From assembly GCF_017894365.1 (NCBI RefSeq), contig NZ_CP059467.1, forward strand, positions 3,100,001 to 3,164,000: a stretch of DNA of 64,000 nucleotides, written 5' to 3'. The stretch is from Aromatoleum bremense. Lineage in GTDB: Bacteria > Pseudomonadota > Gammaproteobacteria > Burkholderiales > Rhodocyclaceae. This document shows, piece by piece, positions 1-64,000 of the stretch. A program made the translations under genes and the position numbers. The notes beneath the pieces were generated by a model. That model was not told the DNA's origin and did no database searches. It saw only the letters and a list, made by a program, of their open reading frames with translations. Numbering within the stretch: the stretch's first letter is position 1; each line of letters begins with the position of its first letter.

Positions 1-1
1 C

Positions 2-559
2 GATTTCGGTGTGTTCATCGGTCTGGACGGCGGCATCGACGGTCTGGTGCACCTGTCCGACCTGTCATGGAGCGACACCGGCGAAGAGGCCGTGCGCCGC
101 TTCAAGAAGGGCGACGAAGTCGAGGCTGTCGTCTTGGCGATCGACGTCGAGCGCGAGCGCATCTCGCTCGGCGTGAAGCAGCTCGAAGGCGATCCGTTCA
201 CGAATTTCATCGCGACACACGAGAAGAACAGCATCGTCGGCGGCACCGTGAAATCGGTCGACGCGCGCGGTGCGGTGATCGCGCTGAACGAGGATGTCGA
301 AGGCTACCTGCGGGCTTCGGAAGCTGCTGCACATCGTGTCGATGACTTGACAACCGTGCTGAAGGAAGGCCAGGAAGTCGAGGTCATGATCATCAACGTC
401 GACCGCAAGACGCGTTCGATCAACCTGTCGATCCGCGCGAAGGACCAGGCTGAGCAGAGCGACGCGATGCAGAAGTTTGCATCGGACAGTTCCGCAGCCA
501 GCGGTACCACGAACCTTGGTGCGCTGCTGAAGGCCAAGCTCAACGAGCAGAAGCAGTAA
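2..559 (+). CDS. rpsA: 30S ribosomal protein S1, C-terminal part (5' end outside window)
   Basis: The reading frame is open from the first complete codon at position 2, so the gene starts left of the window. The visible 185 residues hold the end of one S1 RNA-binding repeat ([14 protein letters not shown]), one further repeat (about residues 75-150, with GYLRASEA and INLSIRAKD) and the charged tail ending in [11 protein letters not shown], which is typical of proteobacterial S1. S1 helps the 30S subunit bind mRNA leaders. The gene order rpsA-ihfB-lapA-lapB, also seen in many proteobacteria, supports the call. Nothing unusual is seen in the visible part. Confidence 0.95.
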
Positions 560-571
560 ATCCGGTTGGAT

Positions 572-856
572 ATGACCAAATCGGAGCTGATTGCGAGGCT
601 GGCTGCGCGTTTTCCACAGCTGGTCGCAAAAGACGCCGATTACGCGGTCAAGATGGTGATCGATGCGATGTCGGAAGCGCTTGCGCGCGGGGATCGCATC
701 GAGATCCGGGGATTTGGCAGCTTTGCATTGAACTATCGACCGCCGAGGGTGGGGCGTAATCCGAAATCCGGGGACAAGGTTCTGGTTCCGGAAAAGTACG
801 TGCCCCACTTCAAGGCCGGCAAAGAGCTACGCGAGCGCGTCGATATCGCCGGATGA
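572..856 (+). CDS. ihfB: Integration host factor beta subunit
   Basis: This 94-residue protein begins [15 protein letters not shown] and carries the HU/IHF DNA-bending arm ([21 protein letters not shown]) and the typical end [16 protein letters not shown]-beta pairs with IHF-alpha, whose gene is at 30479 in this window, to bend DNA sharply for recombination, replication and sigma-54 promoters. I chose ATG 572 because it gives the canonical N-terminus. An in-frame TTG at 566 would add only two residues. The gene lies 12 bases after rpsA, so co-transcription is likely. A strong terminator follows at 894-921. Confidence 0.95.
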
Positions 857-893
857 GCTGCGCGGCGATCGGGTCTGCATCATGAATGTCCGG

Positions 894-921
894 GAAGGCG
901 GCGCGAGCCGCCTTCTTTTTT
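894..921 (+). terminator. Rho-independent terminator after ihfB
   Basis: A 9-bp perfect stem (894-902 with 907-915) closes a GCGA tetraloop and is followed by six T residues. It ends the rpsA-ihfB transcript and separates it from lapA. It also excludes the longer in-frame starts of the next gene, which would lie inside the hairpin. Confidence 0.9.
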
Positions 922-948
922 GCCCCTCGCTCGGAGATAATTCATCCC

Positions 949-1257
949 ATGCGCGTCGTAATGTGGATCATCCGGCTCCTGCTGTTCTTTCTGCTGTTCG
1001 GTTTCGCAGTGAAGAACGACCACCTCGTGAGCCTGCATTTCTTTTTCGGCAGCAGCTGGCAACTGCCGCTGGTGTTCGTCATCCTCGTTGCATTCACCGC
1101 GGGCGCCCTGCTCGGCGTGACCGCGACTTTCGGCTCGTTGCTGCGTCAGCGCCGCGAGATCGGACGTTTGCGGCGCCAACTCGATCGCGCCACGCGTGAT
1201 CGTCCGGCTACCCCGATTCCGAGCGCGGCCGAAGTGCAGGCGCCGGAGACTTTTTGA
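949..1257 (+). CDS. lapA: LapA family inner-membrane protein (DUF1049)
   Basis: A 102-residue protein with two hydrophobic helices (about residues 3-20 and 38-62) joined by the segment KNDHLVSLHFFFGSSWQLPL, followed by a basic coiled-coil-like tail (LLRQRREIGRLRRQLDRA). This is the LapA/YciS layout. In E. coli, LapA and LapB form a complex that tunes LPS synthesis through FtsH-dependent LpxC turnover. The start at 949 is preferred because upstream in-frame codons overlap the terminator, and GGAGA lies at a workable distance. It is 3 bases from lapB, which supports one operon and the LPS role. Confidence 0.85.
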   Translation: MRVVMWIIRLLLFFLLFGFAVKNDHLVSLHFFFGSSWQLPLVFVILVAFTAGALLGVTATFGSLLRQRREIGRLRRQLDRATRDRPATPIPSAAEVQAPETF

Positions 1258-1260
1258 GCG

Positions 1261-2436
1261 ATGGAAATCGAATTCTGGTGGTTTCTGGCGCTACCGCTTT
1301 TTTTTGCACTGGGCTGGCTGGCCGCCCGCATCGACATACGTCAGGTGGTGCATGAATCGCGCGCGCTGCCGCGTTCGTACCTGTCGGGTCTGAACTTTCT
1401 TCTCAATGAACAGCAGGACAAGGCGATCGATGCATTCATCGAAGCAGTGAAGCTCGATCCACAAACGATCGAGCTGCATTTCGCGCTGGGAAGCCTGTTT
1501 CGACGCCGCGGCGAGACCGATCGCGCGATCCGCATGCACCAGAGCCTCGTCGACCGCGAGGACCTCTCCGATGAGCAACGCCTTCAGGCGCTCGCCGAGC
1601 TCGGCCAGGATCATCTGAAGGCCGGGTTGCTGGACCGCGCCGAGGCGGTGTTCCTGAAGCTTCGGAACACACGCCTCAATGACACTGCGGTGCGTTTTCT
1701 GCTCGAGATCTACCAGCAGGAAAAGGACTGGGCAAAGGCGATCGAGGCGGCAAAGGCCCTGCCGGATCACGAGAGCGTCCTGTGGCGCAAGGAAGTCGCG
1801 AATTTCTATTGCGAACTGGCGACCCTCGCCCTTGCAAGCTCGCGGAACGACGAAGCGCGGCGCCATCTCGACCAGGCGTTCGCGATCAACCGGCGGTGTG
1901 TCCGCGCGAGTATCGTCCTGGGCGATCTCATGGCGGCGGAGAAGCGCTACGACGAGGCCATCGAAGTGTGGAAGCGCGTCGAGAGCCAGGACCCGGTCTA
2001 CCTTGCGCTGGTCGCCGAACGCATCATGGACGCCCACCGGCGGCTCGACCGGGTCGAGCAGGGGCAGACGTTGCTGCGCTCGTGGCTCGAGCGTCATTCG
2101 TCGCTCGATCTCCTCGACGAGGTGTTCCACTGGGAGCTCGAAAAGGAGGGGTCGCGCGCAGCCTATGACCTCGTCAGGGAAGAGCTGCGCCGCAATCCGA
2201 CGCTTCTCGGGCTCGACAAGTTGCTCGAAGCCGCATTGCTGAATGCGCCGGCCGAGCAGCGCAGCGACATCGAACTTGTAAAACAGTTAATCCATGGTCA
2301 CACCCGCCGGGTCGCGCGTTATCGTTGCGCCGAATGCGGGTTCAAGGCGCGCCAGTTCCAGTGGCGTTGCCCCGCGTGCGGCGGCTGGGAAACGTATCCT
2401 CCGCGCCGCACGGAAGAATACGATCTCGCGCCGTAA
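1261..2436 (+). CDS. lapB: Lipopolysaccharide assembly protein B (TPR protein, YciM)
   Basis: 391 residues: an N-terminal membrane anchor (about 5-22), a long series of TPR helices (about 40-330) and a C-terminal rubredoxin-like zinc ribbon with two cysteine pairs (CAECGFKARQFQWRCPACGG). This is the complete LapB architecture and its usual length of about 390. In E. coli, LapB recruits LpxC to FtsH and so limits LPS production; the role here is by homology. It follows lapA with almost no gap. Confidence 0.93.
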   Translation: MEIEFWWFLALPLFFALGWLAARIDIRQVVHESRALPRSYLSGLNFLLNEQQDKAIDAFIEAVKLDPQTIELHFALGSLFRRRGETDRAIRMHQSLVDREDLSDEQRLQALAELGQDHLKAGLLDRAEAVFLKLRNTRLNDTAVRFLLEIYQQEKDWAKAIEAAKALPDHESVLWRKEVANFYCELATLALASSRNDEARRHLDQAFAINRRCVRASIVLGDLMAAEKRYDEAIEVWKRVESQDPVYLALVAERIMDAHRRLDRVEQGQTLLRSWLERHSSLDLLDEVFHWELEKEGSRAAYDLVREELRRNPTLLGLDKLLEAALLNAPAEQRSDIELVKQLIHGHTRRVARYRCAECGFKARQFQWRCPACGGWETYPPRRTEEYDLAP

Positions 2437-2511
2437 GCGCCGATGACATGTGTCGCCGGTCGCGCGCGGATCGCCCGCCGGTTTGTTGTTTCTTCCGATT
2501 GAGGACGATTC

Positions 2512-3834
2512 ATGAAAATCACCGTCGTGGGTACCGGGTATGTCGGACTCGTCAGTGGCGCCTGCCTCGCGGACGTCGGCAACGATGTGCTGTGTCTGGA
2601 TGTAGATCCGGCCAAGATCCGCATACTCGAGGACGGCGGAATCCCGATCCACGAACCGGGGCTGCTGGAGATCGTGCGCCGCAATGTCGATGCCGGACGG
2701 CTGTTTTTTACCACCGACGCCGAATATGCGGCGCGCCACGGAACGGTGCAGTTCATCGCGGTCGGGACGCCGCCGGACGAGGATGGGTCGGCGGATCTGA
2801 AGTACGTGCTTGCGGCGGCGCGAAACATCGGCAAGCACATGGACGACTATCGCGTCGTCGTCAACAAGTCGACGGTCCCGGTCGGTACAGGTGACCGCGT
2901 TCGCGAGGCGATCGTCGCGGAATTGGCGGCGCGCGAAGCCGGTTTCCCGTTCAGTGTCGTGTCGAACCCGGAGTTCCTGAAGGAAGGCGCGGCGGTCGAT
3001 GACTTCATGCGCCCGGACCGGATCATCGTCGGTGCGGGCGACGAGCGCGCGATCGATCTGATGCGCGAACTGTACGGCCCGTTTCAGCGCAATCGCGAAA
3101 AGATGCTGGTGATGGATGTCAGGAGCGCCGAGTTGACGAAATATGCCGCCAACGCGATGCTTGCGACCCGCATCAGCTTCATGAACGAACTGGCGAATCT
3201 CGCCGAGACGCTCGGTGCGGACATTGAACTGGTGCGCCAGGGCATCGGCTCGGACCCGCGCATTGGCTGGCACTTTCTCTACGCCGGATGCGGCTACGGC
3301 GGTTCGTGCTTCCCGAAGGATGTGAAGGCGCTGATCAACACCGGCAACGAGCGCGGACATGATCTGCTGATCCTGAACGCCGTCGAGGCGGCCAACGAGG
3401 CGCAGAAGCTGCGTCTCGTCGACAAGGTCGTCGCCCGGTTCGGCGAGGACCTGTCAGGTCGCCATTTCGGACTGTGGGGACTCGCCTTCAAGCCCAACAC
3501 CGATGACATGCGGGACGCCCCGAGCCGGATAATCGTCGCCGAGTTGCTGCGCCGTGGCGCTACGGTCGTTGCCTACGATCCGGTCGCGATGGACGAGGCG
3601 CGGCGCATCTTCGGCGACGAACCGCGGCTGGCGTATGCCGAGCGGCCGATGGAGGTCCTCGAAGGTGCTGATGCGCTGATCATCGTCACCGAATGGAAGG
3701 AGTTCCGCAGCCCCGATTTCATCCGGATCAAGCAGATGCTGCGGCACGCGGTGGTCTTCGACGGGCGCAACATGTACGAGCCGTCGGTCATGGCACGGGT
3801 CGGCCTCGAATACTACGGCATCGGACGGCGCTAA
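2512..3834 (+). CDS. ugd: UDP-glucose 6-dehydrogenase
   Basis: A 440-residue enzyme that oxidises UDP-glucose to UDP-glucuronate with two NAD+, a precursor for exopolysaccharide or LPS sugars. The N-terminal Rossmann motif [15 protein letters not shown] is at residues 6-20. The catalytic cysteine is Cys266 in [10 protein letters not shown]. The NAD-binding C-terminal domain follows ([18 protein letters not shown]). Length and motifs are those of an intact family member. The start ATG follows GAGGA. It sits after lapB in the same direction with a 75-base gap, so it may share or have its own promoter. Confidence 0.95.
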
Positions 3835-3945
3835 GTCCCCGTTCCAGAACGATTGCCGATATAAGCTTATGCCGCCCCGCGGGTTTGCGCGGACGGGCTC
3901 CACGCTTACTATCGGCCCATCGAAATCAGACCGGACCACAGGGAT

Positions 3946-4836
3946 ATGGACTACAAAACGCTTGAAGACTATGTGGGCCACACGCCGCTGGTGCGCCTCA
4001 AGCGCATCGGCGCGGGCCGCAACAACGTCATTCTGGCGAAGCTCGAAGGCAACAACCCCGCCGGGTCGGTAAAGGACCGGCCGGCGCTGTCGATGATCGT
4101 GCATGCGGAAGCGCGCGGCGACATTCGCCCCGGCGACACGCTGATCGAGGCGACCAGTGGCAACACCGGGATCGCGCTGGCGATGGCGGCAGCGATGCGC
4201 GGCTACCGGATGATTCTCGTGATGCCGGAAAACCAGAGCGTCGAGCGGCGTCAGACAATGCGGGCGTTCGGCGCCGAGCTCGTGCTGACACCACGCGACG
4301 GCGGCATGGAAATGGCCCGGGACGTCGCCGAGCGGATGCGCGACGAAGGCAGGGGGATCATTCTCGACCAGTTCGCGAATCCCGACAATCCGCTCTCTCA
4401 TTACGAAGCGACCGGTCCCGAAATCTGGGAGCAGACGGGCGGCCGGATCACGCATTTCGTCAGCAGCATGGGCACGACCGGGACGATCATGGGCTGCTCC
4501 CGCTTTCTGAAGGAAAGGAATCCGGCGGTCCGGATCATCGGCTGCCAGCCCGACGAGGGCTCGCAGATCCCGGGCATCCGCAAGTGGCCCGAGGCCTATC
4601 TGCCGAAAATCTACGAAAAACCGCGGGTCGATGCGCTCGAAAACGTGAGCCAGGCCGATGCCGAGGAAATGACGCGGCGTCTGGCGCGCGAGGAAGGTAT
4701 TTTTGCCGGGATCTCCTCTGGTGGCGCGATGCACGTCGCGGTCCGCATTGCTGCCGAATTGGAAAATGCGGTGATCGTGTCCATCATCTGTGATCGTGGC
4801 GACCGGTACCTGTCGACCGGCGTGTTTCCGGGCTGA
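3946..4836 (+). CDS. cysM: Cysteine synthase B (O-acetylserine sulfhydrylase)
   Basis: A 296-residue fold-type II PLP enzyme. The Schiff-base lysine is Lys43 in NNPAGSVKDRP, the substrate-binding loop is TSGNTG (70-75), and the PLP phosphate loop is MGTTGTIMG. The C-terminal SSGGAMHVA and SIICDRGDRYLSTGVF are typical of CysM. It forms cysteine from O-acetylserine and sulfide or thiosulfate. The short length and the IPGIRKWPEAYLP segment favour CysM over CysK. The gene is followed after 19 bases by ydbH, perhaps on the same transcript. Confidence 0.93.
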   Translation: MDYKTLEDYVGHTPLVRLKRIGAGRNNVILAKLEGNNPAGSVKDRPALSMIVHAEARGDIRPGDTLIEATSGNTGIALAMAAAMRGYRMILVMPENQSVERRQTMRAFGAELVLTPRDGGMEMARDVAERMRDEGRGIILDQFANPDNPLSHYEATGPEIWEQTGGRITHFVSSMGTTGTIMGCSRFLKERNPAVRIIGCQPDEGSQIPGIRKWPEAYLPKIYEKPRVDALENVSQADAEEMTRRLAREEGIFAGISSGGAMHVAVRIAAELENAVIVSIICDRGDRYLSTGVFPG

Positions 4837-4855
4837 GCTCCGTTCCGGCCGGCGC

Positions 4856-6832
4856 ATGATGCGCCTGGCTTTTCTTCTTTTGATCCTGGCGTGGTCAGGG
4901 TTTGCCGGAGCGCGGGCCCTGCAACTCGACCTGGGCCGCCTCACGCATCCTGTTTTCGTCATCGATGGCCTGCGCGTCCGTCTCGGTGACGAAGGCGAGG
5001 CGGCCGAACTGGCAATCGAACGCTTCGCGATCGGCAAGCGCGACTGGCAGAACGTCACGATCCGTTGCCCCGCCTTTCGCCTCGAACGTGCTGTGGTCCG
5101 CTGCCGGAGAGGCATGTTGACCGTGCCGGGCCTGTTCGAGCGTGCGACCATCGACCTGCACTTCGACACACGGAACAAGAGCGGCGAACTCAATCTCCGC
5201 ATGCCCGGCCGCGAAGCGATCAACATCGTGATGCGCCCGGATGGCCGAATCGTCGCGTCGCTTGCAGGGCTTGCCGTCGCGCGGCTGGGGGAGCTTCTCG
5301 ATCTGGCAAGCTGGAATGCGGCGGGGCGGCTCGTCGGTCGCATCGAATATTCCCCGACGCGCGACGGCGCCCGCATCCGTGTGTCGGGCAAGCTCGAAGG
5401 CGGCGGATTTGCGCAGGCGGATGGGCTGCGGGCGGGGGAAGGACTGGGCCTGGATATCAATCTGGGGGCGCGGCGCGGGCCCGCCGGATGGGATTGGCAG
5501 GGGCGCGTGGCGTGGAACGCAGGCGAGGCATATCTACATCCGCTGTACCTCGTGGCCGGTCCGGCTGTCGAGGCGGCGGGGCGGCTCGAAGCGGAGGTGC
5601 TCACGGTGGCGCGCGCGCGGCTCGAACTCGAAGGCGTGCGCACGATCGCCGCGAACGCCGAGATCGGTCTGCAACCCCTGGTGGTGAGAAGCCTGGCGTT
5701 TTCGGTCGCCGACGCCGATCTCGCGGTGGTCGGTCCGCGCTATCTCGCACCGGCGTTTGCGCCGGCCGTAACGGACCAGCTACGGTTCTCGGGTCACGTC
5801 AGCGCCGCGGCGACACTCGAAGAGGGGGTGCCGACCGCGGTGGACTTTGCATTCGACGAGGCCGGCTTCGGCCTGAGTGACAAGGAACTGAGTTTCGGTC
5901 CGCTGACCGGCGTGATGCCCTGGCGCGCCGAGGCTCGCACCGAAGCGCGACTGGCAGTCGGCGGCGGTCGCTGGCAGAAGCTCGCGCTGGGCGCCTTCGA
6001 ACTTGTCGCACGGCTCGACGGGAAAGGCGTCGACGTCGACCGCGTCGCGATCCCGGTGCTCGACGGAGCGCTGGTGCTCGAGCGGCTGGCGCTCGCGCGC
6101 GATGCGGCGGGCTGGCATGGCAGCGGCGCCGCGGTCGTCGAGCCGATATCGATGGCGCTGCTCGCCGAGGCGGTCGGCCTGCCTGCGATGTCCGGCGTGC
6201 TGACCGCGTCGTTGCCGGGGCTGCGCGTCGCGCCCGGTGAAGTCTCGCTCGACGGCGCTCTGGTGATTTCGGTGTTCGACGGCTACCTGCAGGCGACGCG
6301 GCTGCAACTGTTCGAACCGTTCGGCGTCGCGTCGCATCTCTACGCCGACGTCCAGGCGCGCCACCTCGACCTCGCGCAATTGACCGAAGCCTTCTCGTTC
6401 GGCAGCGTGTCCGGCTTTGTCGACGCGGACGTGCTCGGGCTGGAACTTGCGCGCTGGCGGCCGGTGCGCTTCGATGCCCATGTCGTCAGCAGCCCCGGAA
6501 ACTATCCGCGGCGGATCAGCCAGCGTGCGGTGCAGAACATCAGCGCGCTCGGCGGGCCAGGTGCGGTGGCCGCGCTGCAGCGCGGGCTGCTCGGCTTGTT
6601 CGAGACGTTCGGCTACCGCGAGATCGGCATCTCCTGCGTCCTGCGCGACGGCGTATGCCGCATGGACGGTCTGGATGACCACAGCGCGCCCGGTGACGGC
6701 TACTACATCGTACGTGGCGGCGGCATCCCCGCGTTGAATGTCATCGGCTACAATCGGCGCGTCGATTGGAACGAGCTGATCGACCGCCTGCAGCGGGTGA
6801 TCGCGTCGAACACGCCTCCCGTCATCCAGTAG
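4856..6832 (+). CDS. ydbH: YdbH family envelope protein (AsmA-like lipid transport)
   Basis: A 658-residue protein with an N-terminal signal/anchor (MMRLAFLLLILAWSGFAGARA) and then long stretches of alternating beta-strand-like sequence with no further membrane helix. It is assigned to the YdbH family because the next two genes are a YnbE-like lipoprotein and a YdbL-like protein, the trio found in E. coli. There, YdbH with outer-membrane YnbE is thought to bridge the periplasm for phospholipid movement, redundantly with TamB and YhdP. It is shorter than E. coli YdbH (about 880). ATG 4856 (or 4859) is chosen because it gives the signal peptide; earlier codons overlap cysM. Confidence 0.75.
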   Translation: MMRLAFLLLILAWSGFAGARALQLDLGRLTHPVFVIDGLRVRLGDEGEAAELAIERFAIGKRDWQNVTIRCPAFRLERAVVRCRRGMLTVPGLFERATIDLHFDTRNKSGELNLRMPGREAINIVMRPDGRIVASLAGLAVARLGELLDLASWNAAGRLVGRIEYSPTRDGARIRVSGKLEGGGFAQADGLRAGEGLGLDINLGARRGPAGWDWQGRVAWNAGEAYLHPLYLVAGPAVEAAGRLEAEVLTVARARLELEGVRTIAANAEIGLQPLVVRSLAFSVADADLAVVGPRYLAPAFAPAVTDQLRFSGHVSAAATLEEGVPTAVDFAFDEAGFGLSDKELSFGPLTGVMPWRAEARTEARLAVGGGRWQKLALGAFELVARLDGKGVDVDRVAIPVLDGALVLERLALARDAAGWHGSGAAVVEPISMALLAEAVGLPAMSGVLTASLPGLRVAPGEVSLDGALVISVFDGYLQATRLQLFEPFGVASHLYADVQARHLDLAQLTEAFSFGSVSGFVDADVLGLELARWRPVRFDAHVVSSPGNYPRRISQRAVQNISALGGPGAVAALQRGLLGLFETFGYREIGISCVLRDGVCRMDGLDDHSAPGDGYYIVRGGGIPALNVIGYNRRVDWNELIDRLQRVIASNTPPVIQ

Positions 6833-6896
6833 CAGTCGGAATTCGCGGCTTCGCCGCAACAGGCCCGGCTCGCCGCGGGCAGGAACAGGAGGCCGG

Positions 6897-7088
6897 ATGA
6901 CCGCATTCCCCAGAGTCGCTGTGCTCGGTGCCGTAGTGGCGATCGCCAGCGCCTGCGTGACGATCAATATTTATTTTCCCGCTGCGGCCGCGGAAAAAGC
7001 CGCCGATCGCATCATCGAAGACGTCTGGCAACTGGGCGAAGGCGAGACGCCGACGATCCGACCGCAGCCGGATGGGGAGACGAAATGA
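6897..7088 (+). CDS. ynbE: YnbE-like outer-membrane lipoprotein
   Basis: A 63-residue protein with a signal peptide ending in a lipobox, AIASAC, giving a lipidated Cys20. It is followed by the family motif VTINIYFPAAAAEKAADRIIEDVW. In E. coli, YnbE multimers interact with YdbH across the periplasm. The start ATG follows an AGGAGG-like site. The stop overlaps the next start (ATGA at 7085-7088), so translation is coupled to ydbL. Confidence 0.85.
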   Translation: MTAFPRVAVLGAVVAIASACVTINIYFPAAAAEKAADRIIEDVWQLGEGETPTIRPQPDGETK

Positions 7089-7519
7089 ATGCGATGACGA
7101 ATCCGATAACGAAATTTCGCGGCTGGATCGCCGTGTTGCTGCTCGGCTTTGCCGGACTGGTGCTCGCGCAGGGGAACATCGAAATCGACACGCCGGCGAT
7201 CGCGGCGCTCAAGCAGTCGATGCAGCAGCGTCATGCGAAGCTCGCGCCGTTGTATGCGTCGGGCGCCGTCGGGCTGGCAGCCGACGGCAATGTCGCCCTG
7301 CGCGATGCCTCCGGCGTCCCGCTCGCGCAGCGTGGCCAGGCGAACGCGCTGGTCGCTGCTGAAAACGCCGATCGCGCGGCCCTCTACCGCGAGATTGCGC
7401 GCGCCAATGGCCATCCCGAGTGGGAGGCGGATGTGCGCGCCACGTTCGCACGGCGCTGGATCGACCGCGCCCAGCTGGGCTGGTGGATCCAGCGCGATGG
7501 CAGCTGGGTGCGCAAGTGA
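7085..7519 (+). CDS. ydbL: YdbL family (DUF1318) periplasmic protein
   Basis: A 144-residue protein with an N-terminal signal peptide (helix about residues 13-29, cleavage near LAQG). The DUF1318-type core follows: a helix (ALKQSMQQRHAKLAPLYASGAVGLAADG), then ALVAAENADRAALYREIARANG and RRWIDRAQLGWWIQRDGSWVRK. YdbL is reported to modulate the YdbH-YnbE assembly; the role here is inferred from synteny. It overlaps ynbE by four bases and the next gene by one. Confidence 0.85.
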   Translation: MNAMTNPITKFRGWIAVLLLGFAGLVLAQGNIEIDTPAIAALKQSMQQRHAKLAPLYASGAVGLAADGNVALRDASGVPLAQRGQANALVAAENADRAALYREIARANGHPEWEADVRATFARRWIDRAQLGWWIQRDGSWVRK

Positions 7520-8307
7520 TGCCGGTCCTCGTCTTCGATATCGAGACCATCCCGGACGTCGAAGGCATCCGCGTGCTCAACGATCTGCCCGACGACCTCG
7601 ACGATTACGAAGTCGCCGAGTTCGCTTTCCAGCAGCGGCGGGCGGCCAACGGCAGCGACTTCCTGCAGCATCACCTGCAGCGCGTCGTGACGATTTCGTG
7701 CGTGCTGCGAGACACCTCCCAGTTCCGGGTGTTCTCGCTGTCCGCACCGGACTGCACGGAAGGCGAGATCATCCAGCGCTTCTACGACGGCATCGAACGC
7801 TTCACGCCGCAGATCGTGTCGTGGAACGGCGGCGGTTTCGACCTGCCAGTGCTGCATTACCGCGGTCTGAAACACGGCGTGTCGGCGCCGCGGTACTGGG
7901 ACCAGGGCGAAGGGGATTACCAGGATTCGCGCGATTTCAAGTGGAACAACTACATCGGCCGCTATCACAGCCGGCACCTCGACCTGATGGATCTGCTCGC
8001 GCTGTACCAGCCGCGCGCGAACGCACCGCTCGACGAGATGGCGAAGCTGATGGGGTTTCCCGGCAAGCTCGGCATGGACGGTTCCGCGGTGTGGTCCGCG
8101 TGGCAGGACGGGCGCGCCGCGGAAATCCGCGATTACTGCGAAACCGATGTCGTTAACACTTACTTGGTGTATCTGGGTTTTCAGCGCATGCGCGGTCAGC
8201 TCGATGCGGCGTCGCACGCCGCCGAACTCGCAGTCGTGCGCGAAGCGCTTGCGCGCATCGACGCGCCGCACTGGAAGCAGTTCCTTGCCGCCTGGCCCGA
8301 AGTCTGA
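7519..8307 (+). CDS. Predicted 3'-5' exonuclease, PolB exonuclease-like
   Basis: 262 residues. DnaQ/PolB exonuclease motifs are intact: Exo I FDIETIP (Asp7, Glu9), Exo II SWNGGGFDLPVLHY, and Exo III YCETDVVNTYLVY. There is no polymerase domain, so it fits the stand-alone PolB-exonuclease family (DNA_pol_B_exo2). The cellular role is not established from sequence; DNA or RNA 3' trimming is likely. The start at 7519 shares a base with the ydbL stop (TGATG), so it is translationally coupled to the envelope trio although functionally unrelated. Confidence 0.85.
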   Translation: MPVLVFDIETIPDVEGIRVLNDLPDDLDDYEVAEFAFQQRRAANGSDFLQHHLQRVVTISCVLRDTSQFRVFSLSAPDCTEGEIIQRFYDGIERFTPQIVSWNGGGFDLPVLHYRGLKHGVSAPRYWDQGEGDYQDSRDFKWNNYIGRYHSRHLDLMDLLALYQPRANAPLDEMAKLMGFPGKLGMDGSAVWSAWQDGRAAEIRDYCETDVVNTYLVYLGFQRMRGQLDAASHAAELAVVREALARIDAPHWKQFLAAWPEV

Positions 8308-8326
8308 ACATCAAGGAGATACGCTA

Positions 8327-8569
8327 ATGTCGGTCATCGGGACCATCATCATCGGCTTCATCGTCGGACTCCTTGCACGCCTGCTGCATCCTGGCAAGGA
8401 TGGCCTCGGGATCATCATGACGACGCTGCTTGGCGTCGCGGGGGCGATGCTTGCGACGTACGGCGGGCAATTCTTCGGCCTGTACCGGCCGGGGGAGCCC
8501 GCCGGCTTCATCGGCGCGGTCGTCGGCGCAATCATCATTCTGTTCATCGTGAGGCGCCTGCGCAAATGA
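8327..8569 (+). CDS. GlsB/YeaQ/YmgE family membrane protein
   Basis: An 80-residue very hydrophobic protein with three predicted membrane segments and the family patterns IIGFIVGLLARLLHPGKDG, GVAGAMLATYGGQFFGLY and GFIGAVVGAIIILFIVRRL. The family is also annotated as transglycosylase-associated or stress-response membrane proteins, but no biochemical role is proven. ATG 8327 has AAGGAGAT at good spacing. It lies 19 bases after the exonuclease gene and converges on nirS1. Confidence 0.85.
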   Translation: MSVIGTIIIGFIVGLLARLLHPGKDGLGIIMTTLLGVAGAMLATYGGQFFGLYRPGEPAGFIGAVVGAIIILFIVRRLRK

Positions 8570-8585
8570 TCGGCGCGGAGGGCTG

Positions 8586-8618
8586 AAAAAACGGCCAGCG
8601 TGAAGCTGGCCGTCTGTG
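8586..8618 (-). terminator. Terminator between the GlsB-like gene and nirS1
   Basis: A perfect 9-bp stem (8591-8599 with 8605-8613) has a GTGAA loop. On the minus strand the stem is followed by a T run (complement of the A run ending at 8590), so it best terminates nirS1. On the plus strand the tail CTGTGTTT is weaker. It probably serves both convergent genes. Confidence 0.8.
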
Positions 8619-8651
8619 TTTCACGGTCGGCGGCACCCGCCGCCGCGAAAC

Positions 8652-10397
<1,746 letters not shown>

Positions 10398-10451
10398 TCA
10401 GGGAAGAACTCGTGGCGCAACGACTCCGCCGGGTACTGTTTGTCGAGGAAC

Positions 10452-11282
10452 TCACCCCGTCAGCGCGAGTTCCTCGATTGTTGTTCCATTGCCAAGCAGG
10501 GCATGCAGCGACACGACCGACCCGATCATGATCAGCGCCGGAGACTTGAGCTGTGCCCGTTTCACGGTCGCCGAGAGCTGGTCGAGCCGGCCGGTCACGG
10601 TGATCTGCCTGTTCGTGGTGCCCGCATGGACAACCGCCGCCGGCGTGTCGCCCGGAAGGCCGTGGACCACCAGCTGGCGGCAAATGATGTCGAGCGCGCC
10701 AAGCCCCATGTAGATGACGACCGTCTGTTTCGGCCGGGCCAGCGCCGGCCAGTCGAGATTGACCGTGCCGTCCTTGAGATGCCCGGTCGTGAAGATCACC
10801 GAGCGGGCGTGGTCGCGATGCGTCAGGGGTATGCCCGTACAGGCGGATACCCCGCATGCCGCGGTGATCCCGGGTACGACTTCGCACTCGATCCCGGATT
10901 CGAGCAGCTCTTCCATCTCTTCGCCGCCGCGGCCGAACATGAATGGATCGCCCCCTTTCAACCGCACGACCTCGAGCCCGCTGCGGGCGAGATCGACCAG
11001 GAGACCGTTGATTCGGTCCTGCGGCAATGAATGGTATCCCGCCTCTTTGCCTGCATAGATCATCCTTGCCGCCGGATTGGCCAAGTTGAGGATTCCCTCG
11101 CCGACAAGGTGATCATAGACGACCGCCTGCGCCTTCGACAGCAGGCGTGCCGCTTTTAGCGTGAGAAGCTCCGGATCGCCGGGGCCCGCCCCGACCAGGT
11201 ACACCTTGCCGGGCCGTCTGCCTGCTGCCGGGTCATCGGGACTGTCTCCCGAAGGATCGAAGCCGCCGATATGCTTGCTCAT
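10452..11282 (-). CDS. nirE: Uroporphyrinogen-III C-methyltransferase
   Basis: A 276-residue SAM-dependent methyltransferase converting uroporphyrinogen III to precorrin-2, the first dedicated step towards siroheme and heme d1. Visible motifs are VYLVGAGPGDPELLTLKA (SAM loop), VVRLKGGDPFMFGRGGEE, VVPGITAACGVSACTGIPLTHR and VIYMGLG. No CysG-type dehydrogenase domain is fused. Its position directly before nirS1 argues for NirE rather than a general CobA. The start faces the divergent small cytochrome gene; the shared region carries an FNR/DNR box. Confidence 0.9.
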   Translation of the reverse strand: MSKHIGGFDPSGDSPDDPAAGRRPGKVYLVGAGPGDPELLTLKAARLLSKAQAVVYDHLVGEGILNLANPAARMIYAGKEAGYHSLPQDRINGLLVDLARSGLEVVRLKGGDPFMFGRGGEEMEELLESGIECEVVPGITAACGVSACTGIPLTHRDHARSVIFTTGHLKDGTVNLDWPALARPKQTVVIYMGLGALDIICRQLVVHGLPGDTPAAVVHAGTTNRQITVTGRLDQLSATVKRAQLKSPALIMIGSVVSLHALLGNGTTIEELALTG

Positions 11283-11354
11283 GAGTGGCTCTCCGCGTGT
11301 GCCGCGAATCTGTGCTCCGCGGCGGTTCGAATGGCGCGAACAGGAGGTTCGGGC

Positions 11355-11437
11355 GCCGCCACTTTATCCCTACTTGCCGTCCGGGAAATTAACCGATATC
11401 AAGGAGGTCCGGGCTATGTCGGTACGATACTCGGGCC
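11355..11437. promoter_or_regulatory. Divergent nir promoter region with one FNR/DNR box
   Basis: The dyad TTAAC-CGAT-ATCAA lies at 11389-11402, close to the FNR/DNR consensus TTGAT-N4-ATCAA. Going right, TACGAT at 11423-11428 is a possible -10, giving a start near 11437. Going left, GATAAA (complement of 11363-11368) is a possible -10, giving a start near 11355. In both directions the box centre would fall at about -41.5, the class II activator position. The rest of 11283-11520 shows no gene. The assignment is by pattern only. Confidence 0.7.
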
Positions 11438-11520
11438 GTAGCTGAGCGGATCCAGGTCGGCGTCCCGTCTCCCGTCCGGCATGGCTAATCTTTCCAGTGC
11501 GGACTGACGAGGACCCGAGC

Positions 11521-11892
11521 GTGTTCTGTCGAAGCATCCTGATCGCGGCTTTCCTTCCGGCGCTGGTTTTCCCGGTTCACGCCCAGAACACTGCTCCCGA
11601 CAACAAGCGGCAGCGCGAGCTGGTGCATATGGTTCGCCAAGACTGTGGATCGTGCCACGGGCTGACTTTGCAGGGCGGCCTCGGCCCGGCCCTCACCCCG
11701 GCGGCGCTACGCGGCAAGCCTTCGGAGGGGCTGGTGGCGACGATTGTCCATGGTCGGCCCGGCACGCCGATGCCGCCGTTTCGCGGCCTCCTCGATGAAT
11801 CGGAGGCCGCATGGGTCGTAGAACGGCTCGTCGAAGGCTTCCCCGCGGATGGCGGTCCGGCGCCGACCCAACAGACCGTGGGCGCGCGGTGA
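11521..11892 (+). CDS. Small c-type cytochrome of the nir cluster (NirC/c55X-like)
   Basis: A 123-residue secreted monoheme cytochrome: signal peptide (about 1-22, ending PVHAQN), CGSCH heme site at 42-46, and a Met ligand in GTPMPPF (Met84). The GTG at 11521 is chosen over GTG 11497 because GAGGA sits 7 bases upstream and it gives a clean signal peptide. In denitrifiers such proteins (NirC, c55X) carry electrons to NirS or act in heme d1 maturation; which applies here cannot be told. It heads the rightward nir operon. Confidence 0.8.
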   Translation: MFCRSILIAAFLPALVFPVHAQNTAPDNKRQRELVHMVRQDCGSCHGLTLQGGLGPALTPAALRGKPSEGLVATIVHGRPGTPMPPFRGLLDESEAAWVVERLVEGFPADGGPAPTQQTVGAR

Positions 11893-11939
11893 TGGCACCT
11901 TGGCCGGCCTGCGCATCGGCACCCGATGAAGAGAGACGG

Positions 11940-13133
11940 ATGATGCTCGGAAGCATAATGAAGCGTGCAGCATGGACAGTCTCAATGCTCCTGCTGTCGG
12001 CGTGCGCGTCCCAACAGCCTGTCGTCTTGCGCGGCACCGGCGATCTCGGCGTCGTCGTCGAGCGCGCGACCGGACAGTTGCAGGTCATCGAGACGACGCA
12101 TCGTCGGGCGCTCGCGCAGGTTTCCGGCCTCGGCGATCTGTCCCACGCGTCGGTCGTGTTTTCACGTGACAGTCGTTACGCCTACGTTTTCGGTCGCGAC
12201 GGTGGCCTGACCAAAGTGGATCTCCTCACCGCGACGATCGCGAACCGCGTGGTACAGGCGGGCAACGCAATCGGCGGCGCGATTTCCCAGGACGGACGCA
12301 TCCTCGTCGCGCAGAACTACGAACCGGGCGGAATCAAGGCCTTCGACGCCGGCACGCTGGAGCTGCTCGCCGATGTACCGGCCACCTACGGCCCCGACGG
12401 CAAGCGCTCGAAAGTCGTCGGGCTGGCCGATCTGCCGGGCAACCGCTTCGTCTATTCGCTGTTCGACGCCAACGAAATCCGCGTCACCGACCTGTCCGAT
12501 CCGGGGCATCCGAAGACCGAGCGTTACCCGTCAGGCAAGCAGCCGTACGATGCGCTGGTGACGCCCGACGGGCGCTACTACATCGCCGGGCTGTTCGGCG
12601 AGGACGGTCTGTCGATGCTCGACCTGTGGCATCCCGAACTGGGCGTACGCACGATCCTGCCCGGCTACGGCCGGGGCGAGCAGGCGTTGCCGGTGTACAA
12701 GATGCCGCACCTGCGCGGCTGGGCCGTTGCCGCGGGACGGGCGTATCTGCCGGCCATCGGCCGCCACGAAGTCCTGGTCGTCGAGCTCGGCAGCTGGAAG
12801 GAGGTCGCGCGGATTCCGGTCAAGAGCCAGCCGGTGTTCGTGATGGCGAGGCCCGACGGCCGCGAAGTGTGGGTGAATTTCGCCTTCCCCGACAACGGCT
12901 GGGTCCAGGTGATCGATACGATCCAGAACAGCATCGTCGACACGCTGCAGCCCGGCCGGGCGATTCTCCATATGGAGTTCGCGCCGAAAGGCGAGGAGGT
13001 CTGGGTGTCTGCGCGCGACGACAACAAGGTCGTGATCTACGGCACCGCGAAGCGCGACAAGCGCGCCGAGCTTCCCGCCGCCAGCCCGAGCGGCATTTTC
13101 TTCACCAGCCGCGCATTCCGGACGGGTTTCTAG
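11940..13133 (+). CDS. nirF: Heme d1 biosynthesis protein NirF
   Basis: About 397 residues. The N-terminus has a lipoprotein signal with lipobox LLSAC (Cys22), so it is probably anchored in the periplasm. The rest is a cd1-like propeller without a c-heme motif (VVFSRDSRYAYVFGRDGGLTKVDL, YEPGGIKAFDAGTLELL, PHLRGWAVA, ILHMEFAPKGEEVWVS). NirF acts late in heme d1 formation, after the cytoplasmic decarboxylation steps. Two adjacent ATGs (11940, 11943) follow GAGAG; either could be used. It is followed after 3 bases by nirDL. Confidence 0.9.
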   Translation: MMLGSIMKRAAWTVSMLLLSACASQQPVVLRGTGDLGVVVERATGQLQVIETTHRRALAQVSGLGDLSHASVVFSRDSRYAYVFGRDGGLTKVDLLTATIANRVVQAGNAIGGAISQDGRILVAQNYEPGGIKAFDAGTLELLADVPATYGPDGKRSKVVGLADLPGNRFVYSLFDANEIRVTDLSDPGHPKTERYPSGKQPYDALVTPDGRYYIAGLFGEDGLSMLDLWHPELGVRTILPGYGRGEQALPVYKMPHLRGWAVAAGRAYLPAIGRHEVLVVELGSWKEVARIPVKSQPVFVMARPDGREVWVNFAFPDNGWVQVIDTIQNSIVDTLQPGRAILHMEFAPKGEEVWVSARDDNKVVIYGTAKRDKRAELPAASPSGIFFTSRAFRTGF

Positions 13134-13136
13134 GAC

Positions 13137-14195
13137 ATGGCCTGCACGAGCGCCACGCAGATGTGCACCACGACGATGGCCGGGCGCGGGGTGGTTCAAC
13201 CCGAAGCGGCCACGTTTCGCCTGCTGAACGACTACCAGCGCGGGTTTCCACTTGTTTCCGAACCGTTTGCCGCGATCGGGGCGGAATGCGGATTGAGCGA
13301 GCCGGCTGTTCTCGCCGCGCTGCAGGACTGGCTGCGCTCGGGCGTCGTCAGCCGGGTGGGCGCGGTATTCGCGCCGCGGCGCGTCGGCGCCAGCGCGTTG
13401 GCGGCGCTTGCAGCGCCCGCATCCCGGCTCGAGTCGATCGCTGCCCGCGTCAGCGCGGTTCCGGAAGTGAATCACAACTACCAGCGCGAACACTCGCTCA
13501 ACCTGTGGTTCGTGATCACGGCTGCGTCGGGGCAGAGATTGCGGCAGATCGTCACGGAAATCGAGCGGGACACCCGCTGTAGGGTCGTCGTGCTGCCCCT
13601 CGAAGAGGAATTCCACATCGATCTCGGCTTCGATCTCGGCGGTGCCGGGCGCGGCGCTGCCAGCGTTGCGACGGGCGATTTGCCGGCCCTCGGCGAGACG
13701 GCCTGTGCGCTGCCCGGCATCGAGCGCCGGTTGATGGTCGCCTTGCAGTCCGGACTGCCGTTGCTGCCGCGGCCATTCGACGCGCTCGGGCGCAGCGTCG
13801 GGCTCAGCGAAGCGATGGTCATCGAGCTGATCGCTTCGTGGCTCGAAAACGGCCTGATCAAGCGTTTCGGGATCGTCGTGCGCCACCATGAGCTCGGCTT
13901 TTGCGCGAACGCGATGTGCGTGTGGGATATCCCGGACGACCAGGTGAGCGAACTGGGCCGCAGTCTCGCAGCCGAGCCTGCGGTGACGCTTTGCTACCGG
14001 CGCAGCCGCGTCCTGCCGGACTGGCCGTACAACCTGTTCTGCATGATCCATGGCAAATCGCGCGACGCGGTGCTCGAAGTGCGCGAAGCCATCGCCGCGC
14101 GCCACCACATGAATCGCTGGCCCGGCGCAGTGCTGTTCAGCACCCGGCGCTTCAAGCAGCAGGGCGCGCGTTATCTGGCGGACGGTGACGCATGA
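13137..14195 (+). CDS. nirDL: Siroheme decarboxylase, NirD-NirL fusion
   Basis: 352 residues made of two AsnC/Lrp-like halves. The first (about 25-170) has NHNYQREHSLNLWFVIT and the NirD-type end VVLPLEEEFHID. The second (about 195-350) has LCYRRSRVLPDWPYNLFCM and ends with FSTRRFKQQGARYL, as in NirL. Together with NirG and NirH it removes the acetate side chains of siroheme to give didecarboxysiroheme on the way to heme d1. NirD and NirL are separate in Pseudomonas aeruginosa but fused in several other denitrifiers. The first 20 residues (Cys/Thr/Met rich) look non-conserved, so the true start could be ATG 13161 or 13176. Confidence 0.9.
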   Translation: MACTSATQMCTTTMAGRGVVQPEAATFRLLNDYQRGFPLVSEPFAAIGAECGLSEPAVLAALQDWLRSGVVSRVGAVFAPRRVGASALAALAAPASRLESIAARVSAVPEVNHNYQREHSLNLWFVITAASGQRLRQIVTEIERDTRCRVVVLPLEEEFHIDLGFDLGGAGRGAASVATGDLPALGETACALPGIERRLMVALQSGLPLLPRPFDALGRSVGLSEAMVIELIASWLENGLIKRFGIVVRHHELGFCANAMCVWDIPDDQVSELGRSLAAEPAVTLCYRRSRVLPDWPYNLFCMIHGKSRDAVLEVREAIAARHHMNRWPGAVLFSTRRFKQQGARYLADGDA

Positions 14196-14671
14196 GCCGG
14201 GCGACAGCGAAGGGGCGGGCGCCGGTGCTCGACGAGACCGACCGGGCGCTGATCAACATGCTGCAAGGTGATTTTCCGCTGGTGCGCAACCCGTTTGCCG
14301 ATGTCGCCGTCCGGCTCGGGATCGACCAGGAGGAGGTCATCGACCGGCTGCAGCGCCTGCTCGATCAGCGTGTATTGACCCGGTTCGGCCCGATGTTCCA
14401 GATCGAACGGATCGGCGGCGCGTTCTGCCTCGCGGCGATCGGTGTGCCGGAAGCCGATTTCGAGCGCGTCGCGGCCGAAGTGAATGCCTTTGCCGAAGTG
14501 GCGCACAACTACCGTCGCGACCACGCGCTCAACATGTGGTTCGTCCTGGCGACCGAAACCCCGCAGGGCATCGCCGCGACGGCAAGACGGATCGAAATCG
14601 CGACCGGGCTGCCGGTGTTCCTGTTTCCGAAGGAGCGGGAGTATTTCGTCGAAATGAAGCTGGAGGCGTGA
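14192..14671 (+). CDS. nirG: Siroheme decarboxylase subunit NirG
   Basis: A 159-residue Lrp-like protein with an N-terminal winged helix (DETDRALINMLQGDFPLVRNPF) and a ligand domain containing AHNYRRDHALNMWFVLA and the end FPKEREYFVEMKLEA. This pattern matches the NirD/NirG type rather than the NirL/NirH type. It acts with NirDL and NirH on siroheme. It overlaps nirDL by four bases (ATGA) and nirH by one (TGATG), so the three are translated as a unit. Confidence 0.9.
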   Translation: MSRATAKGRAPVLDETDRALINMLQGDFPLVRNPFADVAVRLGIDQEEVIDRLQRLLDQRVLTRFGPMFQIERIGGAFCLAAIGVPEADFERVAAEVNAFAEVAHNYRRDHALNMWFVLATETPQGIAATARRIEIATGLPVFLFPKEREYFVEMKLEA

Positions 14672-15255
14672 TGGCAGCGCACCGGGAAAATCCGGCCCCG
14701 CAGGACGCAAGCAACCCCGGTGCCGCGTCCGGCGTCGGCTGCGACGAGGCGATCGAGCGACGCATCATCGTCGCGACCCAGGGTGGGCTGCCGCTGGTCC
14801 CGCAGCCTTGGGACGAAGTGGCCCGGGAGGTCGGCCTCCCGGTCGATGAACTGCTTTGCCGCGTCCGCGCCATGCTCGAGCGCGGGGTCATCCGTCGCAT
14901 CGGCGTGGTACCGAATCATTATGCGATCGGCTACACCGCGAATGGCATGAGCGTGTGGGATGTCGCGGACGAGTGTGTCGATGCTGTCGGCGAGTTCATC
15001 GGTGCACTCGATGCCGTCACCCACTGCTATCGACGTCCGCGCCGCCTGCCGGACTGGCCGTACAACCTGTTCGCAATGGTTCATGGGCGCAGCCATGACG
15101 AGGTGCGGCAGCAGATCAGCGACATCGCGGACCGTATCGCGGCACGCTTTCCTGGCGCCTGCCGCAGCCGCGAGGTGTTGTTCTCGTCGGCAATCCTGAA
15201 AAAAACGGGACTGCGGATCAGTAGCGCAGCAGGAAGTGTGCAGGAACGCGAGTGA
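14671..15255 (+). CDS. nirH: Siroheme decarboxylase subunit NirH
   Basis: A 194-residue Lrp-like protein of the NirL/NirH type, with HCYRRPRRLPDWPYNLFAM and the end REVLFSSAILKKTGLRIS. The N-terminal 25 residues (MAAHRENPAPQDASNPG) are low in structure and probably a linker. It completes the heme d1 decarboxylase set. ATG 14671 overlaps the nirG stop. It is the last gene before the separate nirS2 promoter region. Confidence 0.9.
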   Translation: MAAHRENPAPQDASNPGAASGVGCDEAIERRIIVATQGGLPLVPQPWDEVAREVGLPVDELLCRVRAMLERGVIRRIGVVPNHYAIGYTANGMSVWDVADECVDAVGEFIGALDAVTHCYRRPRRLPDWPYNLFAMVHGRSHDEVRQQISDIADRIAARFPGACRSREVLFSSAILKKTGLRISSAAGSVQERE

Positions 15256-15415
15256 GCTTTCCCCCTGCGGGCAGGAGCTTCCTGCGCGGGCCGGGAAAAC
15301 CGTGATGTTTCGCCTCGGCGGGTGATTCCGGATATTGCAAATTGCTTATGCGTTTTACGTTTTGATACGAAGTTGTTATGTCAAGCAATTTTATCCACAG
15401 AAGAGATAGGGAAAT

Positions 15416-15465
15416 TTAACGCATATCAAGGATCGCCCGCGGTTATCAGATCGATACTGGCTGCA
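15416..15465 (+). promoter_or_regulatory. FNR/DNR-type promoter of nirS2
   Basis: TTAAC-GCAT-ATCAA at 15416-15429 is the same degenerate-left, perfect-right dyad as the nirE/cytochrome box. GATACT at 15453-15458 is a possible -10, with a start near 15464, which puts the dyad centre at about -41.5. The leader to the GTG at 15504 would be about 40 bases. The flanking 15256-15415 is AT-richer than its surroundings and holds no gene. Confidence 0.75.
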
Positions 15466-15503
15466 TTGTTGTTTCATATCCCGAGTCGCTTAAGGAGAAA
15501 GAA

Positions 15504-17186
15504 GTGCAAAACAAGAGTTGGATGGGCAAGGCTCTCGCGCTGGCGCTGCTACCGCTGGCGGTAAGCACGGTTTGGGCGCAATCTGCTCCCGAAATGACCC
15601 AGGAGGAAAAGGACAAGGCGAAGCAGATCTACTTCGAGCGCTGCGCCGGCTGTCACGGCGTGCTGCGCAAGGGTGCGACCGGCAAGAACCTCGAGCCGCA
15701 CTGGACGAAGACCGCGGCCGACGGCACGAAGACTGAAGGCGGCACGCTCAAGCTCGGCACGGAGCGTCTGCAGAAGATCATCGCCTACGGCACCGAAGGC
15801 GGGATGGTGAACTACGACGACATCCTGACGAAGGACGAGATCAACCTGATGGCGCGCTACATCCAGAACACGCCGGATGTACCGCCCGAGTTCTCGCTTC
15901 AGGACATGAAGAACAGCTGGAAGCTGATCGTTCCGGTTGCCGAGCGTCCGAAGAAGCAGATGAACAACATCAATCTGAAGAACGTTTTCGCGGTTACGCT
16001 GCGCGACGCCGGCAAACTCGCCCTCATCGACGGCGATACGCACAAGATCTGGAAGGTGCTCGATACCGGCTACGCGGTGCATATCTCGAGGCTGTCGGCA
16101 TCCGGGCGCTACGTCTACACGGTCGGTCGCGACGGCCTGACGACGATCATCGACATGTGGTACGAGGAGCCGAAGACGGTTGCCACGGTGCGCCTCGGCT
16201 CCGATGCGCGTTCGGTCGATACCTCGAAGTTCAAGGGCTATGAGGACAAGTACCTGATCGGCGGCACGTACTGGCCGCCCCAGTACTCGATCATGGACGG
16301 CGAGACGCTCGAGCCGATCAAGGTCGTCTCGACGCGTGGCCAGACGGTCGACGGCGAGTACCACCCGGAGCCGCGCGTCGCGTCGATCGTTGCCTCGCAC
16401 ATCAAGCCGGAGTGGGTGGTGAACGTGAAGGAAACGGGCCAGATCATGCTCGTCGACTACACCGACATCAAGAACCTGAAGACCACGACGATCGAGTCCG
16501 CGAAGTTCCTGCACGACGGGGGCTGGGATGCGTCCAAGCGCTACTTCATGGTCGCGGCGAACGCGTCGAACAAGGTCGCTGCGGTCGATACGAAGACCGG
16601 CAAGCTCGCAGCGCTCATCGACACGGCGAAGATTCCGCACCCGGGTCGTGGCGCGAACTTCGTGCATCCGCAGTTCGGTCCGGTGTGGACGACCGGCCAC
16701 CTCGGGGCCGACGTGATTTCGGTGATTTCGACCGCATCCGACGAAGCCAAGTATGCCAAGCACAAGGGCCAGAACTGGAAGGTCGTGCAGGAACTGAAGA
16801 TGCCGGGTGCAGGCAACCTGTTCGTCAAGACGCATCCGAAGTCGACGCACCTGTGGGCCGATGCGCCGATGAACCCGGAACGCGAGGTCGCCGAGTCGGT
16901 TTATGTCTTCGACATGGGCGATCTGTCGAAGACACCGACGCGTCTGGACGTCGCGAAGGATTCCGGCTTGCCCGAAAGCAAGGCGATTCGCCGCGCGACC
17001 CATCCGGAGTACAACGAAGCGGGCAACGAAGTGTGGATCTCGCTGTGGGGCGGCAAGGCGGATCAGTCGGCCATCGTCGTCTATGACGACAAGACGCTCA
17101 AGCTGAAGAAAGTCATCACCGATCCGTCGATCGTCACGCCGACCGGGAAGTTCAACGTCTTCAATACGATGCACGACGTTTATTGA
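15504..17186 (+). CDS. nirS: Cytochrome cd1 nitrite reductase, copy 2 (divergent)
   Basis: A 560-residue second NirS. GTG 15504 has AAGGAG six bases upstream. The signal peptide ends near TVWAQS, the c-heme site CAGCH is at 47-51, and the d1 ligand is His193 (TGYAVHISR). The catalytic histidines in LHDGG and IPHPGRG are present with the same 42-residue spacing as in copy 1, so it should be active. It lacks most of the N-terminal extension of copy 1. Its c-domain has an extra loop (EPHWTKTAADGTKTEGG) and GGMVNYDDILT where copy 1 has [13 protein letters not shown]. It has its own FNR/DNR promoter and leads the nirT-nirB-cupredoxin-nirJ-nirN run. Confidence 0.95.
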   Translation: MQNKSWMGKALALALLPLAVSTVWAQSAPEMTQEEKDKAKQIYFERCAGCHGVLRKGATGKNLEPHWTKTAADGTKTEGGTLKLGTERLQKIIAYGTEGGMVNYDDILTKDEINLMARYIQNTPDVPPEFSLQDMKNSWKLIVPVAERPKKQMNNINLKNVFAVTLRDAGKLALIDGDTHKIWKVLDTGYAVHISRLSASGRYVYTVGRDGLTTIIDMWYEEPKTVATVRLGSDARSVDTSKFKGYEDKYLIGGTYWPPQYSIMDGETLEPIKVVSTRGQTVDGEYHPEPRVASIVASHIKPEWVVNVKETGQIMLVDYTDIKNLKTTTIESAKFLHDGGWDASKRYFMVAANASNKVAAVDTKTGKLAALIDTAKIPHPGRGANFVHPQFGPVWTTGHLGADVISVISTASDEAKYAKHKGQNWKVVQELKMPGAGNLFVKTHPKSTHLWADAPMNPEREVAESVYVFDMGDLSKTPTRLDVAKDSGLPESKAIRRATHPEYNEAGNEVWISLWGGKADQSAIVVYDDKTLKLKKVITDPSIVTPTGKFNVFNTMHDVY

Positions 17187-17211
17187 TCGCCTCGTCGATC
17201 GTGAGCTGACA

Positions 17212-17233
17212 CCCCCGCGCCGCGGCGCGGGGG
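17212..17233 (+). other. GC-rich hairpin between nirS2 and nirT
   Basis: A perfect 9-bp arm CCCCCGCGC (17212-17220) pairs with GCGCGGGGG (17225-17233) around CGCG. No T run follows, so it is unlikely to be a full terminator. It could stabilise the abundant nirS2 message or attenuate downstream expression. Confidence 0.6.
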
Positions 17234-17251
17234 GAGACGAGGGTGATTTCC

Positions 17252-17863
17252 ATGACAGATCGAGACAGCAACTCCAAACAAGATACTTCCAGCGGCTTCA
17301 TGGCCCGTCTTCGCCGCCCGAGCGTGAAGTACTCGCTCGGCGGCCTGTTGGTCGTGGGTTTTTTCGTCGGCATATTCTTCTGGGGCGGTTTCAACACTGC
17401 GCTCGAAGCGACCAACACCGAAAAGTTCTGCATCTCGTGCCACGAGATGAATGACAACGTGTACGTGGAATACAAGGAAACGATCCACTACAAGAACCGT
17501 ACGGGTGTGCGCGCGACGTGTCCGGATTGCCACGTGCCGAAGGACTGGACGCACAAGATGATCCGCAAGGTGCAGGCATCCAAGGAAGTGTGGGGCAAGC
17601 TCACGGGCAGCATCGATACGCGCGAGAAGTTCCAGGCGAAGCGTCTGGAACTGGCGAGAAACGAGTGGAAGAGGATGAAGGCGTCCGATTCTCGCGAATG
17701 CCGCAACTGCCACAGCCTCGACAGCATGAATACCGAGTTTCAGAAACAGCGTGCGCGCAAACAGCACGAGATGGCACGCGAAGACAGCATGACCTGCATC
17801 GACTGCCACAAGGGCATCGCGCATCACAAACCCGAAGGCATGACCGAGGAAGATGACCTGTGA
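17252..17863 (+). CDS. nirT: NapC/NirT-type membrane tetraheme cytochrome c
   Basis: 203 residues. One N-terminal membrane anchor (about 28-46) is followed by four CxxCH sites at 60-64 (CISCH), 90-94 (CPDCH), 150-154 (CRNCH) and 182-186 (CIDCH), which is the NapC/NirT pattern. It passes electrons from quinol to periplasmic reductases; next to nirS2 it is best read as NirT, a donor to nitrite reduction. ATG 17252 is preferred; GTG 17243 would add three residues. Confidence 0.92.
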
Positions 17864-17910
17864 GCGGCAGGCAGCCGCGAATTTCGAGCATCCACCGAGA
17901 GGAACCGAAA

Positions 17911-18789
17911 ATGAGAAAGACGTTGATCGCGAGTGCGATGACCGCTCTCCTGACGCTGGGCACAGGCAGCGCACTTGCTGCGGCACCGGCGGACTGGAGC
18001 AAGATTCCCGCGAAGGACATCACACTGCTCTATCCTGGCGTGTCGCCGGTCGAATGGATCACGAAGGGAACCGAGCACGGCGGTGCGCGGGCGCTCAAGA
18101 AAGGCGAGCGCTGCGCCGACTGCCACGATGAAGAAGCCGGGGACATGGGTATGAAGATGGCGAGCGGGCAGAAGATCGAGCCCGCTCCGATCGCCGGAAA
18201 GGCTCCGTCCATCCCCGTCAAGGTGCAGGCGGCGCACGACGGCGAGAACCTTTACCTGCGTTTCACGTGGACGCAGCCGAAGGCGTCGGGCGCCCCGAAG
18301 CTGGACGACAAGAATCCGGTGAAGGTCGCCTTCATGCTTGAATCCGGGGGCAAGGTCGAACTCGCGGACCAGGCTGGCTGCTGGGCAACCTGTCACACGG
18401 ATTCGCGCACGATGCCGGGCGCAGCCGATACCAAGACGAAGTATGTCAAGGGTGGCTCCCTGGCCGAAGGCAAGTTCTACGACCTGATCCAGTGGCGCAG
18501 TGGCGAGAAGAAGGGCTTCGACGGACACGTTGCCGACAAGCGCGTGATGGAAGGCGGCAAAGGGCTCGTGAAAGCCGATGGCAAGCTCGAGGGCAACAAC
18601 TGGTCCGTCGTGTTTACGCGCAAGCTGTCAGGCGGGGGCGAGGGTGACGTAAGCCTCGAGTCCGGCAAGGTTTACAATTTCGGTTTCGCGATCCACGACG
18701 ACAACGCGGTGGGTCGTTTCCACCACGTGTCGCTCGGCTACAAGCTCGGTATCGATGCGAAGGCCGACATCACCGCGGCCAAGCAGTAA
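17911..18789 (+). CDS. nirB: Diheme cytochrome c-552 with ethylbenzene-dehydrogenase-like heme domain
   Basis: 292 residues. A signal peptide (about 1-23, ending LAAA) is followed by a CADCH site (68-72) and an unusual CWATCH site (157-162, three residues between the cysteines). The C-terminal half resembles the EB_dh heme-binding domain (NLYLRFTW, VKVAFMLESGGKVELADQAGC, YNFGFAIHDDNAVGRFHHVSLGY). In Pseudomonas stutzeri, nirS is followed by nirT and nirB, the latter a diheme c-552, so this order matches. It is not the assimilatory NirB. The start ATG follows GAGAGGA. Confidence 0.78.
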   Translation: MRKTLIASAMTALLTLGTGSALAAAPADWSKIPAKDITLLYPGVSPVEWITKGTEHGGARALKKGERCADCHDEEAGDMGMKMASGQKIEPAPIAGKAPSIPVKVQAAHDGENLYLRFTWTQPKASGAPKLDDKNPVKVAFMLESGGKVELADQAGCWATCHTDSRTMPGAADTKTKYVKGGSLAEGKFYDLIQWRSGEKKGFDGHVADKRVMEGGKGLVKADGKLEGNNWSVVFTRKLSGGGEGDVSLESGKVYNFGFAIHDDNAVGRFHHVSLGYKLGIDAKADITAAKQ

Positions 18790-18827
18790 CTTCGCCTACC
18801 CCTCCATCTGCCGCAGGAGCGACAATC

Positions 18828-19154
18828 GTGCGTGCGATGTTTCAGGCCACCCTCGCGGGTGGCCTCTTTGTACTGGGTCTTTCCGCGCCCCTGCAGGCAG
18901 CCGACCTGATCGTCGAAATTTCGGACTACCGCTTCAAACCGGCCGAGGTGCGAATCAAGCCGGGCGACACAGTCACGTGGATGAACCGCGAGAGGCGGAC
19001 CAGCCATTCGGTGCAGTTCGACGCGACGGGTGAAGAGTCCGAGCGGTTCTTCCCGGACGAGAAATGGTCGCGCGTCTTTCCGCAGGCCGGACGTTTCGAA
19101 TATCGCTGCGGTCCCCATCCCGAAATGAAGGGCGTCGTCATCGTCGGGGATTGA
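18828..19154 (+). CDS. Small cupredoxin (amicyanin-like blue copper protein)
   Basis: A 108-residue secreted protein. The signal peptide runs to about residue 24 (LQAAD). The type 1 copper ligands are visible: His60 (TSHSV), Cys94, His97 and Met100 in RCGPHPEMKG. The short Cys-x2-His-x2-Met loop is like amicyanin and shorter than in pseudoazurin or plastocyanin. It is probably a periplasmic electron carrier, perhaps to NirS, but that is inferred only from its place between nirB and nirJ. GTG 18828 has AGGAG eight bases upstream; ATG 18837 is an alternative. Confidence 0.85.
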   Translation: MRAMFQATLAGGLFVLGLSAPLQAADLIVEISDYRFKPAEVRIKPGDTVTWMNRERRTSHSVQFDATGEESERFFPDEKWSRVFPQAGRFEYRCGPHPEMKGVVIVGD

Positions 19155-19162
19155 TCCTGGCA

Positions 19163-19192
19163 CTCTGCTCTGCTCTGCTCTGCTCCGCTCCG
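19163..19192. repeat. Pentanucleotide tandem repeat between cupredoxin gene and nirJ
   Basis: Six consecutive 5-bp units, four CTCTG followed by two CTCCG, lie in the 196-base gap before nirJ. The remaining part of the gap holds no gene. The tract could vary in length by slippage, but it is not in a coding frame. Confidence 0.85.
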
Positions 19193-19350
19193 TGATGATG
19201 TGTGGGGTGGCCATTGCGGCCAAAGCAGTTTTCGCCTATTGCTGTCCTTCTCGCCCGCGCGACCGCCTTCCGGCCCGCCATCCCCTTGACCGCCGTCATT
19301 TCCCGGCGGGTTGCAGTCCGGTGTAATTGCCGCACTCAGGAGAGCCCGTC

Positions 19351-20556
19351 ATGTTTCGCATCTCGAACTTCATCCGCGAACTCGATCATCCCACGCCCGC
19401 CGGGCCGCACCGCAACGCACCCGGGCCAGTGGTGATCTGGAACCTGATCAGGCGCTGCAACCTCACCTGCAAGCATTGCTACTCGATCTCGGCTGACACC
19501 GATTTTCCCGGCGAGTTGTCGACTGAGGAAGTGTTCCGGGTGATGGACGACCTCAAGGCATTCCGCGTGCCGGTGCTGATCCTCTCGGGCGGCGAGCCGC
19601 TGCTGCGCCCGGACATCTTCGAGATCGGCCGCCACGCGAAAAAGATGGGCTTTTATGTCGGCCTGTCGAGCAACGGCACACTGATCGACGAATCCAATAT
19701 CGACCGGATCGACGAGATCGGCTTCGATTACGTCGGCGTGAGCCTCGACGGCATCGGTGCCACGCACGACAGGTTCCGCCGTCTCGAGGGCGCCTTCGAT
19801 GCATCGATGCGCGGCATCCGGCTGTGTGCGGCCCGCGGCATCAAGGTCGGAGTGCGCTACACGATGACCGAGGACAACGCCACCGACCTGCCCGCACTGC
19901 TGCGCCTCGTCGAGGACGAGGGCATCGACAAGTTCTACTTCTCGCACCTGAACTACGCCGGCCGCGGCAACAAGCACCGCGGCGACGATGCGCACCACCA
20001 CACGACGCGCGAGGCGATGGACCTGCTGTTCGATACCTGCCTGGATCTGCATCGGCGTGGCATCGACAAGGAATTCGTTACCGGCAACAACGATGCCGAC
20101 GGGGTTTACATGTATCACTGGGTCGCGCGCCGGTTTCCCGATCGCGCCGGGCACATCCGTGCAAAGTTGCTGCAGTGGGGCGGTAATGCGAGCGGCGTCA
20201 ATGTCGCGAACATCGACAACCTTGGTGTCGTGCACCCCGACACGATGTGGTGGCATGTGCCTCTCGGCAATGTGCGCGAGCGGCCGTTCTCCGAGATCTG
20301 GAGCGACCTGTCGAATCCGCTGATGGCGGGCCTCAAGCGCCATCCCCGACTCCTCGGCGGGCGCTGCGGCAAATGCAAGTTCCTCGCGGTGTGCAACGGC
20401 AGCTCGCGCGTGCGCGCGCAGCAGATCACTGGCGACCCGTGGGTCGAGGACCCGGCCTGTTACCTCAGCGACGAGGAGATCGGCGTGACGGCGGCCGACT
20501 ACGGCAGCGAGCGGGTCAAGACCACTCCTTTCGTGCCCCGCCGCCGTCCTGCCTGA
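19351..20556 (+). CDS. nirJ: Radical SAM heme d1 biosynthesis protein NirJ
   Basis: A 401-residue radical SAM enzyme. The [4Fe-4S] motif CNLTCKHC has Cys36, Cys40 and Cys43, followed by SGGEPLLRPD and SSNGTLID. A cysteine-rich C-terminal region (RCGKCKFLAVCNG and DPACYLS) suggests a second cluster, SPASM-like. NirJ removes the two propionate side chains of didecarboxysiroheme to form the keto groups of heme d1. ATG 19351 follows AGGAGA. It is followed after 17 bases by nirN. Confidence 0.93.
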   Translation: MFRISNFIRELDHPTPAGPHRNAPGPVVIWNLIRRCNLTCKHCYSISADTDFPGELSTEEVFRVMDDLKAFRVPVLILSGGEPLLRPDIFEIGRHAKKMGFYVGLSSNGTLIDESNIDRIDEIGFDYVGVSLDGIGATHDRFRRLEGAFDASMRGIRLCAARGIKVGVRYTMTEDNATDLPALLRLVEDEGIDKFYFSHLNYAGRGNKHRGDDAHHHTTREAMDLLFDTCLDLHRRGIDKEFVTGNNDADGVYMYHWVARRFPDRAGHIRAKLLQWGGNASGVNVANIDNLGVVHPDTMWWHVPLGNVRERPFSEIWSDLSNPLMAGLKRHPRLLGGRCGKCKFLAVCNGSSRVRAQQITGDPWVEDPACYLSDEEIGVTAADYGSERVKTTPFVPRRRPA

Positions 20557-20573
20557 CCCCACCGAGACACGCA

Positions 20574-22178
20574 ATGAACTTTCTTCGCCCCCGGGTGGCA
20601 GCGGTCCGACCATCAGCCCGTCTTTTCGCCGTTCTCCTGCTGCTTGCGGCGGCCTTCGCCGCTTTCAACCCGTCGGTGCGCGCTGCCGACAGCGACACGC
20701 CGAGCCGTCATTACCAGCAATACTGCGCCTCCTGTCATGGCGCCGACCGCCTCGGCGGTAGCGGGCCGGCGCTGTTGCCGGAGAATCTCGCGCGCCTGCG
20801 CAAGGAAGAGGCCCTGGCGGTCATCCGCGATGGCCGGGCCGCGACCCAGATGGCGGCGTTCGGCGCCACGCTGAAAGCGGACGAGATCGCGGCGCTCGGC
20901 GCGTTGATCTACACGCCGGTCGTCCCGGCGCCAAAATGGGGCGAAGCCGACATCCGCGCGTCGCGCATCCAGCACGTCGATCCGGCGACGCTAGCGGCAA
21001 AGCCGGTGTTCGATGCCGATCCGATGAACCTCTTCGTCGTCGTCGAAGGGGGCGACCACCACGTGTCGGTGCTCGACGGCGACAAGTTCGAGCCGATTCA
21101 CCGTTTTGCATCGCGGCTTGCGCTGCATGGTGGCCCGAAGTTCACCAAGGACGGCCGTTTCGTGTTTTTCGGATCGCGCGACGGCTGGGTGACGAAGTAC
21201 GACCTGTGGAACCTCAAGGTCGTCGCCGAAGTCCGCGCCGGCATCAATACCCGCAACGTCGCAGTATCGCCAGATGGCCGGCACGTTGCCGTCGCGAACT
21301 ATCTGCCGCATACGCTGGTGCTGCTCGACGGTGACCTGAATCTGCTGAAATCGATCGACGTCACCGACCGCGAAGGCAAGCGCAGCTCGCGCGTCTCTGC
21401 GGTTTATGAAGCGACGCCACGCAATGCCTTCGTTGCCGCGCTGAAGGACGTGCCCGAGGTCTGGGAGATCAGCTACGACCCTGCGGCGGAGGAAATCCCG
21501 ATCGGCTACGTCCACGACTACAAGCTGCGCGAGGGCGCGTTCGTTCGCGGCTACCTGAACCCGCGCCGCACCGAGCTCGCGCAGGTGCTCGACGACTTCT
21601 TCTTCACCCAGGACTACTCGACGGTGCTCGGCGCATCGCGCGAGGGCGTCGGCCAGGTCGTCAATCTCGACGTTCGCCGCAAGATCGCCGACCTGCCGCT
21701 CGACGGCATGCCCCATCTCGGTTCCGGTATCACTTGGGAGTGGCGGGGACGCCGGGTGATGGCGAGTACGAACCTCAAGGCGGCCGAAGTCACGGTGATC
21801 GATCTCGAGGACTGGAGCGTCGTCAAGCGCATCCCGACGCGCGGCCCGGGGTTCTTCCTGCGCAGCCACGAGAACAGCCGCTACGCTTTTGTCGATTCGA
21901 TGATGAGCCGTGACGCGAAGAACATCCTCCAGGTCATCGACAAGCAGACGCTCGAGATCGTCAGGGAACTCAAAGCCACTCCCGGCCAGACGCTCGCGCA
22001 CGTCGAGTTCACGCGCGACGGCCGTTACGCGCTCGCGAGTCTGTGGGAAATGGACGGGGCGCTGATCGTCTACGACGCGCAAACGCTCGAAGAGGTGAAG
22101 CGCATCCCGATGAAGAAGCCGGTCGGCAAATACAACGTCTGGAACAAGACCATGCGCGAGGAAGGCACGAGTCACTGA
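20574..22178 (+). CDS. nirN: NirN, c-type cytochrome acting in heme d1 maturation
   Basis: A 534-residue NirS-like protein with a signal peptide (about 12-37), one CASCH heme site (51-55) and a d1-type propeller. It differs from both NirS copies: the LHDGG and IPHPGRG motifs are replaced (for example MPHLGSGITWEWRGRR), as expected for NirN. NirN oxidises dihydro-heme d1 to heme d1 and can hand it to NirS. It is the last gene of the rightward nir run and converges on msrB with a 32-base gap. Confidence 0.9.
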   Translation: MNFLRPRVAAVRPSARLFAVLLLLAAAFAAFNPSVRAADSDTPSRHYQQYCASCHGADRLGGSGPALLPENLARLRKEEALAVIRDGRAATQMAAFGATLKADEIAALGALIYTPVVPAPKWGEADIRASRIQHVDPATLAAKPVFDADPMNLFVVVEGGDHHVSVLDGDKFEPIHRFASRLALHGGPKFTKDGRFVFFGSRDGWVTKYDLWNLKVVAEVRAGINTRNVAVSPDGRHVAVANYLPHTLVLLDGDLNLLKSIDVTDREGKRSSRVSAVYEATPRNAFVAALKDVPEVWEISYDPAAEEIPIGYVHDYKLREGAFVRGYLNPRRTELAQVLDDFFFTQDYSTVLGASREGVGQVVNLDVRRKIADLPLDGMPHLGSGITWEWRGRRVMASTNLKAAEVTVIDLEDWSVVKRIPTRGPGFFLRSHENSRYAFVDSMMSRDAKNILQVIDKQTLEIVRELKATPGQTLAHVEFTRDGRYALASLWEMDGALIVYDAQTLEEVKRIPMKKPVGKYNVWNKTMREEGTSH

Positions 22179-22210
22179 AGTGCACGCGGGGTTCCTGCGC
22201 GCTGCAGTCC

Positions 22211-22702
22211 CTAGCCGACCGCCGGCACGAATTTCAGCGCGACACCGTTGTTGCACCAGCGCTTGCCGGTCGGCTGCGGCCCGTCGTTGAACACATGGCC
22301 CTGGTGCCCTCCGCAGCGCGTGCAGTGATATTCGGTGCGCGGCAGGATCAGCTTGAAGTCCCGCTTGGTCTCGACATGGCCGGGAATCGTCGTGAAGAAA
22401 CTAGGCCAGCCGGTGCCGCTGTCATATTTCATGTCCGACGTGAAGAGCGCGAGCTCGCAGCCGGCGCATACGTACTCGCCCGCGCGCTTCTCGTCGTTCA
22501 GCGGACTGCTGCCGGCGGGCTCGGTGCCTTCGCGACGCAACACCTCGAACTGCTCCGGTGTCAGCAGCTTGCGCCACTCGGCATCGGAACGTTCGATTCT
22601 GCCGATGCCCGCATTCCGCACAGGGCTCGCCGGTCCCGTGCCACGAACGAAGGGCGTGGCCGCCACGCCCAGCAGCCCGCCCAGAAATAGTCGCCGATTC
22701 AT
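22211..22702 (-). CDS. msrB: Peptide methionine-(R)-S-oxide reductase, exported
   Basis: A 163-residue MsrB with an N-terminal Tat-like signal (MNRRLFLGGLLGVAATPFVRG, twin arginine at 3-4). Two zinc CxxC pairs (CAGC and CTRC), the GTGWPSFF motif and the catalytic cysteine in KRWCNNGVALKF are present. It repairs methionine-R-sulfoxide, here most likely in the periplasm. It overlaps msrA by four bases (ATGA). The pair may protect exported proteins from nitrosative or oxidative damage; this is inference from location beside the nir genes. Confidence 0.92.
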   Translation of the reverse strand: MNRRLFLGGLLGVAATPFVRGTGPASPVRNAGIGRIERSDAEWRKLLTPEQFEVLRREGTEPAGSSPLNDEKRAGEYVCAGCELALFTSDMKYDSGTGWPSFFTTIPGHVETKRDFKLILPRTEYHCTRCGGHQGHVFNDGPQPTGKRWCNNGVALKFVPAVG

Positions 22703-23358
22703 TCCTTCGTCTCCTCGTTGCTCGCGGCGCCCCACAGCGCTTCGAGGCGCCGGTCGCGCCCGCAGCCATGGCGGTAGAACTTGTAGCGCAGCGGATTTTT
22801 CAGGTAGTAGTCCTGGTGGTATTCCTCGGCTGGATAGAACTTCGTCGCCGGAACGATTTCAGTGACAACCCGCTGGGCGAACGGTTTGTTCGCAATGAGC
22901 GCTGCGCGCGAGCGCTCTGCGGCGGCTCGTTGCTCATCGCCCTGATAGAAAATCTGCGCCCGGTACTGGCTGCCCCGATCGCAGAACTGTCCGCCGGGAT
23001 CGGTGGGGTCGATATTGCGCCAGAACACGTCAAGCAGCTGTTCATAGCTGACTTTCGCCGGGTCGTACTCGATCTGCACCGCCTCGGCATGCCCCGTGCG
23101 TCCCGACGAGACCGCCTCGTAGCCGGGATTCGGCACGTGTCCGCCCGTGTAGCCGGAGGTTGTCGACACGACGCCGTCGAGCCGGTCGAATGGCGGTTCC
23201 ATGCACCAGAAGCAGCCACCAGCGAAGATCGCCGTGGCGGGCGATGACGCCGGAGCCGCATGTCCCGCGCCGGCCCCGGCCACCATCAGGGCAAGCCCTA
23301 GTAGGCACGCCAACCTGCCTGGCAGTCGTGAAACGAAACCACCGTCCTGAGTCGTCAT
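22699..23358 (-). CDS. msrA: Peptide methionine-(S)-S-oxide reductase, exported
   Basis: A 219-residue MsrA with a signal peptide (about 10-35, ending GAGHAA), the active-site GGCFWCMEPPFDRL and the family motifs TSGYTGGHVPNPGYE, GHAEAVQIEYDP, GSQYRAQIF and EEYHQDYYLKNP. It repairs methionine-S-sulfoxide. ATG 23358 has GGAGGT upstream and gives the signal peptide; longer in-frame extensions do not. It is translationally coupled to msrB. Confidence 0.93.
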   Translation of the reverse strand: MTTQDGGFVSRLPGRLACLLGLALMVAGAGAGHAAPASSPATAIFAGGCFWCMEPPFDRLDGVVSTTSGYTGGHVPNPGYEAVSSGRTGHAEAVQIEYDPAKVSYEQLLDVFWRNIDPTDPGGQFCDRGSQYRAQIFYQGDEQRAAAERSRAALIANKPFAQRVVTEIVPATKFYPAEEYHQDYYLKNPLRYKFYRHGCGRDRRLEALWGAASNEETKE

Positions 23359-23537
23359 CGAGGGACCTCCTGTTTCACCGCAATTGGACCGACAAGCGCG
23401 CGTTTCATTTCCACGTCGATGAGGTTTCTCGTTCCCGATCCGCTCCGTGCCGCACGAAACCGGGTACATCGGGCCGTGAGGGGTTGAACGAAATCCTTGC
23501 GAAAGAGCGCGTGTTGAAAAAAGTTTTGCAGGGACTA

Positions 23538-23566
23538 TTGTGTTGCATAGCGGGCATACCTATAAT
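23538..23566 (+). promoter_or_regulatory. Promoter of tRNA-Val
   Basis: A perfect -10 TATAAT (23561-23566) lies 17 bases after a weak -35 TTGTGT (23538-23543). A start near 23573 would leave a leader of only about 8 bases before the tRNA. Confidence 0.75.
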
Positions 23567-23580
23567 GCGCAGCTCTTAGC

Positions 23581-23657
23581 AGGCGCGTAGCTCAGCTGGT
23601 TAGAGCACCACCTTGACATGGTGGGGGTCGTTGGTTCGAGTCCAATCGCGCCTACCA
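23581..23657 (+). tRNA. tRNA-Val (anticodon GAC)
   Basis: A 77-base cloverleaf. The acceptor stem AGGCGCG (23581-23587) pairs with CGCGCCT (23647-23653), followed by encoded ACCA. The anticodon stem CCACC/GGTGG closes the loop TTGACAT, anticodon GAC, which reads valine codons. The T arm TTGG-TTCGAGT-CCAA is standard. Confidence 0.95.
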
Positions 23658-23737
23658 ACATATGGAGTTGGGCGGTGATGTTCCGAACTACTACCGAAGC
23701 CGGAAATTGAAGATCGGGCTCCGCTGTAGTGCTCCAG

Positions 23738-23769
23738 GAAAAAAGTGCGGTTCGCCCGCACTTTTTTTT
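23738..23769 (+). terminator. Terminator between tRNA-Val and thrS
   Basis: Stem AAGTGCGG (23743-23750) pairs with CCGCACTT (23756-23763) around a 5-base loop. An A run precedes it and a long T run follows. It ends the tRNA transcript; thrS starts 43 bases later and needs its own promoter or read-through. Confidence 0.85.
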
Positions 23770-23811
23770 CGTCCACAATTCGCCGAAACATTTGTCCGAG
23801 GCCTCGAGATC

Positions 23812-25728
23812 ATGCCGAATATCACGCTTCCCGACGGTTCAGTACGCAGCTTCGATCATCCCGTCACGGTATCCGAGGTCGCCTCATCGATCGGTGCAGG
23901 TCTGGCGAAAGCGGCGCTCGCCGGCAAAGTGGATGGACGGCTCGTCGACCTCTCGTATCGCATCGAGGCCGACACGCCGCTCGCGATCGTTACCGAAAAA
24001 GGCGACGAAGGCCTGGATGTGATCCGTCATTCGACCGCGCACCTGCTTGCGCATGCGGTCAAGGAACTATTTCCCGAAGCTCAGGTGACAATCGGTCCGG
24101 TGATCGAGAACGGCTTCTATTACGATTTCGCCTACAAGCGTCCGTTTACACCGGAGGATCTCGAGAAGATCGAAAAGCGCATGACCGAGCTTGTCCGGCG
24201 CGAGATTCCGGTCTCACGCGAGGTCTGGCCGCGCGACAAGGCAGTCGAGTTCTTCAAGGCCCAGGGCGAGCACTACAAAGCCGAAATCATCGCCTCGATC
24301 CCGCAGGCCGAGGACGTGTCGCTGTATCGCCAGGGGGATTTCATCGATCTGTGTCGTGGGCCGCACGTGCCATCGACCGGCAAGCTCAAGGTCTTCAAGC
24401 TGACGAAGGTCGCGGGCGCATATTGGCGCGGCGACTCGAAAAACGAAATGCTGCAGCGCATCTACGGTACTGCTTGGGCGAAGAAGGAAGACCTTGAAAG
24501 CTACCTCCACATGCTCGAGGAGGCCGAAAAGCGCGATCACCGCAAGCTCGGCCGCCTGCTCGACCTGTTCCATATCCAGGAAGAGGCGCCTGGCATGGTG
24601 TTCTGGCACGCGAAGGGCTGGACCCTGTGGCAGCAGGTCGAGCAGTACATGCGTCGCACGATTCTCGACAATGGTTATCAGGAAGTTAAAACGCCCCAGA
24701 TTGTCGACCGTTCGCTGTGGGAAAAATCCGGTCACTGGGGCATGTATTCCGACCTGATGTTCACGACGCAGTCCGAGAAGCACGACTACGCAGTCAAGCC
24801 GATGAACTGTCCGTGCCACATCCAGATTTTCAACCAGGGGTTGAAGAGCTATCGCGACCTGCCGCTGCGCATGGCCGAATTCGGTTCGTGCCACCGCAAC
24901 GAACCGTCGGGTTCGCTGCACGGCATCATGCGGGTGCGCAATTTCGTCCAGGATGACGCGCATATTTTCTGCGCCGACGAGCAAGTCCAGACGGAAGCTG
25001 CCGCCTTCATCGAACTGCTGCAGAAAGTCTATGCCGATTTCGGTTTCGAAGACATCCTGATCAAGCTGTCGACCCGGCCCGACAAGCGCGTCGGCACCGA
25101 CGACCAATGGGACGCCGCCGAAGCTGCGCTCGCCGCCGCGCTCGATGCCCAGGGGCTGGCGTACGACCTGCAGCCGGGCGAGGGCGCCTTCTACGGGCCG
25201 AAGATCGAGTTCTCGCTGAAAGACTGTCTCAACCGTGTGTGGCAGTGCGGAACCCTGCAGCTTGACTTCAACCTTCCAGTGCGGCTGGGGGCCGAGTACG
25301 TCGCCGAGGACAACGCCAAGCACTATCCTGTAATGCTGCACCGCGCGATCCTCGGCTCGCTCGAGCGTTTCATCGGCATCCTGATCGAGCACTACGCCGG
25401 CGCCTTACCGTTATGGCTGGCCCCGGTCCACGCGGTCGTGCTGAACATTTCCGAAGGGCAGGCGGACTACGCAACTGAAGTCGCCAAGCGGCTGAAGCAG
25501 GCGGGTTTCCGGGTCGAGGCGGATTTGCGTAACGAAAAGATTAACTATAAAATCCGCGAACATAGCGTGCACAAGCTGCCCTACCAGATTGTCATCGGCG
25601 AAAAGGAAAAGGCAGCGGGCGTCGTTGCAGTGCGCGTGCGGGGTGGCCAGGATCTTGGCCAGATGCCCCTCGATACACTGATCGAGCGTTGGCAGCGCGA
25701 AATTGAGGCGCGGTCGGGCTCGATCTGA
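23812..25728 (+). CDS. thrS: Threonyl-tRNA synthetase
   Basis: A 638-residue class II synthetase of full length: N-terminal TGS domain ([20 protein letters not shown]), an editing domain ([16 protein letters not shown]), and a catalytic core with [11 protein letters not shown], motif 2 in [16 protein letters not shown], and motif 3 in [20 protein letters not shown]. The anticodon-binding domain is C-terminal. ATG 23812 is the conserved start; codons upstream overlap the terminator. The order thrS-infC-rpmI-rplT-pheS-pheT-ihfA is the classical translation cluster. Confidence 0.97.
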
Positions 25729-25756
25729 TTTTTTGGCATTCGTGGAGAACTGAACC

Positions 25757-26278
25757 ATCGCTCAAGAAAAAAAGCAGCGCGTCAATGAAGAGATCAGCGC
25801 GCCCGAAGTCCGTCTGGTCGGCGAGGACGGCGAGCCACTCGGCATTGTTTCGCTGAATGCAGCCTTGAACGCGGCCGAAGAGGCTGGCCTGGATCTGGTC
25901 GAAATTGCGCCGATGGCGCAACCCCCGGTGTGCCGGGTGATGGATTTCGGCAAGTTCAAGTACCAGGAGCAGAAAAAGGCCCACGAAGCCCGGCTCAAGC
26001 AAAAGCAGGTGCAGATCAAGGAAGTCAAGCTCCGTCCGGCGACGGATGAGAACGACTACCAGATCAAGCTGCGGAACTTGAAGCGTTTTCTCGAAGAAGG
26101 CGACAAGTGCAAGGTCACCTTGCGCTTTCGCGGACGCGAGATGGCCCACCAGGAATTCGGGCTGCGGCAGCTTGAGCGTGTGAAGGCGGATCTTGAAGAG
26201 ATCGGACAGGTCGAGCAGATGCCCAAGATGGAAGGGCGTCAGATGATCATGGTGATCTCGCCGAAGAAGAACCGCTGA
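25757..26278 (+). CDS. infC: Translation initiation factor IF-3 (AUC start)
   Basis: 173 residues. No ATG, GTG or TTG gives a full-length protein. ATC at 25757 starts the expected N-terminus (initiator)[21 protein letters not shown], with GGAG about 9 bases upstream. Starting at the TTG at 25865 would lose the first 36 residues. Rare AUU/AUC starts are known for infC and let IF-3 repress its own translation by rejecting non-AUG codons. The protein has the N domain, a lysine-rich linker ([18 protein letters not shown]) and the C domain ending [14 protein letters not shown] ([11 protein letters not shown]). Confidence 0.93.
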
Positions 26279-26419
26279 TCGGCGATACAGAATTTGCCCC
26301 CCGCTCTCCGGCGGGAGGCAACTACCGGCAGCAAGCCTGCCGGAATACAAGTGGTGTCAGGTTGAAAACGCGCCGCACGGCGACGCTACCTGACGGCATT
26401 CATAAACCTGGAGTTAGCA
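26279..26419 (+). promoter_or_regulatory. Structured leader upstream of rpmI-rplT
   Basis: The 141-base gap holds two clear hairpins: CCGGCAG/CTGCCGG (26325-26331 with 26337-26343) and GTCAGGT/ACCTGAC (26356-26362 with 26388-26394). In E. coli, L20 represses rpmI-rplT by binding structured RNA in this region. A similar role here is inferred from position only. Confidence 0.45.
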
Positions 26420-26617
26420 ATGCCCAAGATGAAGACCAAGAGCGGAGCCGCGAAGCGGTTCAAGGTTCGCGCTAGTGGCGGGATCAAGCGGTCCCAGGCG
26501 TTCAAGCGCCACATCCTTACCAAGAAAACCACCAAGAGCAAGCGCCAGCTGCGCGGCATGACGGGGGTCCACGCCGCCGACGAAAAGCTGATCCGCGCAA
26601 TGCTGCCTTACGCTTGA
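26420..26617 (+). CDS. rpmI: 50S ribosomal protein L35
   Basis: A 65-residue basic protein, [20 protein letters not shown] followed by [20 protein letters not shown], the complete L35 pattern and length. GGAG lies about 8 bases before ATG. It is 12 bases ahead of rplT; the two are normally co-translated and controlled by L20. Confidence 0.97.
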
Positions 26618-26629
26618 TAGGAAACCGCC

Positions 26630-26989
26630 ATGTCCAGAGTTAAACGTGGAGTAACGGCGCGCGCGCGTCACAAGAAGGTTCTCGATCAGGCCAAGGGTTA
26701 CCGCGGTCGTCGCAAGAACGTCTACCGTATTGCCAAGCAGGCGGTGATGAAAGCCGGGCAATATGCCTACCGTGACCGCCGCCAGCGCAAGCGCCAGTTC
26801 CGTGCGCTGTGGATTGCGCGTATCAACGCCGCCGCGCGTGAAGTCGGGCTGACGTACAGCACCTTCATGAACGGCCTGAAAAAGGCGGCGATCGAAGTGG
26901 ATCGCAAGGTCCTGGCCGATCTGGCTGTGTTCGACAAACCCGCATTTGCGGCGCTCGCCGACCAAGCCCGGGCCAAACTCGCTGCGTAA
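26630..26989 (+). CDS. rplT: 50S ribosomal protein L20
   Basis: 119 residues with the full L20 sequence pattern ([78 protein letters not shown]). L20 is an early assembly protein of the 50S subunit and, in E. coli, a repressor of its own operon. A strong terminator follows at 27004. Confidence 0.98.
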
Positions 26990-27003
26990 GAGCATGCGGC
27001 ATG

Positions 27004-27033
27004 AAAAAAGGAGGCCTGGCCTCCTTTTTTTTT
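27004..27033 (+). terminator. Terminator after rplT
   Basis: GGAGG (27010-27014) pairs with CCTCC (27020-27024), flanked by six A residues before and nine T residues after, which extend the stem. It separates the ribosomal-protein genes from pheST. Confidence 0.85.
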
Positions 27034-27056
27034 CCTGAATTTTCCACGGCACGTAA

Positions 27057-28088
<1,032 letters not shown>

Positions 28089-28095
28089 TCGAACC

Positions 28096-30474
28096 ATGCA
28101 ATTTTCGGAACACTGGTTGCGGAGTCTCGTCAATCCTCCGCTCGACAGCGAATCCCTCGGCCACCTGCTGACGATGGCGGGTCTCGAAGTCGAGGAGGCC
28201 GTGCCCGTCGCGGCTGCATTTTCAGGCGTCGTCGTCGGTCGTATCATCGAGGCCGAGAAGCATCCGAACGCCGACAAGCTGAAGCTCTGCAAGGTGGACG
28301 TGGGGCAGGACGAGTTGCTGCAGATCGTCTGCGGCGCCCCGAATGCAGCAGCTGGCCTGCGCGTTCCCTGCGCGATGGTGGGGGCAAAACTGCCGGGTTT
28401 CGACATCAAGGCGGCAAAGCTGCGCGGCGTCGAATCCTTCGGCATGCTCTGTTCGGCACGCGAACTCGGATTGTCCGACGATCGCGCGGGCTTGCTCGAG
28501 TTGCCGGACAATGCGCCGATCGGGCAGGACATCCGGAAATTCCTCGCGCTCGACGACACGCTCTTCACGATCAAGCTCACCCCGAACCGCTCGGACTGTC
28601 TCAGCCTTGCCGGTGTCGCGCGCGAAGTTGCGGCGTTGACCGGCCAGCCGCTCGCGCTCGCGCAGATCGAGGCGGTGGTGCCGGCCATCGATGATCGCCG
28701 CACCGTCGTCCTCGACGCCCCCGACGGTTGTCCGCGCTATTGCGGCCGCATCCTGCGCGGCGTCGATGCGAAGGCTCCGACCCCCGACTGGATGAAGCAA
28801 CGCCTGCAGCGCAGCGGCGTGCGTTCGATCAGCGCGCTGGTCGACGTGACCAACTACGTGATGCTTGAACTGGGACAGCCGCTGCACGCATTCGACAATG
28901 CAAAGCTCGTCGGTGCGATCCACGTCCGCTATCCGCACGAAGGCGAAAAAGTGCTGCTGCTCAACGAGCAGACTGTCGTTCCGGCGGCCGATACGCTGTT
29001 GATCGCAGACGAGGCGCGTGCGCTGGCGCTCGCCGGCATCATGGGCGGCGAAGACAGCGGCATCACGCTAGACACCGTCGACATATTCCTTGAGAGCGCA
29101 TTCTTCGCGCCGGCGGCCATTGCCGGGCGCGCGCGCAGCTACGGCTTCGTCTCGGACGCGTCCCATCGTTTCGAGCGCGGTGTCGATTTCGAACTCGCCG
29201 AACGAGCCATCGAGCGTGCGACCCGGCTCATTCTCGATATCTGCGGCGGGGCCGCGGGGCCGGTCGATGAAGCGGTGTCGAAGGACCACCTGCCGGCGCG
29301 CCCGGCGGTCCGGTTGCGCCCGGCCCGCGCTCGCCGCCTGCTTGGTGTCGGCCTCGACGACGACGCGATCGTGAGGCTGCTCGAGGGCGTGCATCTGTCG
29401 GTCGAACGTAAGGGCGACACGCTGCTCGTCACGCCGCCGTCGTTTCGCTTCGACATCGAGATCGAGGAAGACCTGATCGAGGAAATCGCGCGCCTGCACG
29501 GCTACGATGCCATTCCGGCATGCGCGCCGCAGGGTTCCCTGATGATGCTCGACCGTTCCGAGTCGGGCCGTTCCGTGTGGGATGTCCGCCATTTTCTGGC
29601 GGCGCGCGATTTCCAGGAGGTTGTCAACTACGCGTTCGTCGAGGAGGCCTGGGAGCGGGATTTCTGTGCGAACGCCGAACCGATCCGCCTTGCGAATCCG
29701 ATCGCGAGCCAGATGAGCGTGATGCGCTCCAGCCTGATCCCGGGGCTTGCGGCAAACCTGGTCGCGAATCGCAAGCGCCAGCAGGCCAGGGTGCGCGTGT
29801 TCGAAATCGGCCGCTGCTTCGAACGGAAGGCGGACGGCGAGCCGGTCGCCGGCTTTCATCAGCCGCTGCGCGTCGCGGGGCTCGCGGCCGGTCTTGCGTT
29901 GCCTGAACAGTGGGGCGTTGCGAGCCGCCAGGTCGATTTCTATGACGTGAAGAGCGACGTGGAAGCACTTTTCGCGCCGCGCGCGCTCGGATTCGAACGC
30001 CTGTCGGATCCTGCGCTGCATCCTGGGCGTGCCGCCAGCATCCTGCTCGACGGTCGGCGTATCGGACTCCTCGGCGAGATCCACCCGGTATGGGTGCAGC
30101 GCTATGAAATGGGAACGGCACCAGTCGTGTTCGAGATCGAACTGGACGCCGCGCTCCTGACGGATCTTCCCGCCTACCGCGAGATTTCCCGCCAACCCTC
30201 GGTCACGCGCGACGTCGCCTTGGTCGTCGAGCAGGCGCTGACCGCTGCGCGGGTGATCGAGGTCATGCGCGAGGCGGCGCCGGAGATTGTCATGGGGATA
30301 GAGTTGTTCGATGTTTATCATGGCAAAGGCATCGATACGGGGAAAAAGAGCCTTGCGTTCAGGGTGTTGATGCAAGATACTCAGCGCACGCTCGAAGATG
30401 CCGAAGTGGATGCGGCGGTCGAAGCGATCGTCCGCCATGCGGAAACCTCCTTGGGGGCGCGGCTGCGTGGATAG
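28096..30474 (+). CDS. pheT: Phenylalanyl-tRNA synthetase beta subunit
   Basis: 792 residues, normal length. Domains in order: tRNA-binding OB fold (about 40-150, [27 protein letters not shown]), the B3/B4 editing domain ([27 protein letters not shown]), the B5 domain, a catalytic-like core ([20 protein letters not shown]) and the C-terminal anticodon-binding FDX-ACB domain ([36 protein letters not shown]). ihfA starts 4 bases after its stop. Confidence 0.97.
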
Positions 30475-30478
30475 TGCA

Positions 30479-30790
30479 ATGAACGTGACCCTGACCAAAG
30501 CGGAACTGGCTGACCTGCTGTTCGAGCGGGTCGGTCTCAACAAGCGCGAAGCCAAGGACATGGTGGAAGGCTTTTTCGAGGAGATCCGCCAGGCGCTGGA
30601 GCGCGGGGAGTGCGTGAAGCTCTCGGGTTTCGGCAACTTCCAGCTCCGCGACAAGCCACAGCGGCCGGGTCGCAACCCGAAGACCGGTGAGGAAATCCCG
30701 ATCACTGCGCGGCGGGTCGTGACCTTTCACGCCAGTCAGAAACTCAAGGCCGCCGTGGAGCAGCTGAGCGATGCAAGCAAGCAGCCATAA
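30479..30790 (+). CDS. ihfA: Integration host factor alpha subunit
   Basis: A 103-residue HU/IHF protein ([41 protein letters not shown]). It partners IHF-beta from 572-856. ATG 30479 gives the conserved N-terminus; upstream in-frame codons lie inside pheT. Its last 20 bases overlap the MerR regulator gene, the order seen in many proteobacteria. Confidence 0.96.
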
Positions 30791-31154
30791 CGAGACTCCG
30801 GCAACTCAACTGCCTCCGATTCCGGCAAAGCGGTATTTCACGATCGGCGAGGTCAGCGAACTGTGCGCCGTCAAACCGCACGTGCTCCGATACTGGGAAC
30901 AGGAATTCACCCAGCTCAAACCGGTGAAGCGGCGGGGTAACCGACGCTACTATCAACATCATGAAGTACTGCTCGTCCGCCGGATCCGGGAACTGCTCTA
31001 CGAGGAGGGCTTCACCATTTCGGGCGCCCGCAACAAGCTTGGGGAGACGGCGATCCACCAGCATGAAGAGGCCGAGGAGGTCTCCCGTCTGCGTTCCTTG
31101 ATCGCGCACGTGCGGTCGGAAATCGTCACCACGCTGGAGCACCTCAAGGCTTGA
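30771..31154 (+). CDS. MerR family transcriptional regulator
   Basis: 127 residues. The MerR winged helix spans about 20-90: [25 protein letters not shown] and [42 protein letters not shown] short C-terminal dimerisation helix follows, without the cysteines of metal-sensing MerR proteins, so the signal is unknown. This orphan regulator is commonly found fused to the end of pheST-ihfA operons. It overlaps ihfA by 20 bases. Confidence 0.9.
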
Positions 31155-31161
31155 GGCAGTA

Positions 31162-31190
31162 CTGGCAAATGTCGAGAATATCGCTATAAT
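31162..31190 (+). promoter_or_regulatory. Promoter of tRNA-Pro
   Basis: A perfect -10 TATAAT (31185-31190) lies 17 bases after -35 CTGGCA (31162-31167). Transcription would start a few bases before the tRNA at 31203. Confidence 0.75.
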
Positions 31191-31201
31191 GTTCGCTTGT
31201 G

Positions 31202-31279
<78 letters not shown>

Positions 31280-31291
31280 ATTGAATCGAGC

Positions 31292-31327
31292 AAAATGGCC
31301 AGTCGAAAGACTGGCCATTTTGCTTTT
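31292..31327 (+). terminator. Terminator after tRNA-Pro
   Basis: A 13-bp perfect stem (31292-31304 with 31309-31321) has a GAAA tetraloop, an A-rich 5' side and T-rich 3' side followed by GCTTTT. Confidence 0.9.
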
Positions 31328-31421
31328 CCGAAACGCGGGATGGATTCCTTTTCTCCCGCGTTCGCGGCGGACGCAGCTGCGAGATCTGGGGAGAGGGTGC
31401 TTTCCCGCCTGCGTTGGGCCT

Positions 31422-34214
<2,793 letters not shown>

Positions 34215-34390
34215 GCTGAAGTCCTGCGTGTTGGCTTGCCGCCGTTCGTTGCTGAGCGCCTGCCGGGCCCCGATGGCCGCCGGAAGCGTGGGTATTTGGC
34301 TTGGACTGCGGCGGATGCAGACTTTCTCACGTTTTCGCTCTTGGTCGCCAGAGGCGCAGTGGGACGCGCCGCGGTGTCATCTCATGCGCC

Positions 34391-34513
34391 GTGCGCACGC
34401 TGCACACCGAACTGAAGCGCGCGGATGTCGAAGCCGCGAAGACGCGTCTCGCGGACGCGCTGTATGCCCGCAGTCCGGCGGGCGTCGGCAGCATCAACGT
34501 GCTGCGCCGTTGA
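34391..34513 (+). pseudogene. Possible remnant of a coding sequence (unrecognised)
   Basis: In the 600-base gap 34215-34816 the only coding-like stretch is this frame. From GTG 34391 it gives about 40 residues (TELKRADVEAAKTRLADALY, ending VGSINVLRR) with GC-rich third positions like real genes here. No start signal is seen and I do not recognise a family. It may be the 3' end of a decayed gene or chance. The rest of the gap shows no gene. Confidence 0.25.
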
Positions 34514-34780
34514 ATCCGCATTGAGACTTGACTACAAAGAGGTTGTCGATACCATGAACGGCTGCCGGCTCCCGCTGCGGACAGGCCGGTTACTAAAAAT
34601 CGCCATCAGTTCGACGGCTTTCCGATTTCTCATCGACTGGATACGATGAGCGCTAAATGATGCGGATTCAGACGGCACATCGCGCCAAGAGGGAGTGCAA
34701 GATTGTGAAAGGAGCCCGCTCCTTTTCTGCGCCGCGGATAGGGCGGCACGGATCATAGAATCGGCCGGTCCAGCGAATTC

Positions 34781-34814
34781 GAGCGCACTGGGGAAAAGAG
34801 CGCACTGGGGAAAA
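34781..34814. repeat. 17-bp tandem duplication across the RBS of the next gene
   Basis: GAGCGCACTGGGGAAAA occurs twice head to tail (34781-34797, 34798-34814), ending two bases before ATG 34817. The second copy supplies the GGGG(A) ribosome-binding site; the first provides a duplicate 17 bases further up. Confidence 0.9.
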
Positions 34815-34816
34815 TT

Positions 34817-35590
34817 ATGCGCACACCGTTTTCTTGTGATTCTGACCTGGGCAAGGGATTCGGGAGCCGCTTCGAAATTTTGCCCGCGCTGGATCAATCC
34901 ACGCGCGACCAGGTCTTCACGATTCGCCATGAGGTGTACTGCGAAGACCTCGGGTTCGAGCCGCTGCGCGAGGATCGGCATGAAACCGACGAATACGATC
35001 GTCACAGCGTGCATTGCCTGCTGCGTACGGCGGACGAATCCCATACGCTCGTCGGCTGCACCCGGTTGGTGCTCGCACGCCCGGAGGACCCCGCTCATCC
35101 TTTCCCGTTCGAGAGCGCTTGCTGGGCGAACCTGGATCAGCACACGATCGATTCGCGCACTCTGCCGCGACACAAGATCGCGGAAGTTTCCCGGCTCGCG
35201 GTCAGGCAAATGTACCGTCGCCGTCGCGGTGAAAAGCATACCGAGATGATGCTGCGAAACCGTGACTTCGGATCGAGCGTCAGCCCGCGTTTTCCATTCA
35301 TCCCGGTTGGTTTGTATCTGGGGACGATGGCACTAGCCGAGCAATGCGGCATCGAAAAGGTGTTCGTCATCACAGAGCCGCGCTTGGCCGCGCATCTGTC
35401 CCGGCTGGGGTTCAGTATCGTGCAGGTCGGGCCGCCGATCGAACATCGCGGCACCCGGGTGCCGTCGATGATGGACGTGGAGCAGAGCAAGGAAGGGCTG
35501 CGTTCGCTGATTCGCCCGATGTGGGAGCTGATCCGCGGCGGCGTCATGGCCGGCTACGAGGGGAAACGGGCGGCGATGGTCGCTACCTGA
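34817..35590 (+). CDS. PEP-CTERM/exosortase system-associated acyltransferase
   Basis: 257 residues of a GNAT/autoinducer-synthase-like fold. Recognisable elements are FTIRHEVYCEDLGFEPLRED, HCLLRTADESHTLVGCTRLV, KIAEVSRLAVRQMYRRRRGE and a C-terminal RLAAHLSRLGFSIVQVGPP. This fits the acyltransferase family found with PEP-CTERM/exosortase exopolysaccharide loci; the acyl substrate is unknown. No exosortase or PEP-CTERM protein is visible in the window, so the system would be elsewhere or incomplete. The start lies just after a tandem duplication that contains the RBS. Confidence 0.8.
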   Translation: MRTPFSCDSDLGKGFGSRFEILPALDQSTRDQVFTIRHEVYCEDLGFEPLREDRHETDEYDRHSVHCLLRTADESHTLVGCTRLVLARPEDPAHPFPFESACWANLDQHTIDSRTLPRHKIAEVSRLAVRQMYRRRRGEKHTEMMLRNRDFGSSVSPRFPFIPVGLYLGTMALAEQCGIEKVFVITEPRLAAHLSRLGFSIVQVGPPIEHRGTRVPSMMDVEQSKEGLRSLIRPMWELIRGGVMAGYEGKRAAMVAT

Positions 35591-35650
35591 TGAGCGGATC
35601 TCGTGGCCTATCTCGTGCCCTGCCCTCATCGGCAGGACAGTCCCGGCGAA

Positions 35651-36487
35651 CTACTGTCCCAGCGCGGACATGATCGAGTTCCGCTCGTCGCGTGACTCGG
35701 CAATGATTTCCGCGACTGCAGTGGACGCAGCTGGCTGCGTGGCGGGCGTTTCCCCGCACCGCGAAAACGGATTGGGATGGGTGGTCAGCCGGTTCGCCAG
35801 GTAGAGGATGTTTGCCAGTGTGGCCGGAGAGTCGCCTTCGTACGCCGTCTCGCAGCCGGAGATCGCGTCGAGAATGGCATCGGGCGCATCGAGTGCCCCG
35901 AGCACGGCGTGGCCGACGGCCGCGTGCCATTCGGAAAGCATGCGGGAGAGGTCGTCGTCGTCGTGGGCGACTCCGGGATAGCGGGCAACAACGCGCCACA
36001 GCAGATAGAAGTAACCGACATCGTGCACGAGGCCGGCGAACATCGCCTCGTGCGGGTTGATGCGGGTCAGCTTGCGTGCGATGACGAACGAGAGGGCGGC
36101 GACGTCGATGCTGTGTTCCCAGAGTCGGCGCGCTTTGCTGGCATAGGGGGCCATTTCCCTGTCGAGCATAAGTTGCTCGATTGCGACGGAAATCGCAAGC
36201 GCGCGAATTGCCGAAAACCCGACACGGATCACGGCACTCCTGACATCGCAGACGTCGTTTCCGGAAAAGTTTAGCGCGGCCGAGTTGGCGAGCCGGATGG
36301 TCTTGGCCGATACCAGCGGCTCGGTCTCGATTACCCGGGCCAGTGCATCGACGGTCAGGATCGGGTTGTCGAGCGCCATCCGGATCTTCATCGCAGCGTC
36401 CAGAAAGGTCGGGAAACTGATGTCGCCGGACGAGAGGTCGTCCGCGATCTGGATCAGGAAGCGCTGTGCGGAAACGTCGTTCGCCAT
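35651..36487 (-). CDS. HDOD domain signalling protein
   Basis: 278 residues with an HDOD domain (about 15-215): FPTFLDAAMKIRMAL, VSAKTIRLANSAALNF, VRSAVIRVGFSAIRALAISVAI, HSIDVAALSFVIAR and GLVHDVGYFYLLWRV. The tail is short and disordered. HDOD proteins act in signal transduction, often tied to c-di-GMP or stress, usually without a proven catalytic activity. The gene ends 61 bases from the convergent acyltransferase gene. Confidence 0.85.
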   Translation of the reverse strand: MANDVSAQRFLIQIADDLSSGDISFPTFLDAAMKIRMALDNPILTVDALARVIETEPLVSAKTIRLANSAALNFSGNDVCDVRSAVIRVGFSAIRALAISVAIEQLMLDREMAPYASKARRLWEHSIDVAALSFVIARKLTRINPHEAMFAGLVHDVGYFYLLWRVVARYPGVAHDDDDLSRMLSEWHAAVGHAVLGALDAPDAILDAISGCETAYEGDSPATLANILYLANRLTTHPNPFSRCGETPATQPAASTAVAEIIAESRDERNSIMSALGQ

Positions 36488-36523
36488 CGTCGATGAATGC
36501 AGGCTGTCACGAAGCCGCGCGGC

Positions 36524-37639
36524 TTATCGCAGCACCATGTTGTCGCGGTGAACCAGTTCGGGTTCGTCGATGTAGCCGAGCAGCTTTTCGATCTGCGTGC
36601 TGGATTTGCGCGCGATCCGGCGGCACTCGCTACTGCTGTAGTTGACGAGACCGCGCGCGATTTCCTCGCCGGCGGCGCTGCGGCATGCGACCGCTGCGCC
36701 GCGCTCGAATTCGCCCCCGACCTCGACGACACCCACGGGCAACAGGCTGCGCCCGCTGCGCAACGCGGTGACCGCGCCATCGTCGAGGATGAGGTCGCCG
36801 GCGAGTTGCAGGTGGTCGGCGAGCCACTGCTTGCGCGCCTGCAGCGGCGAGCTGGTCGCGTAGAGCAGAGTGCCGAGCGGTTCGGCCTGCGCGAGGCGGA
36901 TCAGCGCGTCGGCTTCGTTGCCGCTGGCGATGCACGTGTGCGCACCGCTTCGCGCCGCACGCTGGGCGGCACGAATTTTCGTGATCATCCCGCCCCTGCT
37001 GATGCCGGTGCCGGCGCCGCCCGCCATCGCCTCGTACGACCTGTCCTCGGCACGGCCTTCGGAGACGAGCGTTGCATTGGGGTCGCGACGCGGATCGGCA
37101 GTGTACAAGCCTTGCTGGTCGGTGAGGATCACCAGCGCATGGGCTTCGATGAGGTTCGCGACCAGCGCGCCGAGCGTGTCGTTGTCGCCGAACTTGATCT
37201 CGTCGGTAACGATCGTGTCGTTCTCGTTGATGATCGGCACGACGCCCAGTTCGAGCAGCGTCGTCAGCGTCGAGCGTGCGTTCAGGTAGCGCTTGCGGTC
37301 GGCGAGATCGTCGTGGGTCAGCAGGATCTGCGCAGTGTGGAGATTGTGACGCGAAAAGGCATCCTCGTAGGCTTCGACGAGGCCCATCTGCCCGACCGCC
37401 GCGGCGGCCTGCAGCTTGTGCATTTCGTGCGGGCGTTTTTGCCATCCCAGGCGCTGCATGCCCGCGGCGATCGCGCCCGACGAGACCAGCACGACCTGCT
37501 TGCCCGCGGCCCGCAGCGCGGCGATCTGGCGTGCCCAGTCGCCCATCGCCGCTTTGTCGAGGCCGGCGCCGTTGTTCGTGACGAGTGCGCTGCCGACTTT
37601 GACGACGATGCGGCGCGCGTTACGGATCTTGTCTCTCAT
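36524..37639 (-). CDS. proB: Glutamate 5-kinase
   Basis: 371 residues: an amino-acid kinase domain ([87 protein letters not shown]) and a C-terminal PUA domain (about 280-360, [20 protein letters not shown]). It phosphorylates glutamate in the first step of proline synthesis. It follows obg by 29 bases at the end of the rplU-rpmA-obg-proB run, a common order in betaproteobacteria. Confidence 0.95.
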
Positions 37640-37668
37640 GACGGGGCTGGGAAAGTTCCTGAAGATTC

Positions 37669-39220
<1,552 letters not shown>

Positions 39221-39238
39221 GTCGAATTACCTCCGGAC

Positions 39239-39550
39239 TCAGGCCGAGATCGCTTCGATGCGAAGCTCGGTGTAGTTCTGGCGATGCCCCTGGTGCTTCT
39301 GGTAGTGCTTGCGGCGGCGCATCTTGAAAATCTTGATTTTGTCGTGACGACCGTGGGACACCACGGTCGCCGTGACTGTGGCGCCGGAAACCACCGGGGT
39401 GCCGATCTTGACCGACTCGCCCTCGCCGACCATGAAAACTTGGTCGATGGTGATTTCGGAGCCCACGTCTGCCGGTATCTGTTCTACCTTGATCTTTTCG
39501 CCGGCCGCGACGCGATACTGCTTGCCGCCGGTTTTTATCACCGCGTACAT
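39239..39550 (-). CDS. rplU: 50S ribosomal protein L21
   Basis: 103 residues, [20 protein letters not shown] through [20 protein letters not shown], complete L21. The start follows CTGGAG. It begins the rplU-rpmA-obg-proB run; its promoter is at 39590-39618. Confidence 0.98.
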
Positions 39551-39589
39551 GGTGTTGCTCCAGTTGATGGGTTTGCAAAAGAATCGAGC

Positions 39590-39618
39590 ACTCTAATTGC
39601 GGAGTCGATGATAGTCAA
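39590..39618 (-). promoter_or_regulatory. Sigma-70-type promoter of rplU
   Basis: On the minus strand TTGACT (39618-39613) and TAGAGT (39595-39590) are separated by 17 bases, a good match to the vegetative consensus, and lie about 40 bases before the rplU ATG. The element at 39807 starts upstream of this promoter and leaves it intact. Confidence 0.7.
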
Positions 39619-39777
39619 GGATTTCAAGGCCTTCTGCCGGTGGACGGAGGGGCCGGCGGAGTTTGCGCAGGGTATGGCCGGGCATGACCACCGCGGCGAA
39701 GGTCGGGTGGGTGCTTTCGCCGTTTTTGTGTGTCCGGACATGCCATGCTTCGCCCGACCACGCTACAGCAACCCGCG

Positions 39778-39815
39778 TTCGGCGAAAAATGGTGAGCACA
39801 ACATTTTTCGCGGAA
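39778..39815. repeat. Near-perfect palindrome at the left edge of the mobile element
   Basis: TTCGGCGAAAAATG (39778-39791) is the inverse of CATTTTTCGCGGAA (39802-39815) with one mismatch in 14, around a 10-base centre. The right arm overlaps the first bases of the left terminal repeat. The left arm includes CGTTCGGCGAA (39776-39786), repeated directly at the right end (43258-43268). The interval 39619-39777 shows no gene. Confidence 0.85.
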
Positions 39816-39840
39816 TGTGGACGTCTCTGATATGTGCAGT
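39807..39840 (+). repeat. Left terminal inverted repeat of the RIT element
   Basis: It starts TTCGCGGAATGTGGAC and ends GATATGTGCAGT (39829-39840). Against the complement of the right repeat it differs at six of 34 positions. Read on the plus strand its first eight codons are F-A-E-C-G-R-L-stop, echoing the RadC C-terminus. Confidence 0.85.
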
Positions 39841-39949
39841 GCGGGAGTCCTCGCGGCTCCCGCCGCCGCGCCGGCGTCGGCGAACTGCGCATAAGTCCAC
39901 AGCGTGCGCGTACCGTCCGTTGTCCATCCACTGCACGAGGAGGGACATC

Positions 39950-41182
39950 ATGGCTACCGATCTTCCCAGTAATACGCGCGCGCTGTTGGCGCGATCGGCC
40001 TTCGCGCCGGAGTTGAAGGAGTTTGCGGTGTGGCTCGGCGGCGAGCGCTACACGCCGTTCGTCACCCATCTGCACCTGCTGCGGCTGGAGCAGGTCTTGC
40101 CGCGACTTGGAAACCCGACTTGCAGTGAGGGAGACATGCACACGGCTTTCGTGGCGGTCGGCCGAGGGGTGCCGAGCCGTTTCCATCGATTCCATGCCAC
40201 CGAACGTGCCTATCGCCGGTTCCTGCTCGCGCGCGGCCGGTTGGTCAAGGACGAGAACGAAGGCCACCACGCCAGCCTGTGCATCGCCTACGAGCGGCAC
40301 CTGCGGGACCTGCGCGGGCTGTCTGTGTCATCTTGCCAGCATCATGCGATGACTGTCGCCGATTTCCTGGCGCGCGGCCTCGAGGCTGGCCAGGAGTTGC
40401 GCGCGCTCACGCTCGAGGACATTGAACGCTACGTCGCGCTGCGCAGCCGCGAGGTGTCGCGCCACTCGCTGCAGCACGTGGTCGCGTATCTGAGGAGCTT
40501 CCTGCGCTACTGTCACGACCAGGGCGAGATCGGACGGGTGCTCGATGCCATCGAGACGCCCCGAACTTACCGCGGCGAGTTGCCACCCCAGGCGCTCGAC
40601 TGGTCGACGGTCCAGGCGTTGATCCGATCGGTCGATCTTCACAGCAAGGCGGGTCGGCGCGATCACTGCATCCTGCACTTGATGGCCCACTACGGTCTGC
40701 GACCATCCGAAGTCGTAACGCTTCGCGTGGACTCGATCGACTGGGATGCGGCCGTGCTGCACGTCGTGCAGTGCAAGACCCGGTCGGACCTGCTGCTGCC
40801 GCTGGCGCCCCAGACCGTGCGGATCCTGCACGGCTATCTGGCGCATGAACGCCGTGCACAAGGCACGGATTACCCCGAACTGTTCCTGCGTGCCCGCTGT
40901 CCGAGCGGACCGCTGCAACGCTATGCGGTCGGCGACATCTTCAAGAAGCGCGTTCGGCAGGCCAACCTGGAACTGCCGGGCCACAATGTCTATCGTCTGC
41001 GACACACGTTCGCGATGCGGCTGCTCACGCGGGGCGTGGGCGTCAAGGCCATCGGTGATCTCCTCGGCCACCACAGCCTGGAGAGCACCTGTGCCTACCT
41101 GCGGCTGGACATCGACATGCTGCGCGGCGTCGCCCTCGAGGTTCCCGAGGCAGGTCTTCGCCAGGGAGGCCACCATGCATGA
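39950..41182 (+). CDS. Tyrosine recombinase, first of RIT trio
   Basis: 410 residues. The start ATG 39950 follows GAGGAGGG; much longer upstream frame is open but lies outside the element. A core-binding domain occupies the first half (FLARGLEAGQELRALTLEDI, HVVAYLRSFLRYCHDQGEIG). The catalytic domain has Arg in HYGLRPSEVVTLR, the RLRH motif (YRLRHTFAMRLL), then GHHSLESTCAYLR with the likely nucleophile Tyr. It overlaps the second recombinase gene by 8 bases. With its partners it should catalyse integration and excision; which site each binds is unknown. Confidence 0.9.
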   Translation: MATDLPSNTRALLARSAFAPELKEFAVWLGGERYTPFVTHLHLLRLEQVLPRLGNPTCSEGDMHTAFVAVGRGVPSRFHRFHATERAYRRFLLARGRLVKDENEGHHASLCIAYERHLRDLRGLSVSSCQHHAMTVADFLARGLEAGQELRALTLEDIERYVALRSREVSRHSLQHVVAYLRSFLRYCHDQGEIGRVLDAIETPRTYRGELPPQALDWSTVQALIRSVDLHSKAGRRDHCILHLMAHYGLRPSEVVTLRVDSIDWDAAVLHVVQCKTRSDLLLPLAPQTVRILHGYLAHERRAQGTDYPELFLRARCPSGPLQRYAVGDIFKKRVRQANLELPGHNVYRLRHTFAMRLLTRGVGVKAIGDLLGHHSLESTCAYLRLDIDMLRGVALEVPEAGLRQGGHHA

Positions 41183-42146
41183 TGCCCTTTGCCTGGACGC
41201 CTGGGACGCCGCCGTCGCAGCCTACCTGAGCAGTCGCCACGCCATCGGCCGCGCCTACCGCAAGGAGGAACTGATCCTGCGCGAGTTGCGCAGCTTCCTC
41301 ATGCGCGCCGGGGCCGCCGATCTCGATCCGGCCCTCTTCGAGCGCTGGCGCGCGCAGTTCCACCACCTCAGTTCGAGCACGCGCGTCGTGCGTGAGCACA
41401 CCGTGTACAAGTTATGCCGCTACCGCCGGCGCAGCGATCCCGGCTGCTTCCTGCCGGATCGCGAGTCGCTGGCGCGCCAGAAGCCGCACGCGTTGCCGAC
41501 GATCATCGAACCCGAGCAGGTGGCGCAACTGCTCGCCTACGTGTCGCAGCTACCCTCGGGGAGTCGATCTCCCGTGCGGGCGCATGCCATGCGCCTGGCA
41601 GTCGTGCTGCTGTACACGGCTGGGCTTCGACGCGGCGAACTCGTTCGCCTGACGCTGGGCGACGTTGATGTGGACGCCGGTGTGCTGCGGATCCGGGAGT
41701 CGAAATTTCACAAATCGCGCTGGGTTCCCCTGTCGGTCAGCGCGCAGGCCGAGTTACGGCGTTATCTTACGGCGCGGCAACAGGCCCGTCTCGACGAGCA
41801 TCCAGCGGCGCCGCTATTGTGCACCCGGGGATCGCGCGCCTACACCGGCGAGGGCTTGTACAGCAGCCTCAAGCACCAGCTGCGCTGTGCGGGCATTCAC
41901 GACAGCGCCAGCCGCTGTCCGCGTGTGCAGGACTTCCGGCACAGCTTCGCGGCGTCGGCGTTGCTGCGCTGGTACAACGCCGACGCCGACGTACAGTCCA
42001 ACCTGCCCAAGCTCGCGCTCTACATGGGCCATGTGTCGATCGTCTCGACCGCCTACTATCTGCGCTGGATGCCGGCGGTCGTGTCGCAGGCGTCGGATCG
42101 ATTCGCGCGCTCCTGCGCGGGCGTGATCGACGGAGATGCACCATGA
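41175..42146 (+). CDS. Tyrosine recombinase, second of RIT trio
   Basis: 323 residues. The N-terminal SAM-like core-binding region is about 10-110. The catalytic residues appear in LYTAGLRRGELVRLTLGDVD (Arg), SKFHKSRWVPL (Lys), DFRHSFAASALLRWY (Arg-His) and LYMGHVSIVSTAYYLR (His, Tyr). ATG 41175 follows GGGAGG and lies inside the end of the first recombinase gene. The stop overlaps the third gene by four bases. Confidence 0.9.
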   Translation: MHDALCLDAWDAAVAAYLSSRHAIGRAYRKEELILRELRSFLMRAGAADLDPALFERWRAQFHHLSSSTRVVREHTVYKLCRYRRRSDPGCFLPDRESLARQKPHALPTIIEPEQVAQLLAYVSQLPSGSRSPVRAHAMRLAVVLLYTAGLRRGELVRLTLGDVDVDAGVLRIRESKFHKSRWVPLSVSAQAELRRYLTARQQARLDEHPAAPLLCTRGSRAYTGEGLYSSLKHQLRCAGIHDSASRCPRVQDFRHSFAASALLRWYNADADVQSNLPKLALYMGHVSIVSTAYYLRWMPAVVSQASDRFARSCAGVIDGDAP

Positions 42147-43174
42147 AGCCGTCCACGCCAACCGATCTTGGGCGCGAACTGGTGCGCTTCTTCGAAGAGT
42201 TCCTGCCGGCGCAGCGCGGCTTGAGCCCGAATACCGTGCGTAGCTACCGGGACGCCTTGCTGCTGTTGCTGCAGTTCGCCTCGGCTGACGCCAAGCGAGC
42301 GATCGAGCGCCTGGAGGTATCCGACTTCACCGCCGAGCGGGTGATCAAGTTCCTGAACTTCCTCGAGACGGACCGTGGCAACGGGATCGCCACGCGCAAC
42401 GCCCGCCTTGGAGCCATCCATGTCTTTGCGCGCTTCCTCGCGACGCGCCGGCCGGAGTACCTGGGTTCGCTGCAGCAGGTGATCGGCCTGCCATACAAGC
42501 GCGGCGCGCGGGAGGTGCCAATCGAGTACCTGGAGCGCGCCGAGATCGAGGCGGTGCTGCAGAGCATCGACCGGGACAGCGCTCTGGGCCGGCGCGACTA
42601 CGCCTTGTTCGCCCTGATGTTCAACACCGGCGCGCGTGTGCAGGAGGCATTGGACGTGCGGCGGCGCGACGTGCGCCTGGATGCGCCGCCCCAGGTGCGC
42701 CTGCATGGCAAGGGCAACAAGGTGCGGCTGTGCCCGATCTGGCCGGCGACGGCGAAGCTGCTACGCGCCTTTATCGACGAATTGCCGGCGTCCGACGGTG
42801 ATCCCGCCGAGGCGCTGCTCTTCACCAACGCCCGGGGTCGGCCGCTCACGCGCTTCGGCGTGCGCTATCTGCTGCGCCGGTACGTCGCTGCCGCAGCGCA
42901 GCGCGTGCCAAGCATGCGCGACAAGAGCATCCATCCGCACTCGCTGCGGCACAGCACGGCGGTTGCGCTGCTGAAGTCCGGCGTGGACTTCGCTACGATC
43001 AGCCAGTGGCTGGGACATGCCTGTCTGAACACGACGATGCGTTATGTCCGGGCCGACATCGATCTCAAACGGCAGGCGATCGCTCAGGTGTTCCCGGATG
43101 CGCTCGCGCCGCCGCGAGGCGGACGGTTCCAATTCGACGGCCGCGATCTCGTCGGCTGGCTGCGTCGGATGTGA
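42143..43174 (+). CDS. Tyrosine recombinase, third of RIT trio
   Basis: 343 residues, XerC/D-like. The core-binding domain (LVRFFEEFLPAQRGLSPNTV) precedes the catalytic domain with MFNTGARVQEALDVRRRDV (Arg), HGKGNKVRLCPI (Lys), HPHSLRHSTAVALLKSGVD (His, Arg) and LGHACLNTTMRYVRAD (His, Tyr). It ends with a C-terminal extension of about 35 residues (PPRGGRFQFDGRDLVGWLRR). ATGA overlap with the second recombinase. The stop is 60 bases inside the right terminal repeat. Confidence 0.9.
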   Translation: MKPSTPTDLGRELVRFFEEFLPAQRGLSPNTVRSYRDALLLLLQFASADAKRAIERLEVSDFTAERVIKFLNFLETDRGNGIATRNARLGAIHVFARFLATRRPEYLGSLQQVIGLPYKRGAREVPIEYLERAEIEAVLQSIDRDSALGRRDYALFALMFNTGARVQEALDVRRRDVRLDAPPQVRLHGKGNKVRLCPIWPATAKLLRAFIDELPASDGDPAEALLFTNARGRPLTRFGVRYLLRRYVAAAAQRVPSMRDKSIHPHSLRHSTAVALLKSGVDFATISQWLGHACLNTTMRYVRADIDLKRQAIAQVFPDALAPPRGGRFQFDGRDLVGWLRRM

Positions 43175-43234
43175 CTCGGATATGTGGAGTCCATCTACCC
43201 TCGCGCTTCACCTTCTCCAAGGAGAGTGGGTGCA

Positions 43235-43268
43235 ACTCCACATTTCAAAGAAGTCCACGTTCGGCGAA
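43235..43268 (-). repeat. Right terminal inverted repeat of the RIT element
   Basis: Complement of the left repeat with 28 of 34 identities. On the minus strand it reads TTC GCC GAA CGT GGA CTT CTT TGA, the F-A-E-R-G-L-L-stop that ends radC. Its inner 12 bases (complement GAAATGTGGAGT) recur in the opposite sense at 43179-43190 (GATATGTGGAGT) and at the left end, so three copies of a likely recombinase-binding site are visible. Confidence 0.85.
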
Positions 43269-43922
43269 CGACAAAGGCTGCGCATGGGCGGTGACGATGA
43301 AGTGATCGAGGACACGGATATCGACGAGTTCGAGCGCCTGCTTGAGACTGCGCGTCAGCAGTTCGTCTGCGGGGCTCGGCTCGGTGGCGCCCGAGGGGTG
43401 GTTGTGGGCGAGAATCACCGCGGCCGCGTTGCGCCCGAGCGCGAGCTTGACGACTTCGCGCGGGTAGACGCTGGTTTGCGTCAGCGTGCCGCGGAACAGT
43501 TCGACCGCTTCGATCAGGCGATTGCGCGCATCAAGCAGCAGCACGTGAAACACCTCGTGCGGCAGCGAGCCGATGCGCAGGCGCAGCCAGTTGCGTACGG
43601 CAAGCGGCGACTCGAACACGTCGGCATCGTTCATCTGCTCGGCGAGCGCGCGCCGCGCCAGTTCCATGACCGCCTGCAGTTGGGCATACTTTGCGAGGCC
43701 CATGCCCGGGATCGCGGAAAATTCCGCGGCGGAGGCGGCGCACAGGCGGGTCAGCGAGCCGAACTGTTGCAGCAGGTCGCGCGCGAGATCGACTGCGCTT
43801 TTTCCCCGCATGCCGACGCGCAGGAACAGCGCGAGCAGTTCGGCGTCGGACAGCGCGGACGTGCCGCGGGTGAGGAGTTTTTCGCGCGGGCGCTCGTTTT
43901 CGGGCCAGTCGGTGATTGCCAT
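43245..43922 (-). CDS. radC: RadC family protein (JAMM domain)
   Basis: 225 residues, the usual length: an N-terminal helix-hairpin-helix region ([40 protein letters not shown]) and the C-terminal JAMM-like domain with [19 protein letters not shown] and [16 protein letters not shown]. The biochemical role is uncertain despite the old DNA-repair name. The last eight codons lie within the right terminal repeat of the RIT element, so the present C-terminus is supplied by the element, yet SFAERG matches normal RadC ends. It is divergent from coaBC. Confidence 0.94.
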
Positions 43923-43974
43923 GATGTGATGTGGTGGGTGTGAGAATGTGTTCGTTAATTATACGGAATATGCC

Positions 43975-45183
43975 ATGAGCGAATTGAGCGGGCGCCGGAT
44001 CGTGCTTGGCGTCACCGGCGGGGTTGCCGCGTACAAGGCGGCGGAACTCGTGCGGCTGCTGGGAAAAGCGGGTGCCGACGTGCACGTCGCGCTGACCGCC
44101 GGCGGCGCGCGTTTCGTCACGCCGGTGACTTTCCAGGCGCTGTCGGGCAACCCGGTGTGGTCGGATCTTTGGGATCCGCGTGTCGACAACAACATGGCGC
44201 ATATCGACCTGACGCGCGGCGCCGACGCGATCCTGATCGCGCCGGCGACGGCCGACGTCATCGCGAAGCTCGTCCACGGCATTGCCGACGACCTGCTGAC
44301 GACGCTGTGCCTCGCGCGCGAATGTCCGCTGCTTGTTGCGCCGGCAATGAACCGCCAGATGTGGGAGCACCCGGCGACGCGGCGCAACGTCGCGCAGCTT
44401 GCGGCCGACGGCGTCGCGGTGGTCGGTCCGGGCGCCGGAGATCAGGCCTGCGGCGAGACCGGCATGGGCAGGATGCTCGAGCCCGACGAACTGCTCGAGC
44501 ACCTGATCGCCTTTTTCCAGCCGAAGCTGCTCGCCGGGCGCAAGGTGGTGATGACCGCGGGGCCAACCTTCGAGGCGATCGATCCGGTGCGCGGCATCAC
44601 GAACACGAGTTCCGGCAAGATGGGCTACGCGCTCGCACAGGCCTGCCGGCGCGCCGGCGCTGAAGTCATGCTCGTCAGCGGGCCGACCGGACTGCCGGCG
44701 CCGCTCGGCGTCGATCACGTCGACGTGCGCAGCGCGCTGCAGATGCGCGATGCCGTCACCGCGGCGCTGCCGGGTGCCGATGTCTTCATCGGCGTCGCCG
44801 CGGTCGCGGACTACCGGCCGGTGTCCGCCGCCGAGCACAAGGTGAAGAAGTCGTCCGCCGAGCTTACTTTGACGCTGACGCCCAATCCGGACATCCTCGC
44901 CGAAGTCGCGGCACGACCGGACGCGCCGTTCTGCGTCGGCTTCGCGGCTGAAAGCCGCGATCTCGATGCGTACGCCGAAGGCAAGCGGCGCGCCAAGCGC
45001 CTGCCGATGCTGGTCGGCAATCTTGTGCAGGACGGGCTCGGCGGCGATGATAACCAGGTGATCCTGTATGACGATGCCGGGCGCCATCCTCAGCCGCGCG
45101 CGCCCAAAACCGTCGTCGCACAGAGGATCGTCGAGCATCTGGCGGGCCTGCTGGTGACGCGGGCCGCCCGGCTGGCGAGATGA
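43975..45183 (+). CDS. coaBC: Phosphopantothenoylcysteine decarboxylase/synthase
   Basis: 402 residues. The N-terminal CoaC flavoprotein domain ([34 protein letters not shown], the PxMNxxMW motif in [12 protein letters not shown]) and C-terminal CoaB domain ([38 protein letters not shown]) are both complete. It makes 4'-phosphopantetheine in coenzyme A synthesis. ATG 43975 gives the usual N-terminus. The dut gene follows, the order common in proteobacteria. Confidence 0.95.
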
Positions 45184-45301
45184 GCGCGACCGGCCGCCGC
45201 GTTATGACCCGGGACCAACGGGCGCGATAATCAACATCATTTCCGTTTGCTGCGGCGGCTTGTGGACTGCGCGGGCGACGATTTTCAGTTCCGAGGGGAA
45301 A

Positions 45302-45751
45302 ATGCACCGAATAGACGTCAAGATTCTCGACGACCGCCTGCGCACTCATGAGCCCGCGTATGCGACGCCGGGTGCGGCAGGGCTCGACCTGCGCGCCTGC
45401 CTGAACACGCCGGTGAGCCTCCACCCGGGCGAGACCACGCTGATTCCGAGCGGGCTCGCAATCCATCTCGCCGATCCGGGGCTCGCGGCGATGGTGCTGC
45501 CGCGCTCGGGCCTCGGTCACAAGCATGGCATCGTGCTCGGCAACCTCGTCGGCCTGATCGACTCGGACTACCAGGGGCAGATCTTCGTGTCGGTATGGAA
45601 TCGCGGGCGCGAGACCTTCACGGTCCAGCCGATGGAGCGCATCGCTCAGCTGGTGGTCGTGCCGGTGCTGCAGGTCGGCTTCAACATCGTCGATGAATTC
45701 CCGCAAAGCGATCGCGGCGCGGGCGGCTTCGGTAGCACCGGCAAGCACTGA
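45302..45751 (+). CDS. dut: dUTP diphosphatase
   Basis: 149 residues with the five trimeric dUTPase motifs: [56 protein letters not shown] and the C-terminal [13 protein letters not shown]. It hydrolyses dUTP to dUMP. ATG 45302 follows GAGGGG. The next gene starts directly after its stop. Confidence 0.97.
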
Positions 45752-46186
45752 ATGCGCCACGGCATTCCGGTCGGCGTACACGTCATCGTCGAGCGGAACG
45801 GCGAAGTGCTGCTGCTCAGACGCGCCGGGACGGGATTCTTCGACGGGCTGTACAGCCTTCCCGGCGGCCATGTGGAGCCCGGCGAATCGCTGCTCGAGGC
45901 GGCCGTGCGGGAAATGTGCGAGGAAACCGGGCTGTACTTGCACGCGGATGCGCTCGAATACGTCGGCGTCGTGCACCGCCGGTCCGACACGAATCGTGTC
46001 GATTTCTTTGTTCGCGCGAAGCGTTTCACGGGCGAGCTGCAGATTCGCGAACCGGACAAGTGCGACGGACTCGGCTGGTTCGGGCGTGACGGTCTTCCTG
46101 CCGCGACCGTTCCCTACATCCGCGCTGCGCTGGAAGCGCGACCGGCGCCCTGGGTGCTGGAGCTCGGGTGGCAGGACGATGCGTGA
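45752..46186 (+). CDS. Nudix hydrolase
   Basis: 144 residues with a complete Nudix box at about 39-61 (GGHVEPGESLLEAAVREMCE then ETGL), following LLLRRAGTGFFDGLYSLP. It hydrolyses a nucleoside diphosphate linked to another moiety; the substrate cannot be read from sequence. It directly abuts dut, which suggests a role in nucleotide-pool cleaning. It converges on aceK. Confidence 0.9.
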   Translation: MRHGIPVGVHVIVERNGEVLLLRRAGTGFFDGLYSLPGGHVEPGESLLEAAVREMCEETGLYLHADALEYVGVVHRRSDTNRVDFFVRAKRFTGELQIREPDKCDGLGWFGRDGLPAATVPYIRAALEARPAPWVLELGWQDDA

Positions 46187-46198
46187 GGCGGCCGCCCG

Positions 46199-47974
46199 TC
46201 AGGCCGCCTGGTCTGCGCGTCCGCGCTCGTTGCTCCACATGTTGCAGAAACGCAGTTCGATTGGATACGGGAAGAAATCCTCGAGGTAACCCTTGCGGAT
46301 CGAGGCCTGCACGTCCTGCCAGAACTTGGCGTCGAGCAGGTCGCGGTGGTGCTTCAGGAAAGCCTTGCGCACGCGCGGGGCGCCGAGCAGGAAGGTCGCG
46401 AATTCTTCCGGAAAGACGTCCATCGGACCAGCCGAATACCACGGCTCGGCGGCCATCTCCATCTCCGGATACGGCGCCGGGGGAATCCTGCGAAAGTTCA
46501 TGGCGGTCATGAACTCGATCTCGTCATAATCGTAGAACACCACGCGGCCGTAGCGCGTCACGCCGAAGTTCTTCCACAGCATGTCGCCGGGGAAGATGTT
46601 CGCTGTTGCCAGCTCGCGGATCGCGTTGCCGTATTCGCGCACCGCGTATTCGACCTGGTCGTCGTCCGCGCGCTCGAGGTAGATGTTCAGCGGCGTCATG
46701 CGGCGTTCGATGTAAAGGTGCTTGATGATCACCGAGTCGCCCTCGATCTCGAACGAGGACGGCGCCAGCGCGCGCAATTCGTCGAGCAGTTCGGGGTGGA
46801 AGCGCGACAGCGGCAGCGCAGCGTACGAGAACTCCAGCGTGTCCGCCATGCGGCCGACGCGGTCGACCTGCTTCACCATCAGGTACTTGCGCTTGACGGT
46901 CGCGCGGTCCATGTTCTTCGATGCGCCGAACACGTCCTTGATGATCTTGAACACGTAGGGGTAGGACGGCAGCGTGAACACCAGCATCACGAGGCCGCGG
47001 ATGCCGGGCGCGATGATGAACTGGTCGTTCGAGTGGCGCAGGTGCGCGATCAGGTCGCGGAAGAACATCGTCTTGCCCTGCTTGCCCAGCCCGAGCATCG
47101 TGTAGAGCTCGGAACGGTGCTTGTTGGGCATGATCGAGCGCAGGAACTGCACGTAGCCGGACGGCACTTCCATATCGACGAGGAAATACGCGCGCGACAG
47201 CGAGAACAGCACCGAGATGCGCCATGGATCGAGCAGGATCGTGTCGATCTCGAGCCGGCCGGCAGCGTTGTGCCGGACCGCCAGCGCGAACGGATACTCC
47301 TGGTAGCCGTTGATCGTCTTGCCGATGATGTAGGCGGTCTTGTTGCGGTAGAACGCCGAGTACAGCACCTGGATCTGGCAATTGACCTCCATGTCGGGCC
47401 AGGCGCCGAGGTGTTCGTGCGCTGCGCGCAGGATGTTGTCGATGTCGCGGTCCAGATCCGCGAACGGACGCTGCCAGTCGAAATCCTCGATGATCCGCCG
47501 CACGGTGGTGCGCAGGCCTTCGTCCTGGGGGTAATAGCTGCTGTAGACCGGCGGATAGGATTCGATGTATTCGGTCGAGACGGCGGGGCGCGCGAACAGG
47601 TAGTCGTTGTTGAAATACGTGCGGTGCAGGATCTTGCAGCACACCGAATTGAAGAAGGTCTCTGCCAGCTCCGGCTGCTTGTGTCGCATCAGGATGCCGA
47701 TGTACTGGAGCTTGAGCTGCTGCCAGGTGCTGTCGTCGAGCGAATCGGCGTCGAACTCCTCGTGCAGCCGCCGGACCGCCTCGTCGACGCGGTCGTCGTA
47801 GAACTGCACCCGCTCGCGCACCGCGTCGATCTGCGCCTGCCAATCGGCGGCCTCGAAGCTTTCCTTGGCCCGACGCGAGGTCTCGCGGAAGATCCGGTAG
47901 TGCTTGTTGAAGCCTTCGATCATCGCCTGCGCGATCGATTGGGCGACCGGGTTTTCCCCGACGGGTGCGTCCAT
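46199..47974 (-). CDS. aceK: Isocitrate dehydrogenase kinase/phosphatase
   Basis: 591 residues. The kinase-like ATP site is in FIIAPGIRGLVMLVFTLPSY and FKIIKDVFGASKNMDRATV, and family patterns such as YRNKTAYIIGKTINGYQEYPF, ERRMTPLNIYLERADD and FYDYDEIEFMTAMNFR are present. AceK reversibly phosphorylates dimeric Icd and so shifts flux to the glyoxylate shunt. ATG 47974 (MDAPVGEN) with GAGGA is preferred; an upstream in-frame ATG at 48034 has no good RBS. Its target Icd, with the conserved phosphorylation serine, is at 53447. Confidence 0.95.
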   Translation of the reverse strand: MDAPVGENPVAQSIAQAMIEGFNKHYRIFRETSRRAKESFEAADWQAQIDAVRERVQFYDDRVDEAVRRLHEEFDADSLDDSTWQQLKLQYIGILMRHKQPELAETFFNSVCCKILHRTYFNNDYLFARPAVSTEYIESYPPVYSSYYPQDEGLRTTVRRIIEDFDWQRPFADLDRDIDNILRAAHEHLGAWPDMEVNCQIQVLYSAFYRNKTAYIIGKTINGYQEYPFALAVRHNAAGRLEIDTILLDPWRISVLFSLSRAYFLVDMEVPSGYVQFLRSIMPNKHRSELYTMLGLGKQGKTMFFRDLIAHLRHSNDQFIIAPGIRGLVMLVFTLPSYPYVFKIIKDVFGASKNMDRATVKRKYLMVKQVDRVGRMADTLEFSYAALPLSRFHPELLDELRALAPSSFEIEGDSVIIKHLYIERRMTPLNIYLERADDDQVEYAVREYGNAIRELATANIFPGDMLWKNFGVTRYGRVVFYDYDEIEFMTAMNFRRIPPAPYPEMEMAAEPWYSAGPMDVFPEEFATFLLGAPRVRKAFLKHHRDLLDAKFWQDVQASIRKGYLEDFFPYPIELRFCNMWSNERGRADQAA

Positions 47975-48085
47975 GGATTCCTCGTCTCGGTGATGATGTG
48001 CGACGTTGGCGCGCAGCGGCGTGATGGCGCACATTTTATCCCGAAACCTGCGGAGGGCCGGAGCACCGCCCCGCGACGCGATGGC

Positions 48086-50347
48086 TCAGCAGCCCGTGCC
48101 GGCGAGCATGTCTTCGCCGACCGGCGTGGTAACCGCTTCGAGGAAACTCCGTCCCCAGCGGTGGATGTCATTGTGTTCGACGATGGCGAACAACTCCCGC
48201 AGGCGCGACTCGGCCTCGGCGTCGTTCATCGCGATCGCCTGATACAGGCGCGCCGCGAGGTCGGCGAGATCGTGCGGGTTTGTCAGCACCGCACCGTGCA
48301 GCTCGGCCGCCGCGCCGGCGAACTCCGACAGCACGAGCACGCCGCGCCCGTCGATCAGGCCCTGCGTCGCGACGTACTCCTTCGCGACGAGATTCAGGCC
48401 GTCGCGCAGCGGCGTGATCCACATTACGTCGGCCATCGCGTACCAAGCGACGACTTCCTCGAACGGCAGCGCACGGAAGAAGAACTGCACCGGCATCCAG
48501 CCGACGCGCGAGAAGCGGCCGTTGATGCGGCCGACCGCCTGCTCGATCTGCGTCTGCAGCGCGTCGTAGATCGTCATTTCCTTTGCCGCCGGCACGCACA
48601 CGGCCATCAGCGACACTTTGCCCTGCAATTCGGGATGCGCGTCGAGCAGGCGCTCGAACGCGAGCAGCTTCTCCAGCGTGCCTTTCGTGTAGTCGAGGCG
48701 CTCGACCGACAGGATCACGCGCGTGCCCGCGAGATCCGAGCGCAATTCGGCCATGCGCTTGCGGGTCGAGGGCTGGTCGAGGATCTTGCGCACGCGCTCG
48801 ACGTCGAGGCCGACCGGGTGGGCGCCGAGACCGATGCGTCGGCCGTGGACCTCGATTGCGGTCGTGACTTCATCGAGACCGACGGCGCAGCCGTAAGTGA
48901 GGTAGCGTGGCGCGCAGTTGCGGCGCTCGAGCACGGTCAGCGGTGCGACGCCGCGCGCGACATCGACGAAATTCTCGGCTTGGCGCGGGATATGGAAGCC
49001 GATGTAGTCACACTGCAGTAGGCTGCCAATGATCTCGCGGCGCCATGGCAGCACGTTGAACACGTCCGCCGACGGGAAATAGGTGTGGTGGAAGAAGGCG
49101 ATCTTCACGTCCGGGCGTAGCTCGCGCAGCACCGCCGGCACCATCCACAGGTTGTAGTCGTGCAGCCAGACGACCGCGCCTTCGGCCGCTTCGGCCGCGG
49201 CGCGTTCGGCGAAGAGCCGGTTGACCTTCAGGTAAACGTGCCAGTCATCCTCGCGAAATTGCGCGCGCTCCCAGAACGTGTGCAGGGTCGGCCAGAACGC
49301 TTCTTTTGAAAAGCGCTTGTAGAAGATGTCAATGTCGTCCTTCGTGAGCGGTACGCGCGCAGCGACCAGATGAGGGTAGCGCTCGCGGTCGACCGTCGTG
49401 TGGACTTCGAACGGGATCGCCTTTTTCGGGTCATGCATCGACCATGCGATCCATGCGCCGGGGCGGCCGTCGTTGAAGTAGCTCAGCAACGTCGGAATGA
49501 TGCCGTTCGGCGAGCTGGGTGCTCCGCGGGTGATCCGCCCGTTTTCGAACACCTCCTCGTACGGCAGCCGGTGATAGACCATGACGAGCTCGGAGCGCCC
49601 CGGTGTATCGGTCTCGCGCAGCTCCGCCTCGACGCCTGCCGGCCCGAGGAAACCGAAGTGGCCGATCGCCTCGAGAATGCCTCCGCAGCCCGGATGGCGC
49701 GCGTGCAGCACATGAGCGCGGTCGCGGGTCGCTTCGAGCAGTGCCGCTTCCGACTCGCCGACGCAGACACCGACGAAACCCTGCTCGTACATCGACAGAT
49801 CGTTGAGCGTGTCGCCGGCGACCAGTACCGCGTCGCGGTCGAGCTCCAGCAGGCGCACCAGTGCATCGAGCGTGCTGCCCTTGTTGACGCCGCGCGGCAG
49901 GATGTCGAGATAGCGGTTGGCCGAATACAGCATGTCGCAGCCGAGCTCCGCGGCGATCACGCGAAGGTCGCTGCCGACGGTGCCGGGCGCGCAGAAATAC
50001 GAGCAGCGGCGCTGCTGCGGCACTTCCTGGCGCTCGAGGCCGGCGAACGACGCCACTGCCGCGGCGACGACCCGCTCGCCGGGCCATAGTGCGTCGATGC
50101 CCGCTTGAAGCGGTTGCACCGGTTGCAGCGTACGGCCATCGACGACCGTCGCACCAACGTCGCAAACGATGTAGTCGGGCGTCGGGATCGACGGGTCGGA
50201 GAGCAATGGCAACACGACCTCGAGCCCGCGCCCGGTGACGAAGACCAGCTTGATTTCGGGGTGTGCATTGATCAGCTGATACAGGCGCAAACGCGCTTCG
50301 GGGTGGCCGGCGAGAAATGTTCCGTCGAGATCGGTTGCAATCAGCAT
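48086..50347 (-). CDS. ggpPS: Glucosylglycerol-phosphate synthase/phosphatase fusion
   Basis: 753 residues. The N-terminal HAD phosphatase (about 1-245) has the nucleophile pair in DLDGT (Asp6, Asp8), VTGRG, PRGVNKGSTLDAL and GDTLNDLSMY. A GT20 synthase follows from about 253 (MVYHRLPYEEV, SPNGIIPTLLSYF, KEAFWPTLHTF, WLHDYNLWMVP, AFFHHTYFPSADVFNVLPWR, GLNLVAKEYV). These segments match cyanobacterial GgpS more closely than OtsA. The fusion order resembles GgpPS of Stenotrophomonas, which makes the compatible solute glucosylglycerol from ADP-glucose and glycerol-3-phosphate. A trehalose-phosphate enzyme is the main alternative. GGAG lies before ATG 50347. Confidence 0.85.
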   Translation of the reverse strand: MLIATDLDGTFLAGHPEARLRLYQLINAHPEIKLVFVTGRGLEVVLPLLSDPSIPTPDYIVCDVGATVVDGRTLQPVQPLQAGIDALWPGERVVAAAVASFAGLERQEVPQQRRCSYFCAPGTVGSDLRVIAAELGCDMLYSANRYLDILPRGVNKGSTLDALVRLLELDRDAVLVAGDTLNDLSMYEQGFVGVCVGESEAALLEATRDRAHVLHARHPGCGGILEAIGHFGFLGPAGVEAELRETDTPGRSELVMVYHRLPYEEVFENGRITRGAPSSPNGIIPTLLSYFNDGRPGAWIAWSMHDPKKAIPFEVHTTVDRERYPHLVAARVPLTKDDIDIFYKRFSKEAFWPTLHTFWERAQFREDDWHVYLKVNRLFAERAAAEAAEGAVVWLHDYNLWMVPAVLRELRPDVKIAFFHHTYFPSADVFNVLPWRREIIGSLLQCDYIGFHIPRQAENFVDVARGVAPLTVLERRNCAPRYLTYGCAVGLDEVTTAIEVHGRRIGLGAHPVGLDVERVRKILDQPSTRKRMAELRSDLAGTRVILSVERLDYTKGTLEKLLAFERLLDAHPELQGKVSLMAVCVPAAKEMTIYDALQTQIEQAVGRINGRFSRVGWMPVQFFFRALPFEEVVAWYAMADVMWITPLRDGLNLVAKEYVATQGLIDGRGVLVLSEFAGAAAELHGAVLTNPHDLADLAARLYQAIAMNDAEAESRLRELFAIVEHNDIHRWGRSFLEAVTTPVGEDMLAGTGC

Positions 50348-50876
50348 AGGAAGTTCTCCATTTATAGTTGTACGCCGACTTTGTTGCCGGCGATGAGAGG
50401 ACGAGGATGGTCTCTCCCCGCGGCGCGAGCGCAGGTTCGAGCAGAACGGTAGCGGGGCTGCGCAAGAAGCGGCGCGCCGACGGGAGGAACGGCGTGTGCC
50501 CGGCCGCCGGGCCCGCGCAAGAGAGGCTGCCGAGCGATAAATCGTTGCTTAGCCGGCCAAGGGTCGTGCGGCAAGATATATTTGGACAAATATTGTAACC
50601 GTTTACTTGCGCAGGCCCAAATCGCGTCAACAAGCGCTGGCCCGGTCTTGCCGCTCCACGGATGCGGTTTGCGTCACCGCCAGCCGAGCAAGGTGATATC
50701 TTGTGTCTTATATAAGAGTAAGATTGTGCGCCTGGCGGCAACCTGTCGCGCTCGCAGGTCTATAATCATGCGCCGTCAGAAAATGAGCGGATGCGATCGA
50801 GCCTTCAGGGGCCGTATCTCGTCCCGTTTTTGCGTCCGTCAGGCTTCGCGCAGGCAAAATAACGAGGGAGAAATGT
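50348..50876. promoter_or_regulatory. Divergent intergenic region between ggpPS and icd
   Basis: The 529-base gap holds no convincing gene. It is AT-richer around 50560-50770, with TATATAAG at 50709 and a perfect TATAAT at 50761-50766. The latter is a likely -10 for the monomeric icd, although no good -35 is seen 17 bases upstream. It would give a leader of about 105 bases. The ggpPS promoter must also lie here but I cannot place it. Confidence 0.4.
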
Positions 50877-53114
50877 ATGACAACGAATAGTCCGACCATC
50901 ATCTACACGCTCACCGATGAGGCGCCTCTACTGGCGACCTTCTCGCTGCTGCCGATCATCGAGACGTTTGCCGCGCCGGCCGGCATCAATATCGCGAAGA
51001 GCGACATCTCGGTGGCAGCTCGTATCCTCGCCGAATTCTCGGACTACCTGACCGACGCACAGAAGGTGCCCGACAACCTGGCGGAACTCGGTCGGCTCAC
51101 GCAGGACCCGGACACCAACATCATCAAGCTTCCCAACATCAGCGCCGCGGTGCAGCAGCTGACCACCGCCATCACCGAGCTGCAGCAGAAGGGTTATGCG
51201 ATTCCGAATTACCCGGAAGCGCCGAAGAGCGACGAAGAAAAGATCATCAAGCAGCGCTACGGCAAGGTGCTCGGCAGCGCGGCCAACCCGGTGCTGCGCG
51301 AAGGCAACTCGGACCGCCGCGCCCCGCCCGCGGTCAAGCGCTATGCCCGCAAGCATCCGCACTCGATGGGCGAGTGGAGCATGGCGTCGCGCAGCCATGT
51401 CGCACACATGAAGAGCGGCGACTTCTACCATGGCGAGAAGTCGATGACGCTGGATCGCGCGCGCGACGTCAAGATGGATCTGGTCACCCGGCGCGGTGAA
51501 ACCATCGTGCTCAAGCCGAAGGTCGCACTGCTGGACGGCGAGATCATCGACAGCATGTTCATGAGCAAGAAGGCGCTGTGCGCGTTCTACGAAGAGCAGA
51601 TGGAAGACGCGCGCAAGACCGGCGTGATGTTCTCGCTGCACGTCAAGGCGACGATGATGAAGGTCTCGCACCCGATCGTGTTCGGTCACGCGGTCAAGAT
51701 CTTCTACAAGGAAGCCTTCGAGAAGCACGGCAAGCTCTTCGACGAGCTGGGCGTCAACGTCAACAACGGCATGTCGAACCTCTACGAGAAGATCGCGATG
51801 CTGCCGGAATCGAAGCGTGACGAGATCGTCCGCGACCTGCACGCCTGCCACGAGCATCGCCCGGAACTGGCGATGGTCGACTCGGCCAAGGGCATCACCA
51901 ACCTGCACGCCCCCAACGACGTGATCGTCGACGCCTCGATGCCGGCGATGATCCGCATCGGCGGCAAGATGTGGGGTGCCGATGGCAAGCCGAAGGACAC
52001 CAAGGCAGTCATGCCGGAGAGCACCTTCGCCCGGATCTATCAGGAGATGCTCAACTTCTGCAAGACCAACGGCAATTTCGATCCGACGACGATGGGGACT
52101 GTCCCCAACGTCGGCCTGATGGCCCAGCAGGCCGAGGAATACGGTTCGCACGACAAGACCTTCGAGATTCCGGAGGCCGGCGAGGCGCGCATCGTCGATA
52201 TCGCCACCGGCGAAGTGCTGCTCGTGCAGGACGTCGAGGAAGGCGACATCTGGCGCATGTGCCAGGTCAAGGACGCGCCGATTCGCGACTGGGTCAAGCT
52301 GGCCGTCACCCGTGCCCGCAACTCCGGCATGCCGGCCGTGTTCTGGCTCGATCCCTACCGCCCGCACGAGGCCGAGCTGATCAAGAAGGTCGAGACCTAT
52401 CTCAAGGATCACGATACCACCGGGCTCGACATCCAGATCATGTCGCAGGTACGTGCGATGCGTTACACGCTCGAGCGCGTCATCCGCGGCCTCGACACCA
52501 TCTCGGTGACCGGCAACATCCTGCGCGACTACCTGACCGACCTGTTCCCGATCATGGAACTGGGCACCAGCGCAAAGATGCTGTCGATCGTGCCGCTGAT
52601 GGCCGGTGGCGGCATGTACGAAACCGGGGCGGGCGGTTCGGCGCCGAAGCACGTGCAGCAACTGGTCGAGGAGAACCATCTGCGGTGGGATTCGCTCGGA
52701 GAATTCCTCGCGCTGGCGGTGTCGCTCGAGGATATGGGCATCAAGACCGGCAACGCCAAGGCCAAGCTGCTCGCCCGGACTCTGGACGATGCGACCGGAA
52801 AACTGCTCGACAACGACAAGTCGCCGTCGCGCAAGACGGGTGAGCTCGACAACCGGGGCAGCCACTTCTACCTTGCGCTGTACTGGGCACAGGCGCTGGC
52901 GGCGCAGGACGACGATGCGGGGCTGAAGTCCCGTTTCGCGCCGGTGGCGAAAGCGCTGGCCGAAAACGAGCAGAAGATCGTCGAAGAACTGCGCGCAGCG
53001 CAGGGGCGTCCGGCCGATATCGGCGGCTACTACCTGCCTGATCCGGCGAAGACCTGCGCAGTGATGCGCCCGAGCGCCACGTTCAATGCCATCCTGGCAG
53101 GAGCGTCGGCCTGA
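50877..53114 (+). CDS. icd: NADP isocitrate dehydrogenase, monomeric type (IDH-II)
   Basis: 745 residues, the normal length of the monomeric family: [129 protein letters not shown]. It converts isocitrate to 2-oxoglutarate with NADP+. AGGGAG lies before ATG 50877. The protein is unrelated in sequence to the dimeric Icd encoded 330 bases downstream and would not be an AceK target. Confidence 0.97.
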
Positions 53115-53127
53115 GCGGTTCCTGACC

Positions 53128-53290
53128 GTTACCGGGCCGCGCGCCGGTCGGTGCGGCCCGGTAACGGCGTGTAGCGAAAAAGTCGGCGCAGGCGCGGTGG
53201 CTTTTTGCGTTTCGGGGGGGCGAAGCGCGTGCCGCGGAAGGGCGGGCGCACGGGGAAATCCTGGCGCCGGAAGGAATGTGCCAGGATTTT
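53128..53290 (+). terminator. Two hairpins after the monomeric icd
   Basis: A perfect 13-bp stem (53128-53140 with 53153-53165, 12-base loop) has no T run. A second 10-bp stem (53256-53265 with 53280-53289) ends in TTTT and is the more likely terminator. The whole gap 53115-53446 shows no gene. Confidence 0.6.
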
Positions 53291-53446
53291 GCACCATAGT
53301 TGATATCCGGAGTGGGGGAGGAGCATCATTTGCATACGTCGCCCCTGGGGGGCGCCCGCCTGCGAGGTGATCCCCCAAGCTGCCAGTCGAAGGTTTTCAG
53401 TGCAAAGCTGAGTCAATCGAAACGAGTCCACATAGAGGGAGTAGGC

Positions 53447-54691
53447 ATGAGCACATCTCACATCACGGTTCCCGCCGGCGGCCAGAAAATCATTCCCGGC
53501 CAGCCCATCCCCGACAATCCGATCATCCCGTTCATCGAAGGTGACGGCATCGGTGTAGACATCACCCCGGTGATGATCAAGGTCATCGACGCGGCAGTCG
53601 AGAAAGCCTATGGCGGCAAGAGAAAAATCCACTGGATGGAAGTCTATGCCGGTGAGAAGTCGACTCAGATCTACGGCCCGGACGAGTGGTTGTCGAAGGA
53701 AACCTTCGACGCGCTCAAGGAATACTCGGTGTCGATCAAGGGCCCGATGACGACTCCGGTCGGCGGCGGCATCCGCTCGCTGAACGTCGCGCTGCGCCAG
53801 GAACTCGACCTCTACCAGTGCGTGCGTCCGATCCAGTACTTCAAGGGCGTGCCTTCGCCGCTGAAGAACCCGGAACTGACCAACATGGTGATCTTCCGCG
53901 AGAACACGGAGGACATCTACGCCGGTATCGAGTGGCAGGAAGGCTCGGAGCAGGTCAAGAAGGTCATCGCGTTCCTGCAGAACGAAATGGGCGTCAAGAA
54001 GATCCGCTTCCCGGAAACGTCCGGTATCGGCATCAAGCCGGTTTCGGTCGAAGGCACGCAGCGTCTGGTGCGCGCCGCGCTCAAGTACGTGATCGACAAC
54101 GACCGCAAGTCGCTGACGATCGTGCACAAGGGCAACATCATGAAGTTCACCGAAGGCCTGTTCCGCGACGTGGCCTACGAGCTGGCGCAGAAGGAATTCG
54201 GCGCGCAGCCGATCGACGGCGGCCCGTGGTGCAAGTTCAAGAACCCGAACACCGGGCGCGAGATCGTCGTCAAGGACGCGATCGCCGACGCCTTCCTGCA
54301 GCAGATCCTGCTGCGTCCGGCCGAATACGACGTGATCGCGACGACCAACCTGAACGGCGACTACATCTCCGACGCGCTGGCCGCGCAGGTCGGCGGCATC
54401 GGCATCGCCCCGGGCGCGAACATTTCCGACCAGTACGCCTGCTTCGAAGCGACGCACGGCACGGCGCCGAAATACGCCGGCCTGGACAAGGTCAACCCGG
54501 GTTCGCTGATCCTGTCCGCCGAGATGATGCTGCGTTTCATGAAGTGGACGGAAGCTGCCGATCTCGTCATCAAGGGCATGGAAGCCGCGATCGGCGACAA
54601 GGTCGTGACCTACGACTTCGCGCGCCTGATGGAGGGCGCCCAGGAAGTGTCCTGCTCCGCGTTCGGCGACGCGATGATTGCGCGCATGTAA
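53447..54691 (+). CDS. icd: NADP isocitrate dehydrogenase, homodimeric type (IDH-I)
   Basis: 414 residues, E. coli Icd-like: [40 protein letters not shown] (which contains the AceK phosphorylation serine), [34 protein letters not shown] and [20 protein letters not shown]. It catalyses the same reaction as the monomeric enzyme. ATG 53447 gives the conserved N-terminus. The phosphorylation site and the aceK gene 5.5 kb away suggest that this isozyme is the regulated one. A strong terminator follows. Confidence 0.96.
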
Positions 54692-54730
54692 ATCGCCTGC
54701 GCAGGCGCCCGGTAACGGTCGCCTCGCCTG

Positions 54731-54768
54731 AAAAACCCCGCCTTCTCGCAAAGAGGGCGGGGTTTTTT
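54731..54768 (+). terminator. Terminator after the dimeric icd
   Basis: AACCCCGCC (54734-54742) pairs with GGCGGGGTT (54756-54764) with a T run following. The structure is well formed and lies 40 bases after the stop. Confidence 0.9.
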
Positions 54769-54934
54769 CTTGACTGGAATCCGTGACAAGGTCTTGCAGA
54801 GTTCGGTATTAGCTAGGTTTTGTAAGCAGTCCGTAAGAAACTTCCTCCTAGAATGGTGGCGCTTCTTGCTGCCCGGGCTCTGTCCGGCCTCTCTCGGGCA
54901 GCATGCAGGCAATAATAATTACGAGGAGACGTCT

Positions 54935-55189
54935 ATGGATAACACCAGTTCGGCCTATTGGAAGGCAACGCTGGGACTGCTGAGCAAGATTCTCATAATC
55001 TGGTTCCTGGTCTCGTTCGGCGCGGGCATTCTCTTTGCCCCGGTGCTCGATAACATGCATCTCGGGGGGTATCCGCTGGGTTTCTGGTTCGCGCACCAGG
55101 GCTCTATCTATGTGTTCGTGGCTCTCATTTTCTTCTATGCGAAGAGGATGGGCGATATCGACCGCCAATTTGACGTTCACGAAGACTGA
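54935..55189 (+). CDS. DUF4212 small subunit of a sodium:solute symporter
   Basis: An 84-residue protein with two membrane helices (about 13-37 and 45-67), the motif LIIWFLVSFGAGILFAPVLD and the end RMGDIDRQFDVHED, typical of DUF4212. These small proteins occur directly before SSS transporters and are thought to be accessory subunits. ATG 54935 has ACGAGGAG upstream. The transporter starts 11 bases after its stop. Confidence 0.9.
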   Translation: MDNTSSAYWKATLGLLSKILIIWFLVSFGAGILFAPVLDNMHLGGYPLGFWFAHQGSIYVFVALIFFYAKRMGDIDRQFDVHED

Positions 55190-55200
55190 GGGACCGACAC

Positions 55201-57006
55201 ATGGAACTGCAAACTCTCACTTACATCGTTGTCGGGGCGAGCTTCGCGCTCTACCTCGGCATCGCCGCCTGGGCGCGCGCCGGTAGCACCAGTGAATTCT
55301 ATGTCGCCGGCGGCGGCGTTCACCCGGTTACCAACGGCATGGCGACAGCGGCCGACTGGATGTCCGCAGCCTCGTTCATCTCGATGGCCGGCCTGATCGC
55401 GAACATGGGCTATGGCGGCGGGCTGTTCCTGATGGGCTGGACCGGCGGCTATGTGCTGCTGGCGATGCTCCTGGCCCCGTACCTGCGCAAGTTCGGCAAG
55501 TTCACGGTGCCGCAGTTCATCGGCGACCGCTTCTATTCAAAGTCCGCGAGCACGGTCGCGGTGCTGTGCCTGCTGACCGCGTCGATCACGTACGTGATCG
55601 GCCAGATGACCGGTGTCGGCGTGGCCTTCTCACGCTTCCTCGGCGTCTCGAACGAGGCCGGCATCTACATCGGCATGGCGATCGTCTTCATGTACGCGGT
55701 GTTCGGCGGCATGAAGGGCATCACCTACACGCAGGTCGCGCAATACGTCGTGCTGATCCTCGCCTATACGATCCCGGCGATCTTCATTTCGCTGCAGCTG
55801 ACCGGCAATGCGATTCCGCAGCTCGGGCTCGGCAGCGATCTCGTCGGCAGCAACGTTTCGCTGCTGGAAAAGCTAAACCATGTCGTCAAGGATCTCGGCT
55901 TCGACGAGTACACCACCTCGCTGCCTGGCAGCAGGCTCAATATGTTCGTGTACACCGTGTCGCTGATGATCGGTACCGCCGGCCTGCCGCACGTGATCGT
56001 GCGCTTCTTCACGGTGCCGAAGGTCAAGGACGCGCGCTCGTCCGCGGGCTGGGCGCTGGTCTTCATTGCGATCCTGTACACGACAGCACCGGCAGTCGCG
56101 GCGATGGCGAAGTACAACCTGCATGCCACGGTGAATACTGCTGTCACAACCGGCGGCGATCTGTACGCGGCCGAATCGAGTCTTCAGAACGAGCAGCGTC
56201 CGGACTGGATGAAGCGCTGGGAAAAGACCGGTCTGCTGAAGTTCGAAGACAAGAATGGTGACGGCCGCATCCAGTACTATAACGACAAGACGAAGGACGC
56301 CGATGCCAAGGCCAAGGCCGAAGCCGCTGGGTGGAAAGGCAACGAGCTGACGGTCAACGCCGACATTATCGTGCTCGCCAATCCGGAAATCGCGCTGTTG
56401 CCGAACTGGGTGATCGCGCTGGTTGCGGCTGGTGGCCTCGCTGCGGCGCTGTCGACGGCGGCAGGTCTGCTGCTGGCAATCTCGTCCGCGGTTTCGCACG
56501 ATCTGATCAAGAACGTGTTCAACCCGAACATCTCCGACAAGGGCGAACTGATGGCGGGCAAGATCTCGATGGCCGGGGCGATCGTTCTCGCCGGTTATCT
56601 GGGTCTGAACCCCCCGGGTTTCGCTGCGGGCACAGTAGCGCTCGCTTTCGGTATCGCCGCGAGTTCGTTGTTCCCGGCGATCATGATGGGCATCTTCAGC
56701 AAGAAGATGAACAAGGAAGGCGCGATTGCGGGCATGCTGTCGGGTCTGTTCGTGACGCTGTTCTACGTGTTTGCGCACAAGGGCCTGTTCTTCATCAAAG
56801 GCACCGAGTTCGTCGACCTGATCGGTGGCCCGAACGCGTTCTTCGGCATCACGCCGGAAGCTTTCGGCGCGATCGGCGCGCTGGTGAACTTCACCGTTGC
56901 GTTCGTCGTCGATAAGGTCACGAAGGAGCCGCCGGTGCATATCCAGGCGCTGGTCGAGAGCGTTCGCATCCCGCGGGGTGCGAAGGCGGTCGACGGCGCA
57001 CACTGA
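55201..57006 (+). CDS. Sodium:solute symporter, acetate-permease type
   Basis: A 601-residue SSS-family transporter with about 13 membrane helices. Motifs include FYVAGGGVHPVTNGMATAAD, YVIGQMTGVGVAFSRFLG, GGMKGITYTQVAQYVVLILA and GLAAALSTAAGLLLAISSAV. A hydrophilic loop near the middle (ESSLQNEQRPDWMKRWEKTG and following) is characteristic of the subfamily paired with DUF4212. Close to ActP, so acetate or a related short acid is the likely substrate, but this is inferred. It forms a two-gene unit with the preceding DUF4212 gene. Confidence 0.88.
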   Translation: MELQTLTYIVVGASFALYLGIAAWARAGSTSEFYVAGGGVHPVTNGMATAADWMSAASFISMAGLIANMGYGGGLFLMGWTGGYVLLAMLLAPYLRKFGKFTVPQFIGDRFYSKSASTVAVLCLLTASITYVIGQMTGVGVAFSRFLGVSNEAGIYIGMAIVFMYAVFGGMKGITYTQVAQYVVLILAYTIPAIFISLQLTGNAIPQLGLGSDLVGSNVSLLEKLNHVVKDLGFDEYTTSLPGSRLNMFVYTVSLMIGTAGLPHVIVRFFTVPKVKDARSSAGWALVFIAILYTTAPAVAAMAKYNLHATVNTAVTTGGDLYAAESSLQNEQRPDWMKRWEKTGLLKFEDKNGDGRIQYYNDKTKDADAKAKAEAAGWKGNELTVNADIIVLANPEIALLPNWVIALVAAGGLAAALSTAAGLLLAISSAVSHDLIKNVFNPNISDKGELMAGKISMAGAIVLAGYLGLNPPGFAAGTVALAFGIAASSLFPAIMMGIFSKKMNKEGAIAGMLSGLFVTLFYVFAHKGLFFIKGTEFVDLIGGPNAFFGITPEAFGAIGALVNFTVAFVVDKVTKEPPVHIQALVESVRIPRGAKAVDGAH

Positions 57007-57068
57007 ACGGTCTGATGCAGCAAGGGTTGCTGCCGCGTGCCGGACTTGCCGGCGCGCGGTGCAACCGG

Positions 57069-57106
57069 AACCCCGCCGGCGTCCGATGGCGGGGTTTTTT
57101 TATTTT
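57069..57106 (+). terminator. Terminator after the symporter gene
   Basis: AACCCCGCC (57069-57077) pairs with GGCGGGGTT (57088-57096), followed by a T run with one A. The stem sequence is the same as that of the terminator at 54731. Confidence 0.88.
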
Positions 57107-57162
57107 TGTGGCACTTTGCGCATCGATGCCGACTCCGGCATCAAATGTTAACGGAGTAGCGA

Positions 57163-57546
57163 ATGGTCTTTGACGTTAGCGTTGCCCTGACCTGGGTGTT
57201 GTTTCTTGCCCTGTTCCCGATCGCGTTTTTCTGGCTACGTCGCGCGTGGCGGATTGTCGTGCAGCGCGATTTTTCGGAAGTGGCACTCAAGCGTGGCGAG
57301 TTGCCGGCGAATCCGCAGAAGTTCGCGCCGTATGCGGCGGCGATCAATCTGGTTTGTGGCGGGGTCGTCGTCGCGGTGATCGTCGGGGTCGTGCTCGGCC
57401 ACTTCGACTACGAAAGCTGGAGTGCGATCGCTGGCGTGACGATCTGGTGCAAGTTCCTTGCCGACTTCATCCTGAGCCGTCACGCTCATCCGATCGTCAT
57501 CAAGAAAGCGACCAAGCCCGAAGAAACCGGGGGATCGAGTCGATAG
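57163..57546 (+). CDS. Small membrane protein of unknown function
   Basis: 127 residues with two membrane helices (about 7-27 and 58-80) and a possible third hydrophobic stretch (ESWSAIAGVTIWCKFLADFI). The loop contains RRAWRIVVQRDFSEVALKRGELPANPQKFAPY. I do not recognise a family. A good start context and high coding GC support a real gene. It lies between the SSS transporter and a convergent second DUF4212 gene, so a transport-related role is possible but unproven. Confidence 0.65.
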   Translation: MVFDVSVALTWVLFLALFPIAFFWLRRAWRIVVQRDFSEVALKRGELPANPQKFAPYAAAINLVCGGVVVAVIVGVVLGHFDYESWSAIAGVTIWCKFLADFILSRHAHPIVIKKATKPEETGGSSR

Positions 57547-57621
57547 CTTGCATATCACGCGCAGCAGCGCTGGTGTCGTTCGTCCAGTAGCGGTCCCGGA
57601 AGGGGGCAAGTCGGAGCGCCG

Positions 57622-57885
57622 TCAGCGGCGCTCGGCAACGTCATATTCGCGGTCGAGGCGGTTCATCACGTACACATAGACTGCAACGATCACCAGATAA
57701 CTCAGCAGCGAGCCCTGGGCGAACATGTAGAAACCCAGTGGAAAGCCGAGAAACGAGTACCCGTTGAGCTCGTCCGCGAAATAGCCAGCGACGAAGCTGA
57801 CGAGGAACCAGACCGCCAGCAAGGACACGATCAGCGAGCGGTTGTGGCGCCAGTAGGCGCGCTGCCTGTCGGTCAGTTTCACCAT
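57622..57885 (-). CDS. Second DUF4212 family small membrane protein
   Basis: 87 residues: two membrane helices (about 17-35 and 47-72), VSLLAVWFLVSFVAGYFADE, GFPLGFYMFAQGSLLSYLVI and the end MNRLDREYDVAERR. It is clearly related to the DUF4212 protein at 54935. No SSS transporter follows it; instead it is 12 bases after the EF-G-like gene. It may serve the transporter at 55201 or be a relic. Confidence 0.85.
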   Translation of the reverse strand: MVKLTDRQRAYWRHNRSLIVSLLAVWFLVSFVAGYFADELNGYSFLGFPLGFYMFAQGSLLSYLVIVAVYVYVMNRLDREYDVAERR

Positions 57886-57897
57886 TGCCGCCCCGTC

Positions 57898-59949
57898 CTA
57901 CTGTCCTGCATTTCGGCCGGTGTACGCTTTCGCGAGGCGCTGCTGCACGTCCTGCGGTGCCGGTTCGTGACCGCTCGCCGCAAGCACGAATTCGCTCTCG
58001 CCGGCGCAGATCGCTTTCAGCCGCGCCTCGAAGCCTTCCATCTCGGCTATCGGCACGGTCGCGGTGAGCACCGTCCACCCGCTCGCCGGGCTCTCGGTGG
58101 CCGTGAGCCGGCCCCGGCGCGCGGCGAACTCGGCGGTGATGTCGCCGAAATGGCTGTCCTCGACTTTCACCGTGACCGTCACCAGCGGTTCGAGCACGAT
58201 CGGCCGCGCGGCGAGCAGGGCTTCGAGCGTCGCGTGGCGCCCGGCGGTGACGAACGAGATTTCGTTCGAATCGACCGCATGATGCTTGCCGTCGGTCAGC
58301 ACGACGCGCACATCCTGCACCGGAAAGCCGGACAGTGCACCTTCGGCGAGCGCTTGGCGCACGCCTTTCTCGACGGCCGGCAGAAAGTTCGTCGGAATCG
58401 CACCTCCTTTGACCTCGCTGCCGAGTTCGATGCCGGAACCGCGCGGGAGAGCCTCGACGCGCAGCGCGACCTCGCCGAACTGGCCGGCGCCGCCGCTCTG
58501 CTTCTTGTGACGGTAGCGTGCCTCGGCGGTGGCGGCGATGGTTTCGCGGTACGGCACCGTCGGTGTCGCGGTGTCGAGCTGCAGGTTCCAGCGCGTGCGC
58601 AACTGCTCCAGCACGATCTTGAGATGCAGTTCTCCGAGACCCCGGATCACCGTGTGGCGCGCCTGGTGATCGAACCCCACTTCCAGGCACGGATCCTCGT
58701 CGACGAGCCGCGCCAGCGCTTCGGCCAGTTTCTGTTCGTCACCGTGTTTCCTCGTGATCAGCGCGAGACCGAACACCGGCTGCGGATAGCGCGGCGCGGC
58801 GAGGTGGTAGGTGTCCTCGTCGTGGGAATCGTGCAGCACGGCGTCCGGGTGGATGTCGTCGACGCGCGCGACGGCGCAGATATCACCCGGCACGCCGACC
58901 GGCGTCTCGACCTGGTTCTTGCCCTGCAGGCGCAGCAGGTGCGCGACCTTGAAGCTCTTGCGGCTGTCGCCGATATAGAGCTGGGTGTTCGGGCCGAGCG
59001 TGCCCTGGTGGATGCGGAACAGCCCGAGCTTGCCGCGGTACGGATCGTTCGCGACCTGGAACACATGGGCGATGACGTGGCGGGCGGGGTCCGGCGTGAC
59101 CTCGACCGGCTGCGCCTGGCTGCCATCCCCTTTGAGGAAGCGCGGCGGATTGCCCTCCGTCGGGTCCGGCATCAGGCGGCCGAGAATGTCCAGCAGCTCG
59201 TTCACCCCGGCACCGGAGCGCGACGAAACGAAGCACACCGGGATCAGGTGGCCTTCGCGCAGCGCCTGTTCGAACGGTGCATGGAGCTGCTCGGGGTCGA
59301 GCGACTCGCCCTGCTCGAGATAGCTTGCCATCAGCGCCTCGTCGAGTTCGACGACCTGGTCGATGATCGCCTCGTGCGCCGCGGCGACCGATGAAAATGC
59401 GGTTTCGGCATCGTGGCCGGGCGCGAAAAAGCAGTCGATGACATGTGTGCCGTCGGCGGCCGGCAGGTTGACGGGCAGGCATTCGCGACCGAAGGTCGCC
59501 GTCAGCTTCTCCATCAGCGCCGTGAGCTCCGCGGCGCTCGCGGCGTCGATCTTCGACACGACGATCAGGCGGCACTTGTCGGCCGCGGCGTCCATCATCC
59601 GGCGCGTGCCGCTTTCGATGCCCGCCTGCGCGCTGACGACGACCGCCGCCGTCTCGACCGCGGGCAGCGCCGACAGCGCCCGGCCGGCGAGATCCGGCAG
59701 GCCCGGGGTGTCGAGCATATTGACCCAGTGCCCGGCCCATTCGAAGTGCGCGATCGACGTCGCAAGGGAATGGCCCATCGCCTTTTCCTGCGCGTCGAAG
59801 TCGCTCACGGTGTCGCCGCGCTCGATGCTGCCGGCCGCGCCGATCGTCCCCGACGCGACGAGCAGCGCTTCGAGCAGAGTGGTCTTGCCGCCGCCGGAAT
59901 GGCCGAGCAGGGCGACGTTGCGGATGTCGTGTACCGAGGTCGGTGTCAT
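57898..59949 (-). CDS. Elongation factor G-like GTPase
   Basis: 683 residues with the EF-G domain order. The GTPase has G1 GHSGGGKTTL, G3 DTPGLPD and G4 SKID, where canonical EF-G has GHIDAGKTT and NKMD. The EF-G domains II-V follow (VANDPYRGKLGLFRIHQGTL, RGLGELHLKIVLEQL, KQSGGAGQFGEVALRVE, TAEFAARRGRLTATESPASG). It belongs to the second EF-G-like family rather than the main fusA; its role is not defined. ATG 59949 is chosen because the frame before it lacks similarity and overlaps the next gene. Confidence 0.85.
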   Translation of the reverse strand: MTPTSVHDIRNVALLGHSGGGKTTLLEALLVASGTIGAAGSIERGDTVSDFDAQEKAMGHSLATSIAHFEWAGHWVNMLDTPGLPDLAGRALSALPAVETAAVVVSAQAGIESGTRRMMDAAADKCRLIVVSKIDAASAAELTALMEKLTATFGRECLPVNLPAADGTHVIDCFFAPGHDAETAFSSVAAAHEAIIDQVVELDEALMASYLEQGESLDPEQLHAPFEQALREGHLIPVCFVSSRSGAGVNELLDILGRLMPDPTEGNPPRFLKGDGSQAQPVEVTPDPARHVIAHVFQVANDPYRGKLGLFRIHQGTLGPNTQLYIGDSRKSFKVAHLLRLQGKNQVETPVGVPGDICAVARVDDIHPDAVLHDSHDEDTYHLAAPRYPQPVFGLALITRKHGDEQKLAEALARLVDEDPCLEVGFDHQARHTVIRGLGELHLKIVLEQLRTRWNLQLDTATPTVPYRETIAATAEARYRHKKQSGGAGQFGEVALRVEALPRGSGIELGSEVKGGAIPTNFLPAVEKGVRQALAEGALSGFPVQDVRVVLTDGKHHAVDSNEISFVTAGRHATLEALLAARPIVLEPLVTVTVKVEDSHFGDITAEFAARRGRLTATESPASGWTVLTATVPIAEMEGFEARLKAICAGESEFVLAASGHEPAPQDVQQRLAKAYTGRNAGQ

Positions 59950-60032
59950 GGCGCTATCCTCCCGTTGTCGTTTGGCTAGAGTTTCCGCCTGTCGCGCCGC
60001 GCGTGCAACGCCCGGCGGCGCGACAGGCCGGT

Positions 60033-61658
60033 TCAGGCGCTGCGCAGCCCGAGCAGCCGCGTCACGGCGATCGCCAGCAGCGGCAGCGACAATCCCAGCA
60101 GCGTGACGGTGATCAGCAGCATGCCGAGTTCGGAATAATCGGCCGGGAGCGTCACTGCGCCACTGGCCGGATCGCGCACTTCGCGGCTGACCGTGAAGGT
60201 CTCGTTCAGGTATTTCGTGCCGAGCTGCGCCGCCGACAATGCGAGGTTCGTGAACGACGCCATCACCGCGAAGAATGTCGCCTTCAGGTGAGGAGGCGCC
60301 GAATTCGCGATCCACGCGAGCATCGGCACCATCGACACCTGCCCGAGCGGCGACTCGAGCGCGGTGTTCGCGATCGCGATGAAGCGCGCGTCGATGAGCC
60401 CCCCGGTGAGCCGCGCGGTCCATTCGTGCAGTCCGTAGAACATGCCGACGATCGGTCCGGACAGCAGCGTCGCGGCAAGCGTCAGCACGATGACGATCTG
60501 CGCGATCGACTTTTCCGCCATGAAGCGGCGGAACAGGAACAGGCCGGCGAGCGTCAGCGTGCTCGTGATCAGATCGAGCCGCGACAGGAAGCTCTGGTCG
60601 AAGCCGAGCACATCGATCATCCACCAACTCGCGCCGGCCCCCGGGGTCGGCATCGCGCGAAAGACGAAGATCACGATGACCGTGCCGAGCAGCGTACGCG
60701 CCGCCTCCGGGGCGAGTTCGCGCAGCAGCTTGGCGATCATTACCCCGATGATCGCGAACGACGACGCGAAGATCAGCTCCTGGCCGTACGCCATGCCGGA
60801 CAGCCCAACGCCGAGGGTGAGCGCGACGAACACCGCGCTGCCGCCAAGGATCCACCAGTTCGGCGCCGTTTTTTCCTGCGGATCGTGCACCAGGCGATCG
60901 ACCTCCGCGCGGCTGTGGCCGAGCTTTGCCAGCCGCCGCACCTCGCGCCGCTTGAGCACGCCGGCGAGCAGCACGCCGCTGATCGACAGCAGCGGGATCA
61001 CCAGCGCGAGCTCGTAGATGCGCACGTAGATCGCGACCTTCGCGGATTCGGACAGGGTTTCGGCACCCTGGAACATCGCGACGTTCGCGAGCGATACCAG
61101 CACCGTGCCGCCGATGATCGCGACGCGCCCGAGCATCTGCATCGTCGTGTGCATCAGCCTTACCGTCTCGGCCGGGTAGGGGGCGCCGTTGGCGTCGAGC
61201 CGGGGCACCGCCTCGACCGTCATCGCGTCGGCGACCGCGTCCTGCATCACGTAGCCGAGCGGTGCGAGCAGCGCAGACAGCACGAACCAGGCTTCGGCGC
61301 TCATGATGGCGCGCATCTGGTCGGGCCGGGAGATCAGCCCGATCATGATCGCGAGGCTCGCCGCGATCAGCGTCGCGCCGAGATAGACGAGCCCGGCCTT
61401 GTGCCGCCACATCAGGTCGACGAGATGGCCGATCGGCATCTTCAGCGCCCACGGAATGCCGGCCCAGAAGCCGAGCGCGGCGAGAAAAGCCGCCGACAGG
61501 CCGAGGTAGTCCTTGACGAAGAAGGTGCCGACGATGCCGGTCAGGCCCGATACGCCGGCCGCGACATACACCATCAGCGGCGGCAGGTACGACAGCCGCA
61601 TCTCGCGGCCGAGCTCCAGGATGTTGCGGTCGAACCAGCGGTACAGGGCAGTGCTCAA
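60033..61658 (-). CDS. Major facilitator-type membrane transporter
   Basis: About 541 residues with roughly 12-14 hydrophobic helices (SYLPPLMVYVAAGVSGLTGI, LGFWAGIPWALKMPIGHLVD, VAIIGGTVLVSLANVAMF, GLFLFRRFMAEKSIAQIVIV). No substrate can be read; the GIPWALKMPIGHL loop is MFS-like. No ATG fits the N-terminus: TTG 61658 (LSTALYRWFDRNILELG) keeps a likely conserved start, while ATG 61601 would remove 19 residues. The gene lies between lrgB and the EF-G-like gene in one direction. Confidence 0.7.
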   Translation of the reverse strand: MSTALYRWFDRNILELGREMRLSYLPPLMVYVAAGVSGLTGIVGTFFVKDYLGLSAAFLAALGFWAGIPWALKMPIGHLVDLMWRHKAGLVYLGATLIAASLAIMIGLISRPDQMRAIMSAEAWFVLSALLAPLGYVMQDAVADAMTVEAVPRLDANGAPYPAETVRLMHTTMQMLGRVAIIGGTVLVSLANVAMFQGAETLSESAKVAIYVRIYELALVIPLLSISGVLLAGVLKRREVRRLAKLGHSRAEVDRLVHDPQEKTAPNWWILGGSAVFVALTLGVGLSGMAYGQELIFASSFAIIGVMIAKLLRELAPEAARTLLGTVIVIFVFRAMPTPGAGASWWMIDVLGFDQSFLSRLDLITSTLTLAGLFLFRRFMAEKSIAQIVIVLTLAATLLSGPIVGMFYGLHEWTARLTGGLIDARFIAIANTALESPLGQVSMVPMLAWIANSAPPHLKATFFAVMASFTNLALSAAQLGTKYLNETFTVSREVRDPASGAVTLPADYSELGMLLITVTLLGLSLPLLAIAVTRLLGLRSA

Positions 61659-61700
61659 GATGGAGGTTCCGGTGGTCAGGGACGGATCGGGTTGAAGAGG

Positions 61701-61728
61701 AAAAACGAAGGGGGAAAAACGAAGGGGG
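61701..61728. repeat. 14-bp tandem duplication upstream of the MFS gene
   Basis: AAAAACGAAGGGGG is present twice head to tail (61701-61714 and 61715-61728) in the gap between lrgB and the MFS transporter gene. On the minus strand it gives pyrimidine-rich tracts ahead of the TTG start. Confidence 0.85.
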
Positions 61729-61747
61729 AAAGCGGGCCGGCGGCACG

Positions 61748-62479
61748 TCAGCCCATCAGTCGCTCGAGCCACGGCAGGACCCACGGCAACGAGGCGGCGG
61801 TCAGCAGTCCGTTGAGGCCCATGCCGAGCGCGGCGAAGGCGCCCGCCTGTTCGCTGACCTGGAACGCGCGTGCCGTGCCGATGCCATGCGACGCGATGCC
61901 GATCGCGAAGCCGCGTACCACGTGGTCGTCGATGCGCAGCGCCCGGTACACATAGCGCGCGCAGATCGCGCCGAGGATGCCGGTGCAGATGACCAGTACC
62001 GCGGTGAGCGAGGGCAGACCGCCGAGACGCTCGGCGACCCCCATCGCGATCGGCGTCGTGACGCTCTTCGGCGCGAGCGACATCATCGACTCGCGGCTCG
62101 CCCCGAGCAGCGCCGCGATGCCGACCGCCGACAGCGCCGCGGTCAGCGACCCGGCGGCGAGCGTCGCGAGCAGCGGCACCAGCATGCTGCGCAAGCGCCC
62201 CCACTGCGCATGCAGCGGGATCGCCAGCGCGACGGTGGCCGGGCCGAGCAGGAAGTGCACGAACTGCGCGCCGTCGAAATAGGTTTCGTACGGGGTGTCC
62301 GTCACGCTCAGCACCAGCACCAGCATGATCACTGCGAGCATCACCGGGTTCAGCAGGGGATGATGGTTCGCGCGGAGGTACAGCCACAGCGCTGCCTGAT
62401 ACGCAAGCAGCGTCAGCGTCAGGCCGAGCAGCGGCGTTGCCGACAGATACACCCAGATCTCGCCGAGCACCGGCGTCAT
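61748..62479 (-). CDS. lrgB: LrgB/CidB family membrane protein
   Basis: 243 residues, about 7-8 membrane helices, family motifs LLGPATVALAIPLHAQWGRL, LAPKSVTTPIAMGVAERLGG and GFAIGIASHGIGTARAFQ. LrgA/LrgB pairs act as holin-antiholin-like or small-acid (pyruvate, glycolate) transport systems in different bacteria. ATG 62479 overlaps lrgA by four bases, so the two are coupled. Confidence 0.92.
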   Translation of the reverse strand: MTPVLGEIWVYLSATPLLGLTLTLLAYQAALWLYLRANHHPLLNPVMLAVIMLVLVLSVTDTPYETYFDGAQFVHFLLGPATVALAIPLHAQWGRLRSMLVPLLATLAAGSLTAALSAVGIAALLGASRESMMSLAPKSVTTPIAMGVAERLGGLPSLTAVLVICTGILGAICARYVYRALRIDDHVVRGFAIGIASHGIGTARAFQVSEQAGAFAALGMGLNGLLTAASLPWVLPWLERLMG

Positions 62480-62835
62480 CGGGATTCTCCGCGGCCGCGT
62501 GTGCGGTGCATCAACCTTTGCAGCAGCAGCGCGGCGACTGTGATCGACAGCAGGGTGCTGAACACCAGCGCGACAGTCAGCGGCAGCCACTCGTCGGCAA
62601 GTCGCTGGAAATGCAGCATGACGCCGGTGCCTGCCGGCACGAACAGCAGCGACAGGTGCTGCAGGACGCCGTTCGCAGTGCCGCGCAATTGTTCGCCGGG
62701 TCCGCGGCGCACGATCAGCGTGACGAACAGCAGGCCCATGCCGACGACCGGGCCGGGGATTGGCAGATCGAGCGCGCGCACCAGCACTTCGCCGACGAGC
62801 TGGAACACGAGGAGTAGCGTGAGGGCGCCGATCAT
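62476..62835 (-). CDS. lrgA: LrgA/CidA family membrane protein
   Basis: 119 residues with four membrane helices and the family patterns LLLVFQLVGEVLVRALDLPI PGPVVGMGLL and LSLLFVPAGTGVMLH. It is the usual partner of LrgB. GGAGAG precedes ATG 62835. The divergent gap to the thioesterase gene (62836-63069) must hold both promoters, which I cannot define. Confidence 0.9.
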   Translation of the reverse strand: MIGALTLLLVFQLVGEVLVRALDLPIPGPVVGMGLLFVTLIVRRGPGEQLRGTANGVLQHLSLLFVPAGTGVMLHFQRLADEWLPLTVALVFSTLLSITVAALLLQRLMHRTRGRGESR

Positions 62836-63069
62836 GAAGTCTCTCCGGGGCTGGCCGAGCGGGATGATCGCGACATTCTAGCGGCACCGTGCGGCGTCCG
62901 TGCCCGGGTAGCGGCGATCGGCACGTAACCGGCCGCATGCCGGCGCCCTCCACGCCCGCGCGACGGGTCGCACCGCGGCAGCGCTGCGATTGCCCGGTAT
63001 TGCCGACACCCGCCCGAACGCCCTATCGTTGCGGCTCGATGACAACGGCGACAGCAGAAGGAGACGGCA

Positions 63070-63495
63070 ATGACGATGGTCGAAACGGCGCGCGGCACGG
63101 TGCATGAATGGCAACGGGATCACATGGGACATATCAACATCCGCGCCTACATGGAGTTCCACGATGCGGCGAGCTGGCAGTTCTACGCGATGCTCGGGCT
63201 GTCCGCGTCGCTGTTGCGCAGCGGCGCGGTGAATCTGGCGATGGTGCAGCAGAACATCAGCTACCAGAAGGAACTGTATCCGGGTGACACGGTATTCGTG
63301 CGGAGCGGGGTGCTCGAAATGCGGGAAAAGGTGGTGCGCTTCCGCCATGAAATCGTCAATACCGAAACCGGTGAAGTCTGCTCGACGTCGGACTGCACCG
63401 TCGTGTGCCTGAATCCGGTGACGCGCCGCTCGCAGCCGTTCCCGCCGGAGGTCGCGCTGCATGCCGAGGAGTTCAGGTTGCCGATGGTGCAGTAG
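63070..63495 (+). CDS. Hotdog-fold thioesterase
   Basis: 141 residues of the 4HBT/YbgC type. The catalytic-type motif RDHMGHINIRAYMEFHD is at about residues 16-32, with VQQNISYQKELYPGDTVFVR in the core. It hydrolyses an acyl-CoA; the substrate is unknown. AAGGAGA lies upstream of the ATG. Confidence 0.85.
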   Translation: MTMVETARGTVHEWQRDHMGHINIRAYMEFHDAASWQFYAMLGLSASLLRSGAVNLAMVQQNISYQKELYPGDTVFVRSGVLEMREKVVRFRHEIVNTETGEVCSTSDCTVVCLNPVTRRSQPFPPEVALHAEEFRLPMVQ

Positions 63496-63518
63496 GGCGT
63501 GCCGCAGCGGGGTGACTC

Positions 63519-64000
63519 TCACTTCGGGTGGCGATCGGGGTCTGGTGCAGCGGGGGTTTCCGGCGCGAGCGGCGGGGAGCTGTCGAGCAGCTCATCGACG
63601 AGGGCCCGCATCCGCCGCCAGTGCGATCCTTCCCAGAAGACGCGGCGGCACACGTCGCAGGTGCTGAAACGCGTGTGGCTCGCGCGCACTCCCGGCGGCA
63701 GGCGGTCTTCGACCTGCGCCTTGTCGATCGGCCGCAGCGGAGCGTTGCAGTCGAGGCACAGCGTGAAGGGCTTCGCGCTAGCCGCGAGATCGAGCCGGTC
63801 GAAGATCTCGCGCACCTGCTGCGCCGGCTTGAGCGCCCGCACGTAGCAGCCGTGCGTCAGCGTGCGGCGCTTGAGCAGTTCGCGGTCGCGCGTCAGCACG
63901 ATACGGGCGTCACGCGCGGCGATGATCTCGATCTCGCCGTCGTCGAAATGATTGTCGTACAGCGTGTCGAAGCCCGTCATCCGCAGCAGGTGGGCGAGTC
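63519..64000 (-). CDS. Mut7-C RNase domain protein, 5' end beyond window
   Basis: The frame stays open to the right edge (LAHLLRMTGFDTLYDNH), so the gene is truncated at its N-terminus. The visible 160 residues have the PIN-like Mut7-C core (DDGEIEIIAARDARIVLTRDR, ELLKRRTLTHGCYVRALK) and a zinc-ribbon with two cysteine pairs (CLDC, CDVC). Family members often carry an N-terminal ubiquitin-like domain, which would lie outside. A role as RNase is predicted by family only. Confidence 0.88.
   Translation of the reverse strand, partial: LAHLLRMTGFDTLYDNHFDDGEIEIIAARDARIVLTRDRELLKRRTLTHGCYVRALKPAQQVREIFDRLDLAASAKPFTLCLDCNAPLRPIDKAQVEDRLPPGVRASHTRFSTCDVCRRVFWEGSHWRRMRALVDELLDSSPPLAPETPAAPDPDRHPK

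Follow-up and report, generated by a model that had tools for sequence, protein, structure and literature searches.

RIT (recombinase-in-trio) elements, which carry the overlapping adjacent genes ritA, ritB and ritC, are described as being about 3.5 kb long, with a terminal inverted repeat of 28-34 bp and an overlapping palindrome (PMC3414803, PMC2864759, PMC10214605). The RITs of Cupriavidus metallidurans CMGI-2 and Bordetella petrii GI3 are said to inactivate radC (PMC2864759), and RIT target specificity has been listed as lacking a formal test (PMC10214605). The radC insertion point of Tn554-type elements lies between bp 540 and bp 541, and the gene is disrupted; this family (e.g., Tn6188) also has three recombination genes and a conserved radC site (PMC3788773). 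The SE/GInt elements have several tyrosine recombinases, imperfect terminal repeats and a short core copied between sites, with four core genes that include a Tfp/GinC protein (PMC10214605, PMC5385486). Gene-end-restoring islands and ICEs, whether at tDNA (PMC4383910) or at protein genes such as trmE (PMC8409611), split a gene and restore it, with the displaced fragment at the far end, and in this they resemble the locus described here.

The window, i.e., the whole stretch of 64,000 nucleotides of Aromatoleum bremense (NZ_CP059467.1) to which all positions refer, contains a RIT element spanning 39787-43268. Its features are presented in Table 1. The element shares with the described RITs the gene trio with overlaps of 4-8 bp (8 bp between RitA and RitB, 4 bp between RitB and RitC), the size of ~3.5 kb (3462 bp from repeat end to repeat end), the terminal repeat (28/34 positions match, counted on the printed letters) and the palindrome (10/12 pairs). 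The first-pass annotation, which had described three overlapping tyrosine recombinases bounded by 34-bp inverted repeats with 28 matches, is borne out by the ORFs, by the presence of PF00589 in all three proteins and by the recount. Just three genes are enclosed by the repeats, and other trios contain matches to RitA, RitB and RitC in this same order. Tyrosine recombinases have the catalytic motif R..RH..Y; motif patterns matched every catalytic box in RitA and RitB, and missed the RH box of RitC, where RHSTAV is visible by eye. Pfam reports one SAM-like domain in the window RitA; RIT proteins are described with two CB domains in RitA and an extra C-terminal helix in RitC (PMC8138268).

Table 1. 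Features of the element and its target gene; the coordinates of RitA, RitB and RitC depend on the start codons picked in this analysis.
Feature	Position	Strand	Evidence
Displaced native radC tail FAERGLL-stop, core included	39763..39786	-	translation; with the radC side attached, alignment continues into the 4 closest relatives
20-bp imperfect palindrome (spacer), displaced-tail side	39787..39806	.	with 2 bp more per side, 10/12 pairs match
Left terminal repeat, codes FAECGRL-stop inward	39807..39840	+	printed letters, translation
RitA tyrosine recombinase, 410 aa	39950..41182	+	PF00589 1.7e-25, PF02899
RitB tyrosine recombinase, 323 aa	41175..42146	+	PF00589 6.9e-17
RitC tyrosine recombinase, 343 aa	42143..43174	+	PF00589 6.5e-28, PF02899
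Right terminal repeat, codes FAERGLL-stop currently used by radC	43235..43268	-	printed letters, translation, radC ORF open through arm
radC, full length, final codons from the element's right end	43245..43922	-	Pfam RadC 2.8e-42, NCBIfam PRK00024

Unlike the published RITs, whose radC cases are described as inactivating, the window element and its clade lie at a gene's 3' end and carry at each end a replacement tail in frame. The difference from the SE/GInt elements lies in the gene content, which amounts to three genes here, with no Tfp/GinC protein seen in the window. In the Tn554 family the site is mid-gene, radC is disrupted and the tnpABC genes belong to other families (PMC3788773), whereas in the window the site is in the last codons and radC is open to its stop. 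A Tn554-like system is ruled out by site and outcome, and the wider link between Tn554 and radC that had been proposed is weak, given that Tn554-type elements insert at bp 540/541 and disrupt the gene. No description of two coding ends was found in the literature searched, though parts of this picture may be in Van Houdt 2009 and Ricker 2013.

Both terminal repeats translate in the radC register, with the right end giving its tail on the minus strand and the left end inward on the plus strand, exactly as the first-pass annotation had read them. What that annotation had overlooked is the displaced native tail, TTCGCCGAACGCGGGTTGCTGTAG (FAERGLL-stop, minus strand), which lies outside the left repeat, and the palindrome that separates the two. 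In the window, the last five codons of the used and displaced tails are the same in 5/5 amino acids (stop counted), yet in only 8/15 bases.

The flanks of the window element were joined at the shared core and aligned to 16 congeneric genomes. The four closest align across the joined junction (801-809 columns, 89.7-94.3% identity) and carry an uninterrupted site in which both the core and the tail are present, rather than a junction lacking the matching sequence. In the remaining 12 genomes the alignment passes the junction and stops near the end of radC (414-426 on a query of 800). The empty site, together with the spread of related elements over unrelated radC genes, is indirect evidence for the putative mobility of the element. 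Chance or an assembly artefact is ruled out by the empty site and by the recurrence of the coding pattern in related elements.

The radC set comprises nine elements (the window, L004-L010 and L042), with RitC proteins 73-94% identical to that of the window, which form one RitC clade (support 100/97). One of the nine is divided between two contigs from the same assembly (L095 + L008), one has no flanks, and one (L010) is placed at radC from its displaced tail alone. All eight elements with flank information lie at the 3' end of a radC gene, in both orientations as had been predicted: radC enters the RitC end in three (window, L006, L042) and the RitA end in five (L004, L007, L008 with L095, L009 and, by that placement, L010). 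In all seven elements with a visible ORF, whichever the orientation, radC runs open into the arm, stops there and is full length, which agrees with the earlier claim that insertion either way leaves the gene intact. The tail codons proposed for both ends likewise recur in the relatives, since all 15 complete termini, the window's included, read [FM]AE[CR]G[LR][LI] and a stop, i.e., seven open codons and then a stop at the native length, with TGA and TAA both used. Gene-end-restoring islands are generally known to use one end for this, with the orientation fixed; in the window clade, by contrast, either end can restore, and both orientations were found.

In the six elements with both junctions, the entry and displaced cores are equal in five, as read from the junction sequences, and in all six the far core is different from that at entry. 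The replacement is not always faithful: in four of the six, only 2-3 of the last five codons (stop counted) are the same in the used tail and the displaced native tail. Of the best 120 RadC homologues listed, 119 have R at position -4 and 115 have L at -2; apart from one frameshift-like tail, none has C at -4 or R at -2. Hence, CGRL, the left-type tail, copies the native one imperfectly. A RadC fold prediction, intended for judging the tail, gave too poor a model (mean pLDDT 50.6).

These comparisons of sequence suggest that the element is probably a member of a distinct clade of the RIT family, specialised for the radC 3' end and carrying end-coded tails for either orientation. The translations establish each terminus as a recombinase-type repeat that supplies the last RadC codons and a stop, read inward from the target core, and the junctions place the original tail, evidently pushed out, beyond the palindromic spacer on the far side. 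The inferred circular form would join the ends as arm-core-palindrome-core-arm, so that the attachment site is nearly symmetric and contains two cores in inverted orientation. The three recombinases could act on either of these together with the radC core (TTCGCC/GAA), such that either arm may come in frame with radC. The palindrome would always go to the displaced-tail side. The host core would mostly give the first two tail residues (F/M-A), and the element the codons from about Glu on. Given codons supplied by the ends in either orientation, the host would keep a full-length RadC, at the ORF level, whichever way the element enters. Restoration from both ends fits the near-symmetric RIT attachment site, and for RITs the radC 3' end provides both a target and an empty site, with which recombination could be tested in a simple two-plasmid assay.

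The coding match could instead be a by-product of DNA recognition, the arms resembling attB because the same proteins bind both, with the stop owed to shared ancestry rather than to selection on RadC. The conserved YGT-GGA codons (codons 4-5) fall on the recombinase-binding repeat common to all these RITs, and thus part of the match can be a DNA constraint; moreover, imperfect tails are in use, and third-position bias in the arms (P = 0.034 over all eight codons) is weak and not significant when the core codons of host origin are excluded (P = 0.23 for codons 4-8). However, codons 6-8, which fall between the repeat motifs, show unconstrained variation in other RITs, and here they are L/R-L/I-stop in 15/15 termini, which keep the tail despite different codons and two different stops; the window's used tail, with its diverged bases, is a case in point. 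In comparison, none of 26 termini from 14 other RITs has its stop at the tail-stop codon (the first stop is at codon index 1 in 13, at index 3 in five, and absent in eight). Variation at codon positions 1/2/3 is 0.86/0.74/0.48 bits in the other RITs, which vary most at the first and second positions, and 0.31/0.20/0.77 bits in the radC set, which varies most at the third. When 13 distinct arms mutated freely from their consensus in a simulation, all 13 kept the pattern of seven codons plus stop in 4/5000 runs; a column shuffle was powerless, as 5000/5000 shuffles passed. Nor were related trios with the same termini seen at unrelated sites, the RITs found elsewhere having different, tail-less termini. 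A by-product of recognition is considered unlikely.

The two orientations could also arise in place, through inversion of an inserted element by its recombinases between the core at entry and the oppositely oriented far core, so that radC switches tails; we judge this improbable. The two cores are mutually inverted, and the palindrome keeps to the displaced side whichever way the element lies, a pattern that inversion would predict as well. In the wider RIT family, the palindrome is at exactly one end in 35/44 RITs scored, against 25/1334 flank control stretches; an earlier, stricter scoring, which gave exactly one side in 26/44, was replaced because it was too strict for imperfect palindromes. 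The strict palindrome test missed L007, L042 and L008 (7-8 of 12 pairs). Two of six RIT pairs tested lie in opposite orientations in the same target, namely L222/L223 (3533/3536 bases identical, flanks 297/300 and 298/300) and L208/L209 (3473/3474), and the other four pairs had unrelated flanks. Against inversion, the cores differ in sequence in every element with both junctions, an obstacle to exchange if that step requires homology. No single locus was found with the element both ways round, and a CGRL ending occurs in 0 of the 120 RadC homologues listed. RITs in general can lie either way round and have the palindrome on one side; what is special to the radC clade is the pair of coding tails.

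An extension of the same idea treats the element as a reversible cassette with two tails, whose inversion between opposed cores would alternate the radC C-termini between RGLL and CGRL types, with the gene surviving each turn; this reading is quite doubtful. If it were true, coding the gene end at both termini would free integration and inversion from orientation, a new strategy. That the element simply inactivates radC, as printed for the CMGI-2 and GI3 RITs, is very unlikely: L210 and L207, taken to be those two loci, do split radC near codon 172, but they belong to another RIT lineage (RitC 37-40% identical) at another site, and inactivation is contradicted for this clade by the full-length ORFs described above, except in the event that RadC is destroyed by its substituted tail. 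The published view of RITs as inactivators of radC is now qualified.

Regarding further members of the radC clade carrying end-coded tails, 369 genomes of the class (E <= 1e-100) yielded the window's own element only, and 395 genomes of the family yielded four elements, the window's own included, with the others 55-61% identical. Sets of 268, 299, 299 and 60 genomes around three relatives, the 268 being searched again at a looser limit, contained many RITs, none above 65% identity beyond the elements already collected. The best match was 64.7% identical among 263 plasmid records and at most 42.4% among six phage records; no relatives were found in E. coli genomes, nor any match in IMG/VR by protein or arm pattern. 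The arm pattern, which was derived from the known set, matched 19/245 loci, all of them copies of that set.

The identified targets of other RITs are mostly transposase or ATPase genes, cut mid-gene, and the double tails would explain how a chromosomal gene could harmlessly house members of a family that elsewhere cuts into other mobile elements' genes. At one further locus (L049), radC is 1.1 kb from the element, but the junction is not radC.

The element in the window has three overlapping tyrosine recombinases (RitA-RitB-RitC) within terminal inverted repeats, or arms, of 34 bp with 28 of 34 positions matching, as the first-pass annotation had described. Its claim that both ends spell the RadC C-terminus and a stop is likewise confirmed: radC, on the minus strand, enters the right repeat and ends inside it (...LSFAERGLL-stop), and the left repeat, read inward, gives FAECGRL-stop. 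Beyond the left repeat lies a 20-bp imperfect palindrome, followed by the original radC tail (FAERGLL-stop) and native downstream sequence. The genome, a single contig of 4.38 Mb, holds one copy of the element and only two other matches, each of 29-31 bp; the closest named RadC homologues are from Aromatoleum. Further copies of an ATGTG(G)AG-like repeat motif inside both ends are possibly extra recombinase-binding sites.

Features and loci of the RIT (recombinase-in-trio) elements; L numbers denote RIT-bearing contig regions from other genomes
Feature	Sequence or loci	Positions	Strand
Three overlapping tyrosine recombinases	window	39950-43174	plus
Inner repeat motif copies, left end	window	39887-39905	
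Inner repeat motif copies, right end	window	43180-43195	
Second, distant RitC-like gene (37%), ~1 kb past the element's right end	L004 (Achromobacter ruhlandii)	8199-9125	
Mobile-gene targets	L016, L020, L022, L029, L036, L040, L041, L212, L219, L222, L225, L236, L240, L243		
Near-identical copies in UYPR2.512	L022, L023, L025, L028, L030, L031, L033-L035, L047, L050		

In all 16 congeneric genomes radC is uninterrupted and, read from DNA, ends in FAERGLL (14 of the alignments extended to the final residue). When both window flanks were joined at the shared core (i.e., the short radC sequence at the junction) and aligned to these genomes, four aligned across the junction over 801-809 columns with 89.7-94.3% identity; in the remaining 12, more distant congeners, the alignment passes the junction and extends to about the radC stop. 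This match to uninterrupted radC indicates that the element went into the final codons of an ordinary radC, and the empty site of relatives has the matching radC end that the first-pass reading called for.

A single scan of genome contigs with exact RitC peptides yielded 57 loci. In eight of these, RitC shares 73-94% identity with the RitC of the window; together with the window's own, these nine elements form a single clade on the RitC tree (support 100/97). Given L005 is a flankless contig, site counts rest on the other eight, window included. All eight are at the radC 3' end, L010 being placed there only from its displaced tail (i.e., the original last radC codons, pushed out beyond the far end, past the palindrome). 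The radC frame is seen open through the arm to the stop in seven: the window, L004, L006, L007, L009, L042 and L095, the last standing for L008, since these two contigs of one assembly together resemble a single split element. In three elements radC runs into the RitC end, and in five (four observed directly, one inferred) into the RitA end, so related trios occupy radC 3' ends in both orientations, as had been proposed. Orientation switched at least twice inside the clade, judged by eye on the RitC tree, which carries long-branch warnings elsewhere.

The expected FAER-like codons and stop are present at both ends of related trios: the pattern [FM]AE[CR]G[LR][LI]-stop occurs at 15 of 15 complete termini of the nine elements. 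Right-type arms are frequently perfect (RGLL) and left-type arms frequently CGRL; among the best 120 of 7999 RadC homologue matches, 119 have R at -4 and 115 have L at -2. Comparing the used tail (i.e., the last codons and stop now supplied by the arm) with the displaced tail over the last five codons, stop counted, five are the same in the window and L042, three in L007, and two in L004, L006 and L008. In the window all five keep their meaning with only 8 of 15 bases shared. In the sequences compared, the used tail thus keeps the length of the native one and its kind of ending in every case, though it can depart from an exact copy.

Selection on tail coding is favored by arm variation lying mainly at the third codon position (0.31, 0.20 and 0.77 bits) and by the occurrence of both TGA and TAA stops. 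Of 199 pairwise codon differences at a single base, 142 are synonymous (71%, where 27% would be expected; the pairs are non-independent and the core codons are counted), and under free mutation from the consensus all 13 distinct arms stay intact in 4 of 5000 runs. Counting against selection, the third-position bias has P = 0.034 over eight codons and 0.23 for codons 4-8; column shuffling was uninformative. In 14 control RITs (26 termini) there is no stop at the corresponding codon and no third-position excess (0.86, 0.74 and 0.48 bits), the control frame being set from the target-side GAY codon and uncertain where the target gene is unidentified. None of these 26 termini shows the same tail-coding ends at an unrelated site, which would contradict the first-pass reading.

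The elements have two opposed cores, two coding arms and a palindrome on the displaced side, in both orientations. In the six with both junctions, the entry core (radC side) equals the displaced core in five and the far core (opposite end) differs from the entry core in all six, which suggests that the entry-side F/M-A codons come mostly from the host, the element supplying the remainder. A circular form would be ordered arm-core-palindrome-core-arm, and either core could recombine with the radC core. The boldest reading, in-place inversion between the two cores, predicts the same picture of cores, arms, palindrome and orientation. Recombination of the circle with radC by either core is, from these junctions, most likely how the element works.

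Other RITs reach radC elsewhere. Those of L207 and L210, of a different lineage from the window's clade on the RitC tree, split radC near codon 172, in its HNH/JAB region; we take L207 to be the Bordetella petrii element and L210 that of Cupriavidus metallidurans. RITs hence strike radC at two separate places, the 3' end and near codon 172, and the radC site of Tn554 elements is likewise mid-gene. The window element shows the RIT features of gene arrangement, size, terminal repeats and palindrome, and lacks the tested features of Tn554 and SE/GInt. In the literature, the B. petrii and C. metallidurans RITs in radC are described as inactivating (PMC2864759), RIT target specificity is given as not formally tested (PMC10214605), and one RIT insertion in radC is mentioned among data not shown (PMC3414803). 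No description of two-ended gene restoration was found in the literature searched, whose coverage excludes the main RIT papers.

Forty additional RIT regions were retrieved, and targets were typed by Pfam from 20 chosen flanking fragments out of 43 elements. These gave IS66 transposase (seven), IstB (four), AAA_22 (three), and RadC, TssF, reverse transcriptase and Mu-type transposase C-terminus (one each), with two fragments lacking a Pfam match. Most of the named targets, namely IS66 transposase, IstB and AAA_22, belong to other mobile elements. By eye, many junctions are at or near catalytic motifs (Walker B, and DNN of IS66). Of 44 elements, 35 have the palindrome at one end only (20 at the left, 15 at the right), two have it at both ends and seven at neither, against 25 of 1334 control stretches. 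Near-identical RITs share a target sequence in opposite orientation in two of six pairs examined; L222/L223 and L208/L209 do so within one genome. Cupriavidus necator UYPR2.512 has at least 11 near-identical RIT copies on chromosome and plasmids, some of them broken.
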